From Limosilactobacillus oris (GTDB taxonomy: Bacteria > Bacillota > Bacilli > Lactobacillales > Lactobacillaceae): a stretch of DNA of 64,000 bases. The translations under genes and the position numbers were made by a program. How positions within the stretch are numbered: position 1 is the first letter of the stretch; every line of letters begins with the position of its first letter. The stretch spans positions 186,001-250,000 of the forward strand of contig NZ_CP104398.1 in NCBI RefSeq assembly GCF_025311495.1. The letters are read 5' to 3'. Under the pieces are notes generated by a model. That model was not told the origin of the DNA. It searched no databases and worked only from the letters and a program-made list of their open reading frames with translations. This document shows positions 1 through 64,000 of the stretch, one piece after another.

Positions 1-131
1 GTTCAGTTTCGCGCAATGGAACATTGCAGGAATACCGGAAGCGGGAATTCTACGAAAAGCCAAGTGTAAAACGCAAGTTGAAATCTGAAGCGGCACGGAA
101 GCGCAAGAACAAGCGTGGTCGTCGTTACTAA
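1..131 (+). CDS. rpsU: 30S ribosomal protein S21, C-terminal part (5' end outside window)
   Basis: Reading in the frame of position 3 gives the C-terminal two thirds of ribosomal protein S21: an [20 protein letters not shown] stretch followed by a very basic tail ending [10 protein letters not shown] and TAA at 129-131. S21 is a small, highly basic protein of the 30S subunit, near the mRNA exit/anti-Shine-Dalgarno region. The start lies upstream of the window. It is followed at once by an intrinsic terminator and then yqeY, the rpsU-yqeY order known from Bacillus subtilis and other Bacillota. Confidence 0.95.
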
Positions 132-138
132 AACGAAT

Positions 139-168
139 GCTCCTACCTTTCCCGGTGGGAGCTTTTTT
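139..168 (+). terminator. Intrinsic terminator after rpsU
   Basis: GCTCCTACC (139-147) pairs with GGTGGGAGC (154-162) across a 6-nt loop, with one T-G wobble, and is followed by six T (163-168). It lies 7 nt after the rpsU stop. Since yqeY starts 27 nt later, yqeY is probably expressed by readthrough or from a promoter I cannot place. Confidence 0.85.
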
Positions 169-194
169 GTTCAGTATTATAGGAGATGGATAGA

Positions 195-644
195 ATGAGC
201 TTACTACAGGATTTAACGAGTGACATGGTTAGTGCAATGAAGAGTCGGGATAAGGAAACCCTGGCGGTGGTCCGGATGCTTAAAGCAGCTGTCCAGAACG
301 CCCAGATTGAAGCCGGGCATGACTTAACACCCGACGAAGAAGTGGCAGTAATGTCCCGGGAATACAAGCAGCGGAAGGAATCCTTAGCTGAATTTGAGAA
401 AGCTGGTCGCCAAGACCTGGTTGATAAAACTAACCATGAATTAACGGTGGTAGAAAAGTACCTGCCAAAGCAGCTGTCCGCTGATGATGTGAATAAGATT
501 GTTCAGGAAACCATTGCGGCGGCTGGCGCTTCAAGCATGAAGGATTTTGGTAAGGTTATGGGCGCTGTCATGCCAAAGGTTAAGGGACAGGCGGATGGCA
601 AGGTGGTTAACCAGGCCGTCAAGGCAGCCTTGAGCAGCAACTAA
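195..644 (+). CDS. GatB/YqeY family protein
   Basis: A 149-residue protein of the YqeY family, an all-helical protein similar to the tRNA-binding tail domain of the GatB amidotransferase subunit. Family-like stretches are MKSRDKETLAVVRMLKAAVQ near the N-terminus and KDFGKVMGAVMPKVKGQADG near the C-terminus. An in-frame ATG exists at 186, but AGGAG (181-185) directly abuts it, whereas the ATG at 195 has 9-nt spacing, so 195 is preferred. The position after rpsU matches Bacillus synteny. A role in tRNA-dependent amidation or tRNA quality control is inferred from the fold only. Confidence 0.9.
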   Translation: MSLLQDLTSDMVSAMKSRDKETLAVVRMLKAAVQNAQIEAGHDLTPDEEVAVMSREYKQRKESLAEFEKAGRQDLVDKTNHELTVVEKYLPKQLSADDVNKIVQETIAAAGASSMKDFGKVMGAVMPKVKGQADGKVVNQAVKAALSSN

Positions 645-677
645 CCCGTTTTCTGGCCGTTAGAGGGGGGAATTAAA

Positions 678-1655
678 ATGTGCACTTCAATTTTATACAA
701 TGCGGGTGACCACTACTTTGGTCGAAATTTGGACTTAGAAGTTTCGTTTGGTCAGGAAGTAGTGGTGACGCCGCGGAACTACCAATTCAACTTCCGGCAG
801 GTACCATCAATGGGGCACCACTATGCAATCATTGGGATGGCCCTGGTGAAGGATAACTATCCATTATACTTTGATGGGGCCAACGAAGAGGGGCTGGGGA
901 TGGCCGGCCTGAACTTTGACGGACCAGCCCACTACTTCCCGTTGGAAGAGGGTAAGGACAACGTTTCCCCCTTTGAATTTATCCCGTACATCCTGGGGCA
1001 GTGTAAGAATGTTGCCGAAGCCAGGGTGATCTTAAAGAAGCTCAACCTCGTCAACATCAACTTTTCTGACCAGTTGCAACTTTCACCACTGCACTGGCTG
1101 ATTGCTGATCGGTCTGGAAAGTCCATTGTGGTTGAATCAACGGTTACTGGCCTGCACGTCTATGATAATCCGGTCAATGTTTTGACTAATAATCCAGAAT
1201 TTCCTGGCCAGCTGACTAACCTGGCTAATTATCAGGGAATAGCCCCAACAACTCCACCTAACCAGCTGGCACCAGGCGTGAACCTGGCGGTATATAGTCG
1301 GGGCCTTGGCTCCCATATGCTGCCAGGAGGGATGGACTCCGCAAGCCGGTTCGTTAAGGAAGTTTTTACCCTGCACCACGCTCCAACAGGCAAAAACGAG
1401 TTGGAGAACGTTACTAACTATTTCCATTGCCTGCACGCCGTTGAGCAGCAGGAAGGGTTAGACGAAGTGGCACCCGGAAAGTTTGAAACCACCATTTACT
1501 CGGATGGGATTAATTTATCAACCGGGACTTTCTATTACACAACCTACCAGAATAACCAAATTAATGCGGTTCAGCTGCACCACGCAGATTTGAATTGCCA
1601 GGAGTTAGCGCTGTTCCCATTGCAAACGGAGCAAGTGTTGCATTTCCAAAACTAA
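678..1655 (+). CDS. bsh: Bile salt hydrolase (choloylglycine hydrolase family)
   Basis: A 325-residue N-terminal-nucleophile hydrolase that would cleave glycine or taurine from conjugated bile acids in the cytoplasm. After removal of Met1, Cys2 is the expected nucleophile (MCTSILY). The other family residues are visible: Arg16 and Asp19 (FGRNLDLE), Asn79 (GLGMAGLNF), Asn171 (VLTNNPEF) and Arg224 (SASRF). Length equals the usual 315-330 residues. The start is preceded by AGAGGGGGG. Long segments (DHYFGRN, NVSPFEFIP, LVNINFS) resemble the L. salivarius enzyme as I recall it. The usual GxGLPGD loop is altered to GSHMLPGGM (about 211-219), so substrate preference may differ, and penicillin V acylase activity cannot be excluded. 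It is single-gene, closed by a strong hairpin. Confidence 0.88.
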   Translation: MCTSILYNAGDHYFGRNLDLEVSFGQEVVVTPRNYQFNFRQVPSMGHHYAIIGMALVKDNYPLYFDGANEEGLGMAGLNFDGPAHYFPLEEGKDNVSPFEFIPYILGQCKNVAEARVILKKLNLVNINFSDQLQLSPLHWLIADRSGKSIVVESTVTGLHVYDNPVNVLTNNPEFPGQLTNLANYQGIAPTTPPNQLAPGVNLAVYSRGLGSHMLPGGMDSASRFVKEVFTLHHAPTGKNELENVTNYFHCLHAVEQQEGLDEVAPGKFETTIYSDGINLSTGTFYYTTYQNNQINAVQLHHADLNCQELALFPLQTEQVLHFQN

Positions 1656-1736
1656 TAAGTAATGGAATTTAGAATACTTTATTAAATACTTCTAACGTGG
1701 AAATTATTGACACACAGCCAGTCGTTAGAAAGTATA

Positions 1737-1784
1737 AACGGGCCTCCAGAGTTCGGCTTTACCGAGCACTGGAGGCCCGTTTGT
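1737..1784 (+). terminator. Long hairpin terminator with TTCGG-CTTTA-CCGAG tip, copy 1
   Basis: AACGGGCCTCCAG (1737-1749) pairs with CTGGAGGCCCGTT (1769-1781). The stem continues through GTTCGG / CCGAGC to a CTTTA loop, interrupted by an A-A mismatch. The T run is short (TTTGTGT). The tip GTTCGGCTTTACCGAGC recurs exactly in a second terminator at 38483-38535, so this is a repeated hairpin family and also the probable end of bsh transcription. Confidence 0.8.
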
Positions 1785-1927
1785 GTACTGCACTTTGATT
1801 ATTGTCCACTTTCCAAAGTGGAGTTCCTTTAGGTATAAAATAGCTAGGCGGCTAAACGCTGCTTAATTGATTTTTATACAAAAATAGTAGAAAATAACGC
1901 ATAAATAAAACTTTTTGGCAAAAACTC

Positions 1928-1956
1928 TTGATATATATTCACATTCAGTGTATATT
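1928..1956 (+). promoter_or_regulatory. Promoter of argG-argH
   Basis: TTGATA (1928-1933), a 17-nt spacer, then TATATT (1951-1956), close to the sigma-A consensus. The transcript would start around 1963, giving a leader of about 40 nt before the argG ATG. The -10 overlaps the left arm of an inverted repeat (1949-1978). Confidence 0.7.
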
Positions 1957-1978
1957 GATTTCAATTAATAAATATACA
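1949..1978. promoter_or_regulatory. Inverted repeat over argG promoter, candidate ArgR operator
   Basis: TGTATATT (1949-1956) and AATATACA (1971-1978) are perfect 8-nt arms separated by 14 nt, covering the -10 and the start site of the argG promoter. ArgR-family regulators bind A+T-rich palindromic ARG boxes, so an arginine-responsive repressor is a reasonable guess. The A+T richness of the region makes chance repeats likelier. Confidence 0.4.
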
Positions 1979-2002
1979 AAAATATGAATGGAGACGATTG
2001 TT

Positions 2003-3232
2003 ATGGCAAAGGAAAAGATTGTGTTAGCTTACTCAGGAGGTCTGGACACCTCAGTCGCGATTGCGTGGCTGATGAATAAGGGTTACGACGTGATTGCCTG
2101 CTGTATTGACGTTGGTGAAGGATTAGACCTGGATGCGATTCAGCAAAAGGCAGCCGCAATCGGTGCGTGGAAGTCGGTAGTGATTGACGCTAAACGTGAC
2201 TTTGCCGAACAATTTGTTTTACCCGCTCTGCAGGTTCATGCAATGTATGAGCAAAAATATCCATTAGTTTCCGCGCTTTCCCGGCCGTTGATTGTGCAAA
2301 AACTGGTCGGGGTAGCAAAAGAGTACGGAGCAACGGCGATCGCTCATGGTTGTACCGGGAAGGGAAATGACCAGGTCCGGTTTGAAGCAGGGATTCACGC
2401 CCTGGCTCCCGAGATGAAGATTGAGGACCCTATCCGGGACTGGCACTGGTCACGGGAAGAGGAAATCCAGTACGCTAAGGATAACAACATCCCGGTACCG
2501 ATTACCAAGGCGAGCCCGTACTCAATTGACCAGAACTTATGGGGGCGGGCCAATGAATGCGGAATCTTGGAAGACCCGTGGGTCGCTGCGCCAGAAGATG
2601 CTTACGAGCGGACAACTCCAATCGAAGATACGCCTGACCAGCCAACGGTGATGGAGATTACCTTTAAAGAAGGGGTTCCAACCGCGCTTGATGGTGAAGA
2701 ATTGCCATTGGACCAACTGATTATGAAGCTCGACAAGGTTGCCGGTGAGAACGGGATTGGGCGGATTGATCACGTGGAAAATCGGCTCGTTGGAATCAAG
2801 TCACGGGAAATTTATGAGTGCCCTGCTGCTACCGTGTTGCTGGCCGCACACAAGGATGTGGAAGACCTGACCCAGGAGCGGGAAGTCGCTCATTTTAAGC
2901 CGACCGTGGAATTAAAGATGAACGAGCTGATTTATAATGGACTCTGGTATTCACCGCTGATGAAGGCCCTGGTTGCCTTCTTGGAGGAAACGCAAAAGGT
3001 TGTCAACGGGGTTGTCCGGGTCAAGCTCTTCAAGGGCAACGTCATCTGCGAGGGGCGGAAGTCAGCCAACTCGCTTTATGACAAGAACCTGGCAACCTAC
3101 ACGTCCGCTGATGAATTTGACCAGGAAGCCGCTACTGGCTTTATCAAACTCTGGGAGCTGCCTGACAAGGTTTATGCCCAGGTCCAGGAAAAGGCCCAGG
3201 CAAAGAAGGGAGCGTCGGCCGATGCCCATTAA
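2003..3232 (+). CDS. argG: Argininosuccinate synthase
   Basis: A 409-residue ATP-dependent ligase joining citrulline and aspartate to argininosuccinate, the penultimate arginine-biosynthetic step. The N-terminal nucleotide loop [12 protein letters not shown] is at about residues 9-20. [15 protein letters not shown] and [12 protein letters not shown] are typical family segments. The start at 2003 is chosen because GGAG at 1990-1993 has 9-nt spacing; an in-frame ATG at 1988 would precede that site. It overlaps argH by 11 nt, so the two are translationally coupled. No other arg gene is nearby, so the pair probably works on citrulline made or imported elsewhere. Confidence 0.96.
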
Positions 3233-4604
3233 AAAGATGTGGGGTGGCCGGTTTGAAGAGGCTGGTGACCAGTTAGTCGATCAGTTTGGGGCTTCGATTT
3301 CCTTTGACCAGGAAATGGCTAAGGAGGATATTATGGGTTCGCTGGCCCACGTCAAGATGCTCAAGGCAACCCAAATTTTAACGCCCCAGGACGCCGATCA
3401 AATCATTGCCGGCCTGCAAGAGCTGGCGGTTGAACTAGCCGATCACGGCCTCCCCTTTGACGTAGAAAATGAAGATATTCATATGAATATTGAGGCCCTT
3501 TTAACTGCCAAAATTGGACCAGTCGCAGGGAAATTGCATACCGGGCGGAGCAGGAATGACCAGGTAGCTACCGACTTTCACCTGTACGTCAAGGAGCGGC
3601 TACCCCAGGTGATTGGCGCACTCAAGGATTTACAGGCCGCCCTGGTTAAGCAGGCGGAGCAGAACGTGGAAACCGTGATGCCCGGTTACACCCACATGCA
3701 GCACGCCCAGCCAATTTCATATGGTCACTACCTGATGGCTTACTTCCAAATGTTTCAGCGGGACGTTGAACGGTTTCAGTTCAACCAGCAGCATACCGAC
3801 CTATCACCGCTGGGAGCCGCTGCACTGGCCGGAACGACTTTCCCGATTGACCGAGAAATGACGGCGCACCTCCTGGGCTTTAGTGCGCCGTATGCAAATT
3901 CCCTGGATGCCGTCAGCGACCGGGACTTTGCACTGGAATTTCTGAGCAACGCCAGCATTTTGATGGTTCACCTGTCGCGGTTGTGCGAGGAATTGATTTA
4001 CTGGTGCAGCTATGAGTTCGGCTATCTTGAGCTGGCCGATGCGTACTCGACCGGCAGTTCAATTATGCCGCAGAAAAAGAATCCCGACATGGCAGAATTG
4101 ATCCGGGGAAAAAGCGGCCGGGTCTTTGGCAGCCTGACCGGTCTGCTGACGGTGATGAAGGGGTTGCCACTAGCCTACAACAAGGACATGCAGGAGGATA
4201 AGGAGGGGGTCTTTGATGCTGTCAAGACAATCCTCCCGTCCTTAAAGGTAATGACCGGGATGATTGCGACCCTCCAGGTCAACAAGGAAAAAATGGCCCA
4301 GGCGACCCACCACGATTTTTCCAACGCGACCGAATTAGCTGACTACTTGGCAACCAAGGGGATTCCCTTCCGGCGCGCCCATGAGATCGTGGGGGAGCTG
4401 GTCTTGAAGGGCTTAAAGACCGGTACCGACCTGGCTGATATTCCGCTGGCGGAGTTCCAACAGATCGATTCGCGGGTCGAAGAAGACGTTTATACCGTCC
4501 TCAAACCAACAGTGGCGGTCGAACGGCGGAACTCAGCTGGTGGGACCGGCTTTGCTCAGGTTCGCCAGCAAATTAAAGCAGCTCAAGAAATTTTGCAACA
4601 ATAG
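3222..4604 (+). CDS. argH: Argininosuccinate lyase
   Basis: A 460-residue member of the fumarase/aspartase superfamily that splits argininosuccinate into arginine and fumarate. The protein begins [13 protein letters not shown], the usual ArgH N-terminus, and carries the superfamily signature [12 protein letters not shown] near residue 280 with the flexible catalytic-serine loop. HTGRSRNDQ and [12 protein letters not shown] are further ArgH blocks. The frame is open far upstream inside argG, but the conserved N-terminus fixes the start at 3222. It ends the argGH operon. Confidence 0.97.
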
Positions 4605-4728
4605 TTAAAGAAGGGGAAGGATTGGCTTGGCGATTCCTTTCTCATCGATGCGCGGCTAGCCTGTGGGGCAAATGGTGATGTTTGACCTGCCAGCCAGTTA
4701 CTGCGCATAACAGCGGCACCTGAAAAAC

Positions 4729-4763
4729 AAGGAGGATGGGGTTGATTCCCAGCCTCCTTTTTG
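4729..4763 (+). terminator. Intrinsic terminator after argH
   Basis: AAGGAGG (4729-4735) pairs with CCTCCTT (4753-4759), with an inner TGGG/CCCA pairing, followed by T residues to 4762. Outer arms AACAGC / GCTGTT may extend the structure. It lies about 125 nt after the argH stop, in a 239-nt gap that also holds the start of the phoH promoter region (TATAAT at 4789-4794, no good -35). Confidence 0.75.
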
Positions 4764-4843
4764 CTGTTATGTCAACGGAAAGCTATGATATAATCAACTT
4801 GGTAAAAGAACGAATTAAATTTAATAAAGGAGAATAGTGTAGT

Positions 4844-5836
4844 TTGGCAGAAAACACACAAGAATACGAACAAGTTTTTCAAATTGACCAACCAGAAGTA
4901 GAAGTTGGCATTCTCGGCCCCCAAGACAAGTTTGTCAGTCTCTTTGAACAGGGGATGGACGTTACGGTCAACCCCTTTGGCAGCGACTTACAGGTTCGTG
5001 GCCGGGAGGAGGACGTCAAATTAACGATCGACGTCTTTCATGCCCTGGTTGGTCTTCTTCAACAGGGGATTCACCTCCATAGCACTGACATCGTAAGCGC
5101 AATGAAGATGGCTCACCGGGGAACGTTGGAGTATTTTGCGGACCTGTATAGTGAAATCATTATTAAGGACCGGAAAGGCCAAGCAATCCGGGTGAAGAAT
5201 TTTGGCCAGCGCCAATATGTTAATGCCATTAAACACAACGATATCACCTTTGGGATTGGTCCTGCCGGAACTGGGAAAACCTACCTGGCCGTTGCGATGG
5301 CGGTGGCCGCCCTTAAACGGGGAGAGGTTGAACGGATTATCGTGACCCGGCCGGCAGTGGAAGCGGGAGAGAGCCTGGGGTTCTTGCCTGGTGACCTGCA
5401 AGAAAAGGTGGACCCCTACCTGCGTCCTATTTATGACGCACTGAACGCGATTTTAGGGGCTGACCACACCCAACGCCTGATGGAGCGGGGGATTATTGAA
5501 ATTGCTCCCCTGGCGTATATGCGGGGACGGACGCTGGACGGGGCCTTTGTGATCTTAGATGAAGCCCAAAACACTACCAACGCCCAAATGAAGATGTTTT
5601 TGACCCGGCTCGGTTTTGGCTCCAAGATGGTGATCAATGGGGATGTTTCCCAGATTGACTTGAAGCATGGGGTGCGGAGTGGTCTGGTCAGTGCCCAACG
5701 GATTCTCAAGGACATTCAGTCGATTCAGTTTGTCCGTTTCGGGGCGGAAGACGTAGTTCGGCACCCGGTAGTTGCCCGGATTATCACCGCCTATGAGGAG
5801 CAGACGACGCGCAAACAAGCGAAGGAGGAAGAGTAG
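4844..5836 (+). CDS. phoH: PhoH family P-loop ATPase
   Basis: A 330-residue cytoplasmic ATPase of the PhoH family. Walker A GPAGTGKT is at residues 139-146 and the Walker B-like VILDEAQN near 236-243. The start is a TTG at 4844 preceded by AAGGAG (4827-4832). The stop overlaps the ybeY GTG by one base, so the genes are coupled. PhoH proteins are linked to RNA metabolism and commonly neighbour ybeY. In B. subtilis a pgpH-type gene sits between the two; it is absent here. Confidence 0.93.
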   Translation: MAENTQEYEQVFQIDQPEVEVGILGPQDKFVSLFEQGMDVTVNPFGSDLQVRGREEDVKLTIDVFHALVGLLQQGIHLHSTDIVSAMKMAHRGTLEYFADLYSEIIIKDRKGQAIRVKNFGQRQYVNAIKHNDITFGIGPAGTGKTYLAVAMAVAALKRGEVERIIVTRPAVEAGESLGFLPGDLQEKVDPYLRPIYDALNAILGADHTQRLMERGIIEIAPLAYMRGRTLDGAFVILDEAQNTTNAQMKMFLTRLGFGSKMVINGDVSQIDLKHGVRSGLVSAQRILKDIQSIQFVRFGAEDVVRHPVVARIITAYEEQTTRKQAKEEE

Positions 5837-6315
5837 TGGACCTGACGATATACGATGAAACTGACGGACAGGTAAGCCCAGCCCAGCTCGCCCTGGTGCG
5901 GGATGTTTTGCAATTTGCGGCCCGCCAACTATCCTTAGAAGACAGTACTGAAATGTCGGTAACGATGATGACTAATCCGGCAATTCGCAAGCTCAACCAG
6001 CAGTACCGTGGCGTAGATCGGGCGACGGATGTCTTGAGCTTTGCGGCCGAAGAAAGTGGCGATGAAACACCGATTATCATGGATCCTGAGCTGGCAGCCG
6101 AGCTTCCGGAGAACCTGGGCGACCTCTTCGTCTCGATTGATAAGGTCGAAGAACAAGCCAAATTCCTTGGTCATTCCGTCGACCGGGAACTGGGCTTTTT
6201 AGTTGTCCATGGCTTCCTTCACCTGAACGGTTATGATCATGAAAAGCCAGCCGATGAGCAGCGGATGTTTGACCTACAACGGGAGATCTTAGATGAATAT
6301 GGACTCCAAAGATAA
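5836..6315 (+). CDS. ybeY: Endoribonuclease YbeY (16S rRNA maturation)
   Basis: A 159-residue metal-dependent endoribonuclease acting in 16S rRNA 3'-end maturation and ribosome quality control. The zinc motif HGFLHLNGYDH spans residues 125-135 with three His ligands (125, 129, 135). YRGVDRATDVLSF (about 57-69) is the other conserved block. The start is a GTG at 5836 that overlaps the phoH stop by one base, and GGAGG lies just upstream. The end overlaps dgkA by 23 nt. Confidence 0.95.
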   Translation: MDLTIYDETDGQVSPAQLALVRDVLQFAARQLSLEDSTEMSVTMMTNPAIRKLNQQYRGVDRATDVLSFAAEESGDETPIIMDPELAAELPENLGDLFVSIDKVEEQAKFLGHSVDRELGFLVVHGFLHLNGYDHEKPADEQRMFDLQREILDEYGLQR

Positions 6316-6694
6316 GCACCAGGTTGGCAAGAACTACCATCTATACCAGGCAATGGCCCATGCAACTGCTGGGATCGTTACAATGGTGCGTGAAGAGCGG
6401 AATATGCGATTTCATGTGCTAGCGGCGGTAGTGGCCCTGCTATTGGGATGGTGGTTTCGGATCAGCAGCAATGACTGGCTATGGTTGCTCCTGGTGATTT
6501 TTCTGGTGTTTGCTGCTGAATTTTTAAACACGGTTACGGAGGCTGTGACGGACGTCATGGTTAACCACCAGTATAATGTAGATGTTAAGAAAGCCAAGGA
6601 CGTGGCTGCGGGCGGGGTCCTGCTAGCGGCCTGTTTCGCGGTAGTGGTGGGGCTGATTATCTTTGGACCCCACCTGGTAGACTTAGTAAGATAG
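6293..6694 (+). CDS. dgkA: Diacylglycerol/undecaprenol kinase family protein
   Basis: A 133-residue integral membrane kinase of the DgkA family. In Gram-positive relatives it phosphorylates undecaprenol, supplying lipid carrier. Three hydrophobic helices are evident at roughly 37-51, 56-73 and 102-124. The conserved [15 protein letters not shown] block near residues 76-90 contains the catalytic Glu/Asn positions. GGGAG lies about 10 nt before the ATG at 6293, inside ybeY; a second in-frame ATG at 6299 is possible. The order ybeY-dgkA-era is conserved. The cdd gene found here in B. subtilis is missing. Confidence 0.9.
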
Positions 6695-6702
6695 GAGTAA
6701 AA

Positions 6703-7608
6703 ATGGATAATCCAAACTATAAATCAGGTTTTGTTGCCTTGATTGGCCGGCCCAACGTTGGGAAGTCAACCCTGCTAAACTACATCGTGGGCCAAAAGGT
6801 GGCCATTATGAGCAACGTTGCTCAGACGACCCGGAATAAGATCCAGGGGATCTATACGAGTAAGGATGCGCAGATCATCTTTATTGATACTCCTGGGGTT
6901 CATAAGCCGGCAACGAAGCTGGGGGACTTTATGGAACGCTCCACGTTGTCGGCCCTTGATGAAGTCGACGCCATTGTATACGTGGTGAGCGCGACCGAAA
7001 AGCGGGGACCCGGCGATAACTTTATTATCGAGCGCCTCAAACAGGTCCAGCAGCCTATCTATCTGGTTGTCAATAAGATTGACCAGGTACACCCTAACGA
7101 CCTGCCAGAAATCGTGGATCAGTATAAGGAGGCGTTGCCATTTAAGGGGATTATCCCGGTATCGGCCCTGCAGGGGAATAACGTCAATGAATTAATTAAT
7201 GAACTGGTAGCCGGTTTACCGAACGGTCCGCAGTACTACCCAGCCGACCAAATTTCCGACCACCCAGAACGCTTTGTGATTGCCGAGATGATTCGGGAAA
7301 AGGTCTTCATGTTGACCCGGGATGAAGTTCCGCACTCCGTTGCAGTGGACGTCACCTCGATTCAGCGGGAAGATGCAGAGCACGTTCACATTTCGGCGAA
7401 CATCGTGGTGGAACGCCCCGGCCAAAAGGGGATTATCATTGGGAAAAAGGGGCAGATGCTCAAGAAAATTGGGACACTGGCCCGCCAAGATATTGAACGA
7501 CTCCTTGGTGACCGGGTATTCCTGCAATTATGGGTCAAAGTTGTTCCAAAATGGCGGGATAAATCTGCCATGCTCAAAGACTATGGCTACCGGAATAAGG
7601 ACTACTAA
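6703..7608 (+). CDS. era: GTPase Era
   Basis: A 301-residue ribosome-assembly GTPase that binds the 16S rRNA 3' end. G1 is GRPNVGKS (15-22), G3 DTPG near 62-65, and G4 NKID near 124-127. The C-terminal KH RNA-binding domain shows [15 protein letters not shown] near residues 244-258. The length is typical. The start follows TAGGAGTAAAA, 8 nt after dgkA ends. With YbeY and the downstream recO it forms the classic ribosome/repair cluster. Confidence 0.97.
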
Positions 7609-7630
7609 CTGCTGAGAAAGGAGCGATTGC

Positions 7631-8416
7631 GTGGCCCGGGAAACAACAGACTTTCGGGGAATTATCATCTACCGGCGTGACTACCGCGAACGTGACCTCC
7701 TAATCAAAATTTTGACAGACCGGATTGGCCCCGCAATGTTCTACGTTCGGGACGCCAAGAAACGCGGCTTTCGGCTAGCCAGTGACATCCTGCCGTTTAC
7801 TCATGGAAGCTATATTGGTTCGCTGGATGATCACGGTCTTAGCTTTATCAATACTGCAAGTGAGACCCACCAGTACCAGCACATTGCCGGGGATTTAAGC
7901 AGGAACGCCTATGCTACTTATATCCTGGCCTTGGTTGACCATGCCTTCACGGACGGGCAGCCACTGGGCGGCTGGTTTGACCAGGTGGCGGCTGCCCTGG
8001 CCCTTATCGACCGGGGACAGGACGAGCAGGTGGTAACCAACGTTATTGAGACGCAGTTGCTTACTGTTTTCGGGGTGGCGCCAACCTGGGACCGTTGCGT
8101 AATCTGCGGACGGGCAGACCGGCCGTTGGACTTTTCGGAGCAGTATGGGGGGATGCTGTGCAACCGTCACTGGCACCTTGACCCCCACCGCTTTCACCTG
8201 GACCGGCGAACCGTGTACTACCTGCAACAGTTTGCCCAGCTTAACCTGCAGCGGGTCAATAATATCAAAATCAACCCGGTTACTAAGCTGCGCCTCCAGA
8301 CAGTCCTTGATACCATTTATGATGACCAGGTGGGACTGCGCCTGAAGAGCAAGCGTTTTATCCAGCAGATGCACCGCCTGGAGCAAAAAATGGGGAATTT
8401 AACTGCGGGTGATTGA
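7631..8416 (+). CDS. recO: DNA repair protein RecO
   Basis: A 261-residue RecF-pathway mediator that anneals single strands and helps load RecA. It has the N-terminal OB-fold region (FRGIIIYRRDYRERDLLIKI) and a central helical domain. A Cys-containing patch (CVICG, then MLCNRH) resembles the RecO zinc site. The start is a GTG at 7631 preceded by AAAGGAG. It lies 22 nt after era in the conserved order era-recO-glyQS. Confidence 0.94.
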   Translation: MARETTDFRGIIIYRRDYRERDLLIKILTDRIGPAMFYVRDAKKRGFRLASDILPFTHGSYIGSLDDHGLSFINTASETHQYQHIAGDLSRNAYATYILALVDHAFTDGQPLGGWFDQVAAALALIDRGQDEQVVTNVIETQLLTVFGVAPTWDRCVICGRADRPLDFSEQYGGMLCNRHWHLDPHRFHLDRRTVYYLQQFAQLNLQRVNNIKINPVTKLRLQTVLDTIYDDQVGLRLKSKRFIQQMHRLEQKMGNLTAGD

Positions 8417-8461
8417 CAAGCCCAGAAAAGTTTTCTATTATAAAACGTGTTTATTGGTAAC

Positions 8462-8676
8462 ACTTAATTGAATAAGTCCGGCGATGACGGAGAAGAGCAA
8501 TGACCGGTCCTGCCCAGCGAACGGGGGAAAGTGTGAGCCTCGTGAGGATAGTCATTGGGTGGCCCTCTAGCAGCCAATTGAACTAAGCTGTTTTGCAGAA
8601 GTGCAAAAAAGCAGGGTGGAACCGCGAATTAATTTCGTCCCTGTGGTTACGGATTTCGTAACTACGGGGATTTTTT
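8462..8676 (+). promoter_or_regulatory. T-box riboswitch (glycine) upstream of glyQS
   Basis: The T-box AGGGTGGAACCGCG is at 8613-8626. The stem I region spans roughly 8470-8570, with CAATGAC near 8510 pairing with GTCATTG (8551-8556 area). A GGC triplet (8561-8563) on the 3' side of stem I is the likely glycine specifier. The terminator TCCCTGTGGTTACG / CGTAACTACGGGGA (8638-8670) is followed by six T. Uncharged tRNA-Gly should favour the antiterminator and switch on glyQ-glyS. The stem I boundaries are approximate. Confidence 0.93.
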
Positions 8677-8698
8677 ATTTATGAAGGGAAGTATTCAG

Positions 8699-9688
8699 AT
8701 GACGACAAAGAAGCTAACTGTTCAAGAAATCATCTTCACGCTCGAGCAATATTGGGCTAAGCAGGGCTGTATGTTGATGCAGGCCTATGACAATGAAAAG
8801 GGTGCCGGGACCATGAGCCCCTACACCTTTTTACGGGCAATCGGTCCTGAACCATGGAACGCTGCCTACGTGGAACCATCCCGGCGGCCTGCCGATGGAC
8901 GGTACGGCGAAAACCCGAACCGTTTGTACCAGCACCACCAGTTTCAGGTAATCATGAAGCCTTCACCGGATAACATTCAGGACTTGTACCTGGGAAGTCT
9001 TAAGGAACTGGGGATTGACCCCTTGGAACACGATATCCGCTTCGTCGAAGACAACTGGGAAAACCCATCAATGGGGTGTGCCGGTGTTGGTTGGGAGATC
9101 TGGCTGGACGGAATGGAAATTACCCAGTTCACCTATTTCCAAGTGGTCGGTGAACTGCCGATGAGCCCAGTAGCATCCGAAGTTACCTACGGTTTGGAAC
9201 GTTTAGCTGAGTATATCCAAAACGTAGATTCCGTTTACGACTTGGAATGGGCCGATGGGGTTCTTTATGGTGATATTTTCAAGGAACCGGAATATGAACA
9301 CTCCAAGTATGCCTTTGAAGAAAGCAACCAGGACATGCTTTTGGCAGCCTTTAACGACTACGAACGTGAAGCAAAGCGCCTGATCAAGCTTGGCCTGGTC
9401 CACCCGGCATACGACTACGTATTAAAGTGCAGCCATACCTTTAACCTGCTCGATGCCCGGGGAGCCGTGTCGGTTACGGAACGGGCCGGCTACCTGCACC
9501 GGATCCGGATTATGGCGAAGTCAATCGCAAAGGCCTTCGTTGAAGAACGGCGGAAGCGGGGCTTCCCACTGATCCATGATGAACAGCTTCGGCAGAAAAC
9601 ATTAGCGGAATATACCAAGAAGGCAGAAAAGGCGAAAGAACGGGCAGCTAAGCAGGCGGCCAAGAAGGCTAAGAAGGGGGACAAGTAA
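8699..9688 (+). CDS. glyQ: Glycyl-tRNA synthetase alpha subunit
   Basis: A 329-residue catalytic alpha subunit of the bacterial alpha2beta2 glycyl-tRNA synthetase. Family blocks include [19 protein letters not shown] at the N-terminus, [20 protein letters not shown], and [20 protein letters not shown]. An ATG lies at 8681 in frame, but GAAGGGA (8683-8689) and the conserved N-terminus favour 8699. The protein carries an extra Ala/Lys-rich tail of about 25 residues. It is expressed under the T-box just upstream and is followed one base later by glyS. Confidence 0.97.
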
Positions 9689-9689
9689 C

Positions 9690-11765
9690 ATGGCAAATTC
9701 ATACTTACTTGAAGTCGGGGTCGAGGAAATGCCGGCCCACGTGGTAACACCAAGTATTAAACAGTTGCACCAGCGGGTGGCTGACTACCTCAAGGAAGAA
9801 CGGATCAGCTTTGACGAGATTCAGGAGTTCGCAACCCCCCGGCGGTTAGCCCTGCTGATTCGGGGCTTAGCTGATAAGCAGCCGGACGTTGACGAGACCG
9901 TCAAGGGGCCAGCCAAGAAAATCGCCCAGGATAGCGATGGCAACTGGACTAAGGCCGCCATCGGTTTTACCCGGGGACAGGGGGCCACGGTTGATGATAT
10001 TGAGTTTAGGGAAGTGAAGGGCGAAGAATACGTCTTTGTTGAAAAGCACATTGTCGGGAAGCCGGTTGCTGAAGTGATGACGGGCCTCCCAAATGTCATC
10101 ACCGCGATGAATTTCCCTACCCTGATGAAGTGGGGGTACAACAACCTGCAGTTTATCCGGCCGATTCGCTGGCTGGTTTCACTCCTGAACGACCGAGTAG
10201 TTCCCTTCAGCATCCTAGACGTTGCCGCCGGTCGAACTACCCGTGGTCACCGTTTCCTGGGGCATGACATTGAATTAGCAACTGCTGAGGACTACGAAGC
10301 GGAATTGGAAAAGGAGTTCGTGATTGTGGACCCACTGCGGCGCAAGAAGGTCATCAGTGACCAAATTGACGCCATTGTGGAAGAACATGATTGGGTAATC
10401 GATAAAGACCCCGACCTATTAGAAGAGGTTACTAACCTGGTAGAATGGCCGACGGCGTTTGCCGGATCCTTTGATAAGAAGTACCTGGTACTGCCGGATG
10501 AAGTGCTAATTACTTCAATGAAGGATAACCAGCGCTTCTTCTACCTGCGTGACCACCAGGGCAAGCTGTTGCCAAACTTCATTGCTGTCCGCAACGGGAA
10601 TAAGGAATACCTTGAGAATATCATCAAGGGGAATGAACGGGTCCTGGTTCCGCGACTGGAAGATGCTAAATTCTTCTATGAAGAGGACCAAAAACTGACG
10701 ATTGACCAGTACATTGACCGCCTCAAGAAGGTTAGCTTCCACGATAAGATTAGTTCAATGTACGATAAGATGCAGCGGGTTGCGGTAATCGCCCAGTTGC
10801 TTGGGAAGCGCCTGAACTTGTCTGCTGCCGAGTTAGCGGACCTTGACCGGGCTGCCCACATTTACAAGTTTGACCTGACGACCCAGATGGTCGGTGAGTT
10901 TGCGGAATTGCAGGGAGTAATGGGCGAAATTTACGCCAAGCTCTTTGGTGAAAAGGACGATGTCGCTGCGGCTATCCGGGAACACTACATGCCAATCTCC
11001 GCGGAAGGTAACTTGCCAGCTACTAAGCTGGGGGCCATCCTGGCAATTGCGGACAAGCTGGATAGCATTCTTAGCTTCTTTGCCGTGGACATGATCCCAT
11101 CCGGTTCTAATGACCCCTATGCATTGCGGCGGCAAGCATTTGGAATTGTCCGGATTATCAACGACCGCGGTTGGCACCTTTCCTTGCTGGGAATTCAACC
11201 AGTCCTCATTAAGGCCTTTGCTGACTCCGACATTGCAATTGACTTTGATTTGACGAAGAATGCGCCCGCCGTACGGACCTTCTTCCTGGACCGGCTCAAG
11301 CAGTTCTTTAGCGGTCGTCGCTTGCGGCATGATATTATTGATGCCGTTACCGATACGGAAAATGACGACATTGAAACGGTTTTTGAAGCCGCAGCGGCAA
11401 TCGATGAACACAAGGAAGACGCCGACTTTAAGGATGCGGTCGAGGCCCTGACACGGGTATTGCGGATTAGCAAGAAGGGCCACCAGGACCTGGCTGCCCG
11501 GGTTGACCCGAGCCTCTTTGAGAATCCTTCTGAAAAGAAACTGTACACGGCGGTAAATGAGGTTGCTGCTGGTGCCGCTAACCGGACCGTAGCAGAAAAC
11601 TTTGCTGAACTGCGCCAATTAGCGCCAGTGATCACCGAATACTTCGATGAAAACATGATTATGGATAAGAACGAGGCCGTACGGAATAACCGGTTAGCCC
11701 AGTTGGCAATCATCGCGCGGCTTGCCCGGGTCATGGGGAACTTGAATGATTTAATCGTTAAGTAG
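9690..11765 (+). CDS. glyS: Glycyl-tRNA synthetase beta subunit
   Basis: A 691-residue beta subunit, needed for tRNA-Gly binding. The N-terminus SYLLEVGVEEMPAHVV is the typical GlyS start, EFATPRRLALLI follows near residue 50, and MKWGYNNLQFIRPIRWLV near 145-162. An HD-like helical segment and a C-terminal anticodon-binding region (LAIIARLARVMGNLNDL) complete the usual length. It starts 1 nt after the glyQ stop, with GGGGG upstream inside glyQ. No convincing terminator follows it before dnaG. Confidence 0.97.
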   Translation: MANSYLLEVGVEEMPAHVVTPSIKQLHQRVADYLKEERISFDEIQEFATPRRLALLIRGLADKQPDVDETVKGPAKKIAQDSDGNWTKAAIGFTRGQGATVDDIEFREVKGEEYVFVEKHIVGKPVAEVMTGLPNVITAMNFPTLMKWGYNNLQFIRPIRWLVSLLNDRVVPFSILDVAAGRTTRGHRFLGHDIELATAEDYEAELEKEFVIVDPLRRKKVISDQIDAIVEEHDWVIDKDPDLLEEVTNLVEWPTAFAGSFDKKYLVLPDEVLITSMKDNQRFFYLRDHQGKLLPNFIAVRNGNKEYLENIIKGNERVLVPRLEDAKFFYEEDQKLTIDQYIDRLKKVSFHDKISSMYDKMQRVAVIAQLLGKRLNLSAAELADLDRAAHIYKFDLTTQMVGEFAELQGVMGEIYAKLFGEKDDVAAAIREHYMPISAEGNLPATKLGAILAIADKLDSILSFFAVDMIPSGSNDPYALRRQAFGIVRIINDRGWHLSLLGIQPVLIKAFADSDIAIDFDLTKNAPAVRTFFLDRLKQFFSGRRLRHDIIDAVTDTENDDIETVFEAAAAIDEHKEDADFKDAVEALTRVLRISKKGHQDLAARVDPSLFENPSEKKLYTAVNEVAAGAANRTVAENFAELRQLAPVITEYFDENMIMDKNEAVRNNRLAQLAIIARLARVMGNLNDLIVK

Positions 11766-11832
11766 TGCTTTTTGATTGTTTTCCAGCTGCCTTGTGGTAT
11801 CATATATATTAAGTGAATTATGGCTAGATAAG

Positions 11833-11888
11833 TAAAGGAGGGTCGCATTCCGTTGGGTTGCGGCCTTTCGTTACTGTTCACAGGTTAA
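11833..11888 (+). promoter_or_regulatory. dnaG leader with strong Shine-Dalgarno and possible 11-residue leader peptide
   Basis: AAAGGAGGG (about 11834-11842) is among the strongest ribosome sites here, yet the accepted dnaG ATG is over 60 nt downstream with its own GGGGTGG. After it, TTG at 11853 opens an 11-codon frame ending TAA at 11886-11888. A TTG at 11858 is in frame with dnaG and would add 16 residues. An extended -10 TGGTATCAT (11795-11803) lies upstream. Confidence 0.4.
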
Positions 11889-11905
11889 CTAAATGGGGTG
11901 GTTCA

Positions 11906-13777
11906 ATGGCAAGAATACCGCGGGCGGTAATCGATGAGGTGCGTAATTCAGTTGATATTGTTGACGTAATTGGCCGCTATGTTCAACTAAAAAAGGCCGG
12001 CAAAAACTTTACCGGGCTCTGTCCATTTCACAATGAGCAGACCCCGTCGTTTTCGGTTAACGCGGAGAAGCAGTATTATCATTGTTTTGGTTGCGGCCGG
12101 AGCGGCAATGTTTTCCAGTTCTTGATGGACTACCAGCACATTGACTTTGTGGAGGCCGTGGCAGCAGTTGCTAAGGATGCCGGAATTAGCCTGCCTGAGC
12201 AATATGTTCAGTCGAGCAACCGTCCAGCAGCTCCAGTCGATAGTGAAACCGGGCAGTTGATCCAGCTCCACCAGAAGGCGGCGGAACTATACCACTATAT
12301 CCTGGTAGGTACCCCCGCGGGAGAGGCTGGTTTGCACTATTTGACTCGCCGGGGTGTTTCCCGGGAGCTGATTGATCAATTTCAGCTGGGGTTCGCGCCG
12401 GAACAGCAGGTGTTAAAAGCGTATTGCGACAAGGAAAAGCTGGATTACCAGCTCTTGCGCAAGTCCGGCTTGTTCACTGAGGACCGTGAAGGCCAGCTCC
12501 ACGACCGTTTTGCCAACCGGGTGATGTACCCGATCAAGAACCGTCGTGGTCAGGTAATTGCCTTTTCTGGGCGCCTGCTCAGTACGGCTAACACTGACCT
12601 GCCCAAGTACCTCAACAGCCCGGAAACACCAATCTTTAACAAGCGGCGGACACTCTTTAATCTGGATGTGGCGCGCAAGGTGGCCCGCCAAGACGGAAAG
12701 CTGTACCTGTTTGAAGGGTTCATGGACGTTATTTCAGCTTTTGGTGCTGGGATTCAGGGCGGCGTGGCCTCGATGGGAACCAGCTTTACCGAAGAACAGG
12801 TGGGGACGATCCACCGGACGACTACCCAGTTAGATATTTGTTATGACGGTGATAGCGCGGGGCAAAACGCAATCGACCGGGCTATCAAGTTGGTAGAAAG
12901 TCAGCAGACCGGGAACCTCCAGGTACGGGTAGTCCAACTGCCAGCTGGGATTGATCCGGACGAGTATGTTCAGCGCTTTGGGCCTGAGAAGTTTCGGCAG
13001 TACCTGGCTAGCCAGGAGGAAACGACGTTTGACTTTTACCTGCGCTTTTTGCGGCAGGGACGCAATCTGGACCAGCAGGGCGAACGAATGGACTATTTAA
13101 ACCAGGTCCTGAAAGTGATTGCGACGGTGCCGACCCCGCTGGAAGAGGATTTGTACCTGAGCAAACTGGCCCAGGAATTTTCTCTTGATAAGGCCGCGTT
13201 GCAAAGTCAACTAGCCCAGGTGCGGGCGCACACTGGAATTCGTCAGCCGCGGCCAACTCCCGGCCAGCAAAATCAGCTGACTAGCCAGTCCCCAGCTGCG
13301 GTTGTTGAGTCCCGGCCGCAGGTAAAGATCAGCCGGGCAGAGTTAGCAGAACAGATGCTCCTGTACTATATGTTGCATAGTCAGGAGGTTTGGGCGCACG
13401 TAACTGCAACCGCTGGCTTCCACTTTGTTCATGAGCGTTACCAAACCCTGTACCTGCTGGCGGCTAGTTATTTTACTGAGCATGGCGATTACTCGGTAGC
13501 GGACTTCCTTAATTACCTGAACGAGGATGAACTGCGGACAACACTGAGCCAGATTGAACAGCTGCGGGTCAATCCGGCCGTGCAAATGCCGGTTATTGAT
13601 GACTGTATGCACATCATCACCCGGCAGACGCCACTGGATGATCAAATTAATCAGGTTCAAAAGCAGCTGCGGGAAGCCAATACTTTGAACAATACTGAAC
13701 TGGTAATGAAATTGACGGTTAAATTGGTGGATTTGTTAAAAGAACAGCAACAGTATAAAGCAGAGGAGACTAATTAA
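11906..13777 (+). CDS. dnaG: DNA primase
   Basis: A 623-residue primase making RNA primers at the replication fork. The N-terminal zinc-binding domain has [13 protein letters not shown] and [17 protein letters not shown] (about 40-78). The TOPRIM core follows ([14 protein letters not shown] near 265-280, then [13 protein letters not shown]), and the C-terminal helical region would bind the DnaB-type helicase. The ATG at 11906 gives the normal N-terminus [14 protein letters not shown]; an upstream in-frame TTG exists. It lies directly before rpoD, as in the macromolecular synthesis operon. Confidence 0.97.
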
Positions 13778-13778
13778 T

Positions 13779-14921
13779 ATGGCAAAGAGTAAGAAGAAAG
13801 ACCTTGTTATTTCTAATAGCGAAGATTTTGACCAACAAGAATACGATACTGCTGTTGGTAAATTGATTCGCCAGTACAAAAAGCAAAAGGAAATCCAATA
13901 CGATGTGCTGACGGACAAACTTGCCAAGCCGTACGAACTGAACGCGGATGGTATTGACAACCTCCTCCAAAACGTTGAAGATGCCGGGATCAGTGTGGTT
14001 GATGCCAATGGTGACCCTGATCCACGGGCATTGAAGGCAACCGAAAAACTTTCCCAAAATGCGATGGAGGATACGTCCGCACCGACCGGTGTCAAGATTA
14101 ACGACCCCGTTCGGATGTACCTCAAGGAGATTGGTCGGGTCAACCTGCTGACGGCTGATGAAGAAGTTAAGCTCGCCCTCCGGATTGAACAGGGGGATGA
14201 GGTCGCTAAGCAACAGCTGGCAGAAGCAAACCTGCGGCTGGTGGTCTCCATTGCCAAGCGTTACGTCGGTCGGGGAATGCAGTTCCTAGACCTGATTCAG
14301 GAAGGGAACATGGGGCTGATGAAGGCCGTCGAGAAGTTCGACTACCGGCGGGGCTTTAAGTTTTCCACTTACGCTACCTGGTGGATCCGCCAGGCGATTA
14401 CCCGGGCGATTGCCGACCAGGCGCGGACAATTCGGATTCCGGTTCACATGGTGGAAACGATTAACAAGCTAATCCGGATTCAGCGGCAGCTCCTGCAGGA
14501 CCTCGGTCGGGAACCATTGCCAGAGGAAATCGGGGCAGAGATGGACATGCCAACGGAAAAGGTTCGTAACATCCTCAAGATTGCCCAGGAACCGGTTTCG
14601 CTGGAAACGCCGATTGGCGAAGAGGATGACTCCCACCTGGGCGACTTTATCGAGGACCAGGATGCGACGAGTCCAGCTGACCACGCGGCTTACGAAATGA
14701 TGAAGAAGCAGTTGGAAAATGTCCTGGATACTTTAACCGACCGGGAAGAAAACGTCCTGCGGCTACGTTTTGGTCTTGACGACGGGCGGACCCGGACCTT
14801 GGAAGAAGTTGGGAAGGTCTTCGGTGTTACCCGGGAACGGATTCGGCAAATTGAAGCGAAGGCTTTGCGGAAGCTGCGTCACCCATCTCGTTCTAAGCAG
14901 CTAAAGGACTTTTTAGAGTAG
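13779..14921 (+). CDS. rpoD: RNA polymerase sigma factor RpoD (sigma-A)
   Basis: A 380-residue housekeeping sigma factor. An acidic and basic N-terminal region 1.1 is followed by region 1.2 ([16 protein letters not shown]), region 2 ([20 protein letters not shown], then [17 protein letters not shown]), region 3 ([16 protein letters not shown]) and region 4.2 ([20 protein letters not shown]). The length is normal for lactobacilli. It starts 1 nt after dnaG and is followed by a terminator. Nearly every promoter listed here fits the -35/-10 pattern this factor reads. Confidence 0.98.
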
Positions 14922-14953
14922 TCCCTACTAAACTAAATACGGATTATTTCCCT

Positions 14954-14991
14954 AAGCACGTTAAATTTTTAACAATTTAGCGTGCTTTTTT
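14954..14991 (+). terminator. Intrinsic terminator after rpoD
   Basis: AAGCACG (14954-14960) pairs with CGTGCTT (14981-14987), the stem continuing through TTAAA/TTTA, and a run of T follows to 14991. It lies 32 nt after the rpoD stop. Confidence 0.85.
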
Positions 14992-15031
14992 ACAATAATT
15001 AAAATTAAATTAACGAATTATTAAAAACTTC

Positions 15032-15060
15032 TTGACGAAAATTTATTCGAATAATAAAAT
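15032..15060 (+). promoter_or_regulatory. Promoter of the aminotransferase gene
   Basis: TTGACG (15032-15037), a 17-nt spacer, and TAAAAT (15055-15060). It is A+T-rich upstream, with a leader of about 40 nt to the ATG at 15109. Confidence 0.75.
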
Positions 15061-15108
15061 TATTTAAGTAAAGTTGTTATTGCTTAGAGACAGAGAGGGA
15101 GTTGCAGT

Positions 15109-16296
15109 ATGCCTGAATTATCAACGGATTTATACGGAACTATTAGCCATAAGCTGGACGCCTTACAACCATCTGGGATTCGTGCTTTCGATAAGGAAGT
15201 TTCACGGATTCCGGGAATTATTAAGCTGACCGTGGGTGAACCGGATTTTAACACACCGGAACACGTCAAGCAGGCGGCAATCAAGAGTATTCAAAATGAT
15301 GATTCGCACTACGCGCCACAGGCCGGGAAGCCGGAGCTGTTAGCGGCAATTAGTGATTATATTAAGCAGACCCGTCAGGTCGAGTATGATCCCGCAAGTG
15401 AAGTAGTAGTGACGGTGGGGGCCACTGAGGCGCTCGACGCAACCCTGTTTAGCCTCTTGAACACTGGGGATAAGGTGATTGTTCCTACCCCTGCCTTCGC
15501 ACTCTACTTTCCGTTAATTGCCATGACCGGGGCTACGGCGGTCCAAGTTGACACGTCCGCCGATGGCTTCGTCCTGACGCCGGAACGGCTGGAAGAGGTC
15601 TTAGAACAGGAAGGGACTGGGGTTAAAGCGGTCCTTCTCAACTATCCAAGTAACCCTACCGGGCGGGAATACCCCGCCGACGTGCTCGCCGGGTTGGCTA
15701 AGGTCATTGCCGCTCACCACCTTTATGCCATTGCGGACGAAATTTACAGTGAGTTGGTCTATGGGGTAGAGCACGCCTCAATTGCCAGCATGATTCCTGA
15801 ACGGACTTTGCTGATTTCTGGGCTCTCGAAGTCGCACGCAATGACCGGTTACCGGCTGGGCTATATCGCCGGGCCAGCTAAAATCATGAAGAGCATTTTG
15901 AAGATGCACTGTTACCTGGTAACCACCGTTACTGACAGCACCCAGGCCGCGGCCACGGAAGCCTTGGTCAACGGTCTTGATGACCCGCTCGCTTTCCGCC
16001 AATCCTATGAGAAACGCCGGGACATGGTCATCGCGGGGCTTTCCAAGTTAGGCTTTGAAATGGCCACGCCTGAAGGAGCCTTTTACATCTTTGCTAAGAT
16101 TCCAGCGGCCTTTGGCAAAGACGATGAACAATTTGCCCGGGATCTGGCCAGCCAGGCAAAAGTTGGGGTGACCCCGGGAAGTGCCTTTGGCGCCGGTGGC
16201 GAAGGCTACATTCGCTTATCCTACGCGTCCTCTGAAGCTGATATTCAGGAATGCTTAAAGCGGATTGCAAGTTTTGTTGAAAAAATTGCTGAATAA
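15109..16296 (+). CDS. patA: PLP-dependent aminotransferase, PatA-like
   Basis: A 395-residue fold-type I aminotransferase. Conserved features are the TVGEPDFNTPEHVK block near the N-terminus, the cofactor segment NYPSNPTGREYP, DEIYSEL, the Schiff-base lysine in LSKSHAMTGYRLGY (about 240), and the substrate-binding Arg in GYIRLSYASS. The match to B. subtilis PatA (N-acetyl-LL-diaminopimelate aminotransferase) extends through the LSKSH region, KSILKMH and EGAFYIF, so a lysine/cell-wall precursor role is likely. A general aromatic or aspartate aminotransferase remains possible. The ribosome site is AGGGAG. It is monocistronic between two terminators. Confidence 0.85.
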   Translation: MPELSTDLYGTISHKLDALQPSGIRAFDKEVSRIPGIIKLTVGEPDFNTPEHVKQAAIKSIQNDDSHYAPQAGKPELLAAISDYIKQTRQVEYDPASEVVVTVGATEALDATLFSLLNTGDKVIVPTPAFALYFPLIAMTGATAVQVDTSADGFVLTPERLEEVLEQEGTGVKAVLLNYPSNPTGREYPADVLAGLAKVIAAHHLYAIADEIYSELVYGVEHASIASMIPERTLLISGLSKSHAMTGYRLGYIAGPAKIMKSILKMHCYLVTTVTDSTQAAATEALVNGLDDPLAFRQSYEKRRDMVIAGLSKLGFEMATPEGAFYIFAKIPAAFGKDDEQFARDLASQAKVGVTPGSAFGAGGEGYIRLSYASSEADIQECLKRIASFVEKIAE

Positions 16297-16306
16297 GAAA
16301 TGATTC

Positions 16307-16346
16307 CAGGGAGAATGGGGAAATTCCTCAGGCTCCCTGCTTTTTT
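16307..16346 (+). terminator. Intrinsic terminator after patA-like gene
   Basis: CAGGGAG (16307-16313) pairs with CTCCCTG (16333-16339), followed by C and six T (16341-16346). It starts 11 nt after the stop. Confidence 0.85.
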
Positions 16347-16354
16347 GGTATAAT
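16346..16354 (+). promoter_or_regulatory. Extended -10 promoter of trmK operon
   Basis: TGG-TATAAT (16346-16354) immediately follows the T run of the preceding terminator. No -35 match is visible, as is common with extended -10 promoters. The start would fall near 16361, 30 nt before trmK. Confidence 0.6.
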
Positions 16355-16390
16355 TATTCCTGAATAACTGATAAAGGAAGAATGATAAAC

Positions 16391-17092
16391 GTGGATGCGC
16401 AACACCTTTCAAAACGGCTGGCGATGGTCGCTTCATTTGTTCCCCAGGGAGCGCGACTCGCAGATATTGGGTCGGATCACGCCTACTTGCCGGCAGCCCT
16501 AGCGTTGGCTGGGAAAATTGACCAAGCAGTAGCGGGTGAAGTTGTCGCGGGGCCGTACCAGAACATGGCAAATGAGATTCAGCAAAGCGGTCTCGGTGGA
16601 CATGTTATCCCCCGTTTGGCAAATGGTCTCGCCGCAATTCACCCAGGCGACCACATTGATACCGTGGTAATAGCGGGGATGGGCGGGACGCTGATCGCCG
16701 ATATCTTGGAACGGGGGCAAAAACAGCTGGCCGGCGTTCAGCGATTGATTCTCCAACCCAACGTTGGTGAACCACGCCTGCGCGCCTGGCTGCAAGCCCA
16801 CCGCTACCAAATTATGGCAGAACGCTTAGTCAAAGAAGACGGGCATATTTATGAAATTATCGTTGCCGAGCCGTCACCAGTTCCGTTCCGGTATAGCGAT
16901 TACGAGTTGCAGTTTGGCCCACTGATATTGGAGAAAAAGGGCCCCATCTTTGCGGAAAAGTGGCAGGATTATATTCAACGGCAGATAGCGGTGCTAAAAC
17001 AAATTGCGGCGGCAAAACAGCCGCCAGTGGCGAAGATGGAACAGTTAAAAGCGGCAATTGCAATTGTTAAGGAGGCGCTTGCGGATGATTAA
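16391..17092 (+). CDS. trmK: tRNA (adenine(22)-N1)-methyltransferase TrmK
   Basis: A 233-residue SAM-dependent methyltransferase that modifies A22 of tRNA. The SAM-binding motif LADIGSDHAYLP follows the N-terminal LSKRLAMVASFVP, and IAGMGGTLIADILERG with LILQPNVGEPRLRAWL are TrmK blocks. GTG at 16391 lies 12 nt after AAGGA (16374-16378); an in-frame ATG at 16382 is only 3 nt from that site, so GTG is preferred. Its last 8 nt overlap the Nif3-family gene. The pair equals B. subtilis yqfN-yqfO, downstream of sigA there too. Confidence 0.92.
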   Translation: MDAQHLSKRLAMVASFVPQGARLADIGSDHAYLPAALALAGKIDQAVAGEVVAGPYQNMANEIQQSGLGGHVIPRLANGLAAIHPGDHIDTVVIAGMGGTLIADILERGQKQLAGVQRLILQPNVGEPRLRAWLQAHRYQIMAERLVKEDGHIYEIIVAEPSPVPFRYSDYELQFGPLILEKKGPIFAEKWQDYIQRQIAVLKQIAAAKQPPVAKMEQLKAAIAIVKEALADD

Positions 17093-17927
17093 TGGGACGA
17101 CGTTAATTCAACGTTTTGAACGGTTTGCCAGCCCCCAGCTGGCTGAGAAATGGGATCACGTTGGCTTACAAGTCGGGGACCCGGACCAGCCCCTGCGGCG
17201 GTTAATGACCAGCTTAGATGTCCGGCCTGAGACCGTCGCCGAGGCAATTGACCAGCAGGTTGATTTTATTTTTGCCCACCACCCGGTGATGTTTCATCCA
17301 GCGCAGAATTTGGATACCAGAAATCCGCAGAATCAGATGTATGCCGACTTGCTTGCTCATCACATTACGGTTTATGCTGCCCATACCAACCTTGACACCG
17401 CCAATGGAGGGATGAATGACTGGCTTGCCGCCAAACTGGGTTTGACTAACTGCCAGCCATTGGTTCCAGCGGGAACGGATCCCATCACTGGCGCTCCCGT
17501 TGGGATGGGGCGGATTGGTAACTTCAACGGTCAAATGACATCCCGGGAGTTTGCTGATTACTGCCGCCGGTTATTTGGCGTGGCGGGCCTGCGCTTGATT
17601 AACCACCCTGATGATGGCCAAAAAGAAATTCACCGGGTAGCCGTTTTGGGCGGTGCCGGTCAGGACTTTTATGCCGACGCCGTTCGAATGGGCGCGGATG
17701 CTTACGTGACTGGGGATGTTAGTTACCATTTCGCCCATGATATGCTTGCCAACCACCTGACCGTGGTGGATCCGGGCCACCATATTGAGGCGATTTGTGA
17801 ACACCAGCTGGCGGAGCTTTTTAGAAGCTGGCAAGCGGAGAACGACGGCTGGGATTTTGAGATTGTCGAAAACCAGCTCAATACGGATCCCTTTACTTTT
17901 GTAGTTGATGGAAAGGAAAATCAATAA
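17085..17927 (+). CDS. Nif3-like dinuclear metal centre protein (YqfO family)
   Basis: A 280-residue protein of the Nif3/YqfO family, which holds two metal ions and whose substrate is unsettled (GTP cyclohydrolase I type 2 has been suggested). Metal-ligand motifs are visible: FIFAHHPVMFHP (about 65-76), YAAHTNLDTANGG (about 103-115) and PGHHIEAICE near the C-terminus. It is the short form without the central PII-like insertion found in B. subtilis YqfO (about 370 residues). AAGGAGG (17069-17075) sets the ATG at 17085, overlapping trmK by 8 nt. Confidence 0.88.
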   Translation: MINGTTLIQRFERFASPQLAEKWDHVGLQVGDPDQPLRRLMTSLDVRPETVAEAIDQQVDFIFAHHPVMFHPAQNLDTRNPQNQMYADLLAHHITVYAAHTNLDTANGGMNDWLAAKLGLTNCQPLVPAGTDPITGAPVGMGRIGNFNGQMTSREFADYCRRLFGVAGLRLINHPDDGQKEIHRVAVLGGAGQDFYADAVRMGADAYVTGDVSYHFAHDMLANHLTVVDPGHHIEAICEHQLAELFRSWQAENDGWDFEIVENQLNTDPFTFVVDGKENQ

Positions 17928-19171
17928 TGGCAAATGAACAGTACGAAGGTTTACTAGACCGTTTCTTAAAATATGTCAAAACCGAAACCCGTTCCAACCC
18001 GGCGGCAACGACGGTTCCGTCTGACCCTAAGGAAACCGTGTTTTTAAAAGAGCTGGCAGGGGAGTTAGAGGGGTTAGGTCTGGCAAACGTGCACATTAAC
18101 CAGCAAAGTTCGTACCTGATGGCGACGATTCCAAGCAACCTGGATTATCAGGTGCCGGTGCTGGGGCTGATTGCCCATGTCGATACGGCGGATTTTAATG
18201 CCCACAACGTTAATCCGCAAATTGTCGAGAACTACGACGGCCATTCGCCGATTCAACTTGACGGGGATGGTAAGTACCAGTTGACGGTTAACGAGTTTCC
18301 GGCGCTCCGGAACTACCAGGGGAACACTCTGATTACGACTGACGGTTCAACTCTCCTGGGAGCGGATGATAAGTCAGGGGTTGCGGAAATTATTACACTG
18401 GCGGCGTACTTAATGGCCCATCCAGAAGTTAAGCATGGTGAAATCAGGATTGGTCTGGGACCGGATGAAGAAATTGGAACCGGTGCTGATCACTTTGACG
18501 TTGCGGACTTCGGGGCTGATATTGCCTACACCGTTGACGGCGGGCCACTTGGTGAGCTGGAGTACGAAACCTTTAATGCGGCGCAGGCGGAGATTGAAAT
18601 CGAAGGCAAAGATGTTCACACGGCGGTTGCGAAGGGGACGATGGTGAATGCCATCCAAGTTGCCATTGATCTCCATAATAGCCTGCCTGCCCATGAACGG
18701 GCCGAGCGGACGGCAGGACGGGAAGGGTTCTTCCACCTATATAAGTTTACCGGTACGGTTGACCATGCCACGATGACCTACATTATTCGCGACCATAACC
18801 GGCAAAGTTTTGAGGAACGCAAGCACCTCCTAAAACGAATCGTAACTGGTTTGAACACCGAATTGGGTGCCGACCGTATCAGCATGAAGCTATATGACCA
18901 GTATTACAACCTCAAGGACGCCTTAAAGGGACATATGGAAGTGGTTGAACTAGCTAAGCAGGCGATGGAAAACCTGGGGATTACGCCCAACATCTATCCT
19001 GTTCGTGGGGGAACGGACGGGTCGACGATTTCCTACCTAGGTTTGCCGACCCCGAACCTCTTTGCTGGTGGCGAAAATATGCACTCCCGCTTTGAATATG
19101 TTTCCCTCCAAACGATGGAACGAGCGGTTGATGTCTTGCTTGAGATTATTCGGCTGAACAGTCGACAATAA
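17927..19171 (+). CDS. pepT: Peptidase T (tripeptidase)
   Basis: A 414-residue M20B zinc aminopeptidase releasing the N-terminal residue from tripeptides, part of the cytoplasmic peptide-breakdown set of lactic acid bacteria. Metal and catalytic motifs are LIAHVDTADF (about 81-90), LLGADDKSGVAEI (about 143-155) and GPDEEIGTGADHFD (about 177-190), with VHTAVAKG and RGGTDGS further on. The ATG overlaps the preceding stop by one base (TAATG). A bidirectional terminator ends the operon. Confidence 0.96.
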   Translation: MANEQYEGLLDRFLKYVKTETRSNPAATTVPSDPKETVFLKELAGELEGLGLANVHINQQSSYLMATIPSNLDYQVPVLGLIAHVDTADFNAHNVNPQIVENYDGHSPIQLDGDGKYQLTVNEFPALRNYQGNTLITTDGSTLLGADDKSGVAEIITLAAYLMAHPEVKHGEIRIGLGPDEEIGTGADHFDVADFGADIAYTVDGGPLGELEYETFNAAQAEIEIEGKDVHTAVAKGTMVNAIQVAIDLHNSLPAHERAERTAGREGFFHLYKFTGTVDHATMTYIIRDHNRQSFEERKHLLKRIVTGLNTELGADRISMKLYDQYYNLKDALKGHMEVVELAKQAMENLGITPNIYPVRGGTDGSTISYLGLPTPNLFAGGENMHSRFEYVSLQTMERAVDVLLEIIRLNSRQ

Positions 19172-19174
19172 TAT

Positions 19175-19213
19175 AAAAAACGCCAGACCGAAAATTTTCA
19201 GTCTGGCGTTTTT
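19175..19213. terminator. Bidirectional terminator between pepT and DUF2929 gene
   Basis: AAAACGCCAGAC (19177-19188) pairs with GTCTGGCGTTTT (19201-19212). A and T tracts on both sides let it serve the convergent pepT (+) and the small membrane gene (-). Confidence 0.88.
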
Positions 19214-19231
19214 GAACTCAAATTATTAAAA

Positions 19232-19435
19232 TTACTTTTCCTGTTTAGCCGGATCGGCCTTGCCGGTAATAGCGTTGACAGCATTAACTGCAATCAAGGC
19301 CATGACGGCACCAATGACGGCAACTGCCGTATAGTCGGGAGTCATTCCTTCCAACTGGGAGGTAATGTAGGCTAATACCTCGGCCAGAATTAGTCCCCAG
19401 ATTGCAGCAACAATGTTTTTAGATAGCAGATTCAT
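19232..19435 (-). CDS. DUF2929 family small membrane protein
   Basis: A 67-residue protein with two predicted membrane helices (about 7-25 and 35-55) and a short charged C-terminal tail (GKADPAKQEK). It resembles the DUF2929 family, found next to dnaE in other lactobacilli; function unknown. Two in-frame ATG codons exist. GAGGGG (19446-19451) is 10 nt from the ATG at 19435 but only 1 nt from the one at 19444, so 19435 is preferred. A TGC-TAAAAT element on this strand upstream could be its promoter. It is transcribed divergently from dnaE. Confidence 0.75.
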   Translation of the reverse strand: MNLLSKNIVAAIWGLILAEVLAYITSQLEGMTPDYTAVAVIGAVMALIAVNAVNAITGKADPAKQEK

Positions 19436-19521
19436 TAGTTTCATCCCCTCTGTATAATAAACATTTTAGCACAACTGAACACGAAAGGCAGGGGTAAAAA
19501 GTCATCACTCCAGGAATCTTT

Positions 19522-19530
19522 TGTTATAAT
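19522..19530 (+). promoter_or_regulatory. Extended -10 promoter of dnaE
   Basis: TGT-TATAAT (19522-19530) ends 24 nt before the dnaE GTG. There is no obvious -35. The leader would be only about 18 nt, containing the AAAGGGGG ribosome site. Confidence 0.55.
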
Positions 19531-19554
19531 TTGAAAGAAAGGGGGCGGCCAAAC

Positions 19555-22500
19555 GTGAATTATGTACCACTAGAGGTGCACAGCAGTTATAGCTTACTCC
19601 AGAGTCCAACCCGGATTCCGGATCTGGTTAAGGCGGCTAAACAGCGGGGGTATACCGCCCTGGCCTTGACTGATCAAAATATTTTATATGGGGCTGTCGA
19701 TTTTTATAATACTGCCCGACAGGCAGGAATTAAGCCGCTATTAGGATTAGAAATCACAGTGGCCCTGGACGAGCTTGCGGGGAACCAGCTCAAGATGACC
19801 TTGCTGGCGAAAAATGAGCAGGGTTACCGCAACCTAATGGACATTTCGACGCGCCAACAAACCGCAGAGCGCGGGAAGACAATAACGTTCACGGAACTGG
19901 CAGGATTACTGAAGGAAGTAGTCGTAATCCTGCCAGTCCAGCTGGCGGTGCTGAATTTGATCCGCCAGGGGACCGGCTGGCTGACTTCCCTGCAGCAAAC
20001 CGTTGGCCGCAATCTCTATCTCGGGATCAACTTGCAATTGGATGAAGTTGAACGCTCCTCCCTCCAGCGTTTTGCCCAGGAGGCGGGTGTCCCCGTTGTC
20101 GCCACGACGCCAGTTGACTATTTGAACGCGACCGACTTTTTTGCCACGAAGACCCTCCAGGCGATTGGTCAGGGGGCTCAGCTGACTGACCTGGACGCCC
20201 AGGCAACCGCCACGGGGGATAACTATCTGCCGGTACGTCAGCAGGTGGAAGCTGCCTACCAGCAGCTCGGCCTAGCCGCCGCCGTTGATAATACAGCGGT
20301 CATTGCTGACCAGTGCAACGTTGAATTAAAGTTTCAGGCCCCAGTCCTGCCGCATTATCAGACCCCCCACGGGGAAACGGCGGTTGATTACCTCCGTCAA
20401 CTATGTCTTGCCGGGCTAAAGAAGCGACCGCTAGCGGCTGGCTATTCGGCAGCTGCTTATCGGCAGCGCTTAGACCATGAGTTGGCGATTATTCACCGGA
20501 TGGGGTTCGATGATTACTTCCTGATTGTCTGGGACGTAATGAATTTTGCCCACCGGACAAAAATCACAACCGACCCGGGCCGGGGCTCAGCAGCCGGTTC
20601 TCTGGTGGCCTATGCCCTCGCAATTACCGAAGTCGACCCGCTGGAGTACCAGTTGCTATTCGAACGTTTCCTTAACCCAGAGCGGGCACAGATGCCTGAT
20701 ATCGACTTGGATATTCCCGACAACCGCCGGGAGGAAGTTCTGGCATATGTTCATAGGAAGTACGGGCATGAGCGGGTGGCGCAGATTATTACTTTTGGGA
20801 CCCTCGCTGCTAAACAGGTTCTCCGGGATGTCAGCCGGGTTTTCAAGCTGACAAAATTTGAGACGACAACCCTGCTGGATGCACTGCCGCGGGGCGGCTC
20901 GTTTACCCTTGACCAGGCCCTCGCGGAGTCGCAGCGTTTGAAGAACCTCCTCAATGACCAGCCAAAACTCCGGCAGCTCTTCCAAGTGGCTCGGCAGTTG
21001 GAAGGGTTGCCCCGGCACTACTCAACCCATGCGGCTGGGATCGTCCTGTCGGCTGCCCCCCTGCACGAGATTGTTCCGTTGCAGGCAGGGAGTGAGGGAC
21101 TCTTAATGACGCAGTTTCCAAAGGACACGGTGGAAGCACTGGGCCTGCTGAAAATGGATTTCCTGGGATTACGCAACCTGTCGATCATGGACAATACACT
21201 TCGGATGATCCGCCAACGGGAGCCTCAGTTTAGCCTGGAGCGGATCAGCCTGGCCGACCCGGCCACCCTGCAGCTGTTCCAGCGCGGGCAGACTGACGGG
21301 GTGTTCCAATTCGAATCACCTGGAATTCGGAATGTCTTGACCGCCTTGCATCCCGACCAGTTTGAAGATATTGTGGCAGTCAACGCCCTCTACCGCCCTG
21401 GTCCGTTGGAAAACATCAGCCACTTCATCGCTCGGAAGCAGGGGCAGGAGCCGGTGCGGCTACCGGATCAATCCCTAGCGCCAATCCTTGCGCCCACCTA
21501 CGGAATCCTAGTTTACCAGGAACAGGTTATGCAACTGGCGTCGGCTATGGCGGGCTTTACCCTGGGGGAGGCCGATTTGCTGCGGCGGGCAATGAGTAAG
21601 AAGAAAAAGCAGACCATGGATAACATGCGGGCTAAGTTTATGGCTGGGGCCCGGGCAAAGGGCTACCAGTCAGCCTTAGCCAGTCAGGTGTTTGACTACA
21701 TTGACCAGTTTGCTAATTACGGGTTCAACCGCTCCCACGCCGTTGCCTATTCCAAGATGGCCTTTGAAATGGCCTACCTCAAGTGTCACTACCCGACAGA
21801 GTTCTATACGGCACTGCTTAATGCGGAGGGGAACATCACCAAGCTTCGCCAGCACGTTACCAACGCGCAGCGGATGGGTGTTAAAATCAATGGCCCCCGC
21901 ATCAACCTTAGCCGGGCCCAGTTTACGGTTCATGACCAGCAAATTTACTTTGGTTTAACCGCCATCAAGGGGGTTCGCCGGGACTTTATTGCGGATTTGC
22001 TGCAGGAACGGGACAGTAACGGTTCTTTCAAGGATATTCGGGACCTCATTCACCGCTTGCCAGACAAGTGGCAAAAAGAGGAGGTGCTTACTCCGCTGAT
22101 TTATGCGGGGGCCCTCGATGGCCTCGGTTACAACCGGGCGGAAATGATAGAGAGCTTGCCTAACCTCCTATCAGGGATCGAATTACTGGCAACCTTGCCG
22201 GGCCTTTCCGGTGATCCAAGCCTCCAGTCTTCAATCAGTCACCGGCAGGAATACCCGCTGACGACCCGGCTGGCAAAAGAAAATGAACTTCTCGGCGTCT
22301 ACCTGTCCGGGCATCCGGTCAGTCAGTACCGCCAGCTTGCCAGTCGTTTGCGGGCCGGACGGGTAGCTGACCTGCGTCCAAACCAGCGGGTAACCCTGAT
22401 TCTATTTATTAACCGAGTCAAGGTAATCCACACGAAGAAGGATCACCGCCCGATGGCCTTTATATCCGGCTCGGACGAGAGCGGCCTCCTGGACGTGACC

Positions 22501-22896
22501 GTGTTTCCACAACAATACCAACAGTTTCAGGAATTGTTAGAGCGGAACCAGATCCTCGTAATTACGGGTAAGACCGAAGAACGGGCGGGGCACGGCCTTC
22601 AGGTGGTTGCACAGCAGGTTCAGGATGCTAAGGGTCTCCAGAAGCAGCTGATTCCGACTGCTCGCTGGGTCCTGAGGGTTACCGCGAAAAATGACACGCC
22701 GGCACTTCGTCAAGCGCTGCACCGCTTTATGCAGCAGCACCGGGGGCCCGTACCAGTGCTATTGTATTATCCGCATACTGATACGAAGCTGCTGGAACCT
22801 AGCAGCCGGTGGATGAATTCCGCTCCCGCCACCCAGCAGGGGCTTGCCGAACTTCTGGGGGCAGATAACGTTGTCCTTCAATCACTGAAAAATTAG
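19555..22896 (+). CDS. dnaE: DNA polymerase III alpha subunit DnaE
   Basis: A 1113-residue C-family polymerase. In Bacillota this DnaE extends primers before handing over to PolC. The N-terminal PHP domain begins YVPLEVHSSYSLLQSP. The polymerase core shows RGSAAGSLVAYAL, PDIDLDIPDNRREEV (catalytic Asp residues) and VYQEQVMQLASAMAGFT, followed by the OB-fold region (RVTLILFINRVKVIHTKK). A GTG at 19555 is preferred over an in-frame TTG at 19531, since AAAGGGGG (19538-19545) is 9 nt from the GTG. It is followed by pyk without the pfkA gene many lactobacilli carry here. Confidence 0.96.
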   Translation: MNYVPLEVHSSYSLLQSPTRIPDLVKAAKQRGYTALALTDQNILYGAVDFYNTARQAGIKPLLGLEITVALDELAGNQLKMTLLAKNEQGYRNLMDISTRQQTAERGKTITFTELAGLLKEVVVILPVQLAVLNLIRQGTGWLTSLQQTVGRNLYLGINLQLDEVERSSLQRFAQEAGVPVVATTPVDYLNATDFFATKTLQAIGQGAQLTDLDAQATATGDNYLPVRQQVEAAYQQLGLAAAVDNTAVIADQCNVELKFQAPVLPHYQTPHGETAVDYLRQLCLAGLKKRPLAAGYSAAAYRQRLDHELAIIHRMGFDDYFLIVWDVMNFAHRTKITTDPGRGSAAGSLVAYALAITEVDPLEYQLLFERFLNPERAQMPDIDLDIPDNRREEVLAYVHRKYGHERVAQIITFGTLAAKQVLRDVSRVFKLTKFETTTLLDALPRGGSFTLDQALAESQRLKNLLNDQPKLRQLFQVARQLEGLPRHYSTHAAGIVLSAAPLHEIVPLQAGSEGLLMTQFPKDTVEALGLLKMDFLGLRNLSIMDNTLRMIRQREPQFSLERISLADPATLQLFQRGQTDGVFQFESPGIRNVLTALHPDQFEDIVAVNALYRPGPLENISHFIARKQGQEPVRLPDQSLAPILAPTYGILVYQEQVMQLASAMAGFTLGEADLLRRAMSKKKKQTMDNMRAKFMAGARAKGYQSALASQVFDYIDQFANYGFNRSHAVAYSKMAFEMAYLKCHYPTEFYTALLNAEGNITKLRQHVTNAQRMGVKINGPRINLSRAQFTVHDQQIYFGLTAIKGVRRDFIADLLQERDSNGSFKDIRDLIHRLPDKWQKEEVLTPLIYAGALDGLGYNRAEMIESLPNLLSGIELLATLPGLSGDPSLQSSISHRQEYPLTTRLAKENELLGVYLSGHPVSQYRQLASRLRAGRVADLRPNQRVTLILFINRVKVIHTKKDHRPMAFISGSDESGLLDVTVFPQQYQQFQELLERNQILVITGKTEERAGHGLQVVAQQVQDAKGLQKQLIPTARWVLRVTAKNDTPALRQALHRFMQQHRGPVPVLLYYPHTDTKLLEPSSRWMNSAPATQQGLAELLGADNVVLQSLKN

Positions 22897-22926
22897 AGGG
22901 TGATGAGAAATAAAAACAATTTCCTG

Positions 22927-22942
22927 ATGACAGCGTTTTCTT
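22927..22942 (+). promoter_or_regulatory. Candidate CcpA (cre) site upstream of pyk
   Basis: ATGACAGCGTTTTCTT matches the catabolite-responsive element consensus WTGNAARCGNWWWCAW at 14 of 16 positions. It lies about 45 nt before the -10 of pyk. CcpA control of pyk is known in other lactic acid bacteria; here it is inferred from the motif alone. Confidence 0.4.
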
Positions 22943-22984
22943 GCGAACTTTTGAACAAAAAATAAAGACACCTATTTTGAAAAG

Positions 22985-22993
22985 TGCTATTAT
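22985..22993 (+). promoter_or_regulatory. Extended -10 promoter of pyk
   Basis: TGC-TATTAT (22985-22993) with only a weak -35 17 nt upstream (AAGACA, 22965-22970). The start would be near 23000, giving a leader of about 65 nt. Confidence 0.55.
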
Positions 22994-23065
22994 ACAAGTG
23001 TGCAAATGAGGGATGCAAATGGCAGACCGCAGTTGATGCATAAATGCAAAAGGAGAGATTCATTT

Positions 23066-24487
23066 ATGAAGAAAACCAAGATTGTAAGTACCCTTGGTCC
23101 TGCAAGTACTGATGTCGATACAATCGTTAAGTTGATTCAAGCGGGTGCGAATGTTTTCCGCTTCAACTTCTCACATGGTGACCACCCAGAACACCTGGGC
23201 CGGATGCAAAACGTTAAGAAGGCGGAAGAAATCACCGGCAAGCACGTTGGTATCATGCTTGATACTAAGGGTGCTGAAATTCGGACTACTGTTCAAAAGG
23301 AAGGTAAGATCGAATACAACATTGGTGATGAAGTACGGATTTCAATGGATGCTTCTATTGAAGGTACTCATGACAAGATTGCTGTTACCTACCCAGGCCT
23401 GTACGATGACACCCATGTTGGTGGTCACGTCCTCTTCGATGATGGTCTGATTGACATGCAAATCGAAGAAAAGGATGACGCTAACCGTGAATTGGTCTGC
23501 AAGGTCCTGAACCACGGTGTCCTCGGCTCACGGAAGGGTGTTAACGCTCCTGGTGTTTCCATCAACCTGCCAGGTATTACTGAAAAGGACAGCAGCGACA
23601 TTCGCTTCGGCCTGGACAACAAGATCAACTTTATCTCTGCATCCTTCGTTCGGAAGCCACAGGATGTTCAAGACATTCGTGAACTCCTCAAGGAAAAGAA
23701 CATGGAAGACGTTCAAATCTTCCCAAAGATCGAATCTCAAGAAGGAATCGACAACTTCGAATCCATCATCGAAGTTTCTGATGGTCTGATGGTTCCTCGT
23801 GGTGACATGGGGGTTGAAATTCCAGCTGAAAATGTGCCAATCGTTCAGAAGCACATGATCAAGCGTTGTAACGAACTGGGCAAGCCAGTTATCACCGCTA
23901 CCCAAATGCTGGACTCCATGCAAGAAAACCCACGGCCAACTCGTGCCGAAGTATCTGACGTTGCTAACGCCGTCTTTGATGGTACTGACGCAACGATGCT
24001 TTCTGGTGAAAGTGCCAACGGTGACTACCCAGTAGAATCAGTTGCCATGATGAACGCCATTGACATCAAGGCTGAAAACCACCTCTGGGAATTCGGTACT
24101 GAAACCTTCGATTGGGACAAGTCCGACGTTACTGAAACGATTGGTTCTGCTGTTGCCAACGCTGCTAAGGACATGGACATCCACACCATTGTTGCCTACA
24201 CTGCTTCAGGCTACACTGCTAAGATGATTTCTAAGTACCGTCCAAACGCTGACATCGTTGCCTTGACGCCAAACGAACGGGTAGAACGCGGCCTGATGAT
24301 TAACTGGGGTGTTCAACCATACGTTGTTGACGAAATGAAGAACACTGATAAGATGTTCGACCTGGCAGCCAAGAAGGCGGTTGAACTTGGCTTTGCTAAG
24401 AAGGGCGATAAGATTATCATCGTTGCTGGTGTTCCTTTGGGTGTTCCAGGTGCAACCAACATGATGCGTGTTAAGACGATCGACTAA
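23066..24487 (+). CDS. pyk: Pyruvate kinase
   Basis: A 473-residue enzyme for the last ATP-yielding glycolytic step (PEP to pyruvate). MKKTKIVSTLGPAS is the classic N-terminus. The signature with the catalytic lysine is IFPKIESQEGIDNFESI, and GLMVPRGDMGVEIP and ITATQMLDSM follow. The C-terminal regulatory domain is present, but not the extra PEP-utiliser domain of bacilli. AAAGGAG (23049-23055) sets the start at 23066. Codon use is biased (GTT, GCT, GAA, CCA), as in highly expressed genes. It lies directly downstream of dnaE. Confidence 0.97.
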   Translation: MKKTKIVSTLGPASTDVDTIVKLIQAGANVFRFNFSHGDHPEHLGRMQNVKKAEEITGKHVGIMLDTKGAEIRTTVQKEGKIEYNIGDEVRISMDASIEGTHDKIAVTYPGLYDDTHVGGHVLFDDGLIDMQIEEKDDANRELVCKVLNHGVLGSRKGVNAPGVSINLPGITEKDSSDIRFGLDNKINFISASFVRKPQDVQDIRELLKEKNMEDVQIFPKIESQEGIDNFESIIEVSDGLMVPRGDMGVEIPAENVPIVQKHMIKRCNELGKPVITATQMLDSMQENPRPTRAEVSDVANAVFDGTDATMLSGESANGDYPVESVAMMNAIDIKAENHLWEFGTETFDWDKSDVTETIGSAVANAAKDMDIHTIVAYTASGYTAKMISKYRPNADIVALTPNERVERGLMINWGVQPYVVDEMKNTDKMFDLAAKKAVELGFAKKGDKIIIVAGVPLGVPGATNMMRVKTID

Positions 24488-24513
24488 TTAAATTAGCATT
24501 GATTGCAAAAAGG

Positions 24514-24538
24514 GCTAGACGTTTGTCTAGCTTTTTTT
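24514..24538 (+). terminator. Intrinsic terminator after pyk
   Basis: GCTAGAC (24514-24520) pairs with GTCTAGC (24525-24531) across a GTTT loop, followed by seven T. It starts 26 nt after the pyk stop. Confidence 0.88.
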
Positions 24539-24546
24539 AGTAGTGC

Positions 24547-24575
24547 TGGTCAAACCATTTTCAGCCGTGTAAAAT
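24547..24575 (+). promoter_or_regulatory. Candidate promoter of cvfB operon
   Basis: TGGTCA (24547-24552), a 17-nt spacer, and TAAAAT (24570-24575). It sits between the pyk terminator and the cvfB ATG at 24611. Confidence 0.5.
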
Positions 24576-24610
24576 AATAAGAAGGATTTAAAAGGAAGAT
24601 GGGGTAAAAT

Positions 24611-25489
24611 ATGAATTCAGCATTAGGAAAAGTTGTTTCAGCGGTGATGATTGACGAAAATGACCAGGACTACTTTGTTCAGCCGGACCGGAATGGGCAG
24701 ACTTATCGCTTACCAAAGGCAGAAAGTCCCCAGCAGCTCCATATTGGTGGTCAGGTCCGGGGCTTCGTGTACGAGAACGAAGATCACCAGCTGCAAATGA
24801 CCTGTCAGCACATTCCCACCGTCCAAGTTGACCACTACGATTACGGGACGGTGGTCAGCGTTCGTCGAGATTTAGGGGTCTTTGTAGACATCGGTTTGCC
24901 AAACAAGGATATCGTGGTGTCATTAGATGACCTGCCGGAATTAAAGCACCTCTGGCCCCAACCAGGTGACCGTCTACTGATGGCGCTGCGGGTGGACGAT
25001 AAGGACCGTATCTGGGGCCAGTTAGCGGATGACCAGATTTACCAAACTATCTCAAATGCCCCGTCAAAAAGAGCAATGAACCGGGACGTGATGGCAACCG
25101 TTTACCGCCTGAAGTTGAATGGTACCCACGTGCTTACCGATGACTACCAGCTGGGCTTTATCCACCCCAGTGAGCGTGACCAGGAACCCCGCCTCGGTCA
25201 ACGGGTCAAAGCCCGGGTGATTGGCTTGTCGTCACACGGCAGCCTGAACCTTTCCTTGAAGCCCCGTGCCTACCAGGCGATTGGGGAGGATGCGGCGATG
25301 ATTTTAACCATGTTAAAGCATGACTTAAATCAGCGGTTGCCGTATACGGATAAGACCGACCCGCAGGTAATCCGGCAGGTTTTCGGCATCAGCAAGGGCC
25401 AGTTTAAGCGGGCCGTGGGACACCTGCTGAAGGCTGGCCTGGTTGAAGAAACAAATGGCCAGCTGCTCCTGCTCAAGAAAGAAGAGTAG
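24611..25489 (+). CDS. cvfB: CvfB-like S1 RNA-binding protein
   Basis: A 292-residue protein of the CvfB/YitL family: tandem S1-type OB folds (YGTVVSVRRDLGVFVDIGL at about 77-95 is a clear S1 start) and a C-terminal winged-helix part (FGISKGQFKRAVGHLLKAGLV). CvfB of Staphylococcus aureus binds RNA and affects virulence-gene expression; the role in lactobacilli is unknown. GGAAGATGGGG precedes the ATG. It is followed 5 nt later by the xerD-like gene and probably heads the cvfB-xerD-ribT-scpA-scpB-rluB operon. Confidence 0.88.
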   Translation: MNSALGKVVSAVMIDENDQDYFVQPDRNGQTYRLPKAESPQQLHIGGQVRGFVYENEDHQLQMTCQHIPTVQVDHYDYGTVVSVRRDLGVFVDIGLPNKDIVVSLDDLPELKHLWPQPGDRLLMALRVDDKDRIWGQLADDQIYQTISNAPSKRAMNRDVMATVYRLKLNGTHVLTDDYQLGFIHPSERDQEPRLGQRVKARVIGLSSHGSLNLSLKPRAYQAIGEDAAMILTMLKHDLNQRLPYTDKTDPQVIRQVFGISKGQFKRAVGHLLKAGLVEETNGQLLLLKKEE

Positions 25490-25494
25490 TCGGC

Positions 25495-26382
25495 ATGGAG
25501 GAACTTGTTGATAAATACCTGGCCTACTTAAAGGGGAGTCAGGGGCGATCGGCTAATACGCTCATGAGCTACCGGCGGGACCTGGACCAAGCGGCAGCTT
25601 TCTTACAAGCACAGGGTGTCGGGGAGTGGTCAGCGGTAGATCAATACCAGCTGTTAGCATTAATCGCTGAGCAGAAAAGGCGGGGCCGGTCACCGGCGAC
25701 TATTAACCGCCAGCTATCCGCTCTGCGCCAGTTTTACCGTTACCTGGTCCGTCACCAGCAGCTGCGGTTTAACCCGATGGAGCTGGTCGATAACCAGCAA
25801 TTAACCGAGAAGTTGCCGCCGGAGATTCTGACCGAACCGGAAATCAAGCAGCTGCTAGCGGCCCCCGATCAGGCGCACGCTCTCGGAAAGCGTGACCGGG
25901 CGCTCCTTGCGGTCTTAGCGACCACTGGAATGCGGGTCAGTGAATTAGTCGACCTGCTGGTCACGGATTTGCACCTTGATATTAAGATGATTCGGCTCGG
26001 CAGCGGGGGCCGGCGGGAACGACTAGTACCGATTAGTGACCAGGCAGTTCAGGAGTTAAAACATTACCTATCCGCTGTCCGCCCGTTGCTAGTGGCGGAG
26101 GGCGAACAAGCGGTCTTTGTCAATGCCCATGGCCACCAGTTAACGCGCCAGGGTGTCTGGAAGAATCTTCGCACCCTGGTCCGGCAAGCAGGGATTGAAA
26201 AAGCCGTGACTCCCCGGACACTGCGCTATTCCTTTGCCGTCCACCTCTTGCGGAGCGGGGCTGATGGCCGGCTGATTCAAGAAATGCTTGGTTATAGCGA
26301 GCTACGGGCAATTAAACCCTACTTAAAAATGACAGTTCAGGAATTAAGCGCTGACTACCGCCAGCACCAACCGAAAATTTGA
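25495..26382 (+). CDS. xerD: XerD-like tyrosine recombinase with lost catalytic residues
   Basis: A 295-residue protein with the full XerD architecture: N-terminal SAM-like DNA-binding domain (1-105) and a C-terminal recombinase fold. Of the catalytic set, Arg147 (TTGMRVSE), Arg244 (TPRTLRY) and the nucleophile Tyr276 are present. The beta-hairpin lysine is replaced (GSGGRRER, 169-176), the box II histidine is Arg241, and the third-motif histidine is Tyr267 (LGYSEL). It therefore probably cannot carry out normal strand exchange. Streptococci also carry a XerD-like gene beside scpA/scpB that does not act at dif. It lies in one operon with ribT, scpA, scpB and rluB. The ATG at 25495 gives a normal N-terminus. 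Confidence 0.9.
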   Translation: MEELVDKYLAYLKGSQGRSANTLMSYRRDLDQAAAFLQAQGVGEWSAVDQYQLLALIAEQKRRGRSPATINRQLSALRQFYRYLVRHQQLRFNPMELVDNQQLTEKLPPEILTEPEIKQLLAAPDQAHALGKRDRALLAVLATTGMRVSELVDLLVTDLHLDIKMIRLGSGGRRERLVPISDQAVQELKHYLSAVRPLLVAEGEQAVFVNAHGHQLTRQGVWKNLRTLVRQAGIEKAVTPRTLRYSFAVHLLRSGADGRLIQEMLGYSELRAIKPYLKMTVQELSADYRQHQPKI

Positions 26383-26395
26383 GGAGTGAAGAAGC

Positions 26396-26755
26396 GTGCT
26401 AGTACGGTACCGAAAGGATTATGAAAAAATTGCGATGGGCCTGCTATCCCTGGTCCCCGACCTGCGAAATTATGGCCGGTTTACGGATGAACTGACGGGG
26501 GCGTTAACTGCGGGCTACCCCGTTTACCTGTGGAAGGATGCCGAGGATAACCACTTCATTGCAATCGCGATTGTGGAGGAGGGGACCGATTACCTGCTTT
26601 TACGGCAGCTTTCGTTTACCCCGAGTGAGCGGTCTGGCAAGAATGTCTTTGCCCTTTTGACCGCTCTCCAGGACCAGTATCCGGGGAAACGGTTAATGGG
26701 GACCCTCAAGAACCAGTCGCTAATTACCAATTGGGAGCAGTTTAATGAGCACTAA
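26396..26755 (+). CDS. ribT: RibT-like acetyltransferase-fold protein
   Basis: A 119-residue protein whose first 20 residues (LVRYRKDYEKIAMGLLSLVP) match B. subtilis RibT, the last gene of the riboflavin operon and a GNAT-like protein of unclear function. In B. subtilis ribT lies just upstream of scpA-scpB, and the same holds here, although no riboflavin-synthesis gene is present. The start is GTG at 26396, preceded by GAGGAG. It overlaps scpA by 11 nt, so it is coupled to it. The usual GNAT acetyl-CoA loop is not clearly visible. Confidence 0.82.
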   Translation: MLVRYRKDYEKIAMGLLSLVPDLRNYGRFTDELTGALTAGYPVYLWKDAEDNHFIAIAIVEEGTDYLLLRQLSFTPSERSGKNVFALLTALQDQYPGKRLMGTLKNQSLITNWEQFNEH

Positions 26756-27521
26756 ACCAGTTACGGAACATCCATACCAGCCAACAATTAAAATTGCCGA
26801 TTTCGAGGGCCCACTGGACTTGCTCCTGCACCTTATTCGGGAAAATAAGATGGATATTTATGATATTCAGATTGCCCGCATTACTAGTCAGTACCTAGAT
26901 TTTTTGCACCAGCAACAGGCTCACCAGCTGGAGATTGCTGGTGATTATTTCGTGATGGCGGCGACTTTGATGAATATCAAAAGCCAGTTGCTCTTACCCC
27001 AACCGAGCGAACCGGATGAAGAGGCTGAGGAGCTGCCGGATCCACGGGAAGAGCTGGTTGAGCAATTACTGGAATACCAGCGGTACAAGAAGGCGGCAGA
27101 CCAGTTAAAGGATAAAGAAAATTTGCGCCAGCAGGAGTACACCCGTCCCGCCATGCACGTTCCCCGGGAGCTGATTAGTGCCCACGTGGAACCAGGGGTG
27201 ACGGTCGACCAGCTTCAGGCGGCCTTTGTGGAAGTATTAAAAAAGCACCGGCTAGCTCAGCCGCTGGTTGAAACGGTTGCAACCGAAAAGGTTAGTGTGG
27301 CCGAAAGAATGGCTGCGGTGGTCAAGCAGGTGAAGGCCGGGCCGGTCCAGTTTACCGCCCTGTTTGCTGGTGATCGCAGTCGTGACCAGTTAGTGACGAC
27401 TTTTATTGCGGTCTTGGAATTAAGCAAGGACCAACGGATTGCGGTGCAGCAGGCGGAACTGTTTGGCCCGATTATTTTAGTGAAGGGAACGCGAATTGAT
27501 GACGAAGATACAAGCAAGTAA
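26745..27521 (+). CDS. scpA: Segregation and condensation protein A
   Basis: A 258-residue kleisin that bridges the SMC heads and organises the chromosome with ScpB. The N-terminus IKIADFEGPLDLLLHLIREN is diagnostic, followed by IYDIQIARITSQYLDFL. A central acidic linker (PDEEAEELPDPREELVE) and a C-terminal winged helix (QFTALFAGDRSRDQLVTTFI) complete it. GGGAG inside ribT precedes the ATG. It overlaps scpB by 23 nt. Confidence 0.97.
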   Translation: MSTKPVTEHPYQPTIKIADFEGPLDLLLHLIRENKMDIYDIQIARITSQYLDFLHQQQAHQLEIAGDYFVMAATLMNIKSQLLLPQPSEPDEEAEELPDPREELVEQLLEYQRYKKAADQLKDKENLRQQEYTRPAMHVPRELISAHVEPGVTVDQLQAAFVEVLKKHRLAQPLVETVATEKVSVAERMAAVVKQVKAGPVQFTALFAGDRSRDQLVTTFIAVLELSKDQRIAVQQAELFGPIILVKGTRIDDEDTSK

Positions 27522-28104
27522 CCTGGCCCAAGTGGAGGGCCTGTTATTTATTAGTGGGGATGAGGGTATCACCCTGGGCAATCTTGCTAAAATTACTGGT
27601 TTTATGAAGCCGGCCCTGCGTGAAATGCTGGCTGCTCTCCAAGCCAAGTACGCGCAGGATCAGGACTCGGCACTGATTCTCCTTCAAAGTGCCGATACCT
27701 ACCGCCTGGCGACCAAACAAGCCTTGGCTCCGGTGATCAAGCACTTTTTTGAGGTGCCATTGACGGTGCCGCTTACTACTGCCCTGCTGGAGACCCTCGC
27801 TATCATTGCCTACCGCCAGCCGATTACGCGGTTAGAAATCGATAGCATCCGCGGGGTGCAAAGCTCGGGAGGAATTCAGAAGTTGATGGTACGGGGGCTG
27901 ATTGACACGAAGGGCCGGTTAGATGCCCCTGGGCGGCCGTTTTTGTACATCACGACCGATAACTTCTTGAACTATTTTGGCCTGACCACGCTCGATGAAT
28001 TACCGGCACTGCCAAAACAGGCGGATGCTGATGACGGTGCGCTGAGCGGGGACTTGTTCCTGACGGCGTTGCAGTCACGGGAACGGCATGAGGAGGATGA
28101 GTAA
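27499..28104 (+). CDS. scpB: Segregation and condensation protein B
   Basis: A 201-residue double winged-helix protein that dimerises on ScpA in the SMC complex. Conserved segments are VEGLLFISGDEGITL, LLETLAIIAYRQPITRLEIDSIRGV (in part) and GRPFLYITTDNFLNYFGL. The ATG at 27499 (GAAGGGA upstream) is preferred to a TTG at 27496. Its stop overlaps the rluB ATG by one base. Confidence 0.96.
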   Translation: MTKIQASNLAQVEGLLFISGDEGITLGNLAKITGFMKPALREMLAALQAKYAQDQDSALILLQSADTYRLATKQALAPVIKHFFEVPLTVPLTTALLETLAIIAYRQPITRLEIDSIRGVQSSGGIQKLMVRGLIDTKGRLDAPGRPFLYITTDNFLNYFGLTTLDELPALPKQADADDGALSGDLFLTALQSRERHEEDE

Positions 28105-28820
28105 TGGAACGTTTACAAAAAGTGATGGCGGAGGCCGGCGTGGCGTCCCGGCGGGCGTCGGAAAAGTTGATTGCGACCGGACACGTCCAAGTTAATGGAC
28201 AGACGGTTACCACCTTAGGAACGAAGGTCACCGCTAAGGATAAAATTGAAGTTGACGGGGTCCCGCTTCACCGGGAAAAGCAGGTTTACTATCTGCTGAA
28301 CAAACCGCGGGGCGTGATTTCGAGTGCGCATGACGAAAAGGGCCGCCGGACGGTTGTTGATATCCTCCGGGAGGACGAAATTGAAGAGCGGATCTATCCC
28401 GTTGGCCGTCTGGACTATGACACGACCGGTCTCTTGCTGCTGACTAATGACGGTGCTTTAGCAAACAAGATGATGCACCCTAAGTTCGCGGTTGATAAGA
28501 CCTACGTCGCTAAGGTCAAGGGACTTATCAGTAATGATGACTTGAAGCAATTGCGGACGGGGGTCAAAGTTGATGGCCGGCGAACGAAGCCGGCCAAGAC
28601 CCGGCTGAAGGGCACCGACCGGGAAAAGAAAACGAGTATCGTGCAGCTAACAATCCATGAGGGGCACTACCACCAGGTCAAACGGATGCTGGCGGCAGTC
28701 GGTCACCCGGTGATTAAACTTCACCGTGAGAGTTACGGCTTCCTGAACCTCCAGGGAGTTCAGCCGGGGGACTATCGGGAATTGCGCCCTGAAGAAGTCA
28801 AACGGTTGAACCGCTTGTAG
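28104..28820 (+). CDS. rluB: 23S rRNA pseudouridine synthase RluB
   Basis: A 238-residue RsuA-family pseudouridine synthase. An S4 RNA-binding domain (LQKVMAEAGVASRRASEKLI) precedes the catalytic domain with GRLDYDTTGLLLLTNDG, whose Asp is the catalytic residue, and HEGHYHQVKRML. The family makes a pseudouridine in 23S rRNA near the peptidyl-transferase centre. TAATG coupling to scpB keeps the scpA-scpB-rluB order common in Bacillota. Confidence 0.94.
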   Translation: MERLQKVMAEAGVASRRASEKLIATGHVQVNGQTVTTLGTKVTAKDKIEVDGVPLHREKQVYYLLNKPRGVISSAHDEKGRRTVVDILREDEIEERIYPVGRLDYDTTGLLLLTNDGALANKMMHPKFAVDKTYVAKVKGLISNDDLKQLRTGVKVDGRRTKPAKTRLKGTDREKKTSIVQLTIHEGHYHQVKRMLAAVGHPVIKLHRESYGFLNLQGVQPGDYRELRPEEVKRLNRL

Positions 28821-28963
28821 GCTATAGGCAGGACAGGGACCCCAGCAGGCGAGAGACAGGGAACTGGTTCTTCTCTAGTTTTAAAGGCGGAGTAAGGATG
28901 GTAAAACGGATGAAAAAGGCGAATATCCGCGAAGCAAGGCGTGGTTGCTAGAAGCCATCAGCG

Positions 28964-28992
28964 TTGACACGGCGCGGAAATCTCGCTACAAT
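28964..28992 (+). promoter_or_regulatory. Promoter of FMN riboswitch-ribU
   Basis: TTGACA (28964-28969), exactly 17 nt, TACAAT (28987-28992): nearly consensus. The start would be near 29000, 20 nt before the riboswitch. Confidence 0.85.
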
Positions 28993-29018
28993 GAAAACGT
29001 ACAATATGAACTGATTCG

Positions 29019-29128
29019 TCTTCAAGGCAGGGTGCAATTCCCGACCGGCGGTTACAGCCCGCAACCCGTGTGAACGGTTGAATCTGGTGTAAGTCCAGTG
29101 CCGACAGTAAAGTCTGGTATAGAGAAGA
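29019..29128 (+). promoter_or_regulatory. FMN riboswitch (RFN element)
   Basis: P1 arms TCTTC (29019-29023) and GAAGA (29124-29128) enclose the conserved RFN core: AGGCAGGGTGCAATTCCCG, ACCGGCGGT, and CCAGTGCCGACAGT. FMN binding should favour the downstream terminator (29144-29178) and turn ribU off when flavin is plentiful. Confidence 0.95.
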
Positions 29129-29143
29129 TTTCTATAAAGTAAT

Positions 29144-29180
29144 GCGTTGTTGACTGTAAGCAGTTAACAGCGCCTTTTCT
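29144..29180 (+). terminator. Riboswitch terminator hairpin
   Basis: GCGTTGTTGACT (29144-29155) pairs with AGTTAACAGCGC (29162-29173) with one bulge, followed by CTTTTCTTT. It is the expression platform of the FMN riboswitch. Confidence 0.75.
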
Positions 29181-29226
29181 TTGTGGAAGGGCCAACGAAG
29201 GCAATCTCAATGGAGGTTGTTGATTT

Positions 29227-29805
29227 ATGACAGTATCACATCAGCGTATTCAACGGATGGTTGGCATCGCTTGTTTGGGTGCCTTAGCGTTTATCCTAAT
29301 GATGTTTGAGTTTCCCATCATTCCGGTTGCTTCATACCTTAAAATCGATTTTTCCGATATCCCGGTGTTACTGGGCGGTTACCTCTACGGACCGTTAGCG
29401 GGGGTCGTGGTGGCCTTCATCAAGTGTTTTCTGCACGCGATGGTCAATGGTTTCGCAATCGGTGACCTGATTGGGGTTGGCAGTGACTTCATTTCGTCAT
29501 TAGCGTTGTTATTCCCGTTTTACTATGTCTGGCGGCACCAGGAATGGTCCTTTAAGCGGCAGGCGCTAACGGCCATTCCGCTGGCAACGCTGGTGCTGAC
29601 CGTAGTGATGTCTCTACTGAACCTTTGGGTGATTACACCGCTCTACATGGCGGTTTGGCACTGGCAGTCTTCACTGCCGGTAGCCCAGCTAGTGGCCCTG
29701 GGGGTGTTGCCGTTTAACATTGTCAAGGGCTTGCTGCTGTCGATCGTCTTTATCTTAATCGTTGCTCATCTACGGCAGTGGCTGCAGCGCCACCGGATGG
29801 AATAA
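29227..29805 (+). CDS. ribU: Riboflavin ECF transporter S component RibU
   Basis: A 192-residue membrane protein with about six hydrophobic segments. It is the riboflavin-binding subunit that works with the shared ECF energising module encoded elsewhere. The FPIIPVASYLKIDFSDIPVLLG segment (in part) near residues 28-49 is typical of RibU. The FMN riboswitch upstream makes the substrate secure. The start is ATG at 29227 with GGAGG 10 nt upstream. It is monocistronic. Confidence 0.94.
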   Translation: MTVSHQRIQRMVGIACLGALAFILMMFEFPIIPVASYLKIDFSDIPVLLGGYLYGPLAGVVVAFIKCFLHAMVNGFAIGDLIGVGSDFISSLALLFPFYYVWRHQEWSFKRQALTAIPLATLVLTVVMSLLNLWVITPLYMAVWHWQSSLPVAQLVALGVLPFNIVKGLLLSIVFILIVAHLRQWLQRHRME

Positions 29806-29821
29806 TTACTGACAGGATAGC

Positions 29822-29868
29822 AAGACTTCACTTGCACGGGAAGTGTAGGTGGAGTCTTCTTTCTTTTT
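29822..29868 (+). terminator. Intrinsic terminator after ribU
   Basis: AAGACTTCACTTGCAC (29822-29837) pairs, with wobbles, with GTGTAGGTGGAGTCTT ending at 29858. CTTTCTTTTTT follows. Confidence 0.85.
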
Positions 29869-30023
29869 TGTGGTAAAGTAATTTTGGGACAGGGCCGTTG
29901 CAGGTTGGCAACCGTGCGTCAGCACCATGAGCCTGATTACCGACCGGGTAAACTTTTTGCCCCGAATTACATGGAAACGACCGCTTTTACCGTATTATTT
30001 AAAGGGGGAGGGGGAATGTGGTG

Positions 30024-31064
30024 ATGAATACATACTTACTGCGCTTATGCAGCTACCACCAGCCGCGGCGAGAACGGGTGATTGAGAACGTCCTGGCTAA
30101 TCGGCAGACGGTGTCGACCCTTTTCTGGGCCCAGCATTACGGGATTTTAACCTGGCTCGGTGCGCGGCGCCGCCTCAGCCGGGCGCAATTTGACCAGGAA
30201 GTTGCGGCGTTAATTGGAGCGGGCCTGCTTGAACGCGTCGGTGCTGACGAAATAAAACTGACGGCGGCCGGGGTTAGCTATGAGGAAAGCCAACCGTCAC
30301 CTTACCAGCCCCACTTTTATCCTTGGTACTGGCTTGCCAATACGCAGACCGTTCAGCGACGCCTCCTGCTGGGGTTTCAAGTGGTTTCCGAGCTTGCATA
30401 CCACAACCGTTACTATGCACCCCTCGCCGTTCCCTTTACGGACCAGGAAGCGGTGCGGGGCTGGTTTCGGCACTTTAAATCAGCCCAGTTTGTGCAGGAA
30501 GTATATGCAGAGCTGCACCTCCTTGCTGGTGCCTTGGCTAATGAGGACCAACGCTTGGTGGCGGCATTGGTTAACCGCTTGATTGGTCATAACCAGGCTG
30601 GGTGGACGCTTAACCAGCTAGCTGACCACCTCCAGCTCAGTCCGGCTGATGCCCTGGTTCTTGACCATGATCTGTGGTTAGCCGTTACTGCTTTTTCACG
30701 GCGGACGGCTGGCCCGCTGGCGAGTCTGGCGCGGCCGCTCATTGCGTCAGCACCAATTTCGCGTAGTTGTCAGACAACCGTCCAGCTAGCACGCCAGGGG
30801 CTCGAGCTTGTTAGGATTGCAGAGCGCCGGCGTTTGAAACTGGGAACCGTTCGTGAACACCTCCTGACAGCTGCGATCCTGACGCCCCAGCAGCTTGACT
30901 GGGCACAACTATTGCCAGCAGAGCAGCGGAAATTTTTAGACCATCACTTTCGCGGTGATGCGATCCACTGGCGTTTTCAGGGCTGGAGCGGCGATGAGAA
31001 TAGTGACTTTTATTATTTTCGCCTGTACCAAATTTATAAGGAGTATTCGCAAAATGAATCGTGA
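30024..31064 (+). CDS. YpbB-like helix-turn-helix protein
   Basis: A 346-residue protein resembling B. subtilis YpbB, whose gene directly precedes recQ/recS as here. The C-terminal part (about 245-275: ISRSCQTTVQLARQGLELVR, RLKLGTVREHLLTAAIL) looks like the helix-turn-helix domain associated with RecQ-type helicases. GTG codons at 30018 and 30021 are in frame; ATG at 30024 has better spacing from the GGGGGAGGGGG ribosome site. It overlaps recQ by 11 nt. A role as helicase partner is inferred from context. Confidence 0.82.
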   Translation: MNTYLLRLCSYHQPRRERVIENVLANRQTVSTLFWAQHYGILTWLGARRRLSRAQFDQEVAALIGAGLLERVGADEIKLTAAGVSYEESQPSPYQPHFYPWYWLANTQTVQRRLLLGFQVVSELAYHNRYYAPLAVPFTDQEAVRGWFRHFKSAQFVQEVYAELHLLAGALANEDQRLVAALVNRLIGHNQAGWTLNQLADHLQLSPADALVLDHDLWLAVTAFSRRTAGPLASLARPLIASAPISRSCQTTVQLARQGLELVRIAERRRLKLGTVREHLLTAAILTPQQLDWAQLLPAEQRKFLDHHFRGDAIHWRFQGWSGDENSDFYYFRLYQIYKEYSQNES

Positions 31065-32487
31065 CCGGCTTTACCAAGCATTACAGCAGCACTTTGGCTA
31101 TCAAGAGTTCCGTGACGGCCAGTTGGCAACGATTGAGGCGATTTTAGCGGGGCAGGACACCATGGCAATTCTGCCTACTGGGGGAGGAAAATCGCTGCTT
31201 TACCAGCTTCCAGCCTACCTCCGCCCCGGAATCGTCTTAATTGTTTCGCCGTTGATTTCACTAATGCAAGATCAAGTTGATCGCCTCCACCGCCGTGGCG
31301 AGAAACGGGTCTTGCTGCTAAGCGGCCAGGACCGGCGAACCCGGGACCAGCAATTAAGCCAGCTGGCCTGGGCAAAATTTGTCTTTGCCTCCCCGGAAAT
31401 CCTAGCCAATTCGGCAGTTGCTGCTTGTCTGCGCCGGGCCAATGTTGCCATGCTGACCATCGATGAGGCCCATTGCATTTCCCAGTGGGGCCCAGACTTC
31501 CGGCCGGAATACCTGCTGCTGCGCCGGTTTAGGGAAGAACTGGGGACCCCGCCGACGTTACTGCTGACCGCTACGGCCACCCCACGTGTTCAGGCGGATA
31601 TTATTGCTAAAATGGGCCTGCCAGCTGACGAGGTGACGGTTATCCGGCGGTCAGTCAACCGGGCAAATATTTTTCTGGCAGTCGAGGAACTGGCTTCACC
31701 GGATGAAAAGGCAACCAGGCTGCTCCAACTGGTAAAAGAACTCTCCGGAGCAGGGATTATTTACTTCGCCAGTCGCCGCCTTGCAACGGCGACCGCTGAC
31801 TGGTTGCAAAAGCAAAGCGGATTAGCTGTGGCGGCCTACCATGCGGGGATGCCTGCCGCCGACCGTTTTCGTGTTCAGCAGCAATTCATGGCTGACGACC
31901 TTCAGCTGATTTGTGCCACGAGTGCCTTTGGGATGGGGGTAGACAAGGACGATATCCGCTTCATCATCCACTACCACCAGCCGACCAACCTTGCTGACTA
32001 CGTACAGGAAATTGGCCGGGCTGGTCGTGATGGGCGGCAAAGCGTCGCGGTTTTGCTGACCTGCCCTGGCGATGACCTGCTGGCCCGGCAGCTGACGACC
32101 GTCGACCTGCCGCCGCTCGGCCTGCTGGAAAAAGTTCGTGCGGGGCAGTTGCCACCGGCAGCCTTAGGCAGGAACCACGAACTCTTTACTTTTTACTTTC
32201 GCCAGCACTACACTGCCGACCAAATTGTCGCGGCGTTTAAAAAGCGGCACCGTCAGACCAATCGGCAGTTAGCACAAGTGCAAAAGTACCTGCGCCTCAC
32301 TTTCTGCCGCCGGGCTTTCCTGCTCAATTACTTTGGCGAGCAGGTGGTTGAGCAGGACCGGTGTTGTGACAGTGAAGTTCCCGACTGGCGCAGTCAGTCA
32401 CTCTTGCCGCCCCGGCAGCAGCAGGCCCGCCAGACGGTTAACGATAATTGGGATCAGCACCTCCGGACTTTATTAAATCTTAGCTAA
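31054..32487 (+). CDS. recQ: RecQ-family ATP-dependent DNA helicase (short, RecS type)
   Basis: A 477-residue superfamily 2 helicase with Walker A LPTGGGKSLLYQLP (about 39-52), DEAH box TIDEAHCISQWGPDF (about 137-151), motif III LLTATATP and motif VI QEIGRAGRDGR. It stops soon after the zinc region, so the winged-helix and HRDC domains of long RecQ are absent, as in B. subtilis RecS. The zinc region (CRRAFLLNYFGE, then RCCDSE) has three Cys rather than the usual four. AAGGAG lies 11 nt before the ATG at 31054. Confidence 0.93.
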   Translation: MNRDRLYQALQQHFGYQEFRDGQLATIEAILAGQDTMAILPTGGGKSLLYQLPAYLRPGIVLIVSPLISLMQDQVDRLHRRGEKRVLLLSGQDRRTRDQQLSQLAWAKFVFASPEILANSAVAACLRRANVAMLTIDEAHCISQWGPDFRPEYLLLRRFREELGTPPTLLLTATATPRVQADIIAKMGLPADEVTVIRRSVNRANIFLAVEELASPDEKATRLLQLVKELSGAGIIYFASRRLATATADWLQKQSGLAVAAYHAGMPAADRFRVQQQFMADDLQLICATSAFGMGVDKDDIRFIIHYHQPTNLADYVQEIGRAGRDGRQSVAVLLTCPGDDLLARQLTTVDLPPLGLLEKVRAGQLPPAALGRNHELFTFYFRQHYTADQIVAAFKKRHRQTNRQLAQVQKYLRLTFCRRAFLLNYFGEQVVEQDRCCDSEVPDWRSQSLLPPRQQQARQTVNDNWDQHLRTLLNLS

Positions 32488-32512
32488 AGTTACCTTTTCG
32501 GTTTTTACCAGC

Positions 32513-32542
32513 TAGACAAGGGACAAATTAGTGCGCTACAAT
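32513..32542 (+). promoter_or_regulatory. Promoter upstream of ypbE-like gene
   Basis: TAGACA (32513-32518), 18 nt, TACAAT (32537-32542). The ATG of the LysM gene is 40 nt downstream. Confidence 0.6.
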
Positions 32543-32581
32543 CAAAATGTTAACTTTCAATAGAGGGGAGGGGCATAGCTT

Positions 32582-33163
32582 ATGAGTGAGAAGCGAGAAG
32601 AAAGCCGCCGCCAAAACGATGAATTGTGGGATAAGAAATTTACTGATAATGAAGATTTCGATAGCACCGGCCACCTATCGCGGACGGAACGACGGAAGCA
32701 GGAGGCTCATAGTTCGACCATTACCACTGTTTTAGTGGTCTTAATCATCGTCCTTGCTGCTTCACCACTGATTTTCTGGTTAAACAATAAGCAGTCGTTT
32801 AACCATCCGGCACGGACCGAGCAAACTGCGGCGGTGAGTAGTAAAAAAAAATCAACTCATCGGGTGAGTTCAACCAGCAGTCACCGGTCAGTTAGCAGCA
32901 CTTCAAGGGTCGCCAGCCAAGCTAACAGTTCGACTAACAGCGCTGCCCGGGAGACAATGACGACGAGGCAATCAACTGCCGGTCAAACGGCCTCCAGCAA
33001 CCGGGAACCGGCTGCCAACCGGCAGTACGTGGTTGTGCGTCGGGGGCAAAGTGTTTACCGAATTGCGGCGCAGAACGGGTTAACAGCTCAAGAACTGGCC
33101 CGGCTGAACAATATTTCAATCAATACACCGATTCACCCTGGACAACAGCTTCGGGTACGGTAA
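32582..33163 (+). CDS. LysM-domain single-pass membrane protein (YpbE-like)
   Basis: A 193-residue protein with a charged cytoplasmic N-terminus (about 1-44), one membrane helix (about 45-66, TTVLVVLIIVLAASPLIFWL), a long Ser/Thr-rich linker (about 70-145) and a C-terminal LysM module (YVVVRRGQSVYRIAAQNGLT to the end) that should bind peptidoglycan. It matches B. subtilis YpbE in order and position between recS and cmk. It is probably a wall-anchored membrane protein of unknown function. GAGGGGAGGGG precedes the start. Confidence 0.87.
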   Translation: MSEKREESRRQNDELWDKKFTDNEDFDSTGHLSRTERRKQEAHSSTITTVLVVLIIVLAASPLIFWLNNKQSFNHPARTEQTAAVSSKKKSTHRVSSTSSHRSVSSTSRVASQANSSTNSAARETMTTRQSTAGQTASSNREPAANRQYVVVRRGQSVYRIAAQNGLTAQELARLNNISINTPIHPGQQLRVR

Positions 33164-33191
33164 ATCATTAGGGAGTGGAAAGTTCATTATT

Positions 33192-33878
33192 ATGAAAAAA
33201 GGAATTCAAGTGGCCATTGATGGTCCAGCATCGGCCGGCAAGTCGACGGTCGCTAAACTTGTTGCCAAACGCTTTAACTATGTTTACTGCGATACTGGCG
33301 CAATGTACCGGGTAGTGACGCTCGCAGCCCTTGACCAAGGGATTGCGGTGACGGATTCAACCCGGGTAAGTCAACTCGCCCGGGAAATTAAGATTAGTTT
33401 TGCTCCGGGTGAACCTGAACAGCGGGTTTTCTTAAACGGCCGCGACGTCACGACGGCTATTCGTCAGGGGCGGATCGACAAAAATGTGTCAGCAGTTGCC
33501 GCCATTCCAGCAGTCCGGGAAGAAATGACTAACCAGCAGCGGCAGATTGCTGAAGAAGGCGGGATTGTCATGGACGGCCGCGACATTGGTTCAACGGTTC
33601 TGCCAAACGCTCCCGTCAAGATTTTTATGGTCGCGACCGCTCACGAACGGGCCCGCCGCCGGTACGTCGAAAATAAGGCAAAGGGGATCGCAACTGCTTC
33701 GCTGGAGGAGCTGCAAAAGGAAATTGAATTGCGGGATCAGAAGGACTCTTCACGGAAGGTCTCACCCCTCGTTCAGGCGCCAGATGCGGTCCGCCTTGAC
33801 ACGACTTCCTTAACGATCGACGAAGTTGTTGACCGGATTAGCACGATTATTGAAAAAACTCTCAACGAATTGGCTTAA
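33192..33878 (+). CDS. cmk: Cytidylate kinase
   Basis: A 228-residue P-loop kinase phosphorylating CMP and dCMP. IQVAIDGPASAGKSTVAKLV carries the P loop (about residues 11-19). YCDTGAMYR, DGRDIGSTVLPNAPVKIFM and the lid segment RDQKDSSR are typical. It lies between the YpbE-like gene and the S1-protein gene, the conserved cmk-rpsA order. GGAGTGGAAAG is a loosely spaced ribosome site. Confidence 0.96.
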   Translation: MKKGIQVAIDGPASAGKSTVAKLVAKRFNYVYCDTGAMYRVVTLAALDQGIAVTDSTRVSQLAREIKISFAPGEPEQRVFLNGRDVTTAIRQGRIDKNVSAVAAIPAVREEMTNQQRQIAEEGGIVMDGRDIGSTVLPNAPVKIFMVATAHERARRRYVENKAKGIATASLEELQKEIELRDQKDSSRKVSPLVQAPDAVRLDTTSLTIDEVVDRISTIIEKTLNELA

Positions 33879-33950
33879 ACACTGGAAAAGGGTGAAGTTT
33901 TCTAGTAAAATAGTCATCAGAGTTGATTGTTGCAAGGAGGATTTTTTTTA

Positions 33951-35192
33951 ATGGCTGAAAACAACGAAAACAAGAACGATATGTTAGAAGCGCTTGATAG
34001 CATCGAAACTGTAAAGGTGGGCGATGTTGTCAAGGGTGAAGTATTGGCAATCGATGATGATCGCCAAGCTATCGTTGGTATTAAAGATGCAGGGGTTGAA
34101 GGTGTCGTCCCTGCTAAGGAATTATCAACCAAGCCAGTTGAAGACATCAATGATGCAGTTAAAGTAGGTGACGAATTAGACTTAGTTGTCATCTCTAAGA
34201 TTGGCAATGATAAGGAAAATGGTAGTTACTTACTTTCTCACCGTCGTCTGGAAGCCCGTAAGGTATGGGATGACATTCAGAAGAAGTTTGATGATGGTGA
34301 AACCATCACTGCTAAGGTTACCCAGGCAGTTAAGGGTGGTTTAGTTGTTGATGCTGGAGTACGTGGCTTCGTTCCTGCTTCAATGATCACTGATCACTAC
34401 GTTGAAGACCTGAACCAATTTAAGGGTCAAGAACTGGAATTCAAGATTGTTGAAATCGAACCAAGCGAAAACCGGCTGATCCTTTCCCACAAGGAAATCG
34501 TAAAGGCAGAACACGAACAAGCTGCTGAAAAGATTTTTGCTGAATTACAACCAGGTGACGTGGTTGAAGGTAAGGTTGCCCGGATGACTAACTTCGGTGC
34601 CTTTGTTGACCTTGGCGGCGTTGATGGTTTGGTTCACGTTTCTGAAATTTCCTACGACCACGTTGACAAGCCGTCAGACGTTCTGTCTGCTGGTCAAGAC
34701 GTAAAGGTTAAGGTATTGAGTGTTGACCCTGACCGTGAACGGATTTCACTGTCAATCAAGCAAACTCTGCCTGGCCCATGGGATGACATCGAAGAAAAGG
34801 CTCCTGCTGGCAGCACCCTGACTGGGACTGTTAAGCGTCTGACGAGTTTCGGTGCGTTCGTGGAAGTCTTCCCTGGTGTTGAAGGTTTGGTTCACATTTC
34901 CCAAATCTCCCACAAGCACATCGCTACGCCAGCTGACGTGCTGAAGCCAGGTCAAGAAGTTCAAGTAAAGGTCTTAAACGTTGACCCTGAACGGCAACGC
35001 CTTGGCCTTTCCATGAAGGCTCTTGAAGAACGTCCAAAGGGTGAAGACAGTGACAACGGTGAAAACTACCGTGGCCGTCGTCGTTCTCGGCGGAACAACA
35101 ACCGTTCTGCAATGAGCAACGCCCCTGAAGAAGAAAGTGGTTTCTCAATGGGTGACTTGATTGGTGACCAATTAAAGAACCTGCGGAACTAA
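33951..35192 (+). CDS. rpsA: 30S ribosomal protein S1 homologue
   Basis: A 413-residue protein with four S1 RNA-binding domains, starting at about 16, 103, 186 and 271 (VGDVVKGEVLAID, GETITAKVTQAV, PGDVVEGKVARMTNFGAFVD, GSTLTGTVKRLTSFGAFVEV). This is the short Gram-positive form (YpfD type), not the six-domain proteobacterial S1. An Arg/Asn-rich basic patch (GRRRSRRNNNR) lies near the C-terminus. AAGGAGG precedes the ATG at 33951. Codon use is strongly biased (GTT, CGT, GAA), indicating high expression. A TAAAAT at 33906-33911 may be its -10. Confidence 0.95.
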   Translation: MAENNENKNDMLEALDSIETVKVGDVVKGEVLAIDDDRQAIVGIKDAGVEGVVPAKELSTKPVEDINDAVKVGDELDLVVISKIGNDKENGSYLLSHRRLEARKVWDDIQKKFDDGETITAKVTQAVKGGLVVDAGVRGFVPASMITDHYVEDLNQFKGQELEFKIVEIEPSENRLILSHKEIVKAEHEQAAEKIFAELQPGDVVEGKVARMTNFGAFVDLGGVDGLVHVSEISYDHVDKPSDVLSAGQDVKVKVLSVDPDRERISLSIKQTLPGPWDDIEEKAPAGSTLTGTVKRLTSFGAFVEVFPGVEGLVHISQISHKHIATPADVLKPGQEVQVKVLNVDPERQRLGLSMKALEERPKGEDSDNGENYRGRRRSRRNNNRSAMSNAPEEESGFSMGDLIGDQLKNLRN

Positions 35193-35221
35193 TTTCGCTA
35201 ATTAAAAATTAACTATTAAGG

Positions 35222-35255
35222 AGGAAGTGGCGCCGTTGGTGGTTACTTCCTTTTT
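35222..35255 (+). terminator. Intrinsic terminator after rpsA
   Basis: AGGAAGT (35222-35228) pairs with ACTTCCT (35245-35251), followed by T residues to 35255. It starts 30 nt after the rpsA stop and 24 nt before der. Confidence 0.75.
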
Positions 35256-35278
35256 ATTCTTTGAAGGAAGGTGAAAAG

Positions 35279-36592
35279 ATGACTAATCCAGTTGTTGCAA
35301 TTGTCGGTCGGCCAAACGTCGGGAAGTCGACCCTGTTTAACCGGATTGCTGGTGAACGGATCTCCATTGTCGAAGATACTCCGGGAGTCACCCGGGATCG
35401 GATATATGCACATGGTGAATGGCTCGGCAAGAACTTTAACATGATTGATACCGGGGGAATTGAGTTGTCAGACCAGCCCCTGCTGACCCAAATCCGTCAA
35501 CAGGCAGAAATTGCCATCGACGAGGCCGACGTTATTGTGCTGGTGGTTGACGTTGAGAGCGGGGTGACCGATGCCGATGAGCAGGTAGCACGGATCCTTT
35601 ACCGTTCCAACAAGCCAGTTGTCCTGGCGGTGAATAAAGTCGATAATCCAGAACGGCGAAATGACATTTACGACTTTTACTCTCTAGGCCTGGGCGAACC
35701 ATATCCCGTTTCCAGTGTGCATGGTGTTGGCCTCGGGGACCTATTGGATGCGGTAATCCATAACTTCCCCGAGAACGCTGCAAATGAGGATGACGATAGC
35801 ATTCGCTTTAGCTTGATTGGCCGCCCAAACGTTGGGAAGTCGTCCCTGGTCAACGGAATTCTTGGTGAAAACCGGGTGATCGTGTCGAACATGGCGGGGA
35901 CGACCCGGGATGCCATCAATACCCGCTTCGTCGCTAAGGACGGGCAGGAATTTACCATGATTGATACCGCGGGAATTCGCAAGCAGGGCAAGATTTACGA
36001 AAATACCGAACGCTACGCCCTGATGCGGGCAATGCGGGCAATCGATGGGAGTGACGTTGTCCTGGTCGTGCTGAACGCCGAGGAGGGAATCCGGGAGATT
36101 GATAAGCACATTGCCGGTTACGCTCACGAAGCTGGTTGTGGGGTCATCATTGTCGTAAACAAGTGGGATACGCTAGAAGAGCATGACCAACGGACGATGA
36201 CCGACTTTACCAACCTGATCCGTCACGAGTTCCAGTACCTGTCCTATGCGCCGATTATTTTTGTATCTGCCAAGACCAAGCAGCGCTTGAACAAGCTGCC
36301 GGAAATGATTGAAGAAGTTTATGCCCACCACGAACGGCGGATCAAGTCGTCTGTTTTGAACAACGTCATTATGGACGCGATTGCTGCCAACCCGACGCCA
36401 ACGCAAAACGGCAAGCGTTTGCGGATCTTTTACGCGACGCAGGTGGCAACGGCTCCACCGACCTTTGTTGTCTTTGTTAACGATCCGGAGCTGATGCACT
36501 TCTCCTACGAACGGTACTTGGAAAACCAAATTCGGCAGGCCTTTGACTTTACGGGGACCCCGATTCATATCATCAAGCGGCAGCGACAATAA
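35279..36592 (+). CDS. der: Ribosome-associated GTPase Der (EngA)
   Basis: A 437-residue protein with two tandem GTPase domains, required for 50S assembly. The first P loop GRPNVGKS is at residues 10-17 and the second in [19 protein letters not shown] near 182-200. Each domain shows DT(G/A)G and NKxD motifs (NKVD, NKWD). A KH-like domain forms the C-terminus ([20 protein letters not shown]). The start at 35279 follows AAGGAAGG; the upstream in-frame ATG is rejected for lacking a ribosome site. Confidence 0.97.
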
Positions 36593-36630
36593 AAAAGATT
36601 AAAAATCGGGTGAAATCTTGCCAAAACCGC

Positions 36631-36659
36631 TTGCCAGCAGGGTTTCACTATGCTAACCT
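36631..36659 (+). promoter_or_regulatory. Promoter of hup
   Basis: TTGCCA (36631-36636), 17 nt, then TGC-extended TAACCT (36654-36659). A second TTGCCA is at 36618. It predicts a leader of about 105 nt before the hup ATG. The remaining gap shows short inverted repeats but no gene. Confidence 0.55.
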
Positions 36660-36771
36660 TAACAATGAAATGATACGAACTCCTCGTAATTATTTCGTTA
36701 ATTTTGGACCACTCAAAATTAACATTTGAGTGTCAGCACCGCGTGTGTTGACTTGTGGGAGGTGAAAACAA

Positions 36772-37047
36772 ATGGCAAACAAAGCAGAATTAGTAAGCAA
36801 TGTTGCTAATGCAACTGGCTTGACCAAGAAGGATGCTACTGCAGCTGTTGACGCTGTCTTCAGTTCAATTCAAGCATCTTTGGCCAAGGGGGAAAAGGTT
36901 CAATTGATCGGCTTCGGTAACTTCGAAGTACGTCAACGTGCTGCACGGAAGGGCCGTAACCCACAAACTGGACAAGAAATCCAAATTCCTGCAAGCAAGG
37001 TACCAGCATTCAAGCCTGGTAAAGCTTTAAAGGATGCTGTTAAGTAA
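36772..37047 (+). CDS. hup: DNA-binding protein HU
   Basis: A 91-residue histone-like protein that bends and compacts DNA as a dimer. It starts [20 protein letters not shown], and the DNA-binding arm is seen in [20 protein letters not shown], with the intercalating proline in the [13 protein letters not shown] end. GGGAGGTG lies upstream. Codon use is strongly biased to GTT, GCT, GAA and AAG, as in very highly expressed genes. It has its own promoter and a strong terminator. Confidence 0.98.
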
Positions 37048-37066
37048 TTTAACAGTCTAAAGACTG

Positions 37067-37103
37067 TAAAGCGAGAAGGGTCTTTCCTTCTCGCTTTATT
37101 TTG
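37067..37103 (+). terminator. Intrinsic terminator after hup
   Basis: TAAAGCGAGAAGG (37067-37079) pairs with CCTTCTCGCTTTA (37086-37098), followed by TTTTG. A small hairpin ACAGTC/GACTGT (37052-37067) precedes it. Confidence 0.88.
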
Positions 37104-37149
37104 TCTCATGGTATAGTAAAGGAAGTAATTACATGAGGAGGGACTATGA

Positions 37150-38412
37150 ATGACCTATTCAGAACAAATGCTTGACCAGCTCCAGGCGGGCCAGCTAGAA
37201 GCCGCCCAGTCAAGTTTTCGCCAGGCCCTGGCAAAAGACGATGATGAGCTGCTCTTCAGTCTGGGGGAGGAGCTTTACGGCCTCGGCTTCCTTCAGCAGG
37301 CCCAGCGGGTGTACCTGACCCTGTTAGAAAGATACCCTGCCGAGGATGAGCTGCGAACCAACCTGGCAACGATTGCCATCGACGAAGGCCACAACGATGA
37401 GGCCCTTTCCTACCTTGCCCAGGTCAAGCCGGATTCACCCGCCTATTTAGAGTCGCTGCTGGTCGCTGCCGATCTGTACCAGACGGAGGAAGAATTTGAG
37501 GTGACCGAACAGAAGTTACAGGAGGCTTATCGAATTGCACCGGACGAGCCAGCAGTGGAGTTTGCCCTTGGTGAGTTTTACTTCCTGATTGGTCATTATG
37601 ACGAAGCGATTCGCTACTATTTTGAGTTGATCAAGCATGGCTATACCGACTTTGCCAAGGTCGACATCGCCGGACGCTTAGGGATGTGTTACGCCCAGAG
37701 CGGGCAATTTAAGCAGGCCCTTGGTTACCTGCAGCAGGTTAAGCCGGAATACCGGACCAGCGACATCCGCTTCCAAACTGGACTAACGGAACTCTCGCTC
37801 GGCCAGTTAGACGCCGCGGAAAAAGAACTGAGCGAGCTGATTGAGGATGATGACCAGTACGCGTCTGCCTACCCGGCCTTGGCCACTGCGCTGACTAAGC
37901 AGCATAAGTACCAGCAGGCCTTGAAGGTGGCCCAGGAAGGGCTGGCGGTTGACCAGTATAACGAGCAACTGTATGCCCAGGCAGCCGCGATTGTCAGTCA
38001 CCTGGGAAACGCTAAGTTGATGAAAAAGTACCTGACTAAGGCTCACGAGCTGGATCCGGATAACCTGACGATTACCTTGCAGTACAGTAACTTCCTCCTG
38101 CACCAGCATGATGACAAGGCAAATATTGCCTTGCTGGCTCCCCTAACGGAAGAGGACGAGGTCGACCCCCAGGTATACTGGAACTTGGCCCGGTCGTACC
38201 AGCGAACCGAAGACTTTGCCCAGGCTGGTAAGGATTACCAAACGGCAGCCCCTGCTTATGCTGACAACCCGACTTTCCTCAAGGAACTGGTTGGTTACTA
38301 TCAGGAAACCGGACAGCGTGACCGCCTCCTGCCGACCTTGCGCCATTACCTGGAACTAGAACCAACGGATGCTGAAATGCAGGACTTATTAGCGGAATAC
38401 GAAGAGTATTAA
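37150..38412 (+). CDS. Tetratricopeptide repeat protein (YpiA-like)
   Basis: A 420-residue soluble protein built almost entirely of TPR helical pairs. Repeat units are recognisable by patterns such as GFLQQAQRVYLTLLERYPAE, AYRIAPDEPAVEFALGEFYF, GHYDEAIRYYFELIK, GQFKQALGYLQQVKPEYRTS and KYQQALKVAQEGLAVDQ. It resembles B. subtilis YpiA. No signal peptide. TPR proteins act as protein-interaction scaffolds; the partner is unknown. AGGAGGG sits 7 nt before the ATG. Confidence 0.85.
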   Translation: MTYSEQMLDQLQAGQLEAAQSSFRQALAKDDDELLFSLGEELYGLGFLQQAQRVYLTLLERYPAEDELRTNLATIAIDEGHNDEALSYLAQVKPDSPAYLESLLVAADLYQTEEEFEVTEQKLQEAYRIAPDEPAVEFALGEFYFLIGHYDEAIRYYFELIKHGYTDFAKVDIAGRLGMCYAQSGQFKQALGYLQQVKPEYRTSDIRFQTGLTELSLGQLDAAEKELSELIEDDDQYASAYPALATALTKQHKYQQALKVAQEGLAVDQYNEQLYAQAAAIVSHLGNAKLMKKYLTKAHELDPDNLTITLQYSNFLLHQHDDKANIALLAPLTEEDEVDPQVYWNLARSYQRTEDFAQAGKDYQTAAPAYADNPTFLKELVGYYQETGQRDRLLPTLRHYLELEPTDAEMQDLLAEYEEY

Positions 38413-38482
38413 AGCTGCCCGTCATTCCCTCGTAGTCTTGGTAAGAAGATTCGGCCCCTATAAGAAGATGAATAGCGTAGTA

Positions 38483-38536
38483 CCCCAATGAGCTCCAGTT
38501 CGGCTTTACCGAGCGCTGGAGCTCATTGGGCTTTTT
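38483..38536. terminator. Long hairpin terminator with TTCGG-CTTTA-CCGAG tip, copy 2
   Basis: CCCAATGAGCTCCAG (38484-38498) pairs with CTGGAGCTCATTGGG (38516-38530). The stem extends through TTCGG/CCGAG to a CTTTA loop, with CTTTTT after it. The tip GTTCGGCTTTACCGAGC is identical to copy 1 at 1737-1784 although the outer stem differs. It separates the TPR gene from the convergent recombinase-like gene. Confidence 0.85.
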
Positions 38537-38565
38537 AAAGGGAAACACTGCTAACTTACTGTCAA

Positions 38566-39393
38566 TTAGAGGTCGGCGTTGATCAAAAGCCGTTGGTAGT
38601 AGAGCAGTGAGGCCGGATCAAGGTGGAGGGCGTCCTCAAGCTGTTGGTCACTGTCCCGGCGGTGTTCGGCCAGGTAGAGCAGGATGTAGCTTTGGTGCAG
38701 GTACTTGGGGGCGAGGCTGAAACCCAGGTATTCCTCGTCCTGGTGGAGGAACTTATGCAGGGCGGGGTTACTCAGCCGGGGATTCGTGGGGTTGAACCGC
38801 TGCTTGAGGAAGAGGTCGGGCGAGTGCTGTAGCCGCTGCCGGGGAGCGAGATAGTCCAGCAACTGGCGACGAAAGCGCTGCTCAGCGGGGGTGGCCAGTG
38901 GTAGCTGACCGAAGACCTGGTAGAACCCCGGTTGGAGAAATTCACCGACCGTGAAGCCATACTTACTCAGGAGCAGGGTGAGCCGGGTGTAGTAGTGCAA
39001 GTGCTCATCCGCTAACAACTGGTCAAGCTTTGCTAACCACTTGCTAGCAACACGCTGGTTAGGAGCCACCGCCTGCCCGTGCAGGGTAAGGGTGGGGTAG
39101 TCGCTGATCAGTTGGTGGGTGAAGAGGTAGCGAAAATAGCGGTTCAGCTGTGAAAGAATTTTGTTGTAAGTCGTCATGGTGATTTGCTTGTCGTCCCGGA
39201 GGTAGTTAAGGTAGGCGCGGACATCCGTTTCGGTTAGGTTGTCGAGTGTTGGTTGCTGGGCAAATAGGGGACGGTTCGCGCGCAAGTAGTTAAAGAGGTT
39301 AGTAAGGCTGGTGTCGTAGGTTTTGATGGTCAGCGGGGAAAGCTCCTGCTGGTCAAGGAACCGGCGGAAATTTTGCTGGTAGGGGTAATCCAT
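38566..39393 (-). CDS. Degenerate tyrosine recombinase/integrase-like protein
   Basis: A 275-residue protein that begins like XerD/integrase: a SAM-like N-terminal domain (LTIKTYDTSLTNLFNYL, then VRAYLNYLRDD, MTTYNKILSQLNRYFRYLF). In the catalytic half the box I arginine is Thr148 (YGFTVGEFL), the box II His and Arg are Lys230 and His233 (APKYLHQSY). Only a possible His257 and Tyr266 remain. It should be inactive as a recombinase. It is transcribed against both neighbours, between the TPR gene and cca. The start ATG at 39391-39393 has only a weak GTGAG upstream. Function unknown; a DNA-binding role is plausible. Confidence 0.78.
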   Translation of the reverse strand: MDYPYQQNFRRFLDQQELSPLTIKTYDTSLTNLFNYLRANRPLFAQQPTLDNLTETDVRAYLNYLRDDKQITMTTYNKILSQLNRYFRYLFTHQLISDYPTLTLHGQAVAPNQRVASKWLAKLDQLLADEHLHYYTRLTLLLSKYGFTVGEFLQPGFYQVFGQLPLATPAEQRFRRQLLDYLAPRQRLQHSPDLFLKQRFNPTNPRLSNPALHKFLHQDEEYLGFSLAPKYLHQSYILLYLAEHRRDSDQQLEDALHLDPASLLYYQRLLINADL

Positions 39394-39485
39394 GGTTGAA
39401 GCTCACTTTCAAGAAATTATTTACTTTAACTATAACACAAAAACCAAACCGCTAAACAAAGACTTTCGCATGATGAGCCGGGATT

Positions 39486-39494
39486 TGCTATAAT
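39486..39494 (+). promoter_or_regulatory. Extended -10 promoter of cca
   Basis: TGC-TATAAT (39486-39494) 44 nt before the cca ATG, with no clear -35. The 145-nt divergent gap also holds A+T-rich sequence that must contain the promoter of the minus-strand recombinase-like gene. Confidence 0.6.
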
Positions 39495-39537
39495 CAATAC
39501 TGATTGTTACAAAATTTCACGGTAAGGGATTGATGAA

Positions 39538-40743
39538 ATGATAATAAAAAAATTACCACCAATATTTGAACCCGCCCGTCCGGTACTGCAAAAAATCGAG
39601 CAGGCGGGGTTTGAGGCCTATTTTGTCGGTGGTTGTGTTCGCGACACCATTCTCGGTGACCCGATTCACGATATTGATATTGCGACGAGTGCCTACCCTA
39701 GTGAAATTAAACAAATTTTTAAACGGACGGTTGATACCGGAATCGAACACGGGACGGTGATGATTCTTGACCACGGGGTTGGGTATGAAACCACTACCTT
39801 TCGGACCGAGTCTGGCTACCAGGATTTCCGCCGACCAGACAATGTCACCTTCGTGCGCTCCCTAGCTGAGGACTTACAACGCCGGGACTTTACCATTAAT
39901 GCCCTGGCCCTGCGTCAAAACGGCGAGGTAGTGGACCTCTTTGACGGCTTGGGCGATTTGCAGCGCCGACTGATCCGGGCGGTGGGTGACCCCAACGAAC
40001 GTTTCCATGAAGACGCCCTCCGCATGATGCGCGCGGTTCGCTTCGCCAGCAAGTTGGACTTCGTGATTGACCGGCCAACCTTAGAAGGCATTAACGCCAA
40101 TGCACACCTGCTAGCTAAGATCGCGGTGGAGCGGATCCGGGTAGAACTGGAAAAAATGTTTTTGGGCCAAAACCCGCCCGCGGGGTTAAAGGACTTCCTG
40201 GAAACCGGCCTTTACCAATATTGTCCAGGACTGAAAGCTGCTCGCCAGCAACTCGGTCTCCTGCTAGTGAATGGTAATGGCTGGGCCCTGACAAATGTCG
40301 ACCAAGTCTGGGCATTGCTGGCTGTTCAACTGGGCTTGAGTGGAAAACAGGCGGCTAAGTTCCTGCGTACGTGGAAAACATCGAATGAAACCATCCGTCA
40401 GGTGGGAAAGATTATTTTAGCGGTTAATGCTCTCCGCCAGAAACAAGTCACTCCAGACCTGATGTTTACGGTTGGTTGGCCGGCATTAAGCGATGCTAAC
40501 CAGGTTGCGGCAGTTTACGGCTGGCAGCAAGCAGCAGCTAGTTTGAAAAAGCAGTACGATGAGTTGCCAATCAAGACGGCCAAGGAGCTGGCGGTGGATG
40601 GCCGAACTTTAATTCAGGAGGCCGGGTTAAAGCCAGGCCCCGCCCTGGGAAAAGTATTGAACACCCTGGTGGAAGACGTTGTCAATGGTCGGCTGGCAAA
40701 TGACAAAGCTGAGCTGCTGCAACGGGCCGCCATTTTAGGATAG
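39538..40743 (+). CDS. cca: CCA-adding tRNA nucleotidyltransferase
   Basis: A 401-residue class II nucleotidyltransferase that builds or repairs the 3' CCA of tRNA without a template. The head-domain motif GFEAYFVGGCVRDTILGDP and catalytic DIDIATSAYP are at about 23-53. DFTINALAL and the RFHEDALRMMRAVRFASKL segment follow. AAGGGA (39523-39528) sets the start. It is followed 18 nt later by the ABC-F gene, a conserved pairing. Confidence 0.96.
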   Translation: MIIKKLPPIFEPARPVLQKIEQAGFEAYFVGGCVRDTILGDPIHDIDIATSAYPSEIKQIFKRTVDTGIEHGTVMILDHGVGYETTTFRTESGYQDFRRPDNVTFVRSLAEDLQRRDFTINALALRQNGEVVDLFDGLGDLQRRLIRAVGDPNERFHEDALRMMRAVRFASKLDFVIDRPTLEGINANAHLLAKIAVERIRVELEKMFLGQNPPAGLKDFLETGLYQYCPGLKAARQQLGLLLVNGNGWALTNVDQVWALLAVQLGLSGKQAAKFLRTWKTSNETIRQVGKIILAVNALRQKQVTPDLMFTVGWPALSDANQVAAVYGWQQAAASLKKQYDELPIKTAKELAVDGRTLIQEAGLKPGPALGKVLNTLVEDVVNGRLANDKAELLQRAAILG

Positions 40744-40761
40744 CAAAGAAGGATTGATAAA

Positions 40762-42663
40762 ATGCAAACGATGAAGGTAGAGGGGCTGACCAGTACTTAC
40801 GGTGAAAAAGTCCTTTTTGACCACGTGAACTTCATTATTAACGAAAACGACCGGATTGGTCTGATCGGGGTTAACGGGAGCGGTAAAACAAGTCTGCTAA
40901 ACGCTATCGCAAGGGAAACTAGTGCCGAGAGCGGGACGATTACCACGCCTAACGACTATTCGATTGGCTATCTCCGTCAACAGCCCGAGTTGGATGAAGG
41001 CAAAACCATTATGGAAGCCGTCTTTGATGGTGAACAACCAGTGTTCAAAACGATTCGGGCGTACGAGCAAGCCTTGGTTGACTTTAGCGCCCATCCAGAG
41101 GACCAGCAGGCCAGCGACCGCTACACGAAGATGCAAGCACGAATGGACCAGGAAGATGCCTGGGAGGCTGATAGCCGGATTAAGACGATTTTAACCCAGC
41201 TTAAAATTACGGATACCAGTCAGCAAATTGCTGATTTATCTGGAGGCCAGCTCAAGCGGGTCGGCCTAGCACAAGTATTAATTCAGCAACCGGACCTGTT
41301 GCTGTTAGACGAACCGACCAACCACCTGGATCTTGATTCAGTTGTTTGGCTACAGGACTTCCTGGCGGGCTACAAGGGAGCAGTCGTTGTCGTAACCCAT
41401 GACCGTTACTTTCTGGACCAGGTCACCAACCATATTTGGGAACTTTCCTTTGGTAAACTGTACCAGTATGATGGCAATTACCAGGACTTTGTACAAAAAA
41501 AGGCCGAGCGGGTTGAACTTGCCAAGGAAACTGAACGCAAGAATCAGCAGCTCTATAAAAAGGAACTGGCCTGGATGCGGACAGGGGCCAAGGCCCGCTC
41601 AACTAAGCAGAAGGGCCGGATTAACCACTTCCACAAGCTAGAGGGTGAAATTGGCAAGCTCAAGACCGATGAGGACATCTCAATCAACCTTGGCTCCCAA
41701 CGGTTAGGGAAAGATGTGATTGAGTTTAAGGATGCCAACCTTACCCTGGGCGATCACCAGATCCTTCAGGACTTTAACTGGTTGGTCCAAGCCGGTGACC
41801 GAATTGGGATTACCGGTGAAAACGGGGCCGGCAAGACTAGTCTCCTGAACGTGATCGCTGACCGGCTGCCATTAGACAGCGGGGTCGTTAAGATTGGTGA
41901 AACAGTCAAGTTAGGCTACTATACTCAGCAAACCGAGGGGGTCGATGATGACCAGCGAATGATTAGTTTCCTGACCGAGGTGGCTGATAGCGTGACGGAC
42001 AAGGATGGCAACAAGCTCAGCGTTACCCAGCTCCTGGAACGCTTCCTTTTCCCACGCTTTATGCACGGCACGCTGATTCGAAAACTATCTGGTGGTGAGA
42101 AGCGGCGGTTGTACCTGCTCAAGATTTTAATGCAGCAACCGAACGTCCTGCTCCTCGACGAACCGACAAACGACCTGGATATTGGAACGCTGACGGTGCT
42201 AGAGGACTACCTGGATCACTTTGCAGGAACGGTTATCACGGTGTCTCACGACCGCTACTTCCTTGATAAAGTGGCGGATAACCTGCTGATTTTCCATGGA
42301 CAGGGAAACATCGAACGCTACACGGGCTACTTCACGGACTACCTGAAGCAGCAACAGCAGGCTAAGGAAAGTGAGCAGGATGCTCCTAAGGCCAAAAAGG
42401 TCAAGACCAGCCGTCCCGCACCCGCTAAAAAGCAGCCAGCCGAAAAGACGAAGCTGACCTATGCCGAGGAAATCGAATGGAAGCAGATCAACCAGGACCT
42501 GGATGACCTCAGCCAGAAGCAGCAAGAAATTGAAGAGGGAATGGCGGCGGCCGCTAACGACTACCCGAAACTAGCGGCTCTCCAAAAGGAATTAAATGAA
42601 GTTCAGCAGGAAGTCGATGAAAAGACGGCCCGCTGGGAATACTTGAGCAATTACGTGGAATAG
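40762..42663 (+). CDS. ABC-F family ATPase (YfmR/Uup-like)
   Basis: A 633-residue soluble protein with two ABC ATPase domains and no membrane part. The first has Walker [13 protein letters not shown] (about 37-48), signature [12 protein letters not shown] and Walker [13 protein letters not shown]; the second has [24 protein letters not shown] and [12 protein letters not shown]. The interdomain linker is charged ([20 protein letters not shown]). A Lys-rich stretch and C-terminal coiled coil (about 560-630) point to the Uup/YfmR group, which acts on ribosomes. Antibiotic-resistance ABC-F proteins share the fold, but the housekeeping context argues against that. Confidence 0.9.
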
Positions 42664-42679
42664 TAAAGGAGTAAGACAA

Positions 42680-43642
42680 GTGGCAGTAAATCAAAATGAA
42701 CAGCAATACCTGGACCTCGCCCGGTACGTCTTGGAAAACGGTCATGAAAAAACTGACCGGACGGGAACGGGAACCCGGTCGGTCTTTGGCTACCAGATGC
42801 GCTTTGACCTTGCAAAGGGCTTCCCAATTTTAACAACCAAGAAGGTCCCGTTTGGCTTAATCAAGAGTGAACTCTTGTGGTTCCTGCGGGGCGACACCAA
42901 CATCCGTTTCCTCCTCCAGCACCATAACCATATCTGGGACGAATGGGCCTTTAAGAAGTGGGTGGAAAGTGACGAGTACCAGGGCCCGGACATGACCGAC
43001 TTTGGTCACCGCTGGCTGGTCGATGAGGACTTTAAGAAGCAGTATCTGGCAGAAAAGAAGGCTTTTTGCCAGCGAATTATTGACAACGCGGACTTCGCGA
43101 AAAAGTACGGGGACCTCGGCCTAGTTTACGGTAGCCAGTGGCGGCACTGGAAGACCAGCACTGGGGAAACGATTGACCAGATTGCTAACATCATTCACCA
43201 GATCAAGACGACCCCGGATTCACGGCGGATGATTGTTTCCGCTTGGAATCCCGAGGATGTGCCATCGATGGCTCTCCCACCGTGCCACACGATGTTTCAA
43301 TTTTACGTTAACGATGGCAAGCTCAGCTGTCAGCTCTACCAACGGAGTGCTGACATCTTCCTGGGAGTTCCGTTTAACATTGCCAGTTACGCGCTCCTGA
43401 CCCACATGATTGCCCACCAGTGCGGTTTACAGGTGGGGGACTTCGTGCATACCTTAGGGGATGCTCACATTTACCTGAACCACCTCGACCAGATTAAGGA
43501 GCAGCTCTCTCGGACGCCGCATGAGGCACCACGGTTGATTCTGCCAGCAGAACCAAAGCCGATTGACCAGTACGAAATGGAAGACATCAAATTGGAGGGT
43601 TACACTCACGAGGCCGCAATTAAGGCTCCGGTAGCAGTCTAG
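42680..43642 (+). CDS. thyA: Thymidylate synthase
   Basis: A 320-residue enzyme methylating dUMP to dTMP with methylenetetrahydrofolate. The catalytic cysteine lies in [14 protein letters not shown] (about residue 200), followed by [20 protein letters not shown]. The length includes the roughly 50-residue insertion known from the Lacticaseibacillus casei enzyme (here [20 protein letters not shown] and after). The start is GTG at 42680 with AAAGGAG 8 nt upstream. folA follows 10 nt later, so dTMP synthesis and regeneration of its folate are co-transcribed. Confidence 0.97.
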
Positions 43643-43652
43643 GAGGTTTCAA

Positions 43653-44150
43653 ATGACAGAAGTAAACTTTGTGTGGGCGGAGGACCTCGACGGCTGGATT
43701 GGCAAGGACCATGACCTTCCTTGGCACGTAAGCGCGGATTTGCGTCACTTCAAGAAGGAGACGGTCGGTCATCCCGTCGTGATGGGCCGGCGTACCTACG
43801 AGTCAATTGGCCGGCCGTTGCCCCAGCGGGAGAATATCGTCCTGACTCACCACTTGATTGCTGATGAGCGGGTCCAGTCGTTTGCTACGACTGCTGATTT
43901 TAAACAGTGGTTAGCCCAGACTGATGCGGAAACGGTGAGCGTTATCGGTGGTGCACAGGTATTTGCCCAGCTGTTTGACCAGGCAACAGTGTTGACCCGG
44001 ACAATAATCAACGGTCACTATAATGGCGATACAAAAATGCCACCGATCGATTATGATCAGTGGCACCGGGTTAGCCGCGAACCGGTCGAAGAAGCCGGCC
44101 AGGTTGTCTGCTGGTTTGAAAAATGGGTGTTAGACGTAAAAAAGGATTGA
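43653..44150 (+). CDS. folA: Dihydrofolate reductase
   Basis: A 165-residue NADPH-dependent reductase that regenerates tetrahydrofolate after ThyA. The substrate loop LDGWIGKDHDLPWHVSADLRH (in part, about 11-31), VVMGRRTYESIGRPLPQREN and VIGGAQVFAQL are DHFR motifs. AGGAGG lies upstream. Its last 21 nt overlap the 3' end of the convergent haemolysin-III gene, and no terminator separates the two. Confidence 0.96.
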   Translation: MTEVNFVWAEDLDGWIGKDHDLPWHVSADLRHFKKETVGHPVVMGRRTYESIGRPLPQRENIVLTHHLIADERVQSFATTADFKQWLAQTDAETVSVIGGAQVFAQLFDQATVLTRTIINGHYNGDTKMPPIDYDQWHRVSREPVEEAGQVVCWFEKWVLDVKKD

Positions 44151-44771
44151 GAAGTACATCAGTGCTGTTCCGGCCAGAACGAAGAAGTGCCAGATGAAAT
44201 GGGTGTAAGCGGTTGGCCGACTGTACAGCAACGCCCCTAAGGTAAAAGTAATACCGCCGGCTAGCAAGAGGCCAAAGCCCACCGGCCCCAGTGCGTGCCA
44301 GAGGGGGAAGAAGGCAAAGACACACAGCCAGCCCATCAGGACGTAAATCAGGGTCGAGTAGTTGCTCTTGTGTTTGAGCCAGATACTTTTATAAACGACA
44401 CCCAGGACGGCCAGTGCCCAGATAATGCCAAACATCGTCCAGCCTTCCCAGCCCCTGATGGCGACCAGGCAATAGGGGGTGTAGGTGCCGGCAATCAGGA
44501 TGTAGATCATGCAGTGGTCAAAGATTTGGAAGAGGTGCTTAGCCTTGGTAAAGACGAGGGCGTGGAAGAGTGTCGACGAGAGATAGAACAGGATGAGGAT
44601 ACTGCCGTAAACCGTAAAGGTCACGACCCGCATGGGACTTCCAGTATGAGCTGCTCTGATAATCAAAAAGACTAACCCAGCGATTGCCAGGGCGGTGCCA
44701 ATCCCGTGAGTAATTGCGTTTCCAATTTCAATTAAGAGTGTTTTAGTATCTGTCTTACTTGTTTGTGCCAA
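44130..44771 (-). CDS. Haemolysin III family membrane protein
   Basis: A 213-residue PAQR/Hly-III protein with seven hydrophobic helices. The family's metal-site residues are visible: NAITHGIG near the N-terminus, SSTLFHAL, DHCMIYILIAGTYTP, and HFIWHFFVLAG near the C-terminus. The family has been linked to membrane energetics and fluidity rather than proven haemolysis. The start is TTG at 44771 preceded by AAGGAG 9 nt away. It converges on folA with a 21-nt overlap of coding ends. Confidence 0.9.
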   Translation of the reverse strand: MAQTSKTDTKTLLIEIGNAITHGIGTALAIAGLVFLIIRAAHTGSPMRVVTFTVYGSILILFYLSSTLFHALVFTKAKHLFQIFDHCMIYILIAGTYTPYCLVAIRGWEGWTMFGIIWALAVLGVVYKSIWLKHKSNYSTLIYVLMGWLCVFAFFPLWHALGPVGFGLLLAGGITFTLGALLYSRPTAYTHFIWHFFVLAGTALMYFSILFYV

Positions 44772-44877
44772 CTTTATTACTCCTTTCGTACCAATCTGCG
44801 GTGAATTCTAAAGGGCTTTTTGGTATACTATTACTATAAAAAATTGAATTAGGTATTTAAATATAACCGTTTTTCGT

Positions 44878-44923
44878 TATAATGGTTTTGTAAACCCATT
44901 ACCTAGTTATCAAAACTAGGTAA
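44878..44923. promoter_or_regulatory. degV promoter region with 10-bp palindrome
   Basis: TATAAT (44878-44883) is a likely -10, the -35 being poor. About 15 nt downstream, TTACCTAGTT (44899-44908) and AACTAGGTAA (44914-44923) form a perfect 10-bp inverted repeat with a 5-nt spacer. There is no T run, so it looks more like an operator or an RNA leader hairpin than a terminator. Confidence 0.55.
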
Positions 44924-44965
44924 AATTATAACACATAATGGTCGACAAGGAGGAGCGAATTTTCC

Positions 44966-45808
44966 ATGTCTCAAGTAAAAATTGTCTGTGATTCATCGGC
45001 AGGCTTAACCGAAGAAGAAATTAAAAAGTATAATATTACGATTATTCCCCTAACGGTAATGATTGACGACACGATTTACGTTGAACGGGAGACCATTACT
45101 AATGACCAGTTCCCGGAAATGATGAAGAATGCTAAGTCATTACCCAAGACGTCCCAACCGCCAATCGGGAAATTCGTCGACGCCTTTGACAAGCTCGGTG
45201 CGGACGGGAGTGAAGTCCTCTGCGTAACGATGATGGAGTCGATTAGTGGGACCGTTCATGCGGCGGAGCAGGCAGCCACGATGACTAAGACGAAGGTCAC
45301 GGTTTATGATTCACAGACGACCGACCAGGGGATGGCCTTTCAAATTGTTGCCGCAGCCAAGGTCCTGGAGGACGGCGGCAGTGTTGACGACGCGATTGCC
45401 AAAATGAAGGACGTCCTGGCAAAGTCAAAGCTCTACCTGGCAATTGACAACCTCGATAACCTGGTAGCAGGTGGTCGGGTCAGCAAGTTTGCCGGTGCCC
45501 TATCAAACATTCTGAATATTAAAATCATGCTTCAGGTCTATGGTGGCCAAATCCATATCATTATGAAAGGCCGCGGGACCAAGGCTATTCACAAGGAATG
45601 GGACCGGATTCTCAAGGAGATGGCGGAAGGGCCTAAACCAGTGCGGATTGGGATCTCCCATGTAGAGGGTGACAAGGAAGTTGACCGGCTCAAGGCGGCG
45701 GTCGAAGAACTTTACCCGAATATCCCAGTAGTTGTTCGGGAGACGGTGCCGATTATTGCCACCCATACGGGGATGGGTGCTTGCTGCCTGCTGTACTATA
45801 CTGAATAG
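44966..45808 (+). CDS. DegV family fatty-acid-binding protein
   Basis: A 280-residue DegV-fold protein. The family binds fatty acids, and FakB members present them to the kinase FakA. VKIVCDSSAGLTEEEIKKY at the N-terminus, KTSQPPIGKF, SISGTVHAAEQAA and VAGGRVSKFAGALSNILNI are family segments. AAGGAGGAG lies upstream. The single gene has its own promoter region with a palindrome. Which fatty acid it binds cannot be told from sequence. Confidence 0.9.
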   Translation: MSQVKIVCDSSAGLTEEEIKKYNITIIPLTVMIDDTIYVERETITNDQFPEMMKNAKSLPKTSQPPIGKFVDAFDKLGADGSEVLCVTMMESISGTVHAAEQAATMTKTKVTVYDSQTTDQGMAFQIVAAAKVLEDGGSVDDAIAKMKDVLAKSKLYLAIDNLDNLVAGGRVSKFAGALSNILNIKIMLQVYGGQIHIIMKGRGTKAIHKEWDRILKEMAEGPKPVRIGISHVEGDKEVDRLKAAVEELYPNIPVVVRETVPIIATHTGMGACCLLYYTE

Positions 45809-45839
45809 GTTAAGGTTGACAAGGATGCAGGGTCAAACC

Positions 45840-45884
45840 AGCTTGCTTGGCTTACTGTCCCGGCCTGGTGCCGCGCGGCAAGCT
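45840..45884 (+). other. Stem-loop in degV-GDSL gap
   Basis: AGCTTGC (45840-45846) and GCAAGCT (45878-45884) are perfect 7-bp arms around a G+C-rich loop that can fold further (CCGGCC region). There is no T tract. Its purpose is unknown. Confidence 0.35.
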
Positions 45885-45919
45885 ACTGAGTGATAACATT
45901 ATTAGCTTTAAAATAGTAA

Positions 45920-45951
45920 AGAGACTGGGTTAGTTCCCGGTCTCTTCTTGT
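45920..45951 (+). terminator. Intrinsic terminator after degV
   Basis: AGAGACTGGG (45920-45929) pairs with CCCGGTCTCT (45936-45945), followed by the mixed T stretch TCTTGTT. It is only 19 nt before the next gene's GTG region. Confidence 0.6.
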
Positions 45952-45969
45952 TCAGAGGAGGATTATGCT

Positions 45970-46881
45970 GTGAAGAGGAAATGGTGGCTAGGATTACTGT
46001 TGCTATGCCTGCTGGCCGTGCTTGGCAGCGGGTGGTATTTTTATAACCACCTGGCTGGGCAGCGGTCAGCAGAGCCGATGTACGTTCAAAAGAAGAACGT
46101 TCACCTGGTGGCAGTCGGTGATTCGTTGACTTTCGGCCAGGGGGACGAAACGAAGAATGGTGGTTATGTCGGGATTATTAAGCAAAAAATTGAACACCGT
46201 TACCGTCAAACCACCGTTGAAACGGCTAACTACGGCGTTAGCGGGGACCGGTCTGACCAAATCCTTGCGCGTCTAAACGCACAAAAAACGATGCGGCAGG
46301 ATCTCCGCCAGGCTGATGTAATTACCATGACCGTTGGGGGAAACGACTTGCTGCAGAATCTGGAGAAGAATGTCCTAAATTCACCGCAGACGATTGATAA
46401 GGACGTTGCTGCCGCTCAGCAGACCTATACCGCAAGTTTAAATAAACTGCTCCAGGCGGTCCGCAAAGAAAACCGGCAGGCCCCGATTTTTGTCCTGAGT
46501 ATCTACAACCCTGTTTATACCTACTTCCCTGATGTGGATACCATCAATGATTCCATCGCCAAGTGGAACACAACAACAGCAGCGGTGACCCGGGGATATA
46601 AGCGGGCCTACTTCGTCGACATTAATCATTTAATGTCGTGGGGGCAGTACAAGACCGCGGCCCAGCGTCAACAACTGGTGCGGAAAGAAGAGCAGGCTAA
46701 CCGGGGGAAGGTTACCCAGGCGCGTTTGCTTAACATTATGAAGAATAAGGATCATAATTTGAATCAGTACATTTCAACCGAAGATAACTTTCATCCCAAC
46801 CACCGCGGCTACGAGCAGATGGCTGACAGCCTCTTCCAGGCAATGCAGCGGCACGACAGTTGGGAGTACGTAAAGAGGTAA
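45970..46881 (+). CDS. SGNH/GDSL hydrolase (YpmR-like lipoprotein/membrane-anchored esterase)
   Basis: A 303-residue secreted or membrane-anchored esterase. An N-terminal signal anchor (about 5-24: WWLGLLLLCLLAVLGSGWYF) is followed by the SGNH blocks: VAVGDSLTFGQG (nucleophile Ser), GVSGDRSDQI, TVGGNDLL and the catalytic Asp-His in DNFHPNHRGYEQM. No lipobox Cys is seen near the helix end. The start is GTG at 45970 with GAGGAGG 9 nt upstream. The next gene is YpmS-like, matching B. subtilis ypmR-ypmS. Confidence 0.88.
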   Translation: MKRKWWLGLLLLCLLAVLGSGWYFYNHLAGQRSAEPMYVQKKNVHLVAVGDSLTFGQGDETKNGGYVGIIKQKIEHRYRQTTVETANYGVSGDRSDQILARLNAQKTMRQDLRQADVITMTVGGNDLLQNLEKNVLNSPQTIDKDVAAAQQTYTASLNKLLQAVRKENRQAPIFVLSIYNPVYTYFPDVDTINDSIAKWNTTTAAVTRGYKRAYFVDINHLMSWGQYKTAAQRQQLVRKEEQANRGKVTQARLLNIMKNKDHNLNQYISTEDNFHPNHRGYEQMADSLFQAMQRHDSWEYVKR

Positions 46882-46884
46882 ACT

Positions 46885-47490
46885 ATGGAGAAAAGATCAG
46901 TAAAGACAAACCGGCCAGTGAACCGGTGGAAGTGGGCCTTTACCGTTTTGCTGGCGGTGATTGTGCTGGCAACCGGAATCGTTATCAACCGGGTGACTGC
47001 CCCGGCACCAACCCCAGCGGTAACCCGCAAAGCTGACATTGGCGACACCTCGATGACGGTTGAACTCAATCGTCACCAGGTGAATGCGCTAGCGGCAAAC
47101 TACCTAAACCGTTTCTTGAGGGGCCAGCAGGTCAAGTACACCTTTATTGTCGGCCAGCAGTATGCGACCTTGGCCGGGGACACTAAGTTTCTGGGAGCCA
47201 AGATTCGCTTTGCCCTTAACTTTATTCCCGAGCGGCAAAAGAACGGCAATGTTTTGTTGCGGGCTAAGGGATTGTCAATTGGCCGGCTCAATCTTCCTGT
47301 TAAAATCGTGATGGGCTACATTGCAAAGAACTATAATGTTCCCAAATGGGTAAAAATTGACGCGAAGAAGAAGACAATCTTACTGGACCTTAACCAGTAT
47401 AGTGCTAAGCGGTCGCTGAAGTATTCGGCTCAGGAAATTAACATGGCCCAGGGGCGGTTTAAGTTCCTGATTACGGTTCCGACTAATTAA
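46885..47490 (+). CDS. YpmS family protein (DUF2140)
   Basis: A 201-residue single-pass membrane protein: basic N-terminus, helix at about 13-33 (WKWAFTVLLAVIVLATGIVI), then an extracytoplasmic domain of the YpmS/DUF2140 family (LNRHQVNALAANYLNRFL, IVMGYIAKNYNVPKWV). It follows the GDSL hydrolase by 3 nt, so they are co-transcribed and may act together at the cell surface. Function unknown. Confidence 0.87.
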   Translation: MEKRSVKTNRPVNRWKWAFTVLLAVIVLATGIVINRVTAPAPTPAVTRKADIGDTSMTVELNRHQVNALAANYLNRFLRGQQVKYTFIVGQQYATLAGDTKFLGAKIRFALNFIPERQKNGNVLLRAKGLSIGRLNLPVKIVMGYIAKNYNVPKWVKIDAKKKTILLDLNQYSAKRSLKYSAQEINMAQGRFKFLITVPTN

Positions 47491-47506
47491 GAAAGGAGAG
47501 TTTTAT

Positions 47507-47731
47507 ATGAACCAGGAAAGTTTTTACCGCTACCTAATGACGCAGCGCAATCCGAACAGTGCGGACGAGATTGAGCAGTTCGCCAATAACGCCTTTTTAG
47601 ACTCGGCCTTTCCGAAGCAGTCAACGGACTTTGAGGAAATTTCGCAGTACCTGGAAGAAAACGCGGATTACCTGCCGGCGATGACCATTTTTGACGCGGC
47701 TTGGCGGCGGTATTTGGATGCGATGAATTAG
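47507..47731 (+). CDS. YozE family protein (UPF0346)
   Basis: A 74-residue acidic protein with the SAM-like YozE fold: SFYRYLMTQRNPNSADEIEQ, NNAFLDSAFPKQSTDFEEIS and YLEENADYL closely follow the family pattern. Function unknown, perhaps nucleic-acid related by fold. AAAGGAGAG precedes the ATG. It sits between the ypmRS-like pair and rbgA. Confidence 0.9.
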   Translation: MNQESFYRYLMTQRNPNSADEIEQFANNAFLDSAFPKQSTDFEEISQYLEENADYLPAMTIFDAAWRRYLDAMN

Positions 47732-47744
47732 GAGGGAGTTAATT

Positions 47745-48617
47745 ATGGCAACGATTCAATGGTTCCCAGGACATATGGCTAAGGCTCTGCGGCAGATTCG
47801 TGAACAAATGCCGTTGGTTGACATTGTCTTTGAATTGGTGGATGCACGGGTCCCGTATTCATCTCAGAATCCCGAGGTAGCCCTGGCAGCAGGCGATAAG
47901 CCCGGTTTGCTAATCATGACCAAGACCGACTTGGCAGACCCGGACCGGCTAGCGGAATGGAAGCAATACTTTACGGCGAAGGGGCAGCCATTCTTGGCAC
48001 TTGATTCGCGGCAGCATAACGTCAGCAAATTGGTTACCAATAAAAGTAAGGAAATTCTCCATGACCAGTTAGCGCAGGAGGCGGCCAAGGGCCTCAAAAA
48101 GCGGCCGATTCGGGCCATGTGTGTTGGGGTGCCGAATGTTGGTAAATCGACCCTCCTCAACCACCTGGTCAAGAAGAACGTCGCCCAGACGGGAAACCGC
48201 CCCGGCGTGACGACCGGGCAGCAGTGGCTGCGTTCGTCGGCAGAACTTGAATTATTAGATACGCCTGGTGTGCTCTGGCACAAGTTTGCCAGTCCTAAGC
48301 AGGGGGTAATGCTGGCTCTTTCCGGCGCTATCAAGGATAGTCTCTATCCAAAGGACGACGTGGCCCTCTTTGCACTGGCCTATCTGCGGGAACACCAGCC
48401 GGAGTTGTTGAAGAAGCGTTACCACCTGACTGACCAGGACTTAGACACGGCAGTTGGTAATCCCGACCTCCTGCTGACGATTACCAGCAAACTTGGTTTC
48501 CGTGATGACTATGACCGGGCCAGTGAACGGCTGATTTTTGATTTACGCAAGGGCAAGCTGGGACCCATCACGATGGAAGTTCCGAGCGATTTAAACGCGG
48601 AGGGAATCAATGAGTAA
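47745..48617 (+). CDS. rbgA: Ribosome biogenesis GTPase RbgA (YlqF)
   Basis: A 290-residue circularly permuted GTPase needed for late 50S assembly. The order G4 (MTKTDLAD, about 61-68) before G1 ([11 protein letters not shown], about 128-138) and G3 (DTPGVLW) shows the permutation. The N-terminus QWFPGHMAKALRQIRE is diagnostic. AGGAGGG precedes the ATG. It overlaps rnhB by 8 nt, the conserved rbgA-rnhB pair. Confidence 0.96.
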   Translation: MATIQWFPGHMAKALRQIREQMPLVDIVFELVDARVPYSSQNPEVALAAGDKPGLLIMTKTDLADPDRLAEWKQYFTAKGQPFLALDSRQHNVSKLVTNKSKEILHDQLAQEAAKGLKKRPIRAMCVGVPNVGKSTLLNHLVKKNVAQTGNRPGVTTGQQWLRSSAELELLDTPGVLWHKFASPKQGVMLALSGAIKDSLYPKDDVALFALAYLREHQPELLKKRYHLTDQDLDTAVGNPDLLLTITSKLGFRDDYDRASERLIFDLRKGKLGPITMEVPSDLNAEGINE

Positions 48618-49377
48618 GCAGACGGTCAGTGAAGTCCGGGCCTTGCTGGCAACAATTGACAATTTGACAGATCCCCGGTTGGCCGAACTGGCTGCCGATG
48701 ACCGGAAGGGAGTGCAGGCGGCACTACGGCAACACCAGCGACGGGTCGAACGTCAGCAAGCCGCGCGTCAGGCCTTTCAGCAACGCTTTAACTACGAGCG
48801 GCAGCTCTGGCAGAGCGGTTGCCGTTACGTCGCGGGGATGGATGAAGTGGGGCGCGGTCCCCTTGCTGGCCCGGTGGTGACCTGTGCGGTAATTTTAGAG
48901 CCTGATTTTGACCTGATTGGGGTGACGGACTCCAAGCAGCTGACCCGTCACGAACGAGAGCAGCTCTACCTCAGGATCGTCGATGAGGCCGTGGAAGTCA
49001 GCATTGCGGTTAACGACCGGGAAACGATCGACCGGTTGAACATCTACGCGGCGACCCAGGATGCGATGATGCGGGCGGTGCGTAATCTGAACCACCGGCC
49101 GGACCACCTGATTGTCGACGCGGTTCCGTTGTCGTTTGACTACCCGCAAACCACCCTAATCAAGGGCGACCAAAAAAGTATCAGTGTGGCGGCCGCCAGC
49201 ATTGTCGCTAAGGAATACCGGGATCATCTGATGAAGGATTATGACCGGGTCTACCCTGGCTATGGGTTTGCCGAAAACATGGGCTACGGGACGAAGGAGC
49301 ACCTCGCCGGACTTGCTCGCTTAGGGGCGTGCCCGATTCACCGGCGGTCGTTTAACCCAGTGCCGAAATATTTATAG
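48610..49377 (+). CDS. rnhB: Ribonuclease HII
   Basis: A 255-residue RNase H type 2 that removes ribonucleotides from DNA. The catalytic carboxylates lie in VAGMDEVGRGPLAGPVV (Asp-Glu at about 77-78), in VTDSKQL and in LIVDAVPL. An N-terminal helical extension of about 65 residues precedes the core, as in other lactobacilli. It is coupled to rbgA and followed by a hairpin that contains the dprA ribosome site. Confidence 0.95.
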   Translation: MSKQTVSEVRALLATIDNLTDPRLAELAADDRKGVQAALRQHQRRVERQQAARQAFQQRFNYERQLWQSGCRYVAGMDEVGRGPLAGPVVTCAVILEPDFDLIGVTDSKQLTRHEREQLYLRIVDEAVEVSIAVNDRETIDRLNIYAATQDAMMRAVRNLNHRPDHLIVDAVPLSFDYPQTTLIKGDQKSISVAAASIVAKEYRDHLMKDYDRVYPGYGFAENMGYGTKEHLAGLARLGACPIHRRSFNPVPKYL

Positions 49378-49389
49378 TGCAAATTAGTG

Positions 49390-49423
49390 AAAGTCTCGTA
49401 CTTATTAGGTAGGAGGCTTTTTT
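49390..49423 (+). terminator. Terminator-like hairpin containing the dprA ribosome site
   Basis: AAGTCTCGTAC (49391-49401) pairs with GTAGGAGGCTT (49408-49418 area) with one mismatch and a wobble, followed by six T. The AGGAGG inside the 3' arm is also the only ribosome site for dprA at 49424, so one element may end rnhB transcription and mask dprA translation. Confidence 0.6.
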
Positions 49424-50284
49424 ATGATGTCGATTCGAAAATTCTTATTACAGTTAAATTTATGCCGCGGGATTGGTCAGGTCAGCAAGGTCCGCTTGTG
49501 GCAGGTTGCTAGACAGCACCACTGCTTTACCGACCTCAAGGCACTGGCGCAGTGGGCCCAGCTCGGTCCGAGTTCGCAGGAGGCACTTCTGAACAACTGG
49601 GCTAGTGACCAGCTTGCCGCGGCGGTGGAGTATAACCAGCGTTTTCCTTATATTACGATTATGGATGATGACTACCCGGACCAGCTGCGGGAGACTTACT
49701 GCCCACCCCTAGTCTTGTTTTACACTGGGCGGTTGGAATTGCTCAAAAATCCACTCTTAGCAGTGGTTGGTGCCCGGGACATGTCTAGTTACGGTGAAAC
49801 GGTTTTACGGGGGCTGATTCCCCAGCTTGCCAAACGGCAGGTTACCGTCGTGAGCGGCCTTGCCAAGGGGGTTGACGGGATGAGTCACCGGCTCGCCCTG
49901 GCTAATGATGGTCCGACCATTGGAGTAGTCGGTTGTGGCCTGGATCGGGTATATCCCACCGAAAACCGGCAGTTGCAGGAAACAGTGGCCCAGCGTGGCT
50001 TAGTTATCTCTGAGTATGGTCGCGGCGAGCCGCCCCTGGCCTACCATTTTCCGGAGCGCAACAGGATTATTGCGGGCTTAGCCTCAACCGTGCTGGTAAT
50101 TGAGGCCAAGAAGCGCAGCGGGAGTTTGATCACTGCTAATTTAGCCCTGGAGGAAAACAGGACCGTCTGTGCGGTTCCTGGTCGGATTGACACCAGCCGG
50201 TCGATGGGGTGTAACGAGCTGATCGCAGCCGGTGCCAAACCGATTCTTCGGGTTCAGGATATTTTGGACGAGTTCTTACTTTGA
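49424..50284 (+). CDS. dprA: DNA-processing protein DprA
   Basis: A 286-residue Rossmann-fold protein that binds incoming single-stranded DNA in natural transformation and loads RecA. Typical segments are VVGARDMSSYGE, VVSGLAKGVDGMSHRLAL, GCGLDRVYPTEN, YHFPERNRIIAGLAS and KRSGSLITANLALEENR. No C-terminal winged helix is present. An ATG pair starts the gene. The order rnhB-dprA-topA is common in Bacillota. Confidence 0.94.
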   Translation: MMSIRKFLLQLNLCRGIGQVSKVRLWQVARQHHCFTDLKALAQWAQLGPSSQEALLNNWASDQLAAAVEYNQRFPYITIMDDDYPDQLRETYCPPLVLFYTGRLELLKNPLLAVVGARDMSSYGETVLRGLIPQLAKRQVTVVSGLAKGVDGMSHRLALANDGPTIGVVGCGLDRVYPTENRQLQETVAQRGLVISEYGRGEPPLAYHFPERNRIIAGLASTVLVIEAKKRSGSLITANLALEENRTVCAVPGRIDTSRSMGCNELIAAGAKPILRVQDILDEFLL

Positions 50285-50338
50285 TTAAGCGTGAACCTTG
50301 CATTTATTATGAAATTACCATAAAATCAATTTTTGCAT

Positions 50339-50368
50339 TTGACAGAGTACTGTTCCATGTAATAATAG
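50339..50368 (+). promoter_or_regulatory. Promoter of topA
   Basis: TTGACA (50339-50344) with A+T-rich -10 candidates: AATAAT (50361-50366, 16-nt spacer) or TAATAG (50363-50368, 18-nt spacer). The leader is about 40 nt. Confidence 0.55.
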
Positions 50369-50413
50369 ATATGTATTAATGAAGAAAAAATATTAAATGT
50401 GAGGAGCCTGTTT

Positions 50414-52552
50414 ATGGCAACCAAAACCGCTAAAAAAACAACGAAGGCTACCGCGACGAAAAAGAAGACGACGCGGCGCCGCTCAAAAGTAAAGAAAAAT
50501 CTTGTAATTGTCGAATCACCGTCGAAGGCTAAAACGATTGGCCGCTTTTTGGGGCGCTCCTATAAGGTCGTTGCTAGTCTAGGCCACGTTCGCGACTTGC
50601 CGAAGAGCCGGATGGGAGTTGATATTGAACACGACTACCAGCCTGACTATATTTCCATCCGGGGGAAGGGTGACGTCATTAAGGAGTTGCGTAAGGATGC
50701 GAAGAACGCTAAGGCGGTCTACCTGGCATCTGACCCCGACCGGGAGGGGGAAGCAATTGCCTGGCACGTTTCCAATATTTTGAAACTAGATGATGACCAG
50801 AAGAACCGGGTAACCTTTAACGAAATTACCAAGGATGCGGTTAAGAACGCTTTTAAGGAACCGCGGACTATTAACATGGACCTGGTCGATGCCCAGCAGG
50901 CACGGCGGGTGCTGGACCGGTTAGTAGGTTATTCTATCAGTCCAATCCTGTGGAAGAAGGTTAAGAAGGGACTGAGTGCCGGCCGGGTGCAGTCCGTTGC
51001 CCTTAACCTGATTATCCAACGGGAAAATGAAATCCGTAATTTCAAACCCGAAGAGTACTGGACGATTGACGCCGAATTTAAGCACGGCCGGGATAAGTTT
51101 ACCGCTGCCTTCTACGGTGAAAATGATAAGAAGGTCAAGCTCAGTAATAACGAGGATGTTCAACGGATCTTGGGTAAGCTCGATAAGAAGCAGGACTTTG
51201 CTATTACCAAGGTTACGCGGAAGGAACGGCGGCGCCAACCACAACCGCCGTACACAACGTCAACGATGCAGCAGGACGCTAACCGGCGGCTGAACTTCCG
51301 GACCCGGAAGACGATGATGGCTGCGCAGATGCTTTATGAAGGAATTGACATTAAGCAGGGAGCCCCTGTCGGCCTCATCACCTATATGCGGACGGACTCC
51401 ACCCGAATTGCCTCGATTGCTAAGCACGAGGCCTCGCAATTTATTCATGAGCAGTATGGTGGTGAATACGCGGCGGTCAAGCCGGTTAAGGGGAAGTTGC
51501 CAGAAGGGGCTCAGGACGCCCACGAAGCAATTCGGCCAACCTCGGTTCACCGAACACCAGCCAAAATGAAACCCTACCTGACCAACGACCAGTACAAGCT
51601 ATACAGCCTGATTTGGGCGCGCTTTGTCGCCAGCCAGATGACCCCTGAAGTAATTGATACGATGAACGTCAACCTGGAACAGAACGGGGTTGACTTCCGT
51701 GCCAATGGTTCCAAGGTCAAGTTCCTAGGCTTTACCAAGGTCTACAAGCGGGGCGATGATAAGGATAACGTCCTTCCCGAATTGAATGAGGGGGACCAAG
51801 CGCAAATGGTCAGTGATGAGCCGGCCCAGCACTTTACCCAGCCACCGGCTCGTTACACAGAAGCGGCCCTCATCAAGACCTTGGAAAGCAATGGGGTCGG
51901 CCGGCCATCGACCTACGCACCGACCCTGGACACAATCCAGCGGCGGTACTATGTTCGGCTCGTATCCCGGCACTTTGAACCGACGGAACTGGGGGAAATT
52001 GTCAATAAGATTATTGAAAAACAGTTCCCCGACATCGTTAACGCCCAGTTTACGGCGGACGTCGAGGGTGAACTAGACCAAGTTGAAGAAGGGAAACAAA
52101 ACTGGATTAAGGTGGTCGACAGCTTCTACCAGCCATTCTCTAAGGAAGTCCATAATGCCGAAGAGCAGGTTGCCAAGATCCAGATGAAGGATGAACTGGC
52201 CGGCATCGACTGTGATATTTGTGGAGCGCCGATGATCATCAAGATGGGCCGGTATGGTAAGTTTTACGCCTGCTCGCGCTTCCCTAACTGCCGGAATACC
52301 AAGGCCATCGTCAAGGATACTGGGGTGACCTGCCCGGTCTGCAAGAAGGGAACGGTCGTGGAACGGAAGTCCAAGAAGAACCGGGTCTTCTACGGATGCT
52401 CCCGCTATCCTGACTGTGACTTTGTTTCCTGGGACCGCCCAATTGGCCGTGACTGCCCTAAGGATGGTCACTTCTTAGTTGAAAAGAAGGTTAAGGGGGG
52501 CAAACAGGTTATTTGTCCAAACGGTGATTACGAAGAAGCCGTTCAGAAATAA
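50414..52552 (+). CDS. topA: DNA topoisomerase I
   Basis: A 712-residue type IA topoisomerase that relaxes negative supercoils. The TOPRIM domain begins [20 protein letters not shown] (about 33-52) with [14 protein letters not shown] further on. The active-site Tyr lies in [12 protein letters not shown] (about 320). Two C-terminal zinc modules are seen (CDICGAPMI to CSRFPNC, CPVCKKG to CSRYPDC), plus a partial third (RDCPKDGHF). An unusual Lys/Thr/Arg-rich tail of about 30 residues precedes the core. GAGGAG sits 7 nt before the ATG at 50414; the upstream GTG is rejected. Confidence 0.96.
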
Positions 52553-52555
52553 GGT

Positions 52556-52596
52556 AAAACCAGTAAAACTTGGCGATAAAAGTTTTACTGGTTTTT
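52556..52596 (+). terminator. Intrinsic terminator after topA
   Basis: AAAACCAGTAAAACTT (52556-52571) pairs perfectly with AAGTTTTACTGGTTTT (52580-52595), with T after it. Confidence 0.9.
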
Positions 52597-52608
52597 ACTT
52601 TGAAAGAA

Positions 52609-52662
52609 TTGAAAGCGCTTCGTAATTCTGCTATTGTGCAAGGGAAAGGGTTTGTATATACT
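52609..52662 (+). promoter_or_regulatory. Promoter of aldose epimerase gene with cre-like site
   Basis: TTGTGC (52634-52639), 17 nt, TATACT (52657-52662) form a good promoter. Just upstream, TTGAAAGCGCTTCGTA (52609-52624) has the left half and AAGCGCTT core of a CcpA operator but departs from consensus at the right end (13 of 16). The cre call is tentative. Confidence 0.55.
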
Positions 52663-52699
52663 AAGTGTTAAACGTTTATCAATGAAAGGGAGAAACACG

Positions 52700-53575
52700 A
52701 TGATTACTCTGCAAAATGACGTCTTAGCGGTTGAAATTAATGAACTCGGTGCCCAACTGCACAGTATTAAACGCCGGGACAATGGGCTGGAATACCTATG
52801 GCAAGGAGATGCTCGTAGTTGGGGACGGCAAGCGCCCATCCTTTTCCCGTTCGTTGGCCGGTTGAAGGATGACCAGTATGAGTTTGACCACCAAATTTAT
52901 CACCAGGGTCAGCACGGTTTTGCCCGGGACCGTCAATTCGCGGTGGTTAACCAAGATGGTGAACAGGTAGTGCTGGAACAGCGCTCTGACGACGAGACGC
53001 GGCAGGTTTTTCCTTTTGAATTTATTTTACGGGTCCACTACCAGTTAGTTGCCGCCCAGCTCCAGGTAAGCTATGAGGTCATTAATCCGGCAGACCGTTC
53101 ATTAATTTACGCGATTGGGGCTCATCCCGGCTTCAATATGCCGTTAACACCAACCGGAGATTTTAATAATATTAAGTTTACGGTTAGCCCGGCGGAGGAA
53201 TATTCCCGGATTGTCCTGGAGGGACCCTATAACGATTCTGGACACCCGCGGCTGATTGATATGACCACGGGCTTCAAACTTGACCACCAGTTGTTTGCCC
53301 ATGACGCAATCATTTTCAAGACCGGGGGAATGGACTTTGCGGCGACGCTGACCGATTTGGCAACGGATCATGGAGTGACCGTTTCAACTAAGGAAACCCA
53401 GTACGTGGGACTTTGGTCAGCCTACCCGGCCAAGGCGAACTTTGCCTGCATCGAACCCTGGTGGGGAATTGCTGATAACGTCGCGACAGACGGTCTGCTT
53501 CTCCATAAGCAGGGGATGTCGCGGTTGGCACCGGGCGCAAGCAAGCAGTACCACTTTAGTATCAAGCCATTCTAA
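52700..53575 (+). CDS. Aldose 1-epimerase family protein
   Basis: A 291-residue galactose-mutarotase-like protein (LacX/YihR-type). FPFVGRLKDDQYEFDHQIYH, GQHGFARDRQF and GAHPGFNMPL are family blocks; His87 of QHGFARD and His in AHPGF correspond to the catalytic region. It would interconvert sugar anomers, but substrate cannot be assigned. AAAGGGA (52685-52691) is 8 nt before the ATG at 52700. It is single-gene between strong terminators. Confidence 0.85.
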   Translation: MITLQNDVLAVEINELGAQLHSIKRRDNGLEYLWQGDARSWGRQAPILFPFVGRLKDDQYEFDHQIYHQGQHGFARDRQFAVVNQDGEQVVLEQRSDDETRQVFPFEFILRVHYQLVAAQLQVSYEVINPADRSLIYAIGAHPGFNMPLTPTGDFNNIKFTVSPAEEYSRIVLEGPYNDSGHPRLIDMTTGFKLDHQLFAHDAIIFKTGGMDFAATLTDLATDHGVTVSTKETQYVGLWSAYPAKANFACIEPWWGIADNVATDGLLLHKQGMSRLAPGASKQYHFSIKPF

Positions 53576-53592
53576 ACAAGCTAGTAATCAAC

Positions 53593-53635
53593 AAAAAGGG
53601 AAGCAAAATCTGGTTTGGATTTTGCTTCCCTTTTT
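53593..53635. terminator. Bidirectional terminator between epimerase and plsY
   Basis: AAAAAGGGAAGCAAAATC (53593-53610) pairs with GATTTTGCTTCCCTTTTT (53618-53635). It serves the convergent genes on both strands. Confidence 0.92.
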
Positions 53636-53664
53636 AATTGCGATTAGTTATGCGTCTTAACCTC

Positions 53665-54294
53665 CTATTTCTTACGGTTCTTTTCTCGCAGGTAATGCCC
53701 CAGTCCAAAGTGAACCATCGACTCTTTGCCAGTGATGATTCGCTTGATATTTCCCTTGTGCCGGTAGACTACCAGAACTGTCAAAATACCAGCGACGAGT
53801 GAGAGAATCAGGTCTCGCTCGCAAAGGGCAATGATGAAAATTGAGGTGATCCCGACGATGCTAGCAGCACTCGCCATCGACGTCAGGAGAAGGGTGCCGA
53901 TAAAAATCAGGCAGGCAATGCCAAACAGCGGCGGGTTATATGCCAGCAAGATCCCTGCACTAGTCGCCACCGCTTTGCCGCCGTGAAAGTGGTCGAAAAT
54001 GGAAACCGTGTGGCCGAGTGAGGCGAAGAGCCCAATCAGAAGCGGGTTGACGCTGTGGCTAACCCCCAGCAGGTAGGGCTGACTGGCGGCTAGGGTTCCC
54101 TTGAGGACGTCCATGAAGAGGACGACGGTACCAGCTGCCGGGCCTAGCGTACGGAAGGTGTTAGTGGTACCGATGTTGCCACTCCCCAGCTTTCGAATGT
54201 CCTTGTGGTAGAAAATACGCCCGATCCATAAGCCTGACGGGATAGAACCGAGCAAGTAGGCGATGATAATCATCCCCCATATTTCGAACGTCAT
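53665..54294 (-). CDS. plsY: Glycerol-3-phosphate acyltransferase PlsY
   Basis: A 209-residue integral membrane acyltransferase that moves the acyl group of acyl-phosphate to glycerol-3-phosphate, the first step of phospholipid synthesis. The three family motifs are visible: YLLGSIPSGLWIG, KLGSGNIGTTNTFRTLG and FHGGKAVATSAGILL. About five membrane helices. AGGTG precedes the start at 54294. An extended -10 TGGTATCCT lies on this strand (54332-54340). The plsY / parE-parC divergent layout is typical of Bacillota. Confidence 0.95.
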   Translation of the reverse strand: MTFEIWGMIIIAYLLGSIPSGLWIGRIFYHKDIRKLGSGNIGTTNTFRTLGPAAGTVVLFMDVLKGTLAASQPYLLGVSHSVNPLLIGLFASLGHTVSIFDHFHGGKAVATSAGILLAYNPPLFGIACLIFIGTLLLTSMASAASIVGITSIFIIALCERDLILSLVAGILTVLVVYRHKGNIKRIITGKESMVHFGLGHYLREKNRKK

Positions 54295-54331
54295 CTTTAA
54301 TTCACCTCAATAATGTGCTTGTCAAAGTATT

Positions 54332-54340
54332 AGGATACCA
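54332..54340 (-). promoter_or_regulatory. Extended -10 promoter of plsY
   Basis: On the minus strand TGG-TATCCT; the -35 is weak. The same 11-nt string ATGGTATCCTA occurs before the lacI-family gene at 62338-62348. Confidence 0.4.
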
Positions 54341-54456
54341 TGAATTCTAGTCTGACGGTAGTTTCTCAGGCTAAAAATGAGATTGGAGTTTGCGAAATAG
54401 CTTTAATTTGAGTTATTATCAATATTGTAACAATTTATCGGCGCTGCTGGCTAGGA

Positions 54457-54485
54457 TTGCCAAGCACTAGCAGTCATGATAAAAT
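54457..54485 (+). promoter_or_regulatory. Promoter of parE-parC
   Basis: TTGCCA (54457-54462), 17 nt, TAAAAT (54480-54485). The start would be near 54492, directly at a LexA-like box. Confidence 0.75.
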
Positions 54486-54493
54486 TCAACTAT

Positions 54494-54507
54494 CGAACAT
54501 CTGTTCA
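54494..54507. promoter_or_regulatory. LexA-type SOS box at parE promoter
   Basis: CGAACATCTGTTCA matches the Gram-positive LexA box CGAACNNNNGTTCG at every fixed position but the last. It lies 8 nt downstream of the -10, where a bound repressor would block initiation. parE-parC belongs to the LexA regulon of B. subtilis as I recall. Confidence 0.6.
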
Positions 54508-54531
54508 AAATGCGATATGGGAGGTCATTTT

Positions 54532-56508
54532 GTGACCACGAAGAAAGTAAAATACGATGAATCATCAATCCAGGTCTTGAAGGGTCTGGAAGCCGTTCGC
54601 AAGCGGCCGGGAATGTATATCGGCTCGACCGATAGCCGGGGGTTGCACCACTTAGTTTACGAAATCGTCGATAACGCGGTGGATGAAGCTCTTTCCGGCT
54701 ATGGTGACGAAATTAACGTGACCATTGAGGCTGACAATTCGATTACGGTTCAGGATCATGGTCGGGGGATGCCCGTGGGGATGCACGCCTCGGGTAAGCC
54801 CACGCCTGAAGTTATCATGACGGTCCTCCATGCTGGTGGTAAGTTTGGTCAGGCCGATGGCTACAAGACCTCTGGTGGTCTGCACGGGGTTGGGGCTTCG
54901 GTAGTGAACGCCCTGTCAACCAACTTAACGTTGACGATTGTGCGGGACCATGTTCGCTACCAGGAAAAGTTTAAGAATGGTGGGCAACCAGTTGGGACCC
55001 TGAAAAAGCTGGGCAAGACCCGGGCGGATAGCGGGACAACTGTAACCTTTAAGCCTGATCCGGCAATTTTTACAACCACAACTTACGACTATAATACTTT
55101 GGCAAACCGTCTGCGGGAATCGGCATTCCTGCTCAAGGGAATCAAGATTGTCCTGGCTGACAAGCGTCCGGGCCAGGAGCAGGAAAACGTTTTCCAATTT
55201 AATGACGGAATCCAGGAGTTCGTTTCTTACCTCAACGAGGGGAAAGACACCCTGGGCAAGACCCTTTACTTTGATGGTAAGGATCAAGGAGTCGAGGTCG
55301 AAGTCGCTGCTCAGTACAATGACGGTTATTCCGAAAACCTGCTTTCCTTTGTCAACAACGTGCGGACGCCAGACGGTGGGACCCACGAAGCAGGATTTCG
55401 CAGCGCCTGGACCAAGACTTTTAATGAGTATGCCAAACGGGTTGGCCTCCTGAAGGCTAACGACAAGAACCTCGAGGGTAGCGACGTCCGGGAGGGATTG
55501 ACAGCGGTCATCTCAGTCCGCATTCCAGAACGGCTCCTCCAGTTTGAGGGCCAAACCAAAGATAAGCTGGGAACACCGGAAGCCCGCAAAATCGTCGATA
55601 CGATCGTTAGCGAGCAGCTCAACTATGCCCTGATGGAAAATGGCGACTTCGCCCAGATGCTAATCAGAAAGGCGCTGAAAGCTCGGGAAGCCCGGGAGGC
55701 GGCGCGGAAGGCCCGCAACCAGGCCCGGGGTGGAAAACGGAAGAGCCGGAAGGAACGAAACCTGTCCGGTAAGCTCACTCCTGCCCAGTCGAAGAACGCT
55801 AACAAAAATGAACTCTTCCTGGTCGAAGGGGATTCTGCCGGCGGGTCGGCTAAGCAAGGCCGTGACCGGAAGTACCAGGCAATCCTGCCCCTTCGTGGAA
55901 AGGTGCTGAACACCGAAAAGGCGAAGCTCGACGACGTGCTGAAAAACGAAGAGCTGAATACGATCATCTATACCGTCGGCGCCGGTGCCGGATCCGAATT
56001 TGACGTTGACGACTCCAACTACGACAAGATCATTATCATGACCGATGCCGATGATGATGGGGCCCATATTCAAATCCTCCTGCTGACCTTCTTCTACAAG
56101 TATATGCGGCCGATGATCGAGGCGGGCAAGGTCTACATTGCCCTGCCACCCCTCTACCTTCTCCGGCAGGGAAAAGGCGCGAAGACGAAGATTACCTACG
56201 CTTGGACCAACGATGAGCTAACTAAGCTGACTAAGCGGATGGGCAAGACGGCCCAGTTGCAGCGGTTTAAGGGGCTGGGGGAAATGAACGCCGACCAGCT
56301 CTGGGAAACAACGATGAATCCGGAAACGCGGACGCTGATCCGGGTACGGATTGAAGACGCCGAGTTGGCAGAACGGCGGGTGACGACCCTGATGGGGAAT
56401 AAAGTGGAACCGCGGCGGGAGTGGATTGAAGAAAACGTTCAATTTACCCTGAGTGACGACCAGGAATCCGATGAGTTAGTTGCCAGCAAGAAGCACCTTA
56501 ACCAATAA
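54532..56508 (+). CDS. parE: DNA topoisomerase IV subunit B
   Basis: A 658-residue GHKL ATPase subunit of topoisomerase IV, which unlinks daughter chromosomes. ATP-site segments are EIVDNAVDEALSGYGDEI, GRGMPVGMH and TSGGLHGVGASVVNALS; the TOPRIM domain has LVEGDSAGGSAKQGRDRKYQ and IIIMTDADDDGAHI. Pairing with parC and the divergent plsY favour ParE over GyrB. The start is GTG at 54532 with GGGAGG 7 nt upstream; the longer frame to 54457 would include the promoter itself. Confidence 0.96.
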   Translation: MTTKKVKYDESSIQVLKGLEAVRKRPGMYIGSTDSRGLHHLVYEIVDNAVDEALSGYGDEINVTIEADNSITVQDHGRGMPVGMHASGKPTPEVIMTVLHAGGKFGQADGYKTSGGLHGVGASVVNALSTNLTLTIVRDHVRYQEKFKNGGQPVGTLKKLGKTRADSGTTVTFKPDPAIFTTTTYDYNTLANRLRESAFLLKGIKIVLADKRPGQEQENVFQFNDGIQEFVSYLNEGKDTLGKTLYFDGKDQGVEVEVAAQYNDGYSENLLSFVNNVRTPDGGTHEAGFRSAWTKTFNEYAKRVGLLKANDKNLEGSDVREGLTAVISVRIPERLLQFEGQTKDKLGTPEARKIVDTIVSEQLNYALMENGDFAQMLIRKALKAREAREAARKARNQARGGKRKSRKERNLSGKLTPAQSKNANKNELFLVEGDSAGGSAKQGRDRKYQAILPLRGKVLNTEKAKLDDVLKNEELNTIIYTVGAGAGSEFDVDDSNYDKIIIMTDADDDGAHIQILLLTFFYKYMRPMIEAGKVYIALPPLYLLRQGKGAKTKITYAWTNDELTKLTKRMGKTAQLQRFKGLGEMNADQLWETTMNPETRTLIRVRIEDAELAERRVTTLMGNKVEPRREWIEENVQFTLSDDQESDELVASKKHLNQ

Positions 56509-56530
56509 GTGAGAGGAAGGAATCAGTTTC

Positions 56531-59008
56531 GTGAGAGACGCAAAAATTGAAACAATGTCGCTTGAACGGCTCATGGGTGAGCGGTTCGGCCGTTATTCAA
56601 AATCCATCATTCAGGAGCGAGCCCTGCCAGATATCCGTGATGGCCTCAAGCCGGTTCAGCGGCGGATCTTGTACGCGATGAATAAGGATGACAATACCTA
56701 TGACAAGGGCTTTCGGAAGTCCGCCAAGTCCGTCGGGAACGTCATGGGGAACTTTCACCCCCACGGGGACAGTTCCATCTACGAAGCGCTGGTTCGGCTC
56801 AGTCAGGACTGGAAGCTCCGTGAACCACTGGTCGAAATGCACGGTAACAACGGTTCGATGGACGGGGACCCGGCCGCTGCCATGCGGTACACCGAAGCCC
56901 GGTTAAGCAAAATTGCCGGCCTGATGCTCCAGGATATTGACAAGGACACGGTCGAAATGACCCTGAACTTCGATGATACCGAAAAGGAGCCCACCGTCTT
57001 GCCGGCCCGGATTCCCAACCTGCTCGTCAACGGGGCGACCGGGATTTCCGCTGGGTATGCGACCGAAATCCCGACCCACAACCTGGGCGAGGTGCTCGAC
57101 GCCTTGATCTACCTCATCAAGCACCCCGACGCCAGTTTGGAGAAGCTGATGGAGTTTATCCCCGGCCCCGACTTCCCGACCGGTGGAATCGTGCAGGGAG
57201 CTGATGGCATTAAGAAAGCATACCAGACCGGTCGCGGCCGGATCGTTGTCCGGGCCAAGACGGAAATCGAAACCCTGCGCGGCGGGCGCCAGCAGATTAA
57301 CGTGACGGAGATTCCGTACGAAGTTAACAAGGCCCAGCTGGTTAAACGGATTAACGACCTCCGCTTAGCCAAGAAGGTGGAAGGAATCGTTGAAGCGCGG
57401 GACGAAACCGACCGGAGCGGCTTGCAGATCGCAATTGAGCTCAAGCGGAACGCCAACGCAAACGGGATCTTGAACTACCTCCTGAAAAACACTGACCTGC
57501 AGATCAATTACAACTTCAATATGGTGGCAATTGATGACCAGCGGCCAATGCGGGTCGGTTTGAAGCACATTCTGACCTCTTACCTGGCCTTTCAAAAAGA
57601 GGTCGTCCGGCGGCGGACCAGCTATAACCTTGATAAGGCCCAGCGCCGGCTTCACATTGTCGAGGGGTTAATCAAGGCCCTGTCCATCCTCGACCGGGTC
57701 ATTAAGACTATCCGGGCCAGCAAGAACCGGAAGGATGCCAAGCAGAACCTGATTGACCAGTACGCCTTTACCGATGTCCAGGCCGAAGCAATCGTAACCC
57801 TGCAGCTGTACCGGTTGACCAACACCGACGTCACGGAGTTAGAGGATGAACAGCAGCACCTGACCGACCTGATTGACGAATACCAGTTGATCCTGAGCGA
57901 CGACGAAGAACTGTCGAAGGTGGTTCGCCGGGAAATGCAGGCGGTCAAAAAGGAGTTTGGTAACCCGCGGCGTACCCAGATTGAAAACCAGGTTGAGAAA
58001 CTGGAAATCGATACTAAGGTCACGGTGGCTAACGAAGACGTGGTGGTACTTGTTTCCCATGCTGGCTACATCAAGCGGAGCAGTATCCGGTCCTTTAAGG
58101 CCTCTTCACTGGACGAAGATGGCCTGCGGGAGGACGACTACCCGCTGCTGATTACCCAAACCAATACCCTGGCCCACCTCTTCATGTTTACGAACCGGGG
58201 TCATGTGATTTACCGGCCGGTCCACGAACTGGCGGACGTCCGCTGGAAGGATACCGGGGAGCATATTTCGCAGACAATCGGCCTTGCGGAGAACGAAGAA
58301 ATTATCAAGGCGATGGTCTTTGACAAACTTGACTTGCCGGGATCCTTTATTTTCGGGACGTCTGACGGCCAGGTTAAACAGTCTGCCTACAAGGACTACC
58401 AACCAGGGTCTCGCTACAAGAGCCATGCCAGCATGGCGGTAAAACTCAAGAGTGCTGACGCTACGGTGGTCAGTGTGGACTACTACGAACCGACGAATGA
58501 AAACCGCTCCCTCCTGGCAATCAGCCGGGAAGGGTATGCGGTCCGCTTTGACGTGGCCGACGTCCCAGTTACGGGACTGCGCACGGCCGGTGTACGAGCA
58601 ATTAATTTGAAGGATGACGATGCTTTAGTTGACCTGGTACTGGTTAAGGATGGTCAACGGGTCGCCTCAATTACTCAGCGCGGGGCCTTTAAGGAAATGC
58701 CGATTGACGAGATTGCGGTCGGTGCCCGGGCCCGGCGTGGCGAGCTGGTCCTGCACCGGCTCAAAAGTCACCCACACAAGATCGCGGACTTTTTGGCCTA
58801 TGACGCTGACTTTGCGGGGACCTTTGAGATTATTACTGATCGGCCACAATTCCAAGACGTGGCGGTTACTGACCACCACCTTGGTTCTATTAAGTCGAAC
58901 GGCACCTTTGTAATTGATACTGAAACCCAAGGGACGCCGGTCAAAATCCGGGTTAAAGAAACCAATATCCTCCATGAGGGAGAGCAGGAGCCGCCCCTGC
59001 GGAACTAA
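56531..59008 (+). CDS. parC: DNA topoisomerase IV subunit A
   Basis: An 825-residue breakage-reunion subunit. The quinolone-determining region HPHGDSSIYEALVRLSQDWK starts near residue 77, and the active-site Tyr lies in AAMRYTEARLSKIA (about 120). The C-terminal half carries beta-pinwheel repeats (LFMFTNRGHVIYRPVHEL and later). The start is a GTG at 56531 with AGGAAGGA upstream, 22 nt after parE. The Ser-Ser pair of the GDSSIYE motif shows the wild-type quinolone-sensitive form as far as can be seen. Confidence 0.97.
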   Translation: MRDAKIETMSLERLMGERFGRYSKSIIQERALPDIRDGLKPVQRRILYAMNKDDNTYDKGFRKSAKSVGNVMGNFHPHGDSSIYEALVRLSQDWKLREPLVEMHGNNGSMDGDPAAAMRYTEARLSKIAGLMLQDIDKDTVEMTLNFDDTEKEPTVLPARIPNLLVNGATGISAGYATEIPTHNLGEVLDALIYLIKHPDASLEKLMEFIPGPDFPTGGIVQGADGIKKAYQTGRGRIVVRAKTEIETLRGGRQQINVTEIPYEVNKAQLVKRINDLRLAKKVEGIVEARDETDRSGLQIAIELKRNANANGILNYLLKNTDLQINYNFNMVAIDDQRPMRVGLKHILTSYLAFQKEVVRRRTSYNLDKAQRRLHIVEGLIKALSILDRVIKTIRASKNRKDAKQNLIDQYAFTDVQAEAIVTLQLYRLTNTDVTELEDEQQHLTDLIDEYQLILSDDEELSKVVRREMQAVKKEFGNPRRTQIENQVEKLEIDTKVTVANEDVVVLVSHAGYIKRSSIRSFKASSLDEDGLREDDYPLLITQTNTLAHLFMFTNRGHVIYRPVHELADVRWKDTGEHISQTIGLAENEEIIKAMVFDKLDLPGSFIFGTSDGQVKQSAYKDYQPGSRYKSHASMAVKLKSADATVVSVDYYEPTNENRSLLAISREGYAVRFDVADVPVTGLRTAGVRAINLKDDDALVDLVLVKDGQRVASITQRGAFKEMPIDEIAVGARARRGELVLHRLKSHPHKIADFLAYDADFAGTFEIITDRPQFQDVAVTDHHLGSIKSNGTFVIDTETQGTPVKIRVKETNILHEGEQEPPLRN

Positions 59009-59041
59009 CATTAAAGTCGCGGAATTTAGAGGGGTGATTTG

Positions 59042-59560
59042 ATGGGAATTATCAGACGGCAAATGCGGAGTGCGACCCAGGAGCTGATTATGCCGCGCTA
59101 CGACGATTTACCACGACTAGGACTCTACTTAGAACAGGTAACCCGCTATTTAAACCAGACCTTTGATGGCCTGGCACCCCTGCGCATTTCCACGGGGACC
59201 GTTAGCAGTTACGTAAAGCGGGGGATTGTTGGTCATTCCCACCAGCGGCAATATGACCGGGACCAACTTGCTGCTTTGATTTTTATGGCGGCGTGCCGGC
59301 GGGTCGCTACCTTTGACGACTTGCGTTTTTTACTGCAAGTCCAGGCCCGGAACCATGACCTGGCCGCGGCCTATGACTACTTTTGCGCCCGCTTAGAAGA
59401 AGACTACCAGTACGTCTTCGGCCTGCGCGCGGATTTGCCAGCCATCGGCACCGATGACTCGGATGAAAAGGCGGCTTTAGATAAGCTATTGTGGATGGTT
59501 GCCTGCCACCTGTACTGGCATTCCTACCTTAACCAGGCACGGCAGAACCATAATTCATAG
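59042..59560 (+). CDS. DUF1836 domain-containing protein
   Basis: A 172-residue protein of the DUF1836 family. A MerR-like helix-turn-helix is apparent at about 40-75 (LRISTGTVSSYVKRGIVG, then QYDRDQLAALIFMAACRRV). The rest is helical. Possibly a transcription factor; target unknown. ATG at 59042 is 7 nt after AGAGGGG and is preferred to a TTG at 59039. It lies 33 nt after parC and may be co-transcribed with it and the Nudix gene. Confidence 0.8.
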   Translation: MGIIRRQMRSATQELIMPRYDDLPRLGLYLEQVTRYLNQTFDGLAPLRISTGTVSSYVKRGIVGHSHQRQYDRDQLAALIFMAACRRVATFDDLRFLLQVQARNHDLAAAYDYFCARLEEDYQYVFGLRADLPAIGTDDSDEKAALDKLLWMVACHLYWHSYLNQARQNHNS

Positions 59561-59572
59561 GGGGGATAGTTA

Positions 59573-60049
59573 ATGGCGTATATTGCAGATTTGCGGGCGC
59601 AGGCCGGTCACCGGCCATTGATCTTGACTAGCGCGTCGGGAGCGTTGATTGATAAAGCTGGCGCTGTTCTCTTGCAAGAGCGGGCTGATACCGGCGACTG
59701 GGGCTTCCCTGGCGGCTACATGGATTATGGTGAGACCTTTGCCCAGACCCTTGTCCGGGAGTTTAAGGAGGACGCCGGGCTAATGGTGGCGCCGGTAAAG
59801 CTCCTCCAGCTCCAGGACAGTGACCTGTATACCTATCCGAATGGTGATCAGGTGCAGCCCGTCAACGCCTTTTACCTGGTGCGGTTGCTAAGCCAGGATG
59901 ATTATCCAGTCAAACCCGCGGAAACGGTGCGAACCGCCCGCTTCCCGCTCACTGGTCAGCCGCCCCGCTTCTTTAACCAGCAGCATGCGGCAATGTGGAC
60001 GGTGGCGAGGGATTATTTTCGTCAGCACCGGGCGGAAATAATTCGCTAA
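59573..60049 (+). CDS. Nudix hydrolase
   Basis: A 158-residue pyrophosphohydrolase with a Nudix box at about 47-69 (GGYMDYGETFAQTLVREF, then KEDAGL). The canonical REUXEEXGU reads REFKEDAGL, the second of the paired Glu residues being Asp, a conservative change at a metal-binding position. The substrate (nucleotide sugar, ADP-ribose or oxidised nucleotide) cannot be told. GGGGGGATAG is the ribosome site. It lies 12 nt after the DUF1836 gene. Confidence 0.88.
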   Translation: MAYIADLRAQAGHRPLILTSASGALIDKAGAVLLQERADTGDWGFPGGYMDYGETFAQTLVREFKEDAGLMVAPVKLLQLQDSDLYTYPNGDQVQPVNAFYLVRLLSQDDYPVKPAETVRTARFPLTGQPPRFFNQQHAAMWTVARDYFRQHRAEIIR

Positions 60050-60073
60050 TTAGCTCCACCATTACTTGAATCA

Positions 60074-60082
60074 TGATAGAAT
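60074..60082 (+). promoter_or_regulatory. Extended -10 promoter of ppaC
   Basis: TGA-TAGAAT (60074-60082), 64 nt before the ATG, without a recognisable -35. Confidence 0.45.
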
Positions 60083-60146
60083 AGTGAATGAACAATCCTG
60101 CCGCTGGGTGTTGGACCGGTGGGGGATAAATTGGAGGAATTACTTT

Positions 60147-61082
60147 ATGGAAAAAGAATTAGTCTTTGGACACCAAAAGCCAGATACTGATGCCATCACT
60201 GCGGCCATGGCATACTCATACTTCCAAAATCAATTGGGATACGAGACGGAAGCCGTTGCCCTGGGTGAACCAAACGCGGAAACCCAGTTTGCCCTGAACA
60301 AGTTTGGCATGAAGGCACCCCGGGTGATCAAGACCGCAGCAAATGAAGTTGACAAGGTAATGCTGGTTGACCATAACGAACCACAACAAAGTGTTAGTGA
60401 CATTGACAAGCTCACTGTTACCCACTTGGTTGACCACCACCGGATTGCCAACTTTAACACTGCTCAACCGCTGTGGGCTAACTTGCGGCCATACGGCTGT
60501 GTGTCAACCATCCTGACTGAAATGTTCCAGGAAAAGCACATTGATATTCCAGCAAACCTGGCTGGAATGATGCTGTCCGCAATCATTTCTGACACCCTGC
60601 TCTTAAACTCACCAACGACGACTGACCATGACCGGGAAGCCGTTGAACACCTAGCAAAGATTGCCGGGGTTGACGACTACGAGAAGTACGGTGTGGAAAT
60701 GCTGAAGGCCGGGGCCGACGTTGACGCTAAGTCTGACGCGGACATCGTTGACGGTGACGCCAAGACCTTTGAACTGGGCGGTACCAAGCTGCGGATCGGT
60801 CAAGTCAACGCGGTTGAACTGGATGACGTCTTCAAGCGGCAGGCTGACCTGGAAAAGAAGATGCGTGAATTGATGGACGCTAACGGCTACCAGGTCTTCA
60901 TCCTGATCGCTACTAACATCCTGAACAGTGATTCCGAACTGCTGGTCATCGGTGACGATACGGAGAAGGTTGAACAGGCCTTCAACCACCAGCTGGGTGA
61001 CAACCACCGGATGAACCTGCCAGGTGTTGTTTCCCGGAAGAAGCAAGTGGTTCCACCATTGACGGACGCTTTTGAAGGCTAA
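60147..61082 (+). CDS. ppaC: Manganese-dependent inorganic pyrophosphatase
   Basis: A 311-residue family II (DHH) pyrophosphatase that hydrolyses pyrophosphate and pulls biosynthetic reactions forward. Metal ligands are seen in [14 protein letters not shown] (about 7-20), [10 protein letters not shown] (about 73-82) and [12 protein letters not shown] (about 93-104). The C-terminal DHHA2 part includes the substrate-binding [15 protein letters not shown] (60133-60137) is 9 nt before ATG 60147; the longer upstream frame is rejected. Codon bias suggests high expression. Confidence 0.96.
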
Positions 61083-61303
61083 TTTGAACTTACTGGTAAA
61101 ATAAAAATCGTGAGGCTAGGAATTAACTCAACCTCTTAGTTACCTTATAGATAATGATGCCTCAGCGCAATAGCTGGCTGGCAGTTCAAACGCTGATAAA
61201 TCAGTATTTGACCAACCTAGCCATCCTTGCGGAGGTTCGAAGACAAACACCGAAAATCAGCTGCCTGCCGATTTTCGGTGTTTTTTCTCACTCTCACGAT
61301 TTT
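61083..61303. other. Structured intergenic region between ppaC and LacI-type gene
   Basis: A 221-nt convergent gap without a gene. It holds a long imperfect hairpin (about 61170-61214: GTTCAAA, CTGAT/ATCAG, TTTGAC), a short repeat TAACT/AGTTA (about 61125-61141), and the terminator at 61244-61288. It could be a structured 3' UTR or small RNA; there is no promoter evidence. Confidence 0.4.
61244..61288. terminator. Bidirectional terminator ppaC / LacI-type gene
   Basis: AACACCGAAAATC (61246-61258) pairs with GATTTTCGGTGTT (61270-61282), followed by T residues on the plus strand and A residues on the other side. Confidence 0.88.
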
Positions 61304-62308
61304 TTAAATTGATGGACGGTCGACGATTTCGACCGGGAGCAGGGTGGTGGAGCCGTCTACCCGGCGTTGTTCAATTTGCTGGAGGAGGCGCTGGGCGGCG
61401 AGGTTGCCCATTAGCTCCATATCCTGTTTGAGCAGGTAGATCCCGTTAGCCACGAACTGCGACCATTCCCAGTCATCAAAGCTAATTAGGCCAAAATCAT
61501 CAGGAAAAGTTAGGTGGTACTGCTGGAAAATCGCGAGGAGGTCGAAGAGGACCGGCCCCATTAACGAAATCACTGCTGTCTTACCGGGTAGCTGGGCGAG
61601 CTCATGGGTGAAGTGGTCCGCCAGCCAGCGGCGGTCGTGACCCCGTGTTTCCAAGTTGCGGAAAGTTAACCCATACTCGGTTGCTGCGGCCTCTAAACCG
61701 GCTAAACGGGGAATTTGCCCGGAGGCCTCGGCAAAGTGAGCGCTGATCGCCAAAATATTATTATAGCCCTGCTCGACTAGGCGCTTCCCAAGCCGAAAGC
61801 AGGCATCCCGGTTGGCACTGGTAATGGCGGTCACGCCGGCTGGCAAGTCGTCAATTTCCCGGTCGACGATTACCAGCGGAACCTTGCGCTGGACCATTCC
61901 CGCAAACTGCTGAAAATGTCGGGCGTCTGGCTGGATGATCAGCCCATCGACCTGCTGCTGGTAAAGCCGCTGGAGCGCCCGTTTTTCCGTTGCCTGGTCA
62001 TTATTGGTGTTAACCAGAAGGATATCGTAGCCGGCCCGCTTGAGGACGTCATCGATCCCTTTCGCTAGCAAGGAGGAGAAGTGGTTAGCAATGTCCCCAA
62101 CCAGGACGCCGATAACGTGGCCCTGGTCTTGGCGCAGGCGCTGGGCGGAAGCAGTGGGCACAAAGTGCAGCTGGTCAATGACTGCTTCCACCCGCTCTCT
62201 GGTGGCCGGGCGCATCTTTTCATAGTGGCCATTAATAATCCGGGAAACTGTGGTTACGGAAACACCGGCCTGCTTGGCAACGTCGCCGATGGTTACACGT
62301 TGGCTCAT
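61304..62308 (-). CDS. LacI family transcriptional regulator
   Basis: A 334-residue repressor: an N-terminal helix-turn-helix (VTIGDVAKQAGVSVTTVSRI, about 5-24), a hinge helix (PTASAQRLR), and a periplasmic-binding-protein-like ligand domain (GVLVGDIANHFSSLLAKGID, IVDREIDDLP, GLISFDDWEWSQFV). The FDDWEW segment recalls the KdgR branch, but the inducer cannot be named. No sugar operon lies beside it in the window, so it acts on targets elsewhere, or the locus beyond was replaced by the restriction system. AAGGATGATG is the likely ribosome site. Confidence 0.92.
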   Translation of the reverse strand: MSQRVTIGDVAKQAGVSVTTVSRIINGHYEKMRPATRERVEAVIDQLHFVPTASAQRLRQDQGHVIGVLVGDIANHFSSLLAKGIDDVLKRAGYDILLVNTNNDQATEKRALQRLYQQQVDGLIIQPDARHFQQFAGMVQRKVPLVIVDREIDDLPAGVTAITSANRDACFRLGKRLVEQGYNNILAISAHFAEASGQIPRLAGLEAAATEYGLTFRNLETRGHDRRWLADHFTHELAQLPGKTAVISLMGPVLFDLLAIFQQYHLTFPDDFGLISFDDWEWSQFVANGIYLLKQDMELMGNLAAQRLLQQIEQRRVDGSTTLLPVEIVDRPSI

Positions 62309-62339
62309 TTTTTCATCATCCTTATAATTTACTATTACT

Positions 62340-62358
62340 AGGATACCATTAGATGGTA
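62340..62358 (-). promoter_or_regulatory. LacI-type gene promoter and palindrome
   Basis: Minus-strand extended -10 TGG-TATCCT (62340-62348) overlaps a perfect palindrome TACCAT-TAG-ATGGTA (62344-62358). This could be an autoregulatory operator, though it lacks the central CG usual for LacI-family sites. A TTGGCT at 62365-62370 is 19 nt upstream. Confidence 0.4.
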
Positions 62359-62456
62359 ATCATAAGCCAAATGATTTTAAAAGGATTCATCATCGTTATT
62401 ACAGCAAAATAATAGGGTTATTCTAAAAAATGGTCTTAAAACATTCTTTTTTGTTT

Positions 62457-62510
62457 TATACTAATGATGATGCCTGTTCAAGTACTGTATAGTTAGCAGC
62501 ACTCGAACAG
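62457..62510 (+). promoter_or_regulatory. hsdM upstream region: -10 and inverted repeat
   Basis: TATACT (62457-62462) is a likely -10. Downstream, CTGTTCAAGT (62474-62483) and ACTCGAACAG (62501-62510) form an inverted repeat with 9 of 10 pairs and a 17-nt spacer. The position just past the promoter suggests an operator or a leader hairpin for the restriction-modification locus. Confidence 0.4.
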
Positions 62511-62539
62511 CACACATTTTTTAACTTAGGAGGGCAATG

Positions 62540-64000
62540 ATGAGTGAAATAGCTACTAAAAGTTTAGAAACATCATTGTATAGCGCTGCAGATGCACTAC
62601 GTTCTAAAATGGATGCCAATGAATACAAGAATTACTTACTAGGAATCATATTCTATAAGTATCTTTCTGACAGTATGCTCTATGAAATTGCTGACGAAAT
62701 TGGTGATGGTCGGGAGACTACCACGATAGCTGAAGCTCAGGAACTGTACGAAGAGAATACCGCTGATGAAGACCTGCGTGACGAATTAATGGATACATTT
62801 TCCTACGTCATTTCACCGGAAAACACCTTTACCAAGGTGATGGAACACGTTAACGACCATTCATTTCAAATCGTCAATTTGGCGGATGCGTTCAAAGAAG
62901 TTGAAGGGACTAATGAAATCTTTGAAGGTTTGTTTGATGACATTGACTTATTTTCACGTCGGTTAGGCAATAACGCACAAAAGCAAGCCGACACAATCAG
63001 CTCAGTCCTTGCGGCAATTAGTGAATTAGACTTGGTAAAGTCGTCTGGAGATAGCCTGGGAGATGCTTATGAATATTTAATTGGTCAATTTGCATCTGAT
63101 TCGGGCAAAAAAGCTGGCGAGTTTTATACTCCGCAAAAGGTATCAGAATTACTTACGCGGCTGACTTTGGTAGGCCATAATTATCCTGACGGAATAACCG
63201 TTTACGATCCAGCAATGGGATCCGGGTCCTTACTACTAAACTTTAAAAAGTACACTAAGCAGAAAGACGAAATTATTTACTATGGTCAAGAAATCAACAC
63301 CTCAACTTATAATTTGGCACGGATGAATATGATTTTGCACCATGTTGATACCGCTAACCAACACTTGCGGAACGGCGATACTTTAGATGCTGACTGGCCG
63401 CCTTCCGCTAAGACAAATTTTGATGCCGTCGTCATGAATCCGCCATATTCTCTTCATTGGTCTTCAGCAAAGGGGTTCTTGGAGGATCCACGTTTTAGTA
63501 AGTATGGTGTACTAGCACCGAAGTCGAAAGCCGATTATGCGTTTCTGCTTCACGGTTTCTACCACTTGAAAAACAGTGGAGTTATGGCAATTATTCTTCC
63601 TCACGGAGTACTTTTCCGTGGGGCAAAGGAAGGTAAAATCCGGCAAAAACTGCTAGAAGATGGTTCGATTGATGCAGTCATTGGCTTACCAGCAAACCTG
63701 TTCTACAGTACATCAATTCCAACAACAATCGTCGTGCTAAAAAAGAATAAGCAGGATCGGAGTGTTATGTTTATTGATGCTTCAAAGGAATTTGAAAAGG
63801 TTAAGAACCAAAATCAGCTCCGTGAAACTGATATCATGAAGATTCTGGATACTTATAAGAAACGCCAAGATGTTGATAAGTATGCCCATTTAGCCAGTTT
63901 CGACGAGATTAAAGAGAATGACTTTAATCTGAATATTCCTCGTTATGTTGATACCTTTGAGCCAGAACCAGAAATTGATTTAAAGCAAGTATCTAAAGAC
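62540..64000 (+). CDS. hsdM: Type I restriction-modification system, methylase subunit HsdM (3' end outside window)
   Basis: An open frame of 487 codons running to the last base. It has the HsdM N-terminal helical domain (ADALRSKMDANEYKNYLLGI) and the N6-adenine methylase core: AGEFYTPQKVSELL (about 193-206), SAM motif I DPAMGSGSLLLNF (about 223-235) and catalytic motif IV NPPYS (about 298). It methylates adenine in a bipartite target together with a specificity subunit HsdS, which is expected downstream with hsdR. AGGAGGG is 6 nt before ATG 62540; an in-frame ATG is at 62537. Composition is visibly richer in A+T than the rest of the window, suggesting horizontal origin. Confidence 0.95.
   Translation, partial: MSEIATKSLETSLYSAADALRSKMDANEYKNYLLGIIFYKYLSDSMLYEIADEIGDGRETTTIAEAQELYEENTADEDLRDELMDTFSYVISPENTFTKVMEHVNDHSFQIVNLADAFKEVEGTNEIFEGLFDDIDLFSRRLGNNAQKQADTISSVLAAISELDLVKSSGDSLGDAYEYLIGQFASDSGKKAGEFYTPQKVSELLTRLTLVGHNYPDGITVYDPAMGSGSLLLNFKKYTKQKDEIIYYGQEINTSTYNLARMNMILHHVDTANQHLRNGDTLDADWPPSAKTNFDAVVMNPPYSLHWSSAKGFLEDPRFSKYGVLAPKSKADYAFLLHGFYHLKNSGVMAIILPHGVLFRGAKEGKIRQKLLEDGSIDAVIGLPANLFYSTSIPTTIVVLKKNKQDRSVMFIDASKEFEKVKNQNQLRETDIMKILDTYKKRQDVDKYAHLASFDEIKENDFNLNIPRYVDTFEPEPEIDLKQVSKD

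Follow-up and report, generated by a model that had tools for sequence, protein, structure and literature searches.

The window, which is the whole 64,000-nt stretch of the Limosilactobacillus oris genome analyzed here (the genome is a single contig of 2,007,883 bp), contains a XerD-like gene, called xerD* below, in a row of genes running in the same direction (Table 1). The preliminary description of this sequence had stressed that the gene is full length and packed with ribT, scpA, scpB, and rluB. The gene order was confirmed. However, the order cvfB-xerD-ribT-scpA-scpB-rluB was also found in members of the genus with intact XerCD, for instance G192, and is ancestral. The adjacency of xerD to scpAB is therefore no sign of a new function when taken alone, and operon position was rejected as an argument for function. 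Elsewhere in the window, between a TPR gene and cca, a 275-aa protein (38566-39393, minus strand) matches PF02899, the SAM-like N-terminal domain of Xer-type integrases, with 38.1 bits; no catalytic domain was recognized in it.

TABLE 1 Features in the window. Codon coordinates were derived from the xerD* ORF start. The gene names cvfB, ribT, scpB, and rluB are presumed by us; scpB and rluB were also so named in the preliminary description.
Feature	Position	Strand	Basis or comment
cvfB-like gene, directly 5′ of xerD*	24611..25489	+	ORF; neighbor conserved in relatives
xerD*, 295 aa	25495..26382	+	Open ORF; XerD-like; R147, R244, and Y276 retained; Lys/His/His replaced by G171, R241, and Y267
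Codon 171 (Gly)	26005..26007	+	Faces catalytic Lys172 of E. coli XerD
Codon 241 (Arg)	26215..26217	+	Faces box II His244 of E. coli XerD
Codon 267 (Tyr)	26293..26295	+	Faces His270 of E. coli XerD
Codon 276 (Tyr), nucleophile position, retained	26320..26322	+	Alignment
ribT	26396..26755	+	ORF; neighbor in relatives
scpA	26745..27521	+	ORF; PF02616 match to the locus
scpB	27496..28104	+	ORF; neighbor in relatives
rluB	28104..28820	+	ORF; neighbor in relatives
xerC-less gap between topA and galM, 147 bp	52553..52699		xerC sits here in three XerC-bearing relatives of the genus

Residues 8 to 284 of XerD* aligned to E. coli XerD (1a0p) with an E value of 9.7e-43. The alignment placed R147, G171, R241, R244, Y267, and Y276 opposite R148, K172, H244, R247, H270, and Y279, respectively, which we take to be the catalytic residues of the E. 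coli protein. The catalytic set of XerD* reads RGRRYY, so the R-K-H-R-H/W-Y pattern is not matched. The retained Tyr276, Arg147, and Arg244 and the changes in the GSGGRRER loop, at Arg241, and at Tyr267, all pointed out previously, were borne out by the ORF, the coordinates, and this alignment, which puts the altered residues at the catalytic positions. It also refines the earlier account of the loop, in that Gly171 within GSGGRRER is the position opposite the catalytic Lys. The residue loss suggests that XerD* no longer cleaves DNA, although a missing box II His is not in itself proof of inactivity. XerD* scored 284.4 bits (E value of 9.4e-85) with TIGR02225, the XerD model of NCBIfam, which is below the cut-off of 329.6, and on PRK02436, presumably the model of the streptococcal-type protein, it scored 48 bits (cut-off of 178). 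An AlphaFold2 model made from a 28-row alignment had a pLDDT of 88.3 and a pTM of 0.61. The nearest named relative found was L. oris DSM 4864, 99% identical at the XerD* protein, and a contig scan for distant named relatives gave five loci, four from Limosilactobacillus and one distant cyanobacterial locus.

The preliminary description had left dimer resolution to another Xer, to be sought together with dif in the whole genome. The search found XerS (C1:284130-285185) with 470.9 bits compared to a cut-off of 267, in agreement with that idea. No gene scored above the XerC model cut-off, a strict one passed by only 2 of 14 control genomes, and the top scorer was XerD* itself. xerC is also missing from the topA-galM gap, where it lies in G192, G155, and G166. 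No recognizable dif was found at ≤3 mismatches, and searches near xerS with streptococcal-arm patterns found no difSL. Among the 27 regions inspected, difSL-like palindromes centered on AAAACTATAATTTT were found upstream of xerS only in G164 and G116. In the L. oris XerS (L017), LGQ stands where the third-motif His is expected.

In a survey of 50 genomes of the genus, a XerD* match (E ≤ 1e-12) was found in 47 and XerS in 39. Among the 39 genomes with XerS, XerD was matched in 37, all of which lack the box II His in this protein; the other two, G163 and G190, have contig breaks within the operon. A second match of XerC grade (E value of 1.2e-39 or lower) was present in eight genomes, all of them without XerS and all with a XerD that reads RKHRHY. 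In G130, G164, G186, and G169, a second match was present but weak (E values of about 1e-13 to 6e-16). Degenerate XerD with no XerS found was the case in G169 (75% complete) and G187 (86% complete), and G171 had neither a XerD match nor XerS. His241 was missing in all 39 degenerate sequences (the 37 from XerS genomes plus G169 and G187) compared to its presence in all 8 intact ones, so the residue loss seen in L. oris is more than chance. The replacements were Q, R, D, E, and A in 31, 3, 3, 1, and 1 sequences, respectively. Arg244, the Tyr, Arg147, the Lys, and the third-motif His were retained in 39, 33, 30, 11, and 6 of the 39 sequences, respectively, and the XerD of G005 retains five of the six catalytic residues. 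At the position of the nucleophile Tyr, no residue aligned in G189, G165, G160, G164, and G158, and G162 has Leu. In-match stops were absent in 36 of the 37 XerS genomes with a XerD match; G158 has two. In a quick cvfB-plus-ribT tree of 46 genus genomes, from which G158 was excluded, 32 degenerate genomes formed one supported group, and a single origin of all 38 degenerate genomes on the tree was not rejected (p-AU of 0.24). Two XerS genomes, G130 (L101) and G164 (L100), still have a degenerate xerC between topA and galM, which accounts for their weak second match.

Full dif sites at ≤3 mismatches were found in 6 of 8 XerCD genomes of the genus and in 0 of 39 XerS genomes. G155 has a dif with one mismatch more, and G173, a genome 85% complete, gave none. 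When the XerD arm was searched together with the center in an exploratory scan, 60 matches were obtained compared to 30 for the reversed control, some of them beside xerS in several XerS genomes; the half-site motif was chosen after viewing matches in the same genomes, and many scanned regions were picked for known matches. What clusters around xerS is a solitary XerD half-site, ATATTATGTMAACT, without the XerC arm, for which the adjoining sequence gave a mean of 6.8 of 16 matches compared to 12 to 16 for nine dif sites. The core 12-mer is the XerD arm of dif in XerCD species such as G192. With the fixed exact pattern WTATTATGTMAACT, there were 79 matches in the 50 genomes compared to 3 for the reversed pattern. 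One of the 79 is the dif of G192, and the other 78 are in 29 XerS genomes; the exact site is absent in 10 of the 39 XerS genomes.

Several trends were seen in these matches. First, they lie near xerS. Fifty-eight of the 78 were on the xerS contig and 20 were elsewhere, mostly in fragmented assemblies, and of the 58, 55 were within 60 kb of xerS and 43 within 20 kb. In genomes of one to three contigs with xerS-linked sites (G000, G045, G179, G182, and G186), 16 of 16 sites were within 60 kb, 4 of which overlap the start of a 215-aa ORF (see below). G180, which is one contig, has its sole exact site ∼300 kb from xerS, and no exact half-sites were found in G130, G152, and G177 (one to three contigs). 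With the xerS region taken as the terminus, the XerD half-sites are concentrated at the terminus. A change in GC skew marks the terminus in G192, where it coincides with dif, and a less sharp one is seen in G045 around xerS, the one genome in which the skew clearly supports the xerS region as terminus; in the L. oris genome, the skew only drops toward zero. Second, the sites are polar. Thirty-nine of 46 face away from xerS, a count that excludes the single G180 match and the 11 sites over the start of the 215-aa ORF (9 seen directly, those of G175 and G181 by position only). In 20 xerS regions searched at ≤1 mismatch, 29 of 34 sites were polar and 32 of 34 were intergenic, compared to 16% intergenic bases; this count includes one start-overlapping site (G182) and omits one true site (G183). 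Third, sites are found even where the XerD* lacks the Tyr, as in G162, which has four exact sites no more than 8 kb away from xerS.

The L. oris genome has five sites (≤2 mismatches) within 6 kb of xerS, two of them exact and none inside the window; the four on the left of xerS are on the minus strand and the one on the right is on the plus strand. No further sites were found elsewhere in the surrounding 160 kb or in an 80-kb control at 1.26 to 1.34 Mb. When the letters of the exact core were permuted 200 times, at most one permuted motif gave a count as high as the observed one, and this held for every one of the 16 XerD* regions with a core site; because the sites and sequences share descent, this result overstates the evidence. 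At one mismatch, 14 of 20 regions had ≤1 of 300 permutations as high, and G193, G005, G130, and G164 were unremarkable; at two mismatches, the excess over permuted motifs was weak in many regions.

Core sites were also counted by class in regions of 14 to 80 kb. Exactly one core site, dif, was found in seven of eight XerCD regions and in three of three regions with both XerCD and XerS; the other-genus regions of these two classes were centered on a known match, so the informative point is that there is no second site. In XerS genomes without xerD, no core site was found in the 20 kb around xerS (0 of 4). Two or more core sites were found in 15 of 20 XerD* regions, which is not an unbiased rate because several of these regions were chosen for known matches and others for a decayed XerD. 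G189 has one core site, and no core site was found in the regions of G130, G164, G005, and G152. When the start-overlapping site, present in ten regions, was excluded, 11 of the 20 regions still held two or more. A wider pattern, WTATTATGTNAACT, gave 23 matches in 28 other genomes of the family compared to 14 for the control, most genomes having one or none. In the XerS genomes without xerD, it was found once in G078, on a contig other than that of xerS, and once in G086, ∼24 kb from xerS and with G at N. The half-sites are thus missing beside xerS where xerD is absent, which means that they go with XerD and not with XerS, even where the usual cleavage is impossible (G162). The clustered, polarized half-sites around xerS are the strongest support for reading XerD* as a terminus factor, which would need such sites. 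Two further observations concern dif: G155 (L259), an XerCD genome, has two extra core half-sites 6 to 10 kb from dif and is the sole comparison region with more than one, and in all three XerCD-plus-XerS genomes examined, G062, G119, and G049 (L263 to L268), dif lies ∼0.5 to 0.7 kb upstream of xerS.

Near xerS and outside the window, a 215-aa ORF (L219, C1:282196-282843, minus strand) encodes a Xer-like recombinase with the catalytic domain only. One half-site lies over its start, in L. oris the exact site at 282835, and another lies 14 to 17 bp past its stop. The half-sites, or some of them, could serve another recombinase, such as this one or its distant relatives, and XerD* would do something else. 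The ORF is 89 to 93% identical in the nine other genus regions in which it occurs, and of its distant relatives (27 to 31%) in the G165, G162, G077, G193, and G005 regions, those in G193 and G005 adjoin a site. Among the regions compared, it is confined to XerD* regions; it was not found in 15 comparison regions. However, the identity of the core to the XerD arm of dif argues against this explanation, as do half-sites next to genes that look unrelated by eye, HAD-like ones among them, and the sites in the G104, G189, and G152 regions, in which the ORF had no match at 1e-5 (in G152, the sites differ from the core at one position). We consider it unlikely. Coding constraint may explain why the site over the start of this recombinase ORF is conserved.

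Outside the genus, XerS (E ≤ 1e-60) was found in 35 of 145 genomes of the family. In all 30 of those that have two Xer matches, the best match has the full XerD motif, so catalytic decay tracks the loss of XerC and not the gain of XerS; the explanation that the gain of XerS alone relaxed XerD was rejected. In G047, a single Xer match was found and the contig ends within the operon region, whereas four XerS genomes, G031, G078, G086, and G116, gave no match to XerC or XerD at 1e-25. In G078, G116, and G031, xerD is deleted between cvfB and ribT and scpAB is retained, which means that XerD beside scpAB is dispensable in these lineages. These genomes bear on another explanation, in which XerD* would not be an SMC factor and would instead assist XerS or FtsK in dimer resolution as an architectural partner. 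The position of xerS at the center of the array fits such a role, but XerS is found without XerD and without adjoining core sites in G078, G116, G031, and G086, and a partnership of this kind is quite unlikely. Apart from this, G086 (99% complete) has no ScpA match, and G034 and G131, which are not among the XerS genomes and have no XerC/XerD match at 1e-25, have scpAB without xerD.

Selection on xerD was estimated as dN/dS (Nei-Gojobori) in 28 pairs. Ten degenerate pairs, four of which share G045, had a dS of 0.05 to 1; for these, the ratio was 0.034 to 0.122 for xerD and 0.012 to 0.050 for cvfB, a range that leaves out pairs whose dS exceeded 1, was saturated, or was 0.005. The intact pair in the same dS range, G157/G159, had a ratio of 0.048. 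Degenerate XerD is thus under purifying selection, with weaker constraint than its neighbor cvfB, and a neutral relic is unlikely. The G193/G169 pair had a ratio of 0.30 at dS of 0.005, which carries little information. The idea of a decaying relic, whose function was lost with XerC and dif and which persists through translational coupling in the operon, would account for the faster evolution of xerD than of cvfB (dN of 0.065 compared to 0.027 in G176/G177; dN/dS of 0.21 to 0.22 in the near-saturated divergent pairs G130/G005 and G165/G160), for the stops in G158, for the empty or Leu-bearing Tyr position in six genomes, and for the deletion of xerD in XerS genomes of other genera. It is nonetheless disfavored by the ratios in the 10 pairs, by the 36 of 37 matches without a stop, and by the half-sites retained around xerS, and we regard it as very unlikely.

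Conservation was examined in 28 sequences (22 degenerate and 6 intact) out of the 47 from the genus, with the most decayed ones excluded. The invariant residues include N21, T22, Y26, D29, T69, R72, L77, R78, R218, Q219, W222, and R244. Several of these residues contact DNA in XerD. In 32 degenerate sequences, excluding the seven most decayed, the Lys loop and the segment preceding the Tyr were variable, and the box II His was mostly changed to Gln (27 of 32). Residual recombinase activity of XerD*, slow or conditional, at the half-sites or together with XerS, is very improbable: Tyr, Arg147, and Arg244 are kept in most or all degenerate sequences, but His241 is gone in every one, the Tyr-less G162 has sites, and the sites have no second arm.

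The reading we prefer, and hold to be moderately probable, is that XerD* is a non-recombining XerD that would still bind DNA at the half-sites and probably unloads or positions SMC-ScpAB at the terminus. The larger proposal, which seems to us evenly poised, is a natural separation of function in which XerS resolves dimers and XerD has become a non-cutting terminus factor, with a polar half-site array for unloading SMC-ScpAB. From the sequences, we infer the order of the evolutionary steps, the binding by XerD*, and its action on SMC-ScpAB as follows. In the ancestor of this Limosilactobacillus group, XerS would have taken over dimer resolution. XerC and dif would then have been lost, and XerD would have dropped the box II His, plus the Lys and the third-motif His in this lineage. 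XerD* may bind the solitary half-sites, (A)TATTATGTMAACTA, which are repeated around xerS and mostly face outward on both sides. On either flank, the 3′ end of most sites would be the first part reached by SMC-ScpAB coming from the origin and, given the outward orientation, the complex would encounter mostly one face of bound XerD*. Points against the preferred reading include the dispensability of XerD in some lineages with scpAB (G078, G116, and G031), the stops in G158, and the exact sites that are missing in 10 XerS genomes or lie away from xerS. Unloading by B. subtilis XerD is said to be independent of recombination. The likeliest output of XerD* would be SMC-ScpAB unloading or positioning at the terminus, with unloading favored because B. 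subtilis XerD (RipX) is reported, in papers citing Karaboja 2021, to be an SMC unloader at XDS sites. According to the same descriptions, the two systems share a XerD protein, sites at the terminus, and a genome with ScpAB. Unlike XerD*, B. subtilis XerD is described as also resolving dimers with XerC at dif; in L. oris, active-site residues, XerC, and dif have been lost and the half-sites are repeated. SMC unloading and dimer resolution are hard to separate where one XerD does both. Evolution seems to have separated the two roles across much of this genus, since the residues, the partner, and dif are gone and the protein and half-sites remain.

Streptococci carry a divergent XerD-like protein by scpAB, as is the case here. 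The streptococcal and lactococcal XerS-difSL systems, as outlined in the literature, also have XerS and no XerC or dif. XerD* differs from the streptococcal XerD-like family in its scores (XerD model, 284 bits; PRK02436, 48 bits) and in the half-site array described here. A second likeness is to E. coli MatP/matS, in which a protein is described as binding repeated sites at the terminus and keeping the local SMC complex away; MatP acts on MukBEF, unlike what is proposed for XerD*. MatP is unrelated to XerD. According to Kono 2011, L. helveticus has XerS together with XerC and XerD, and no dif was found; in a pneumococcal study, mutants of xerD and of xerS were constructed in strain D39. Judged by titles and abstract openings, with subscription papers largely outside, no literature on a half-site array or a degenerate XerD in lactobacilli was found. 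The resources at hand are the motif with its positions and orientations, the intact XerCD sister species as controls, and the XerS genomes without xerD or adjoining sites. Finally, a perfect inverted repeat, TAAGACTCTTTTGATAAAAGAGTCTTA, was seen 3′ of xerS in near-identical form in G000, G168, and G176.
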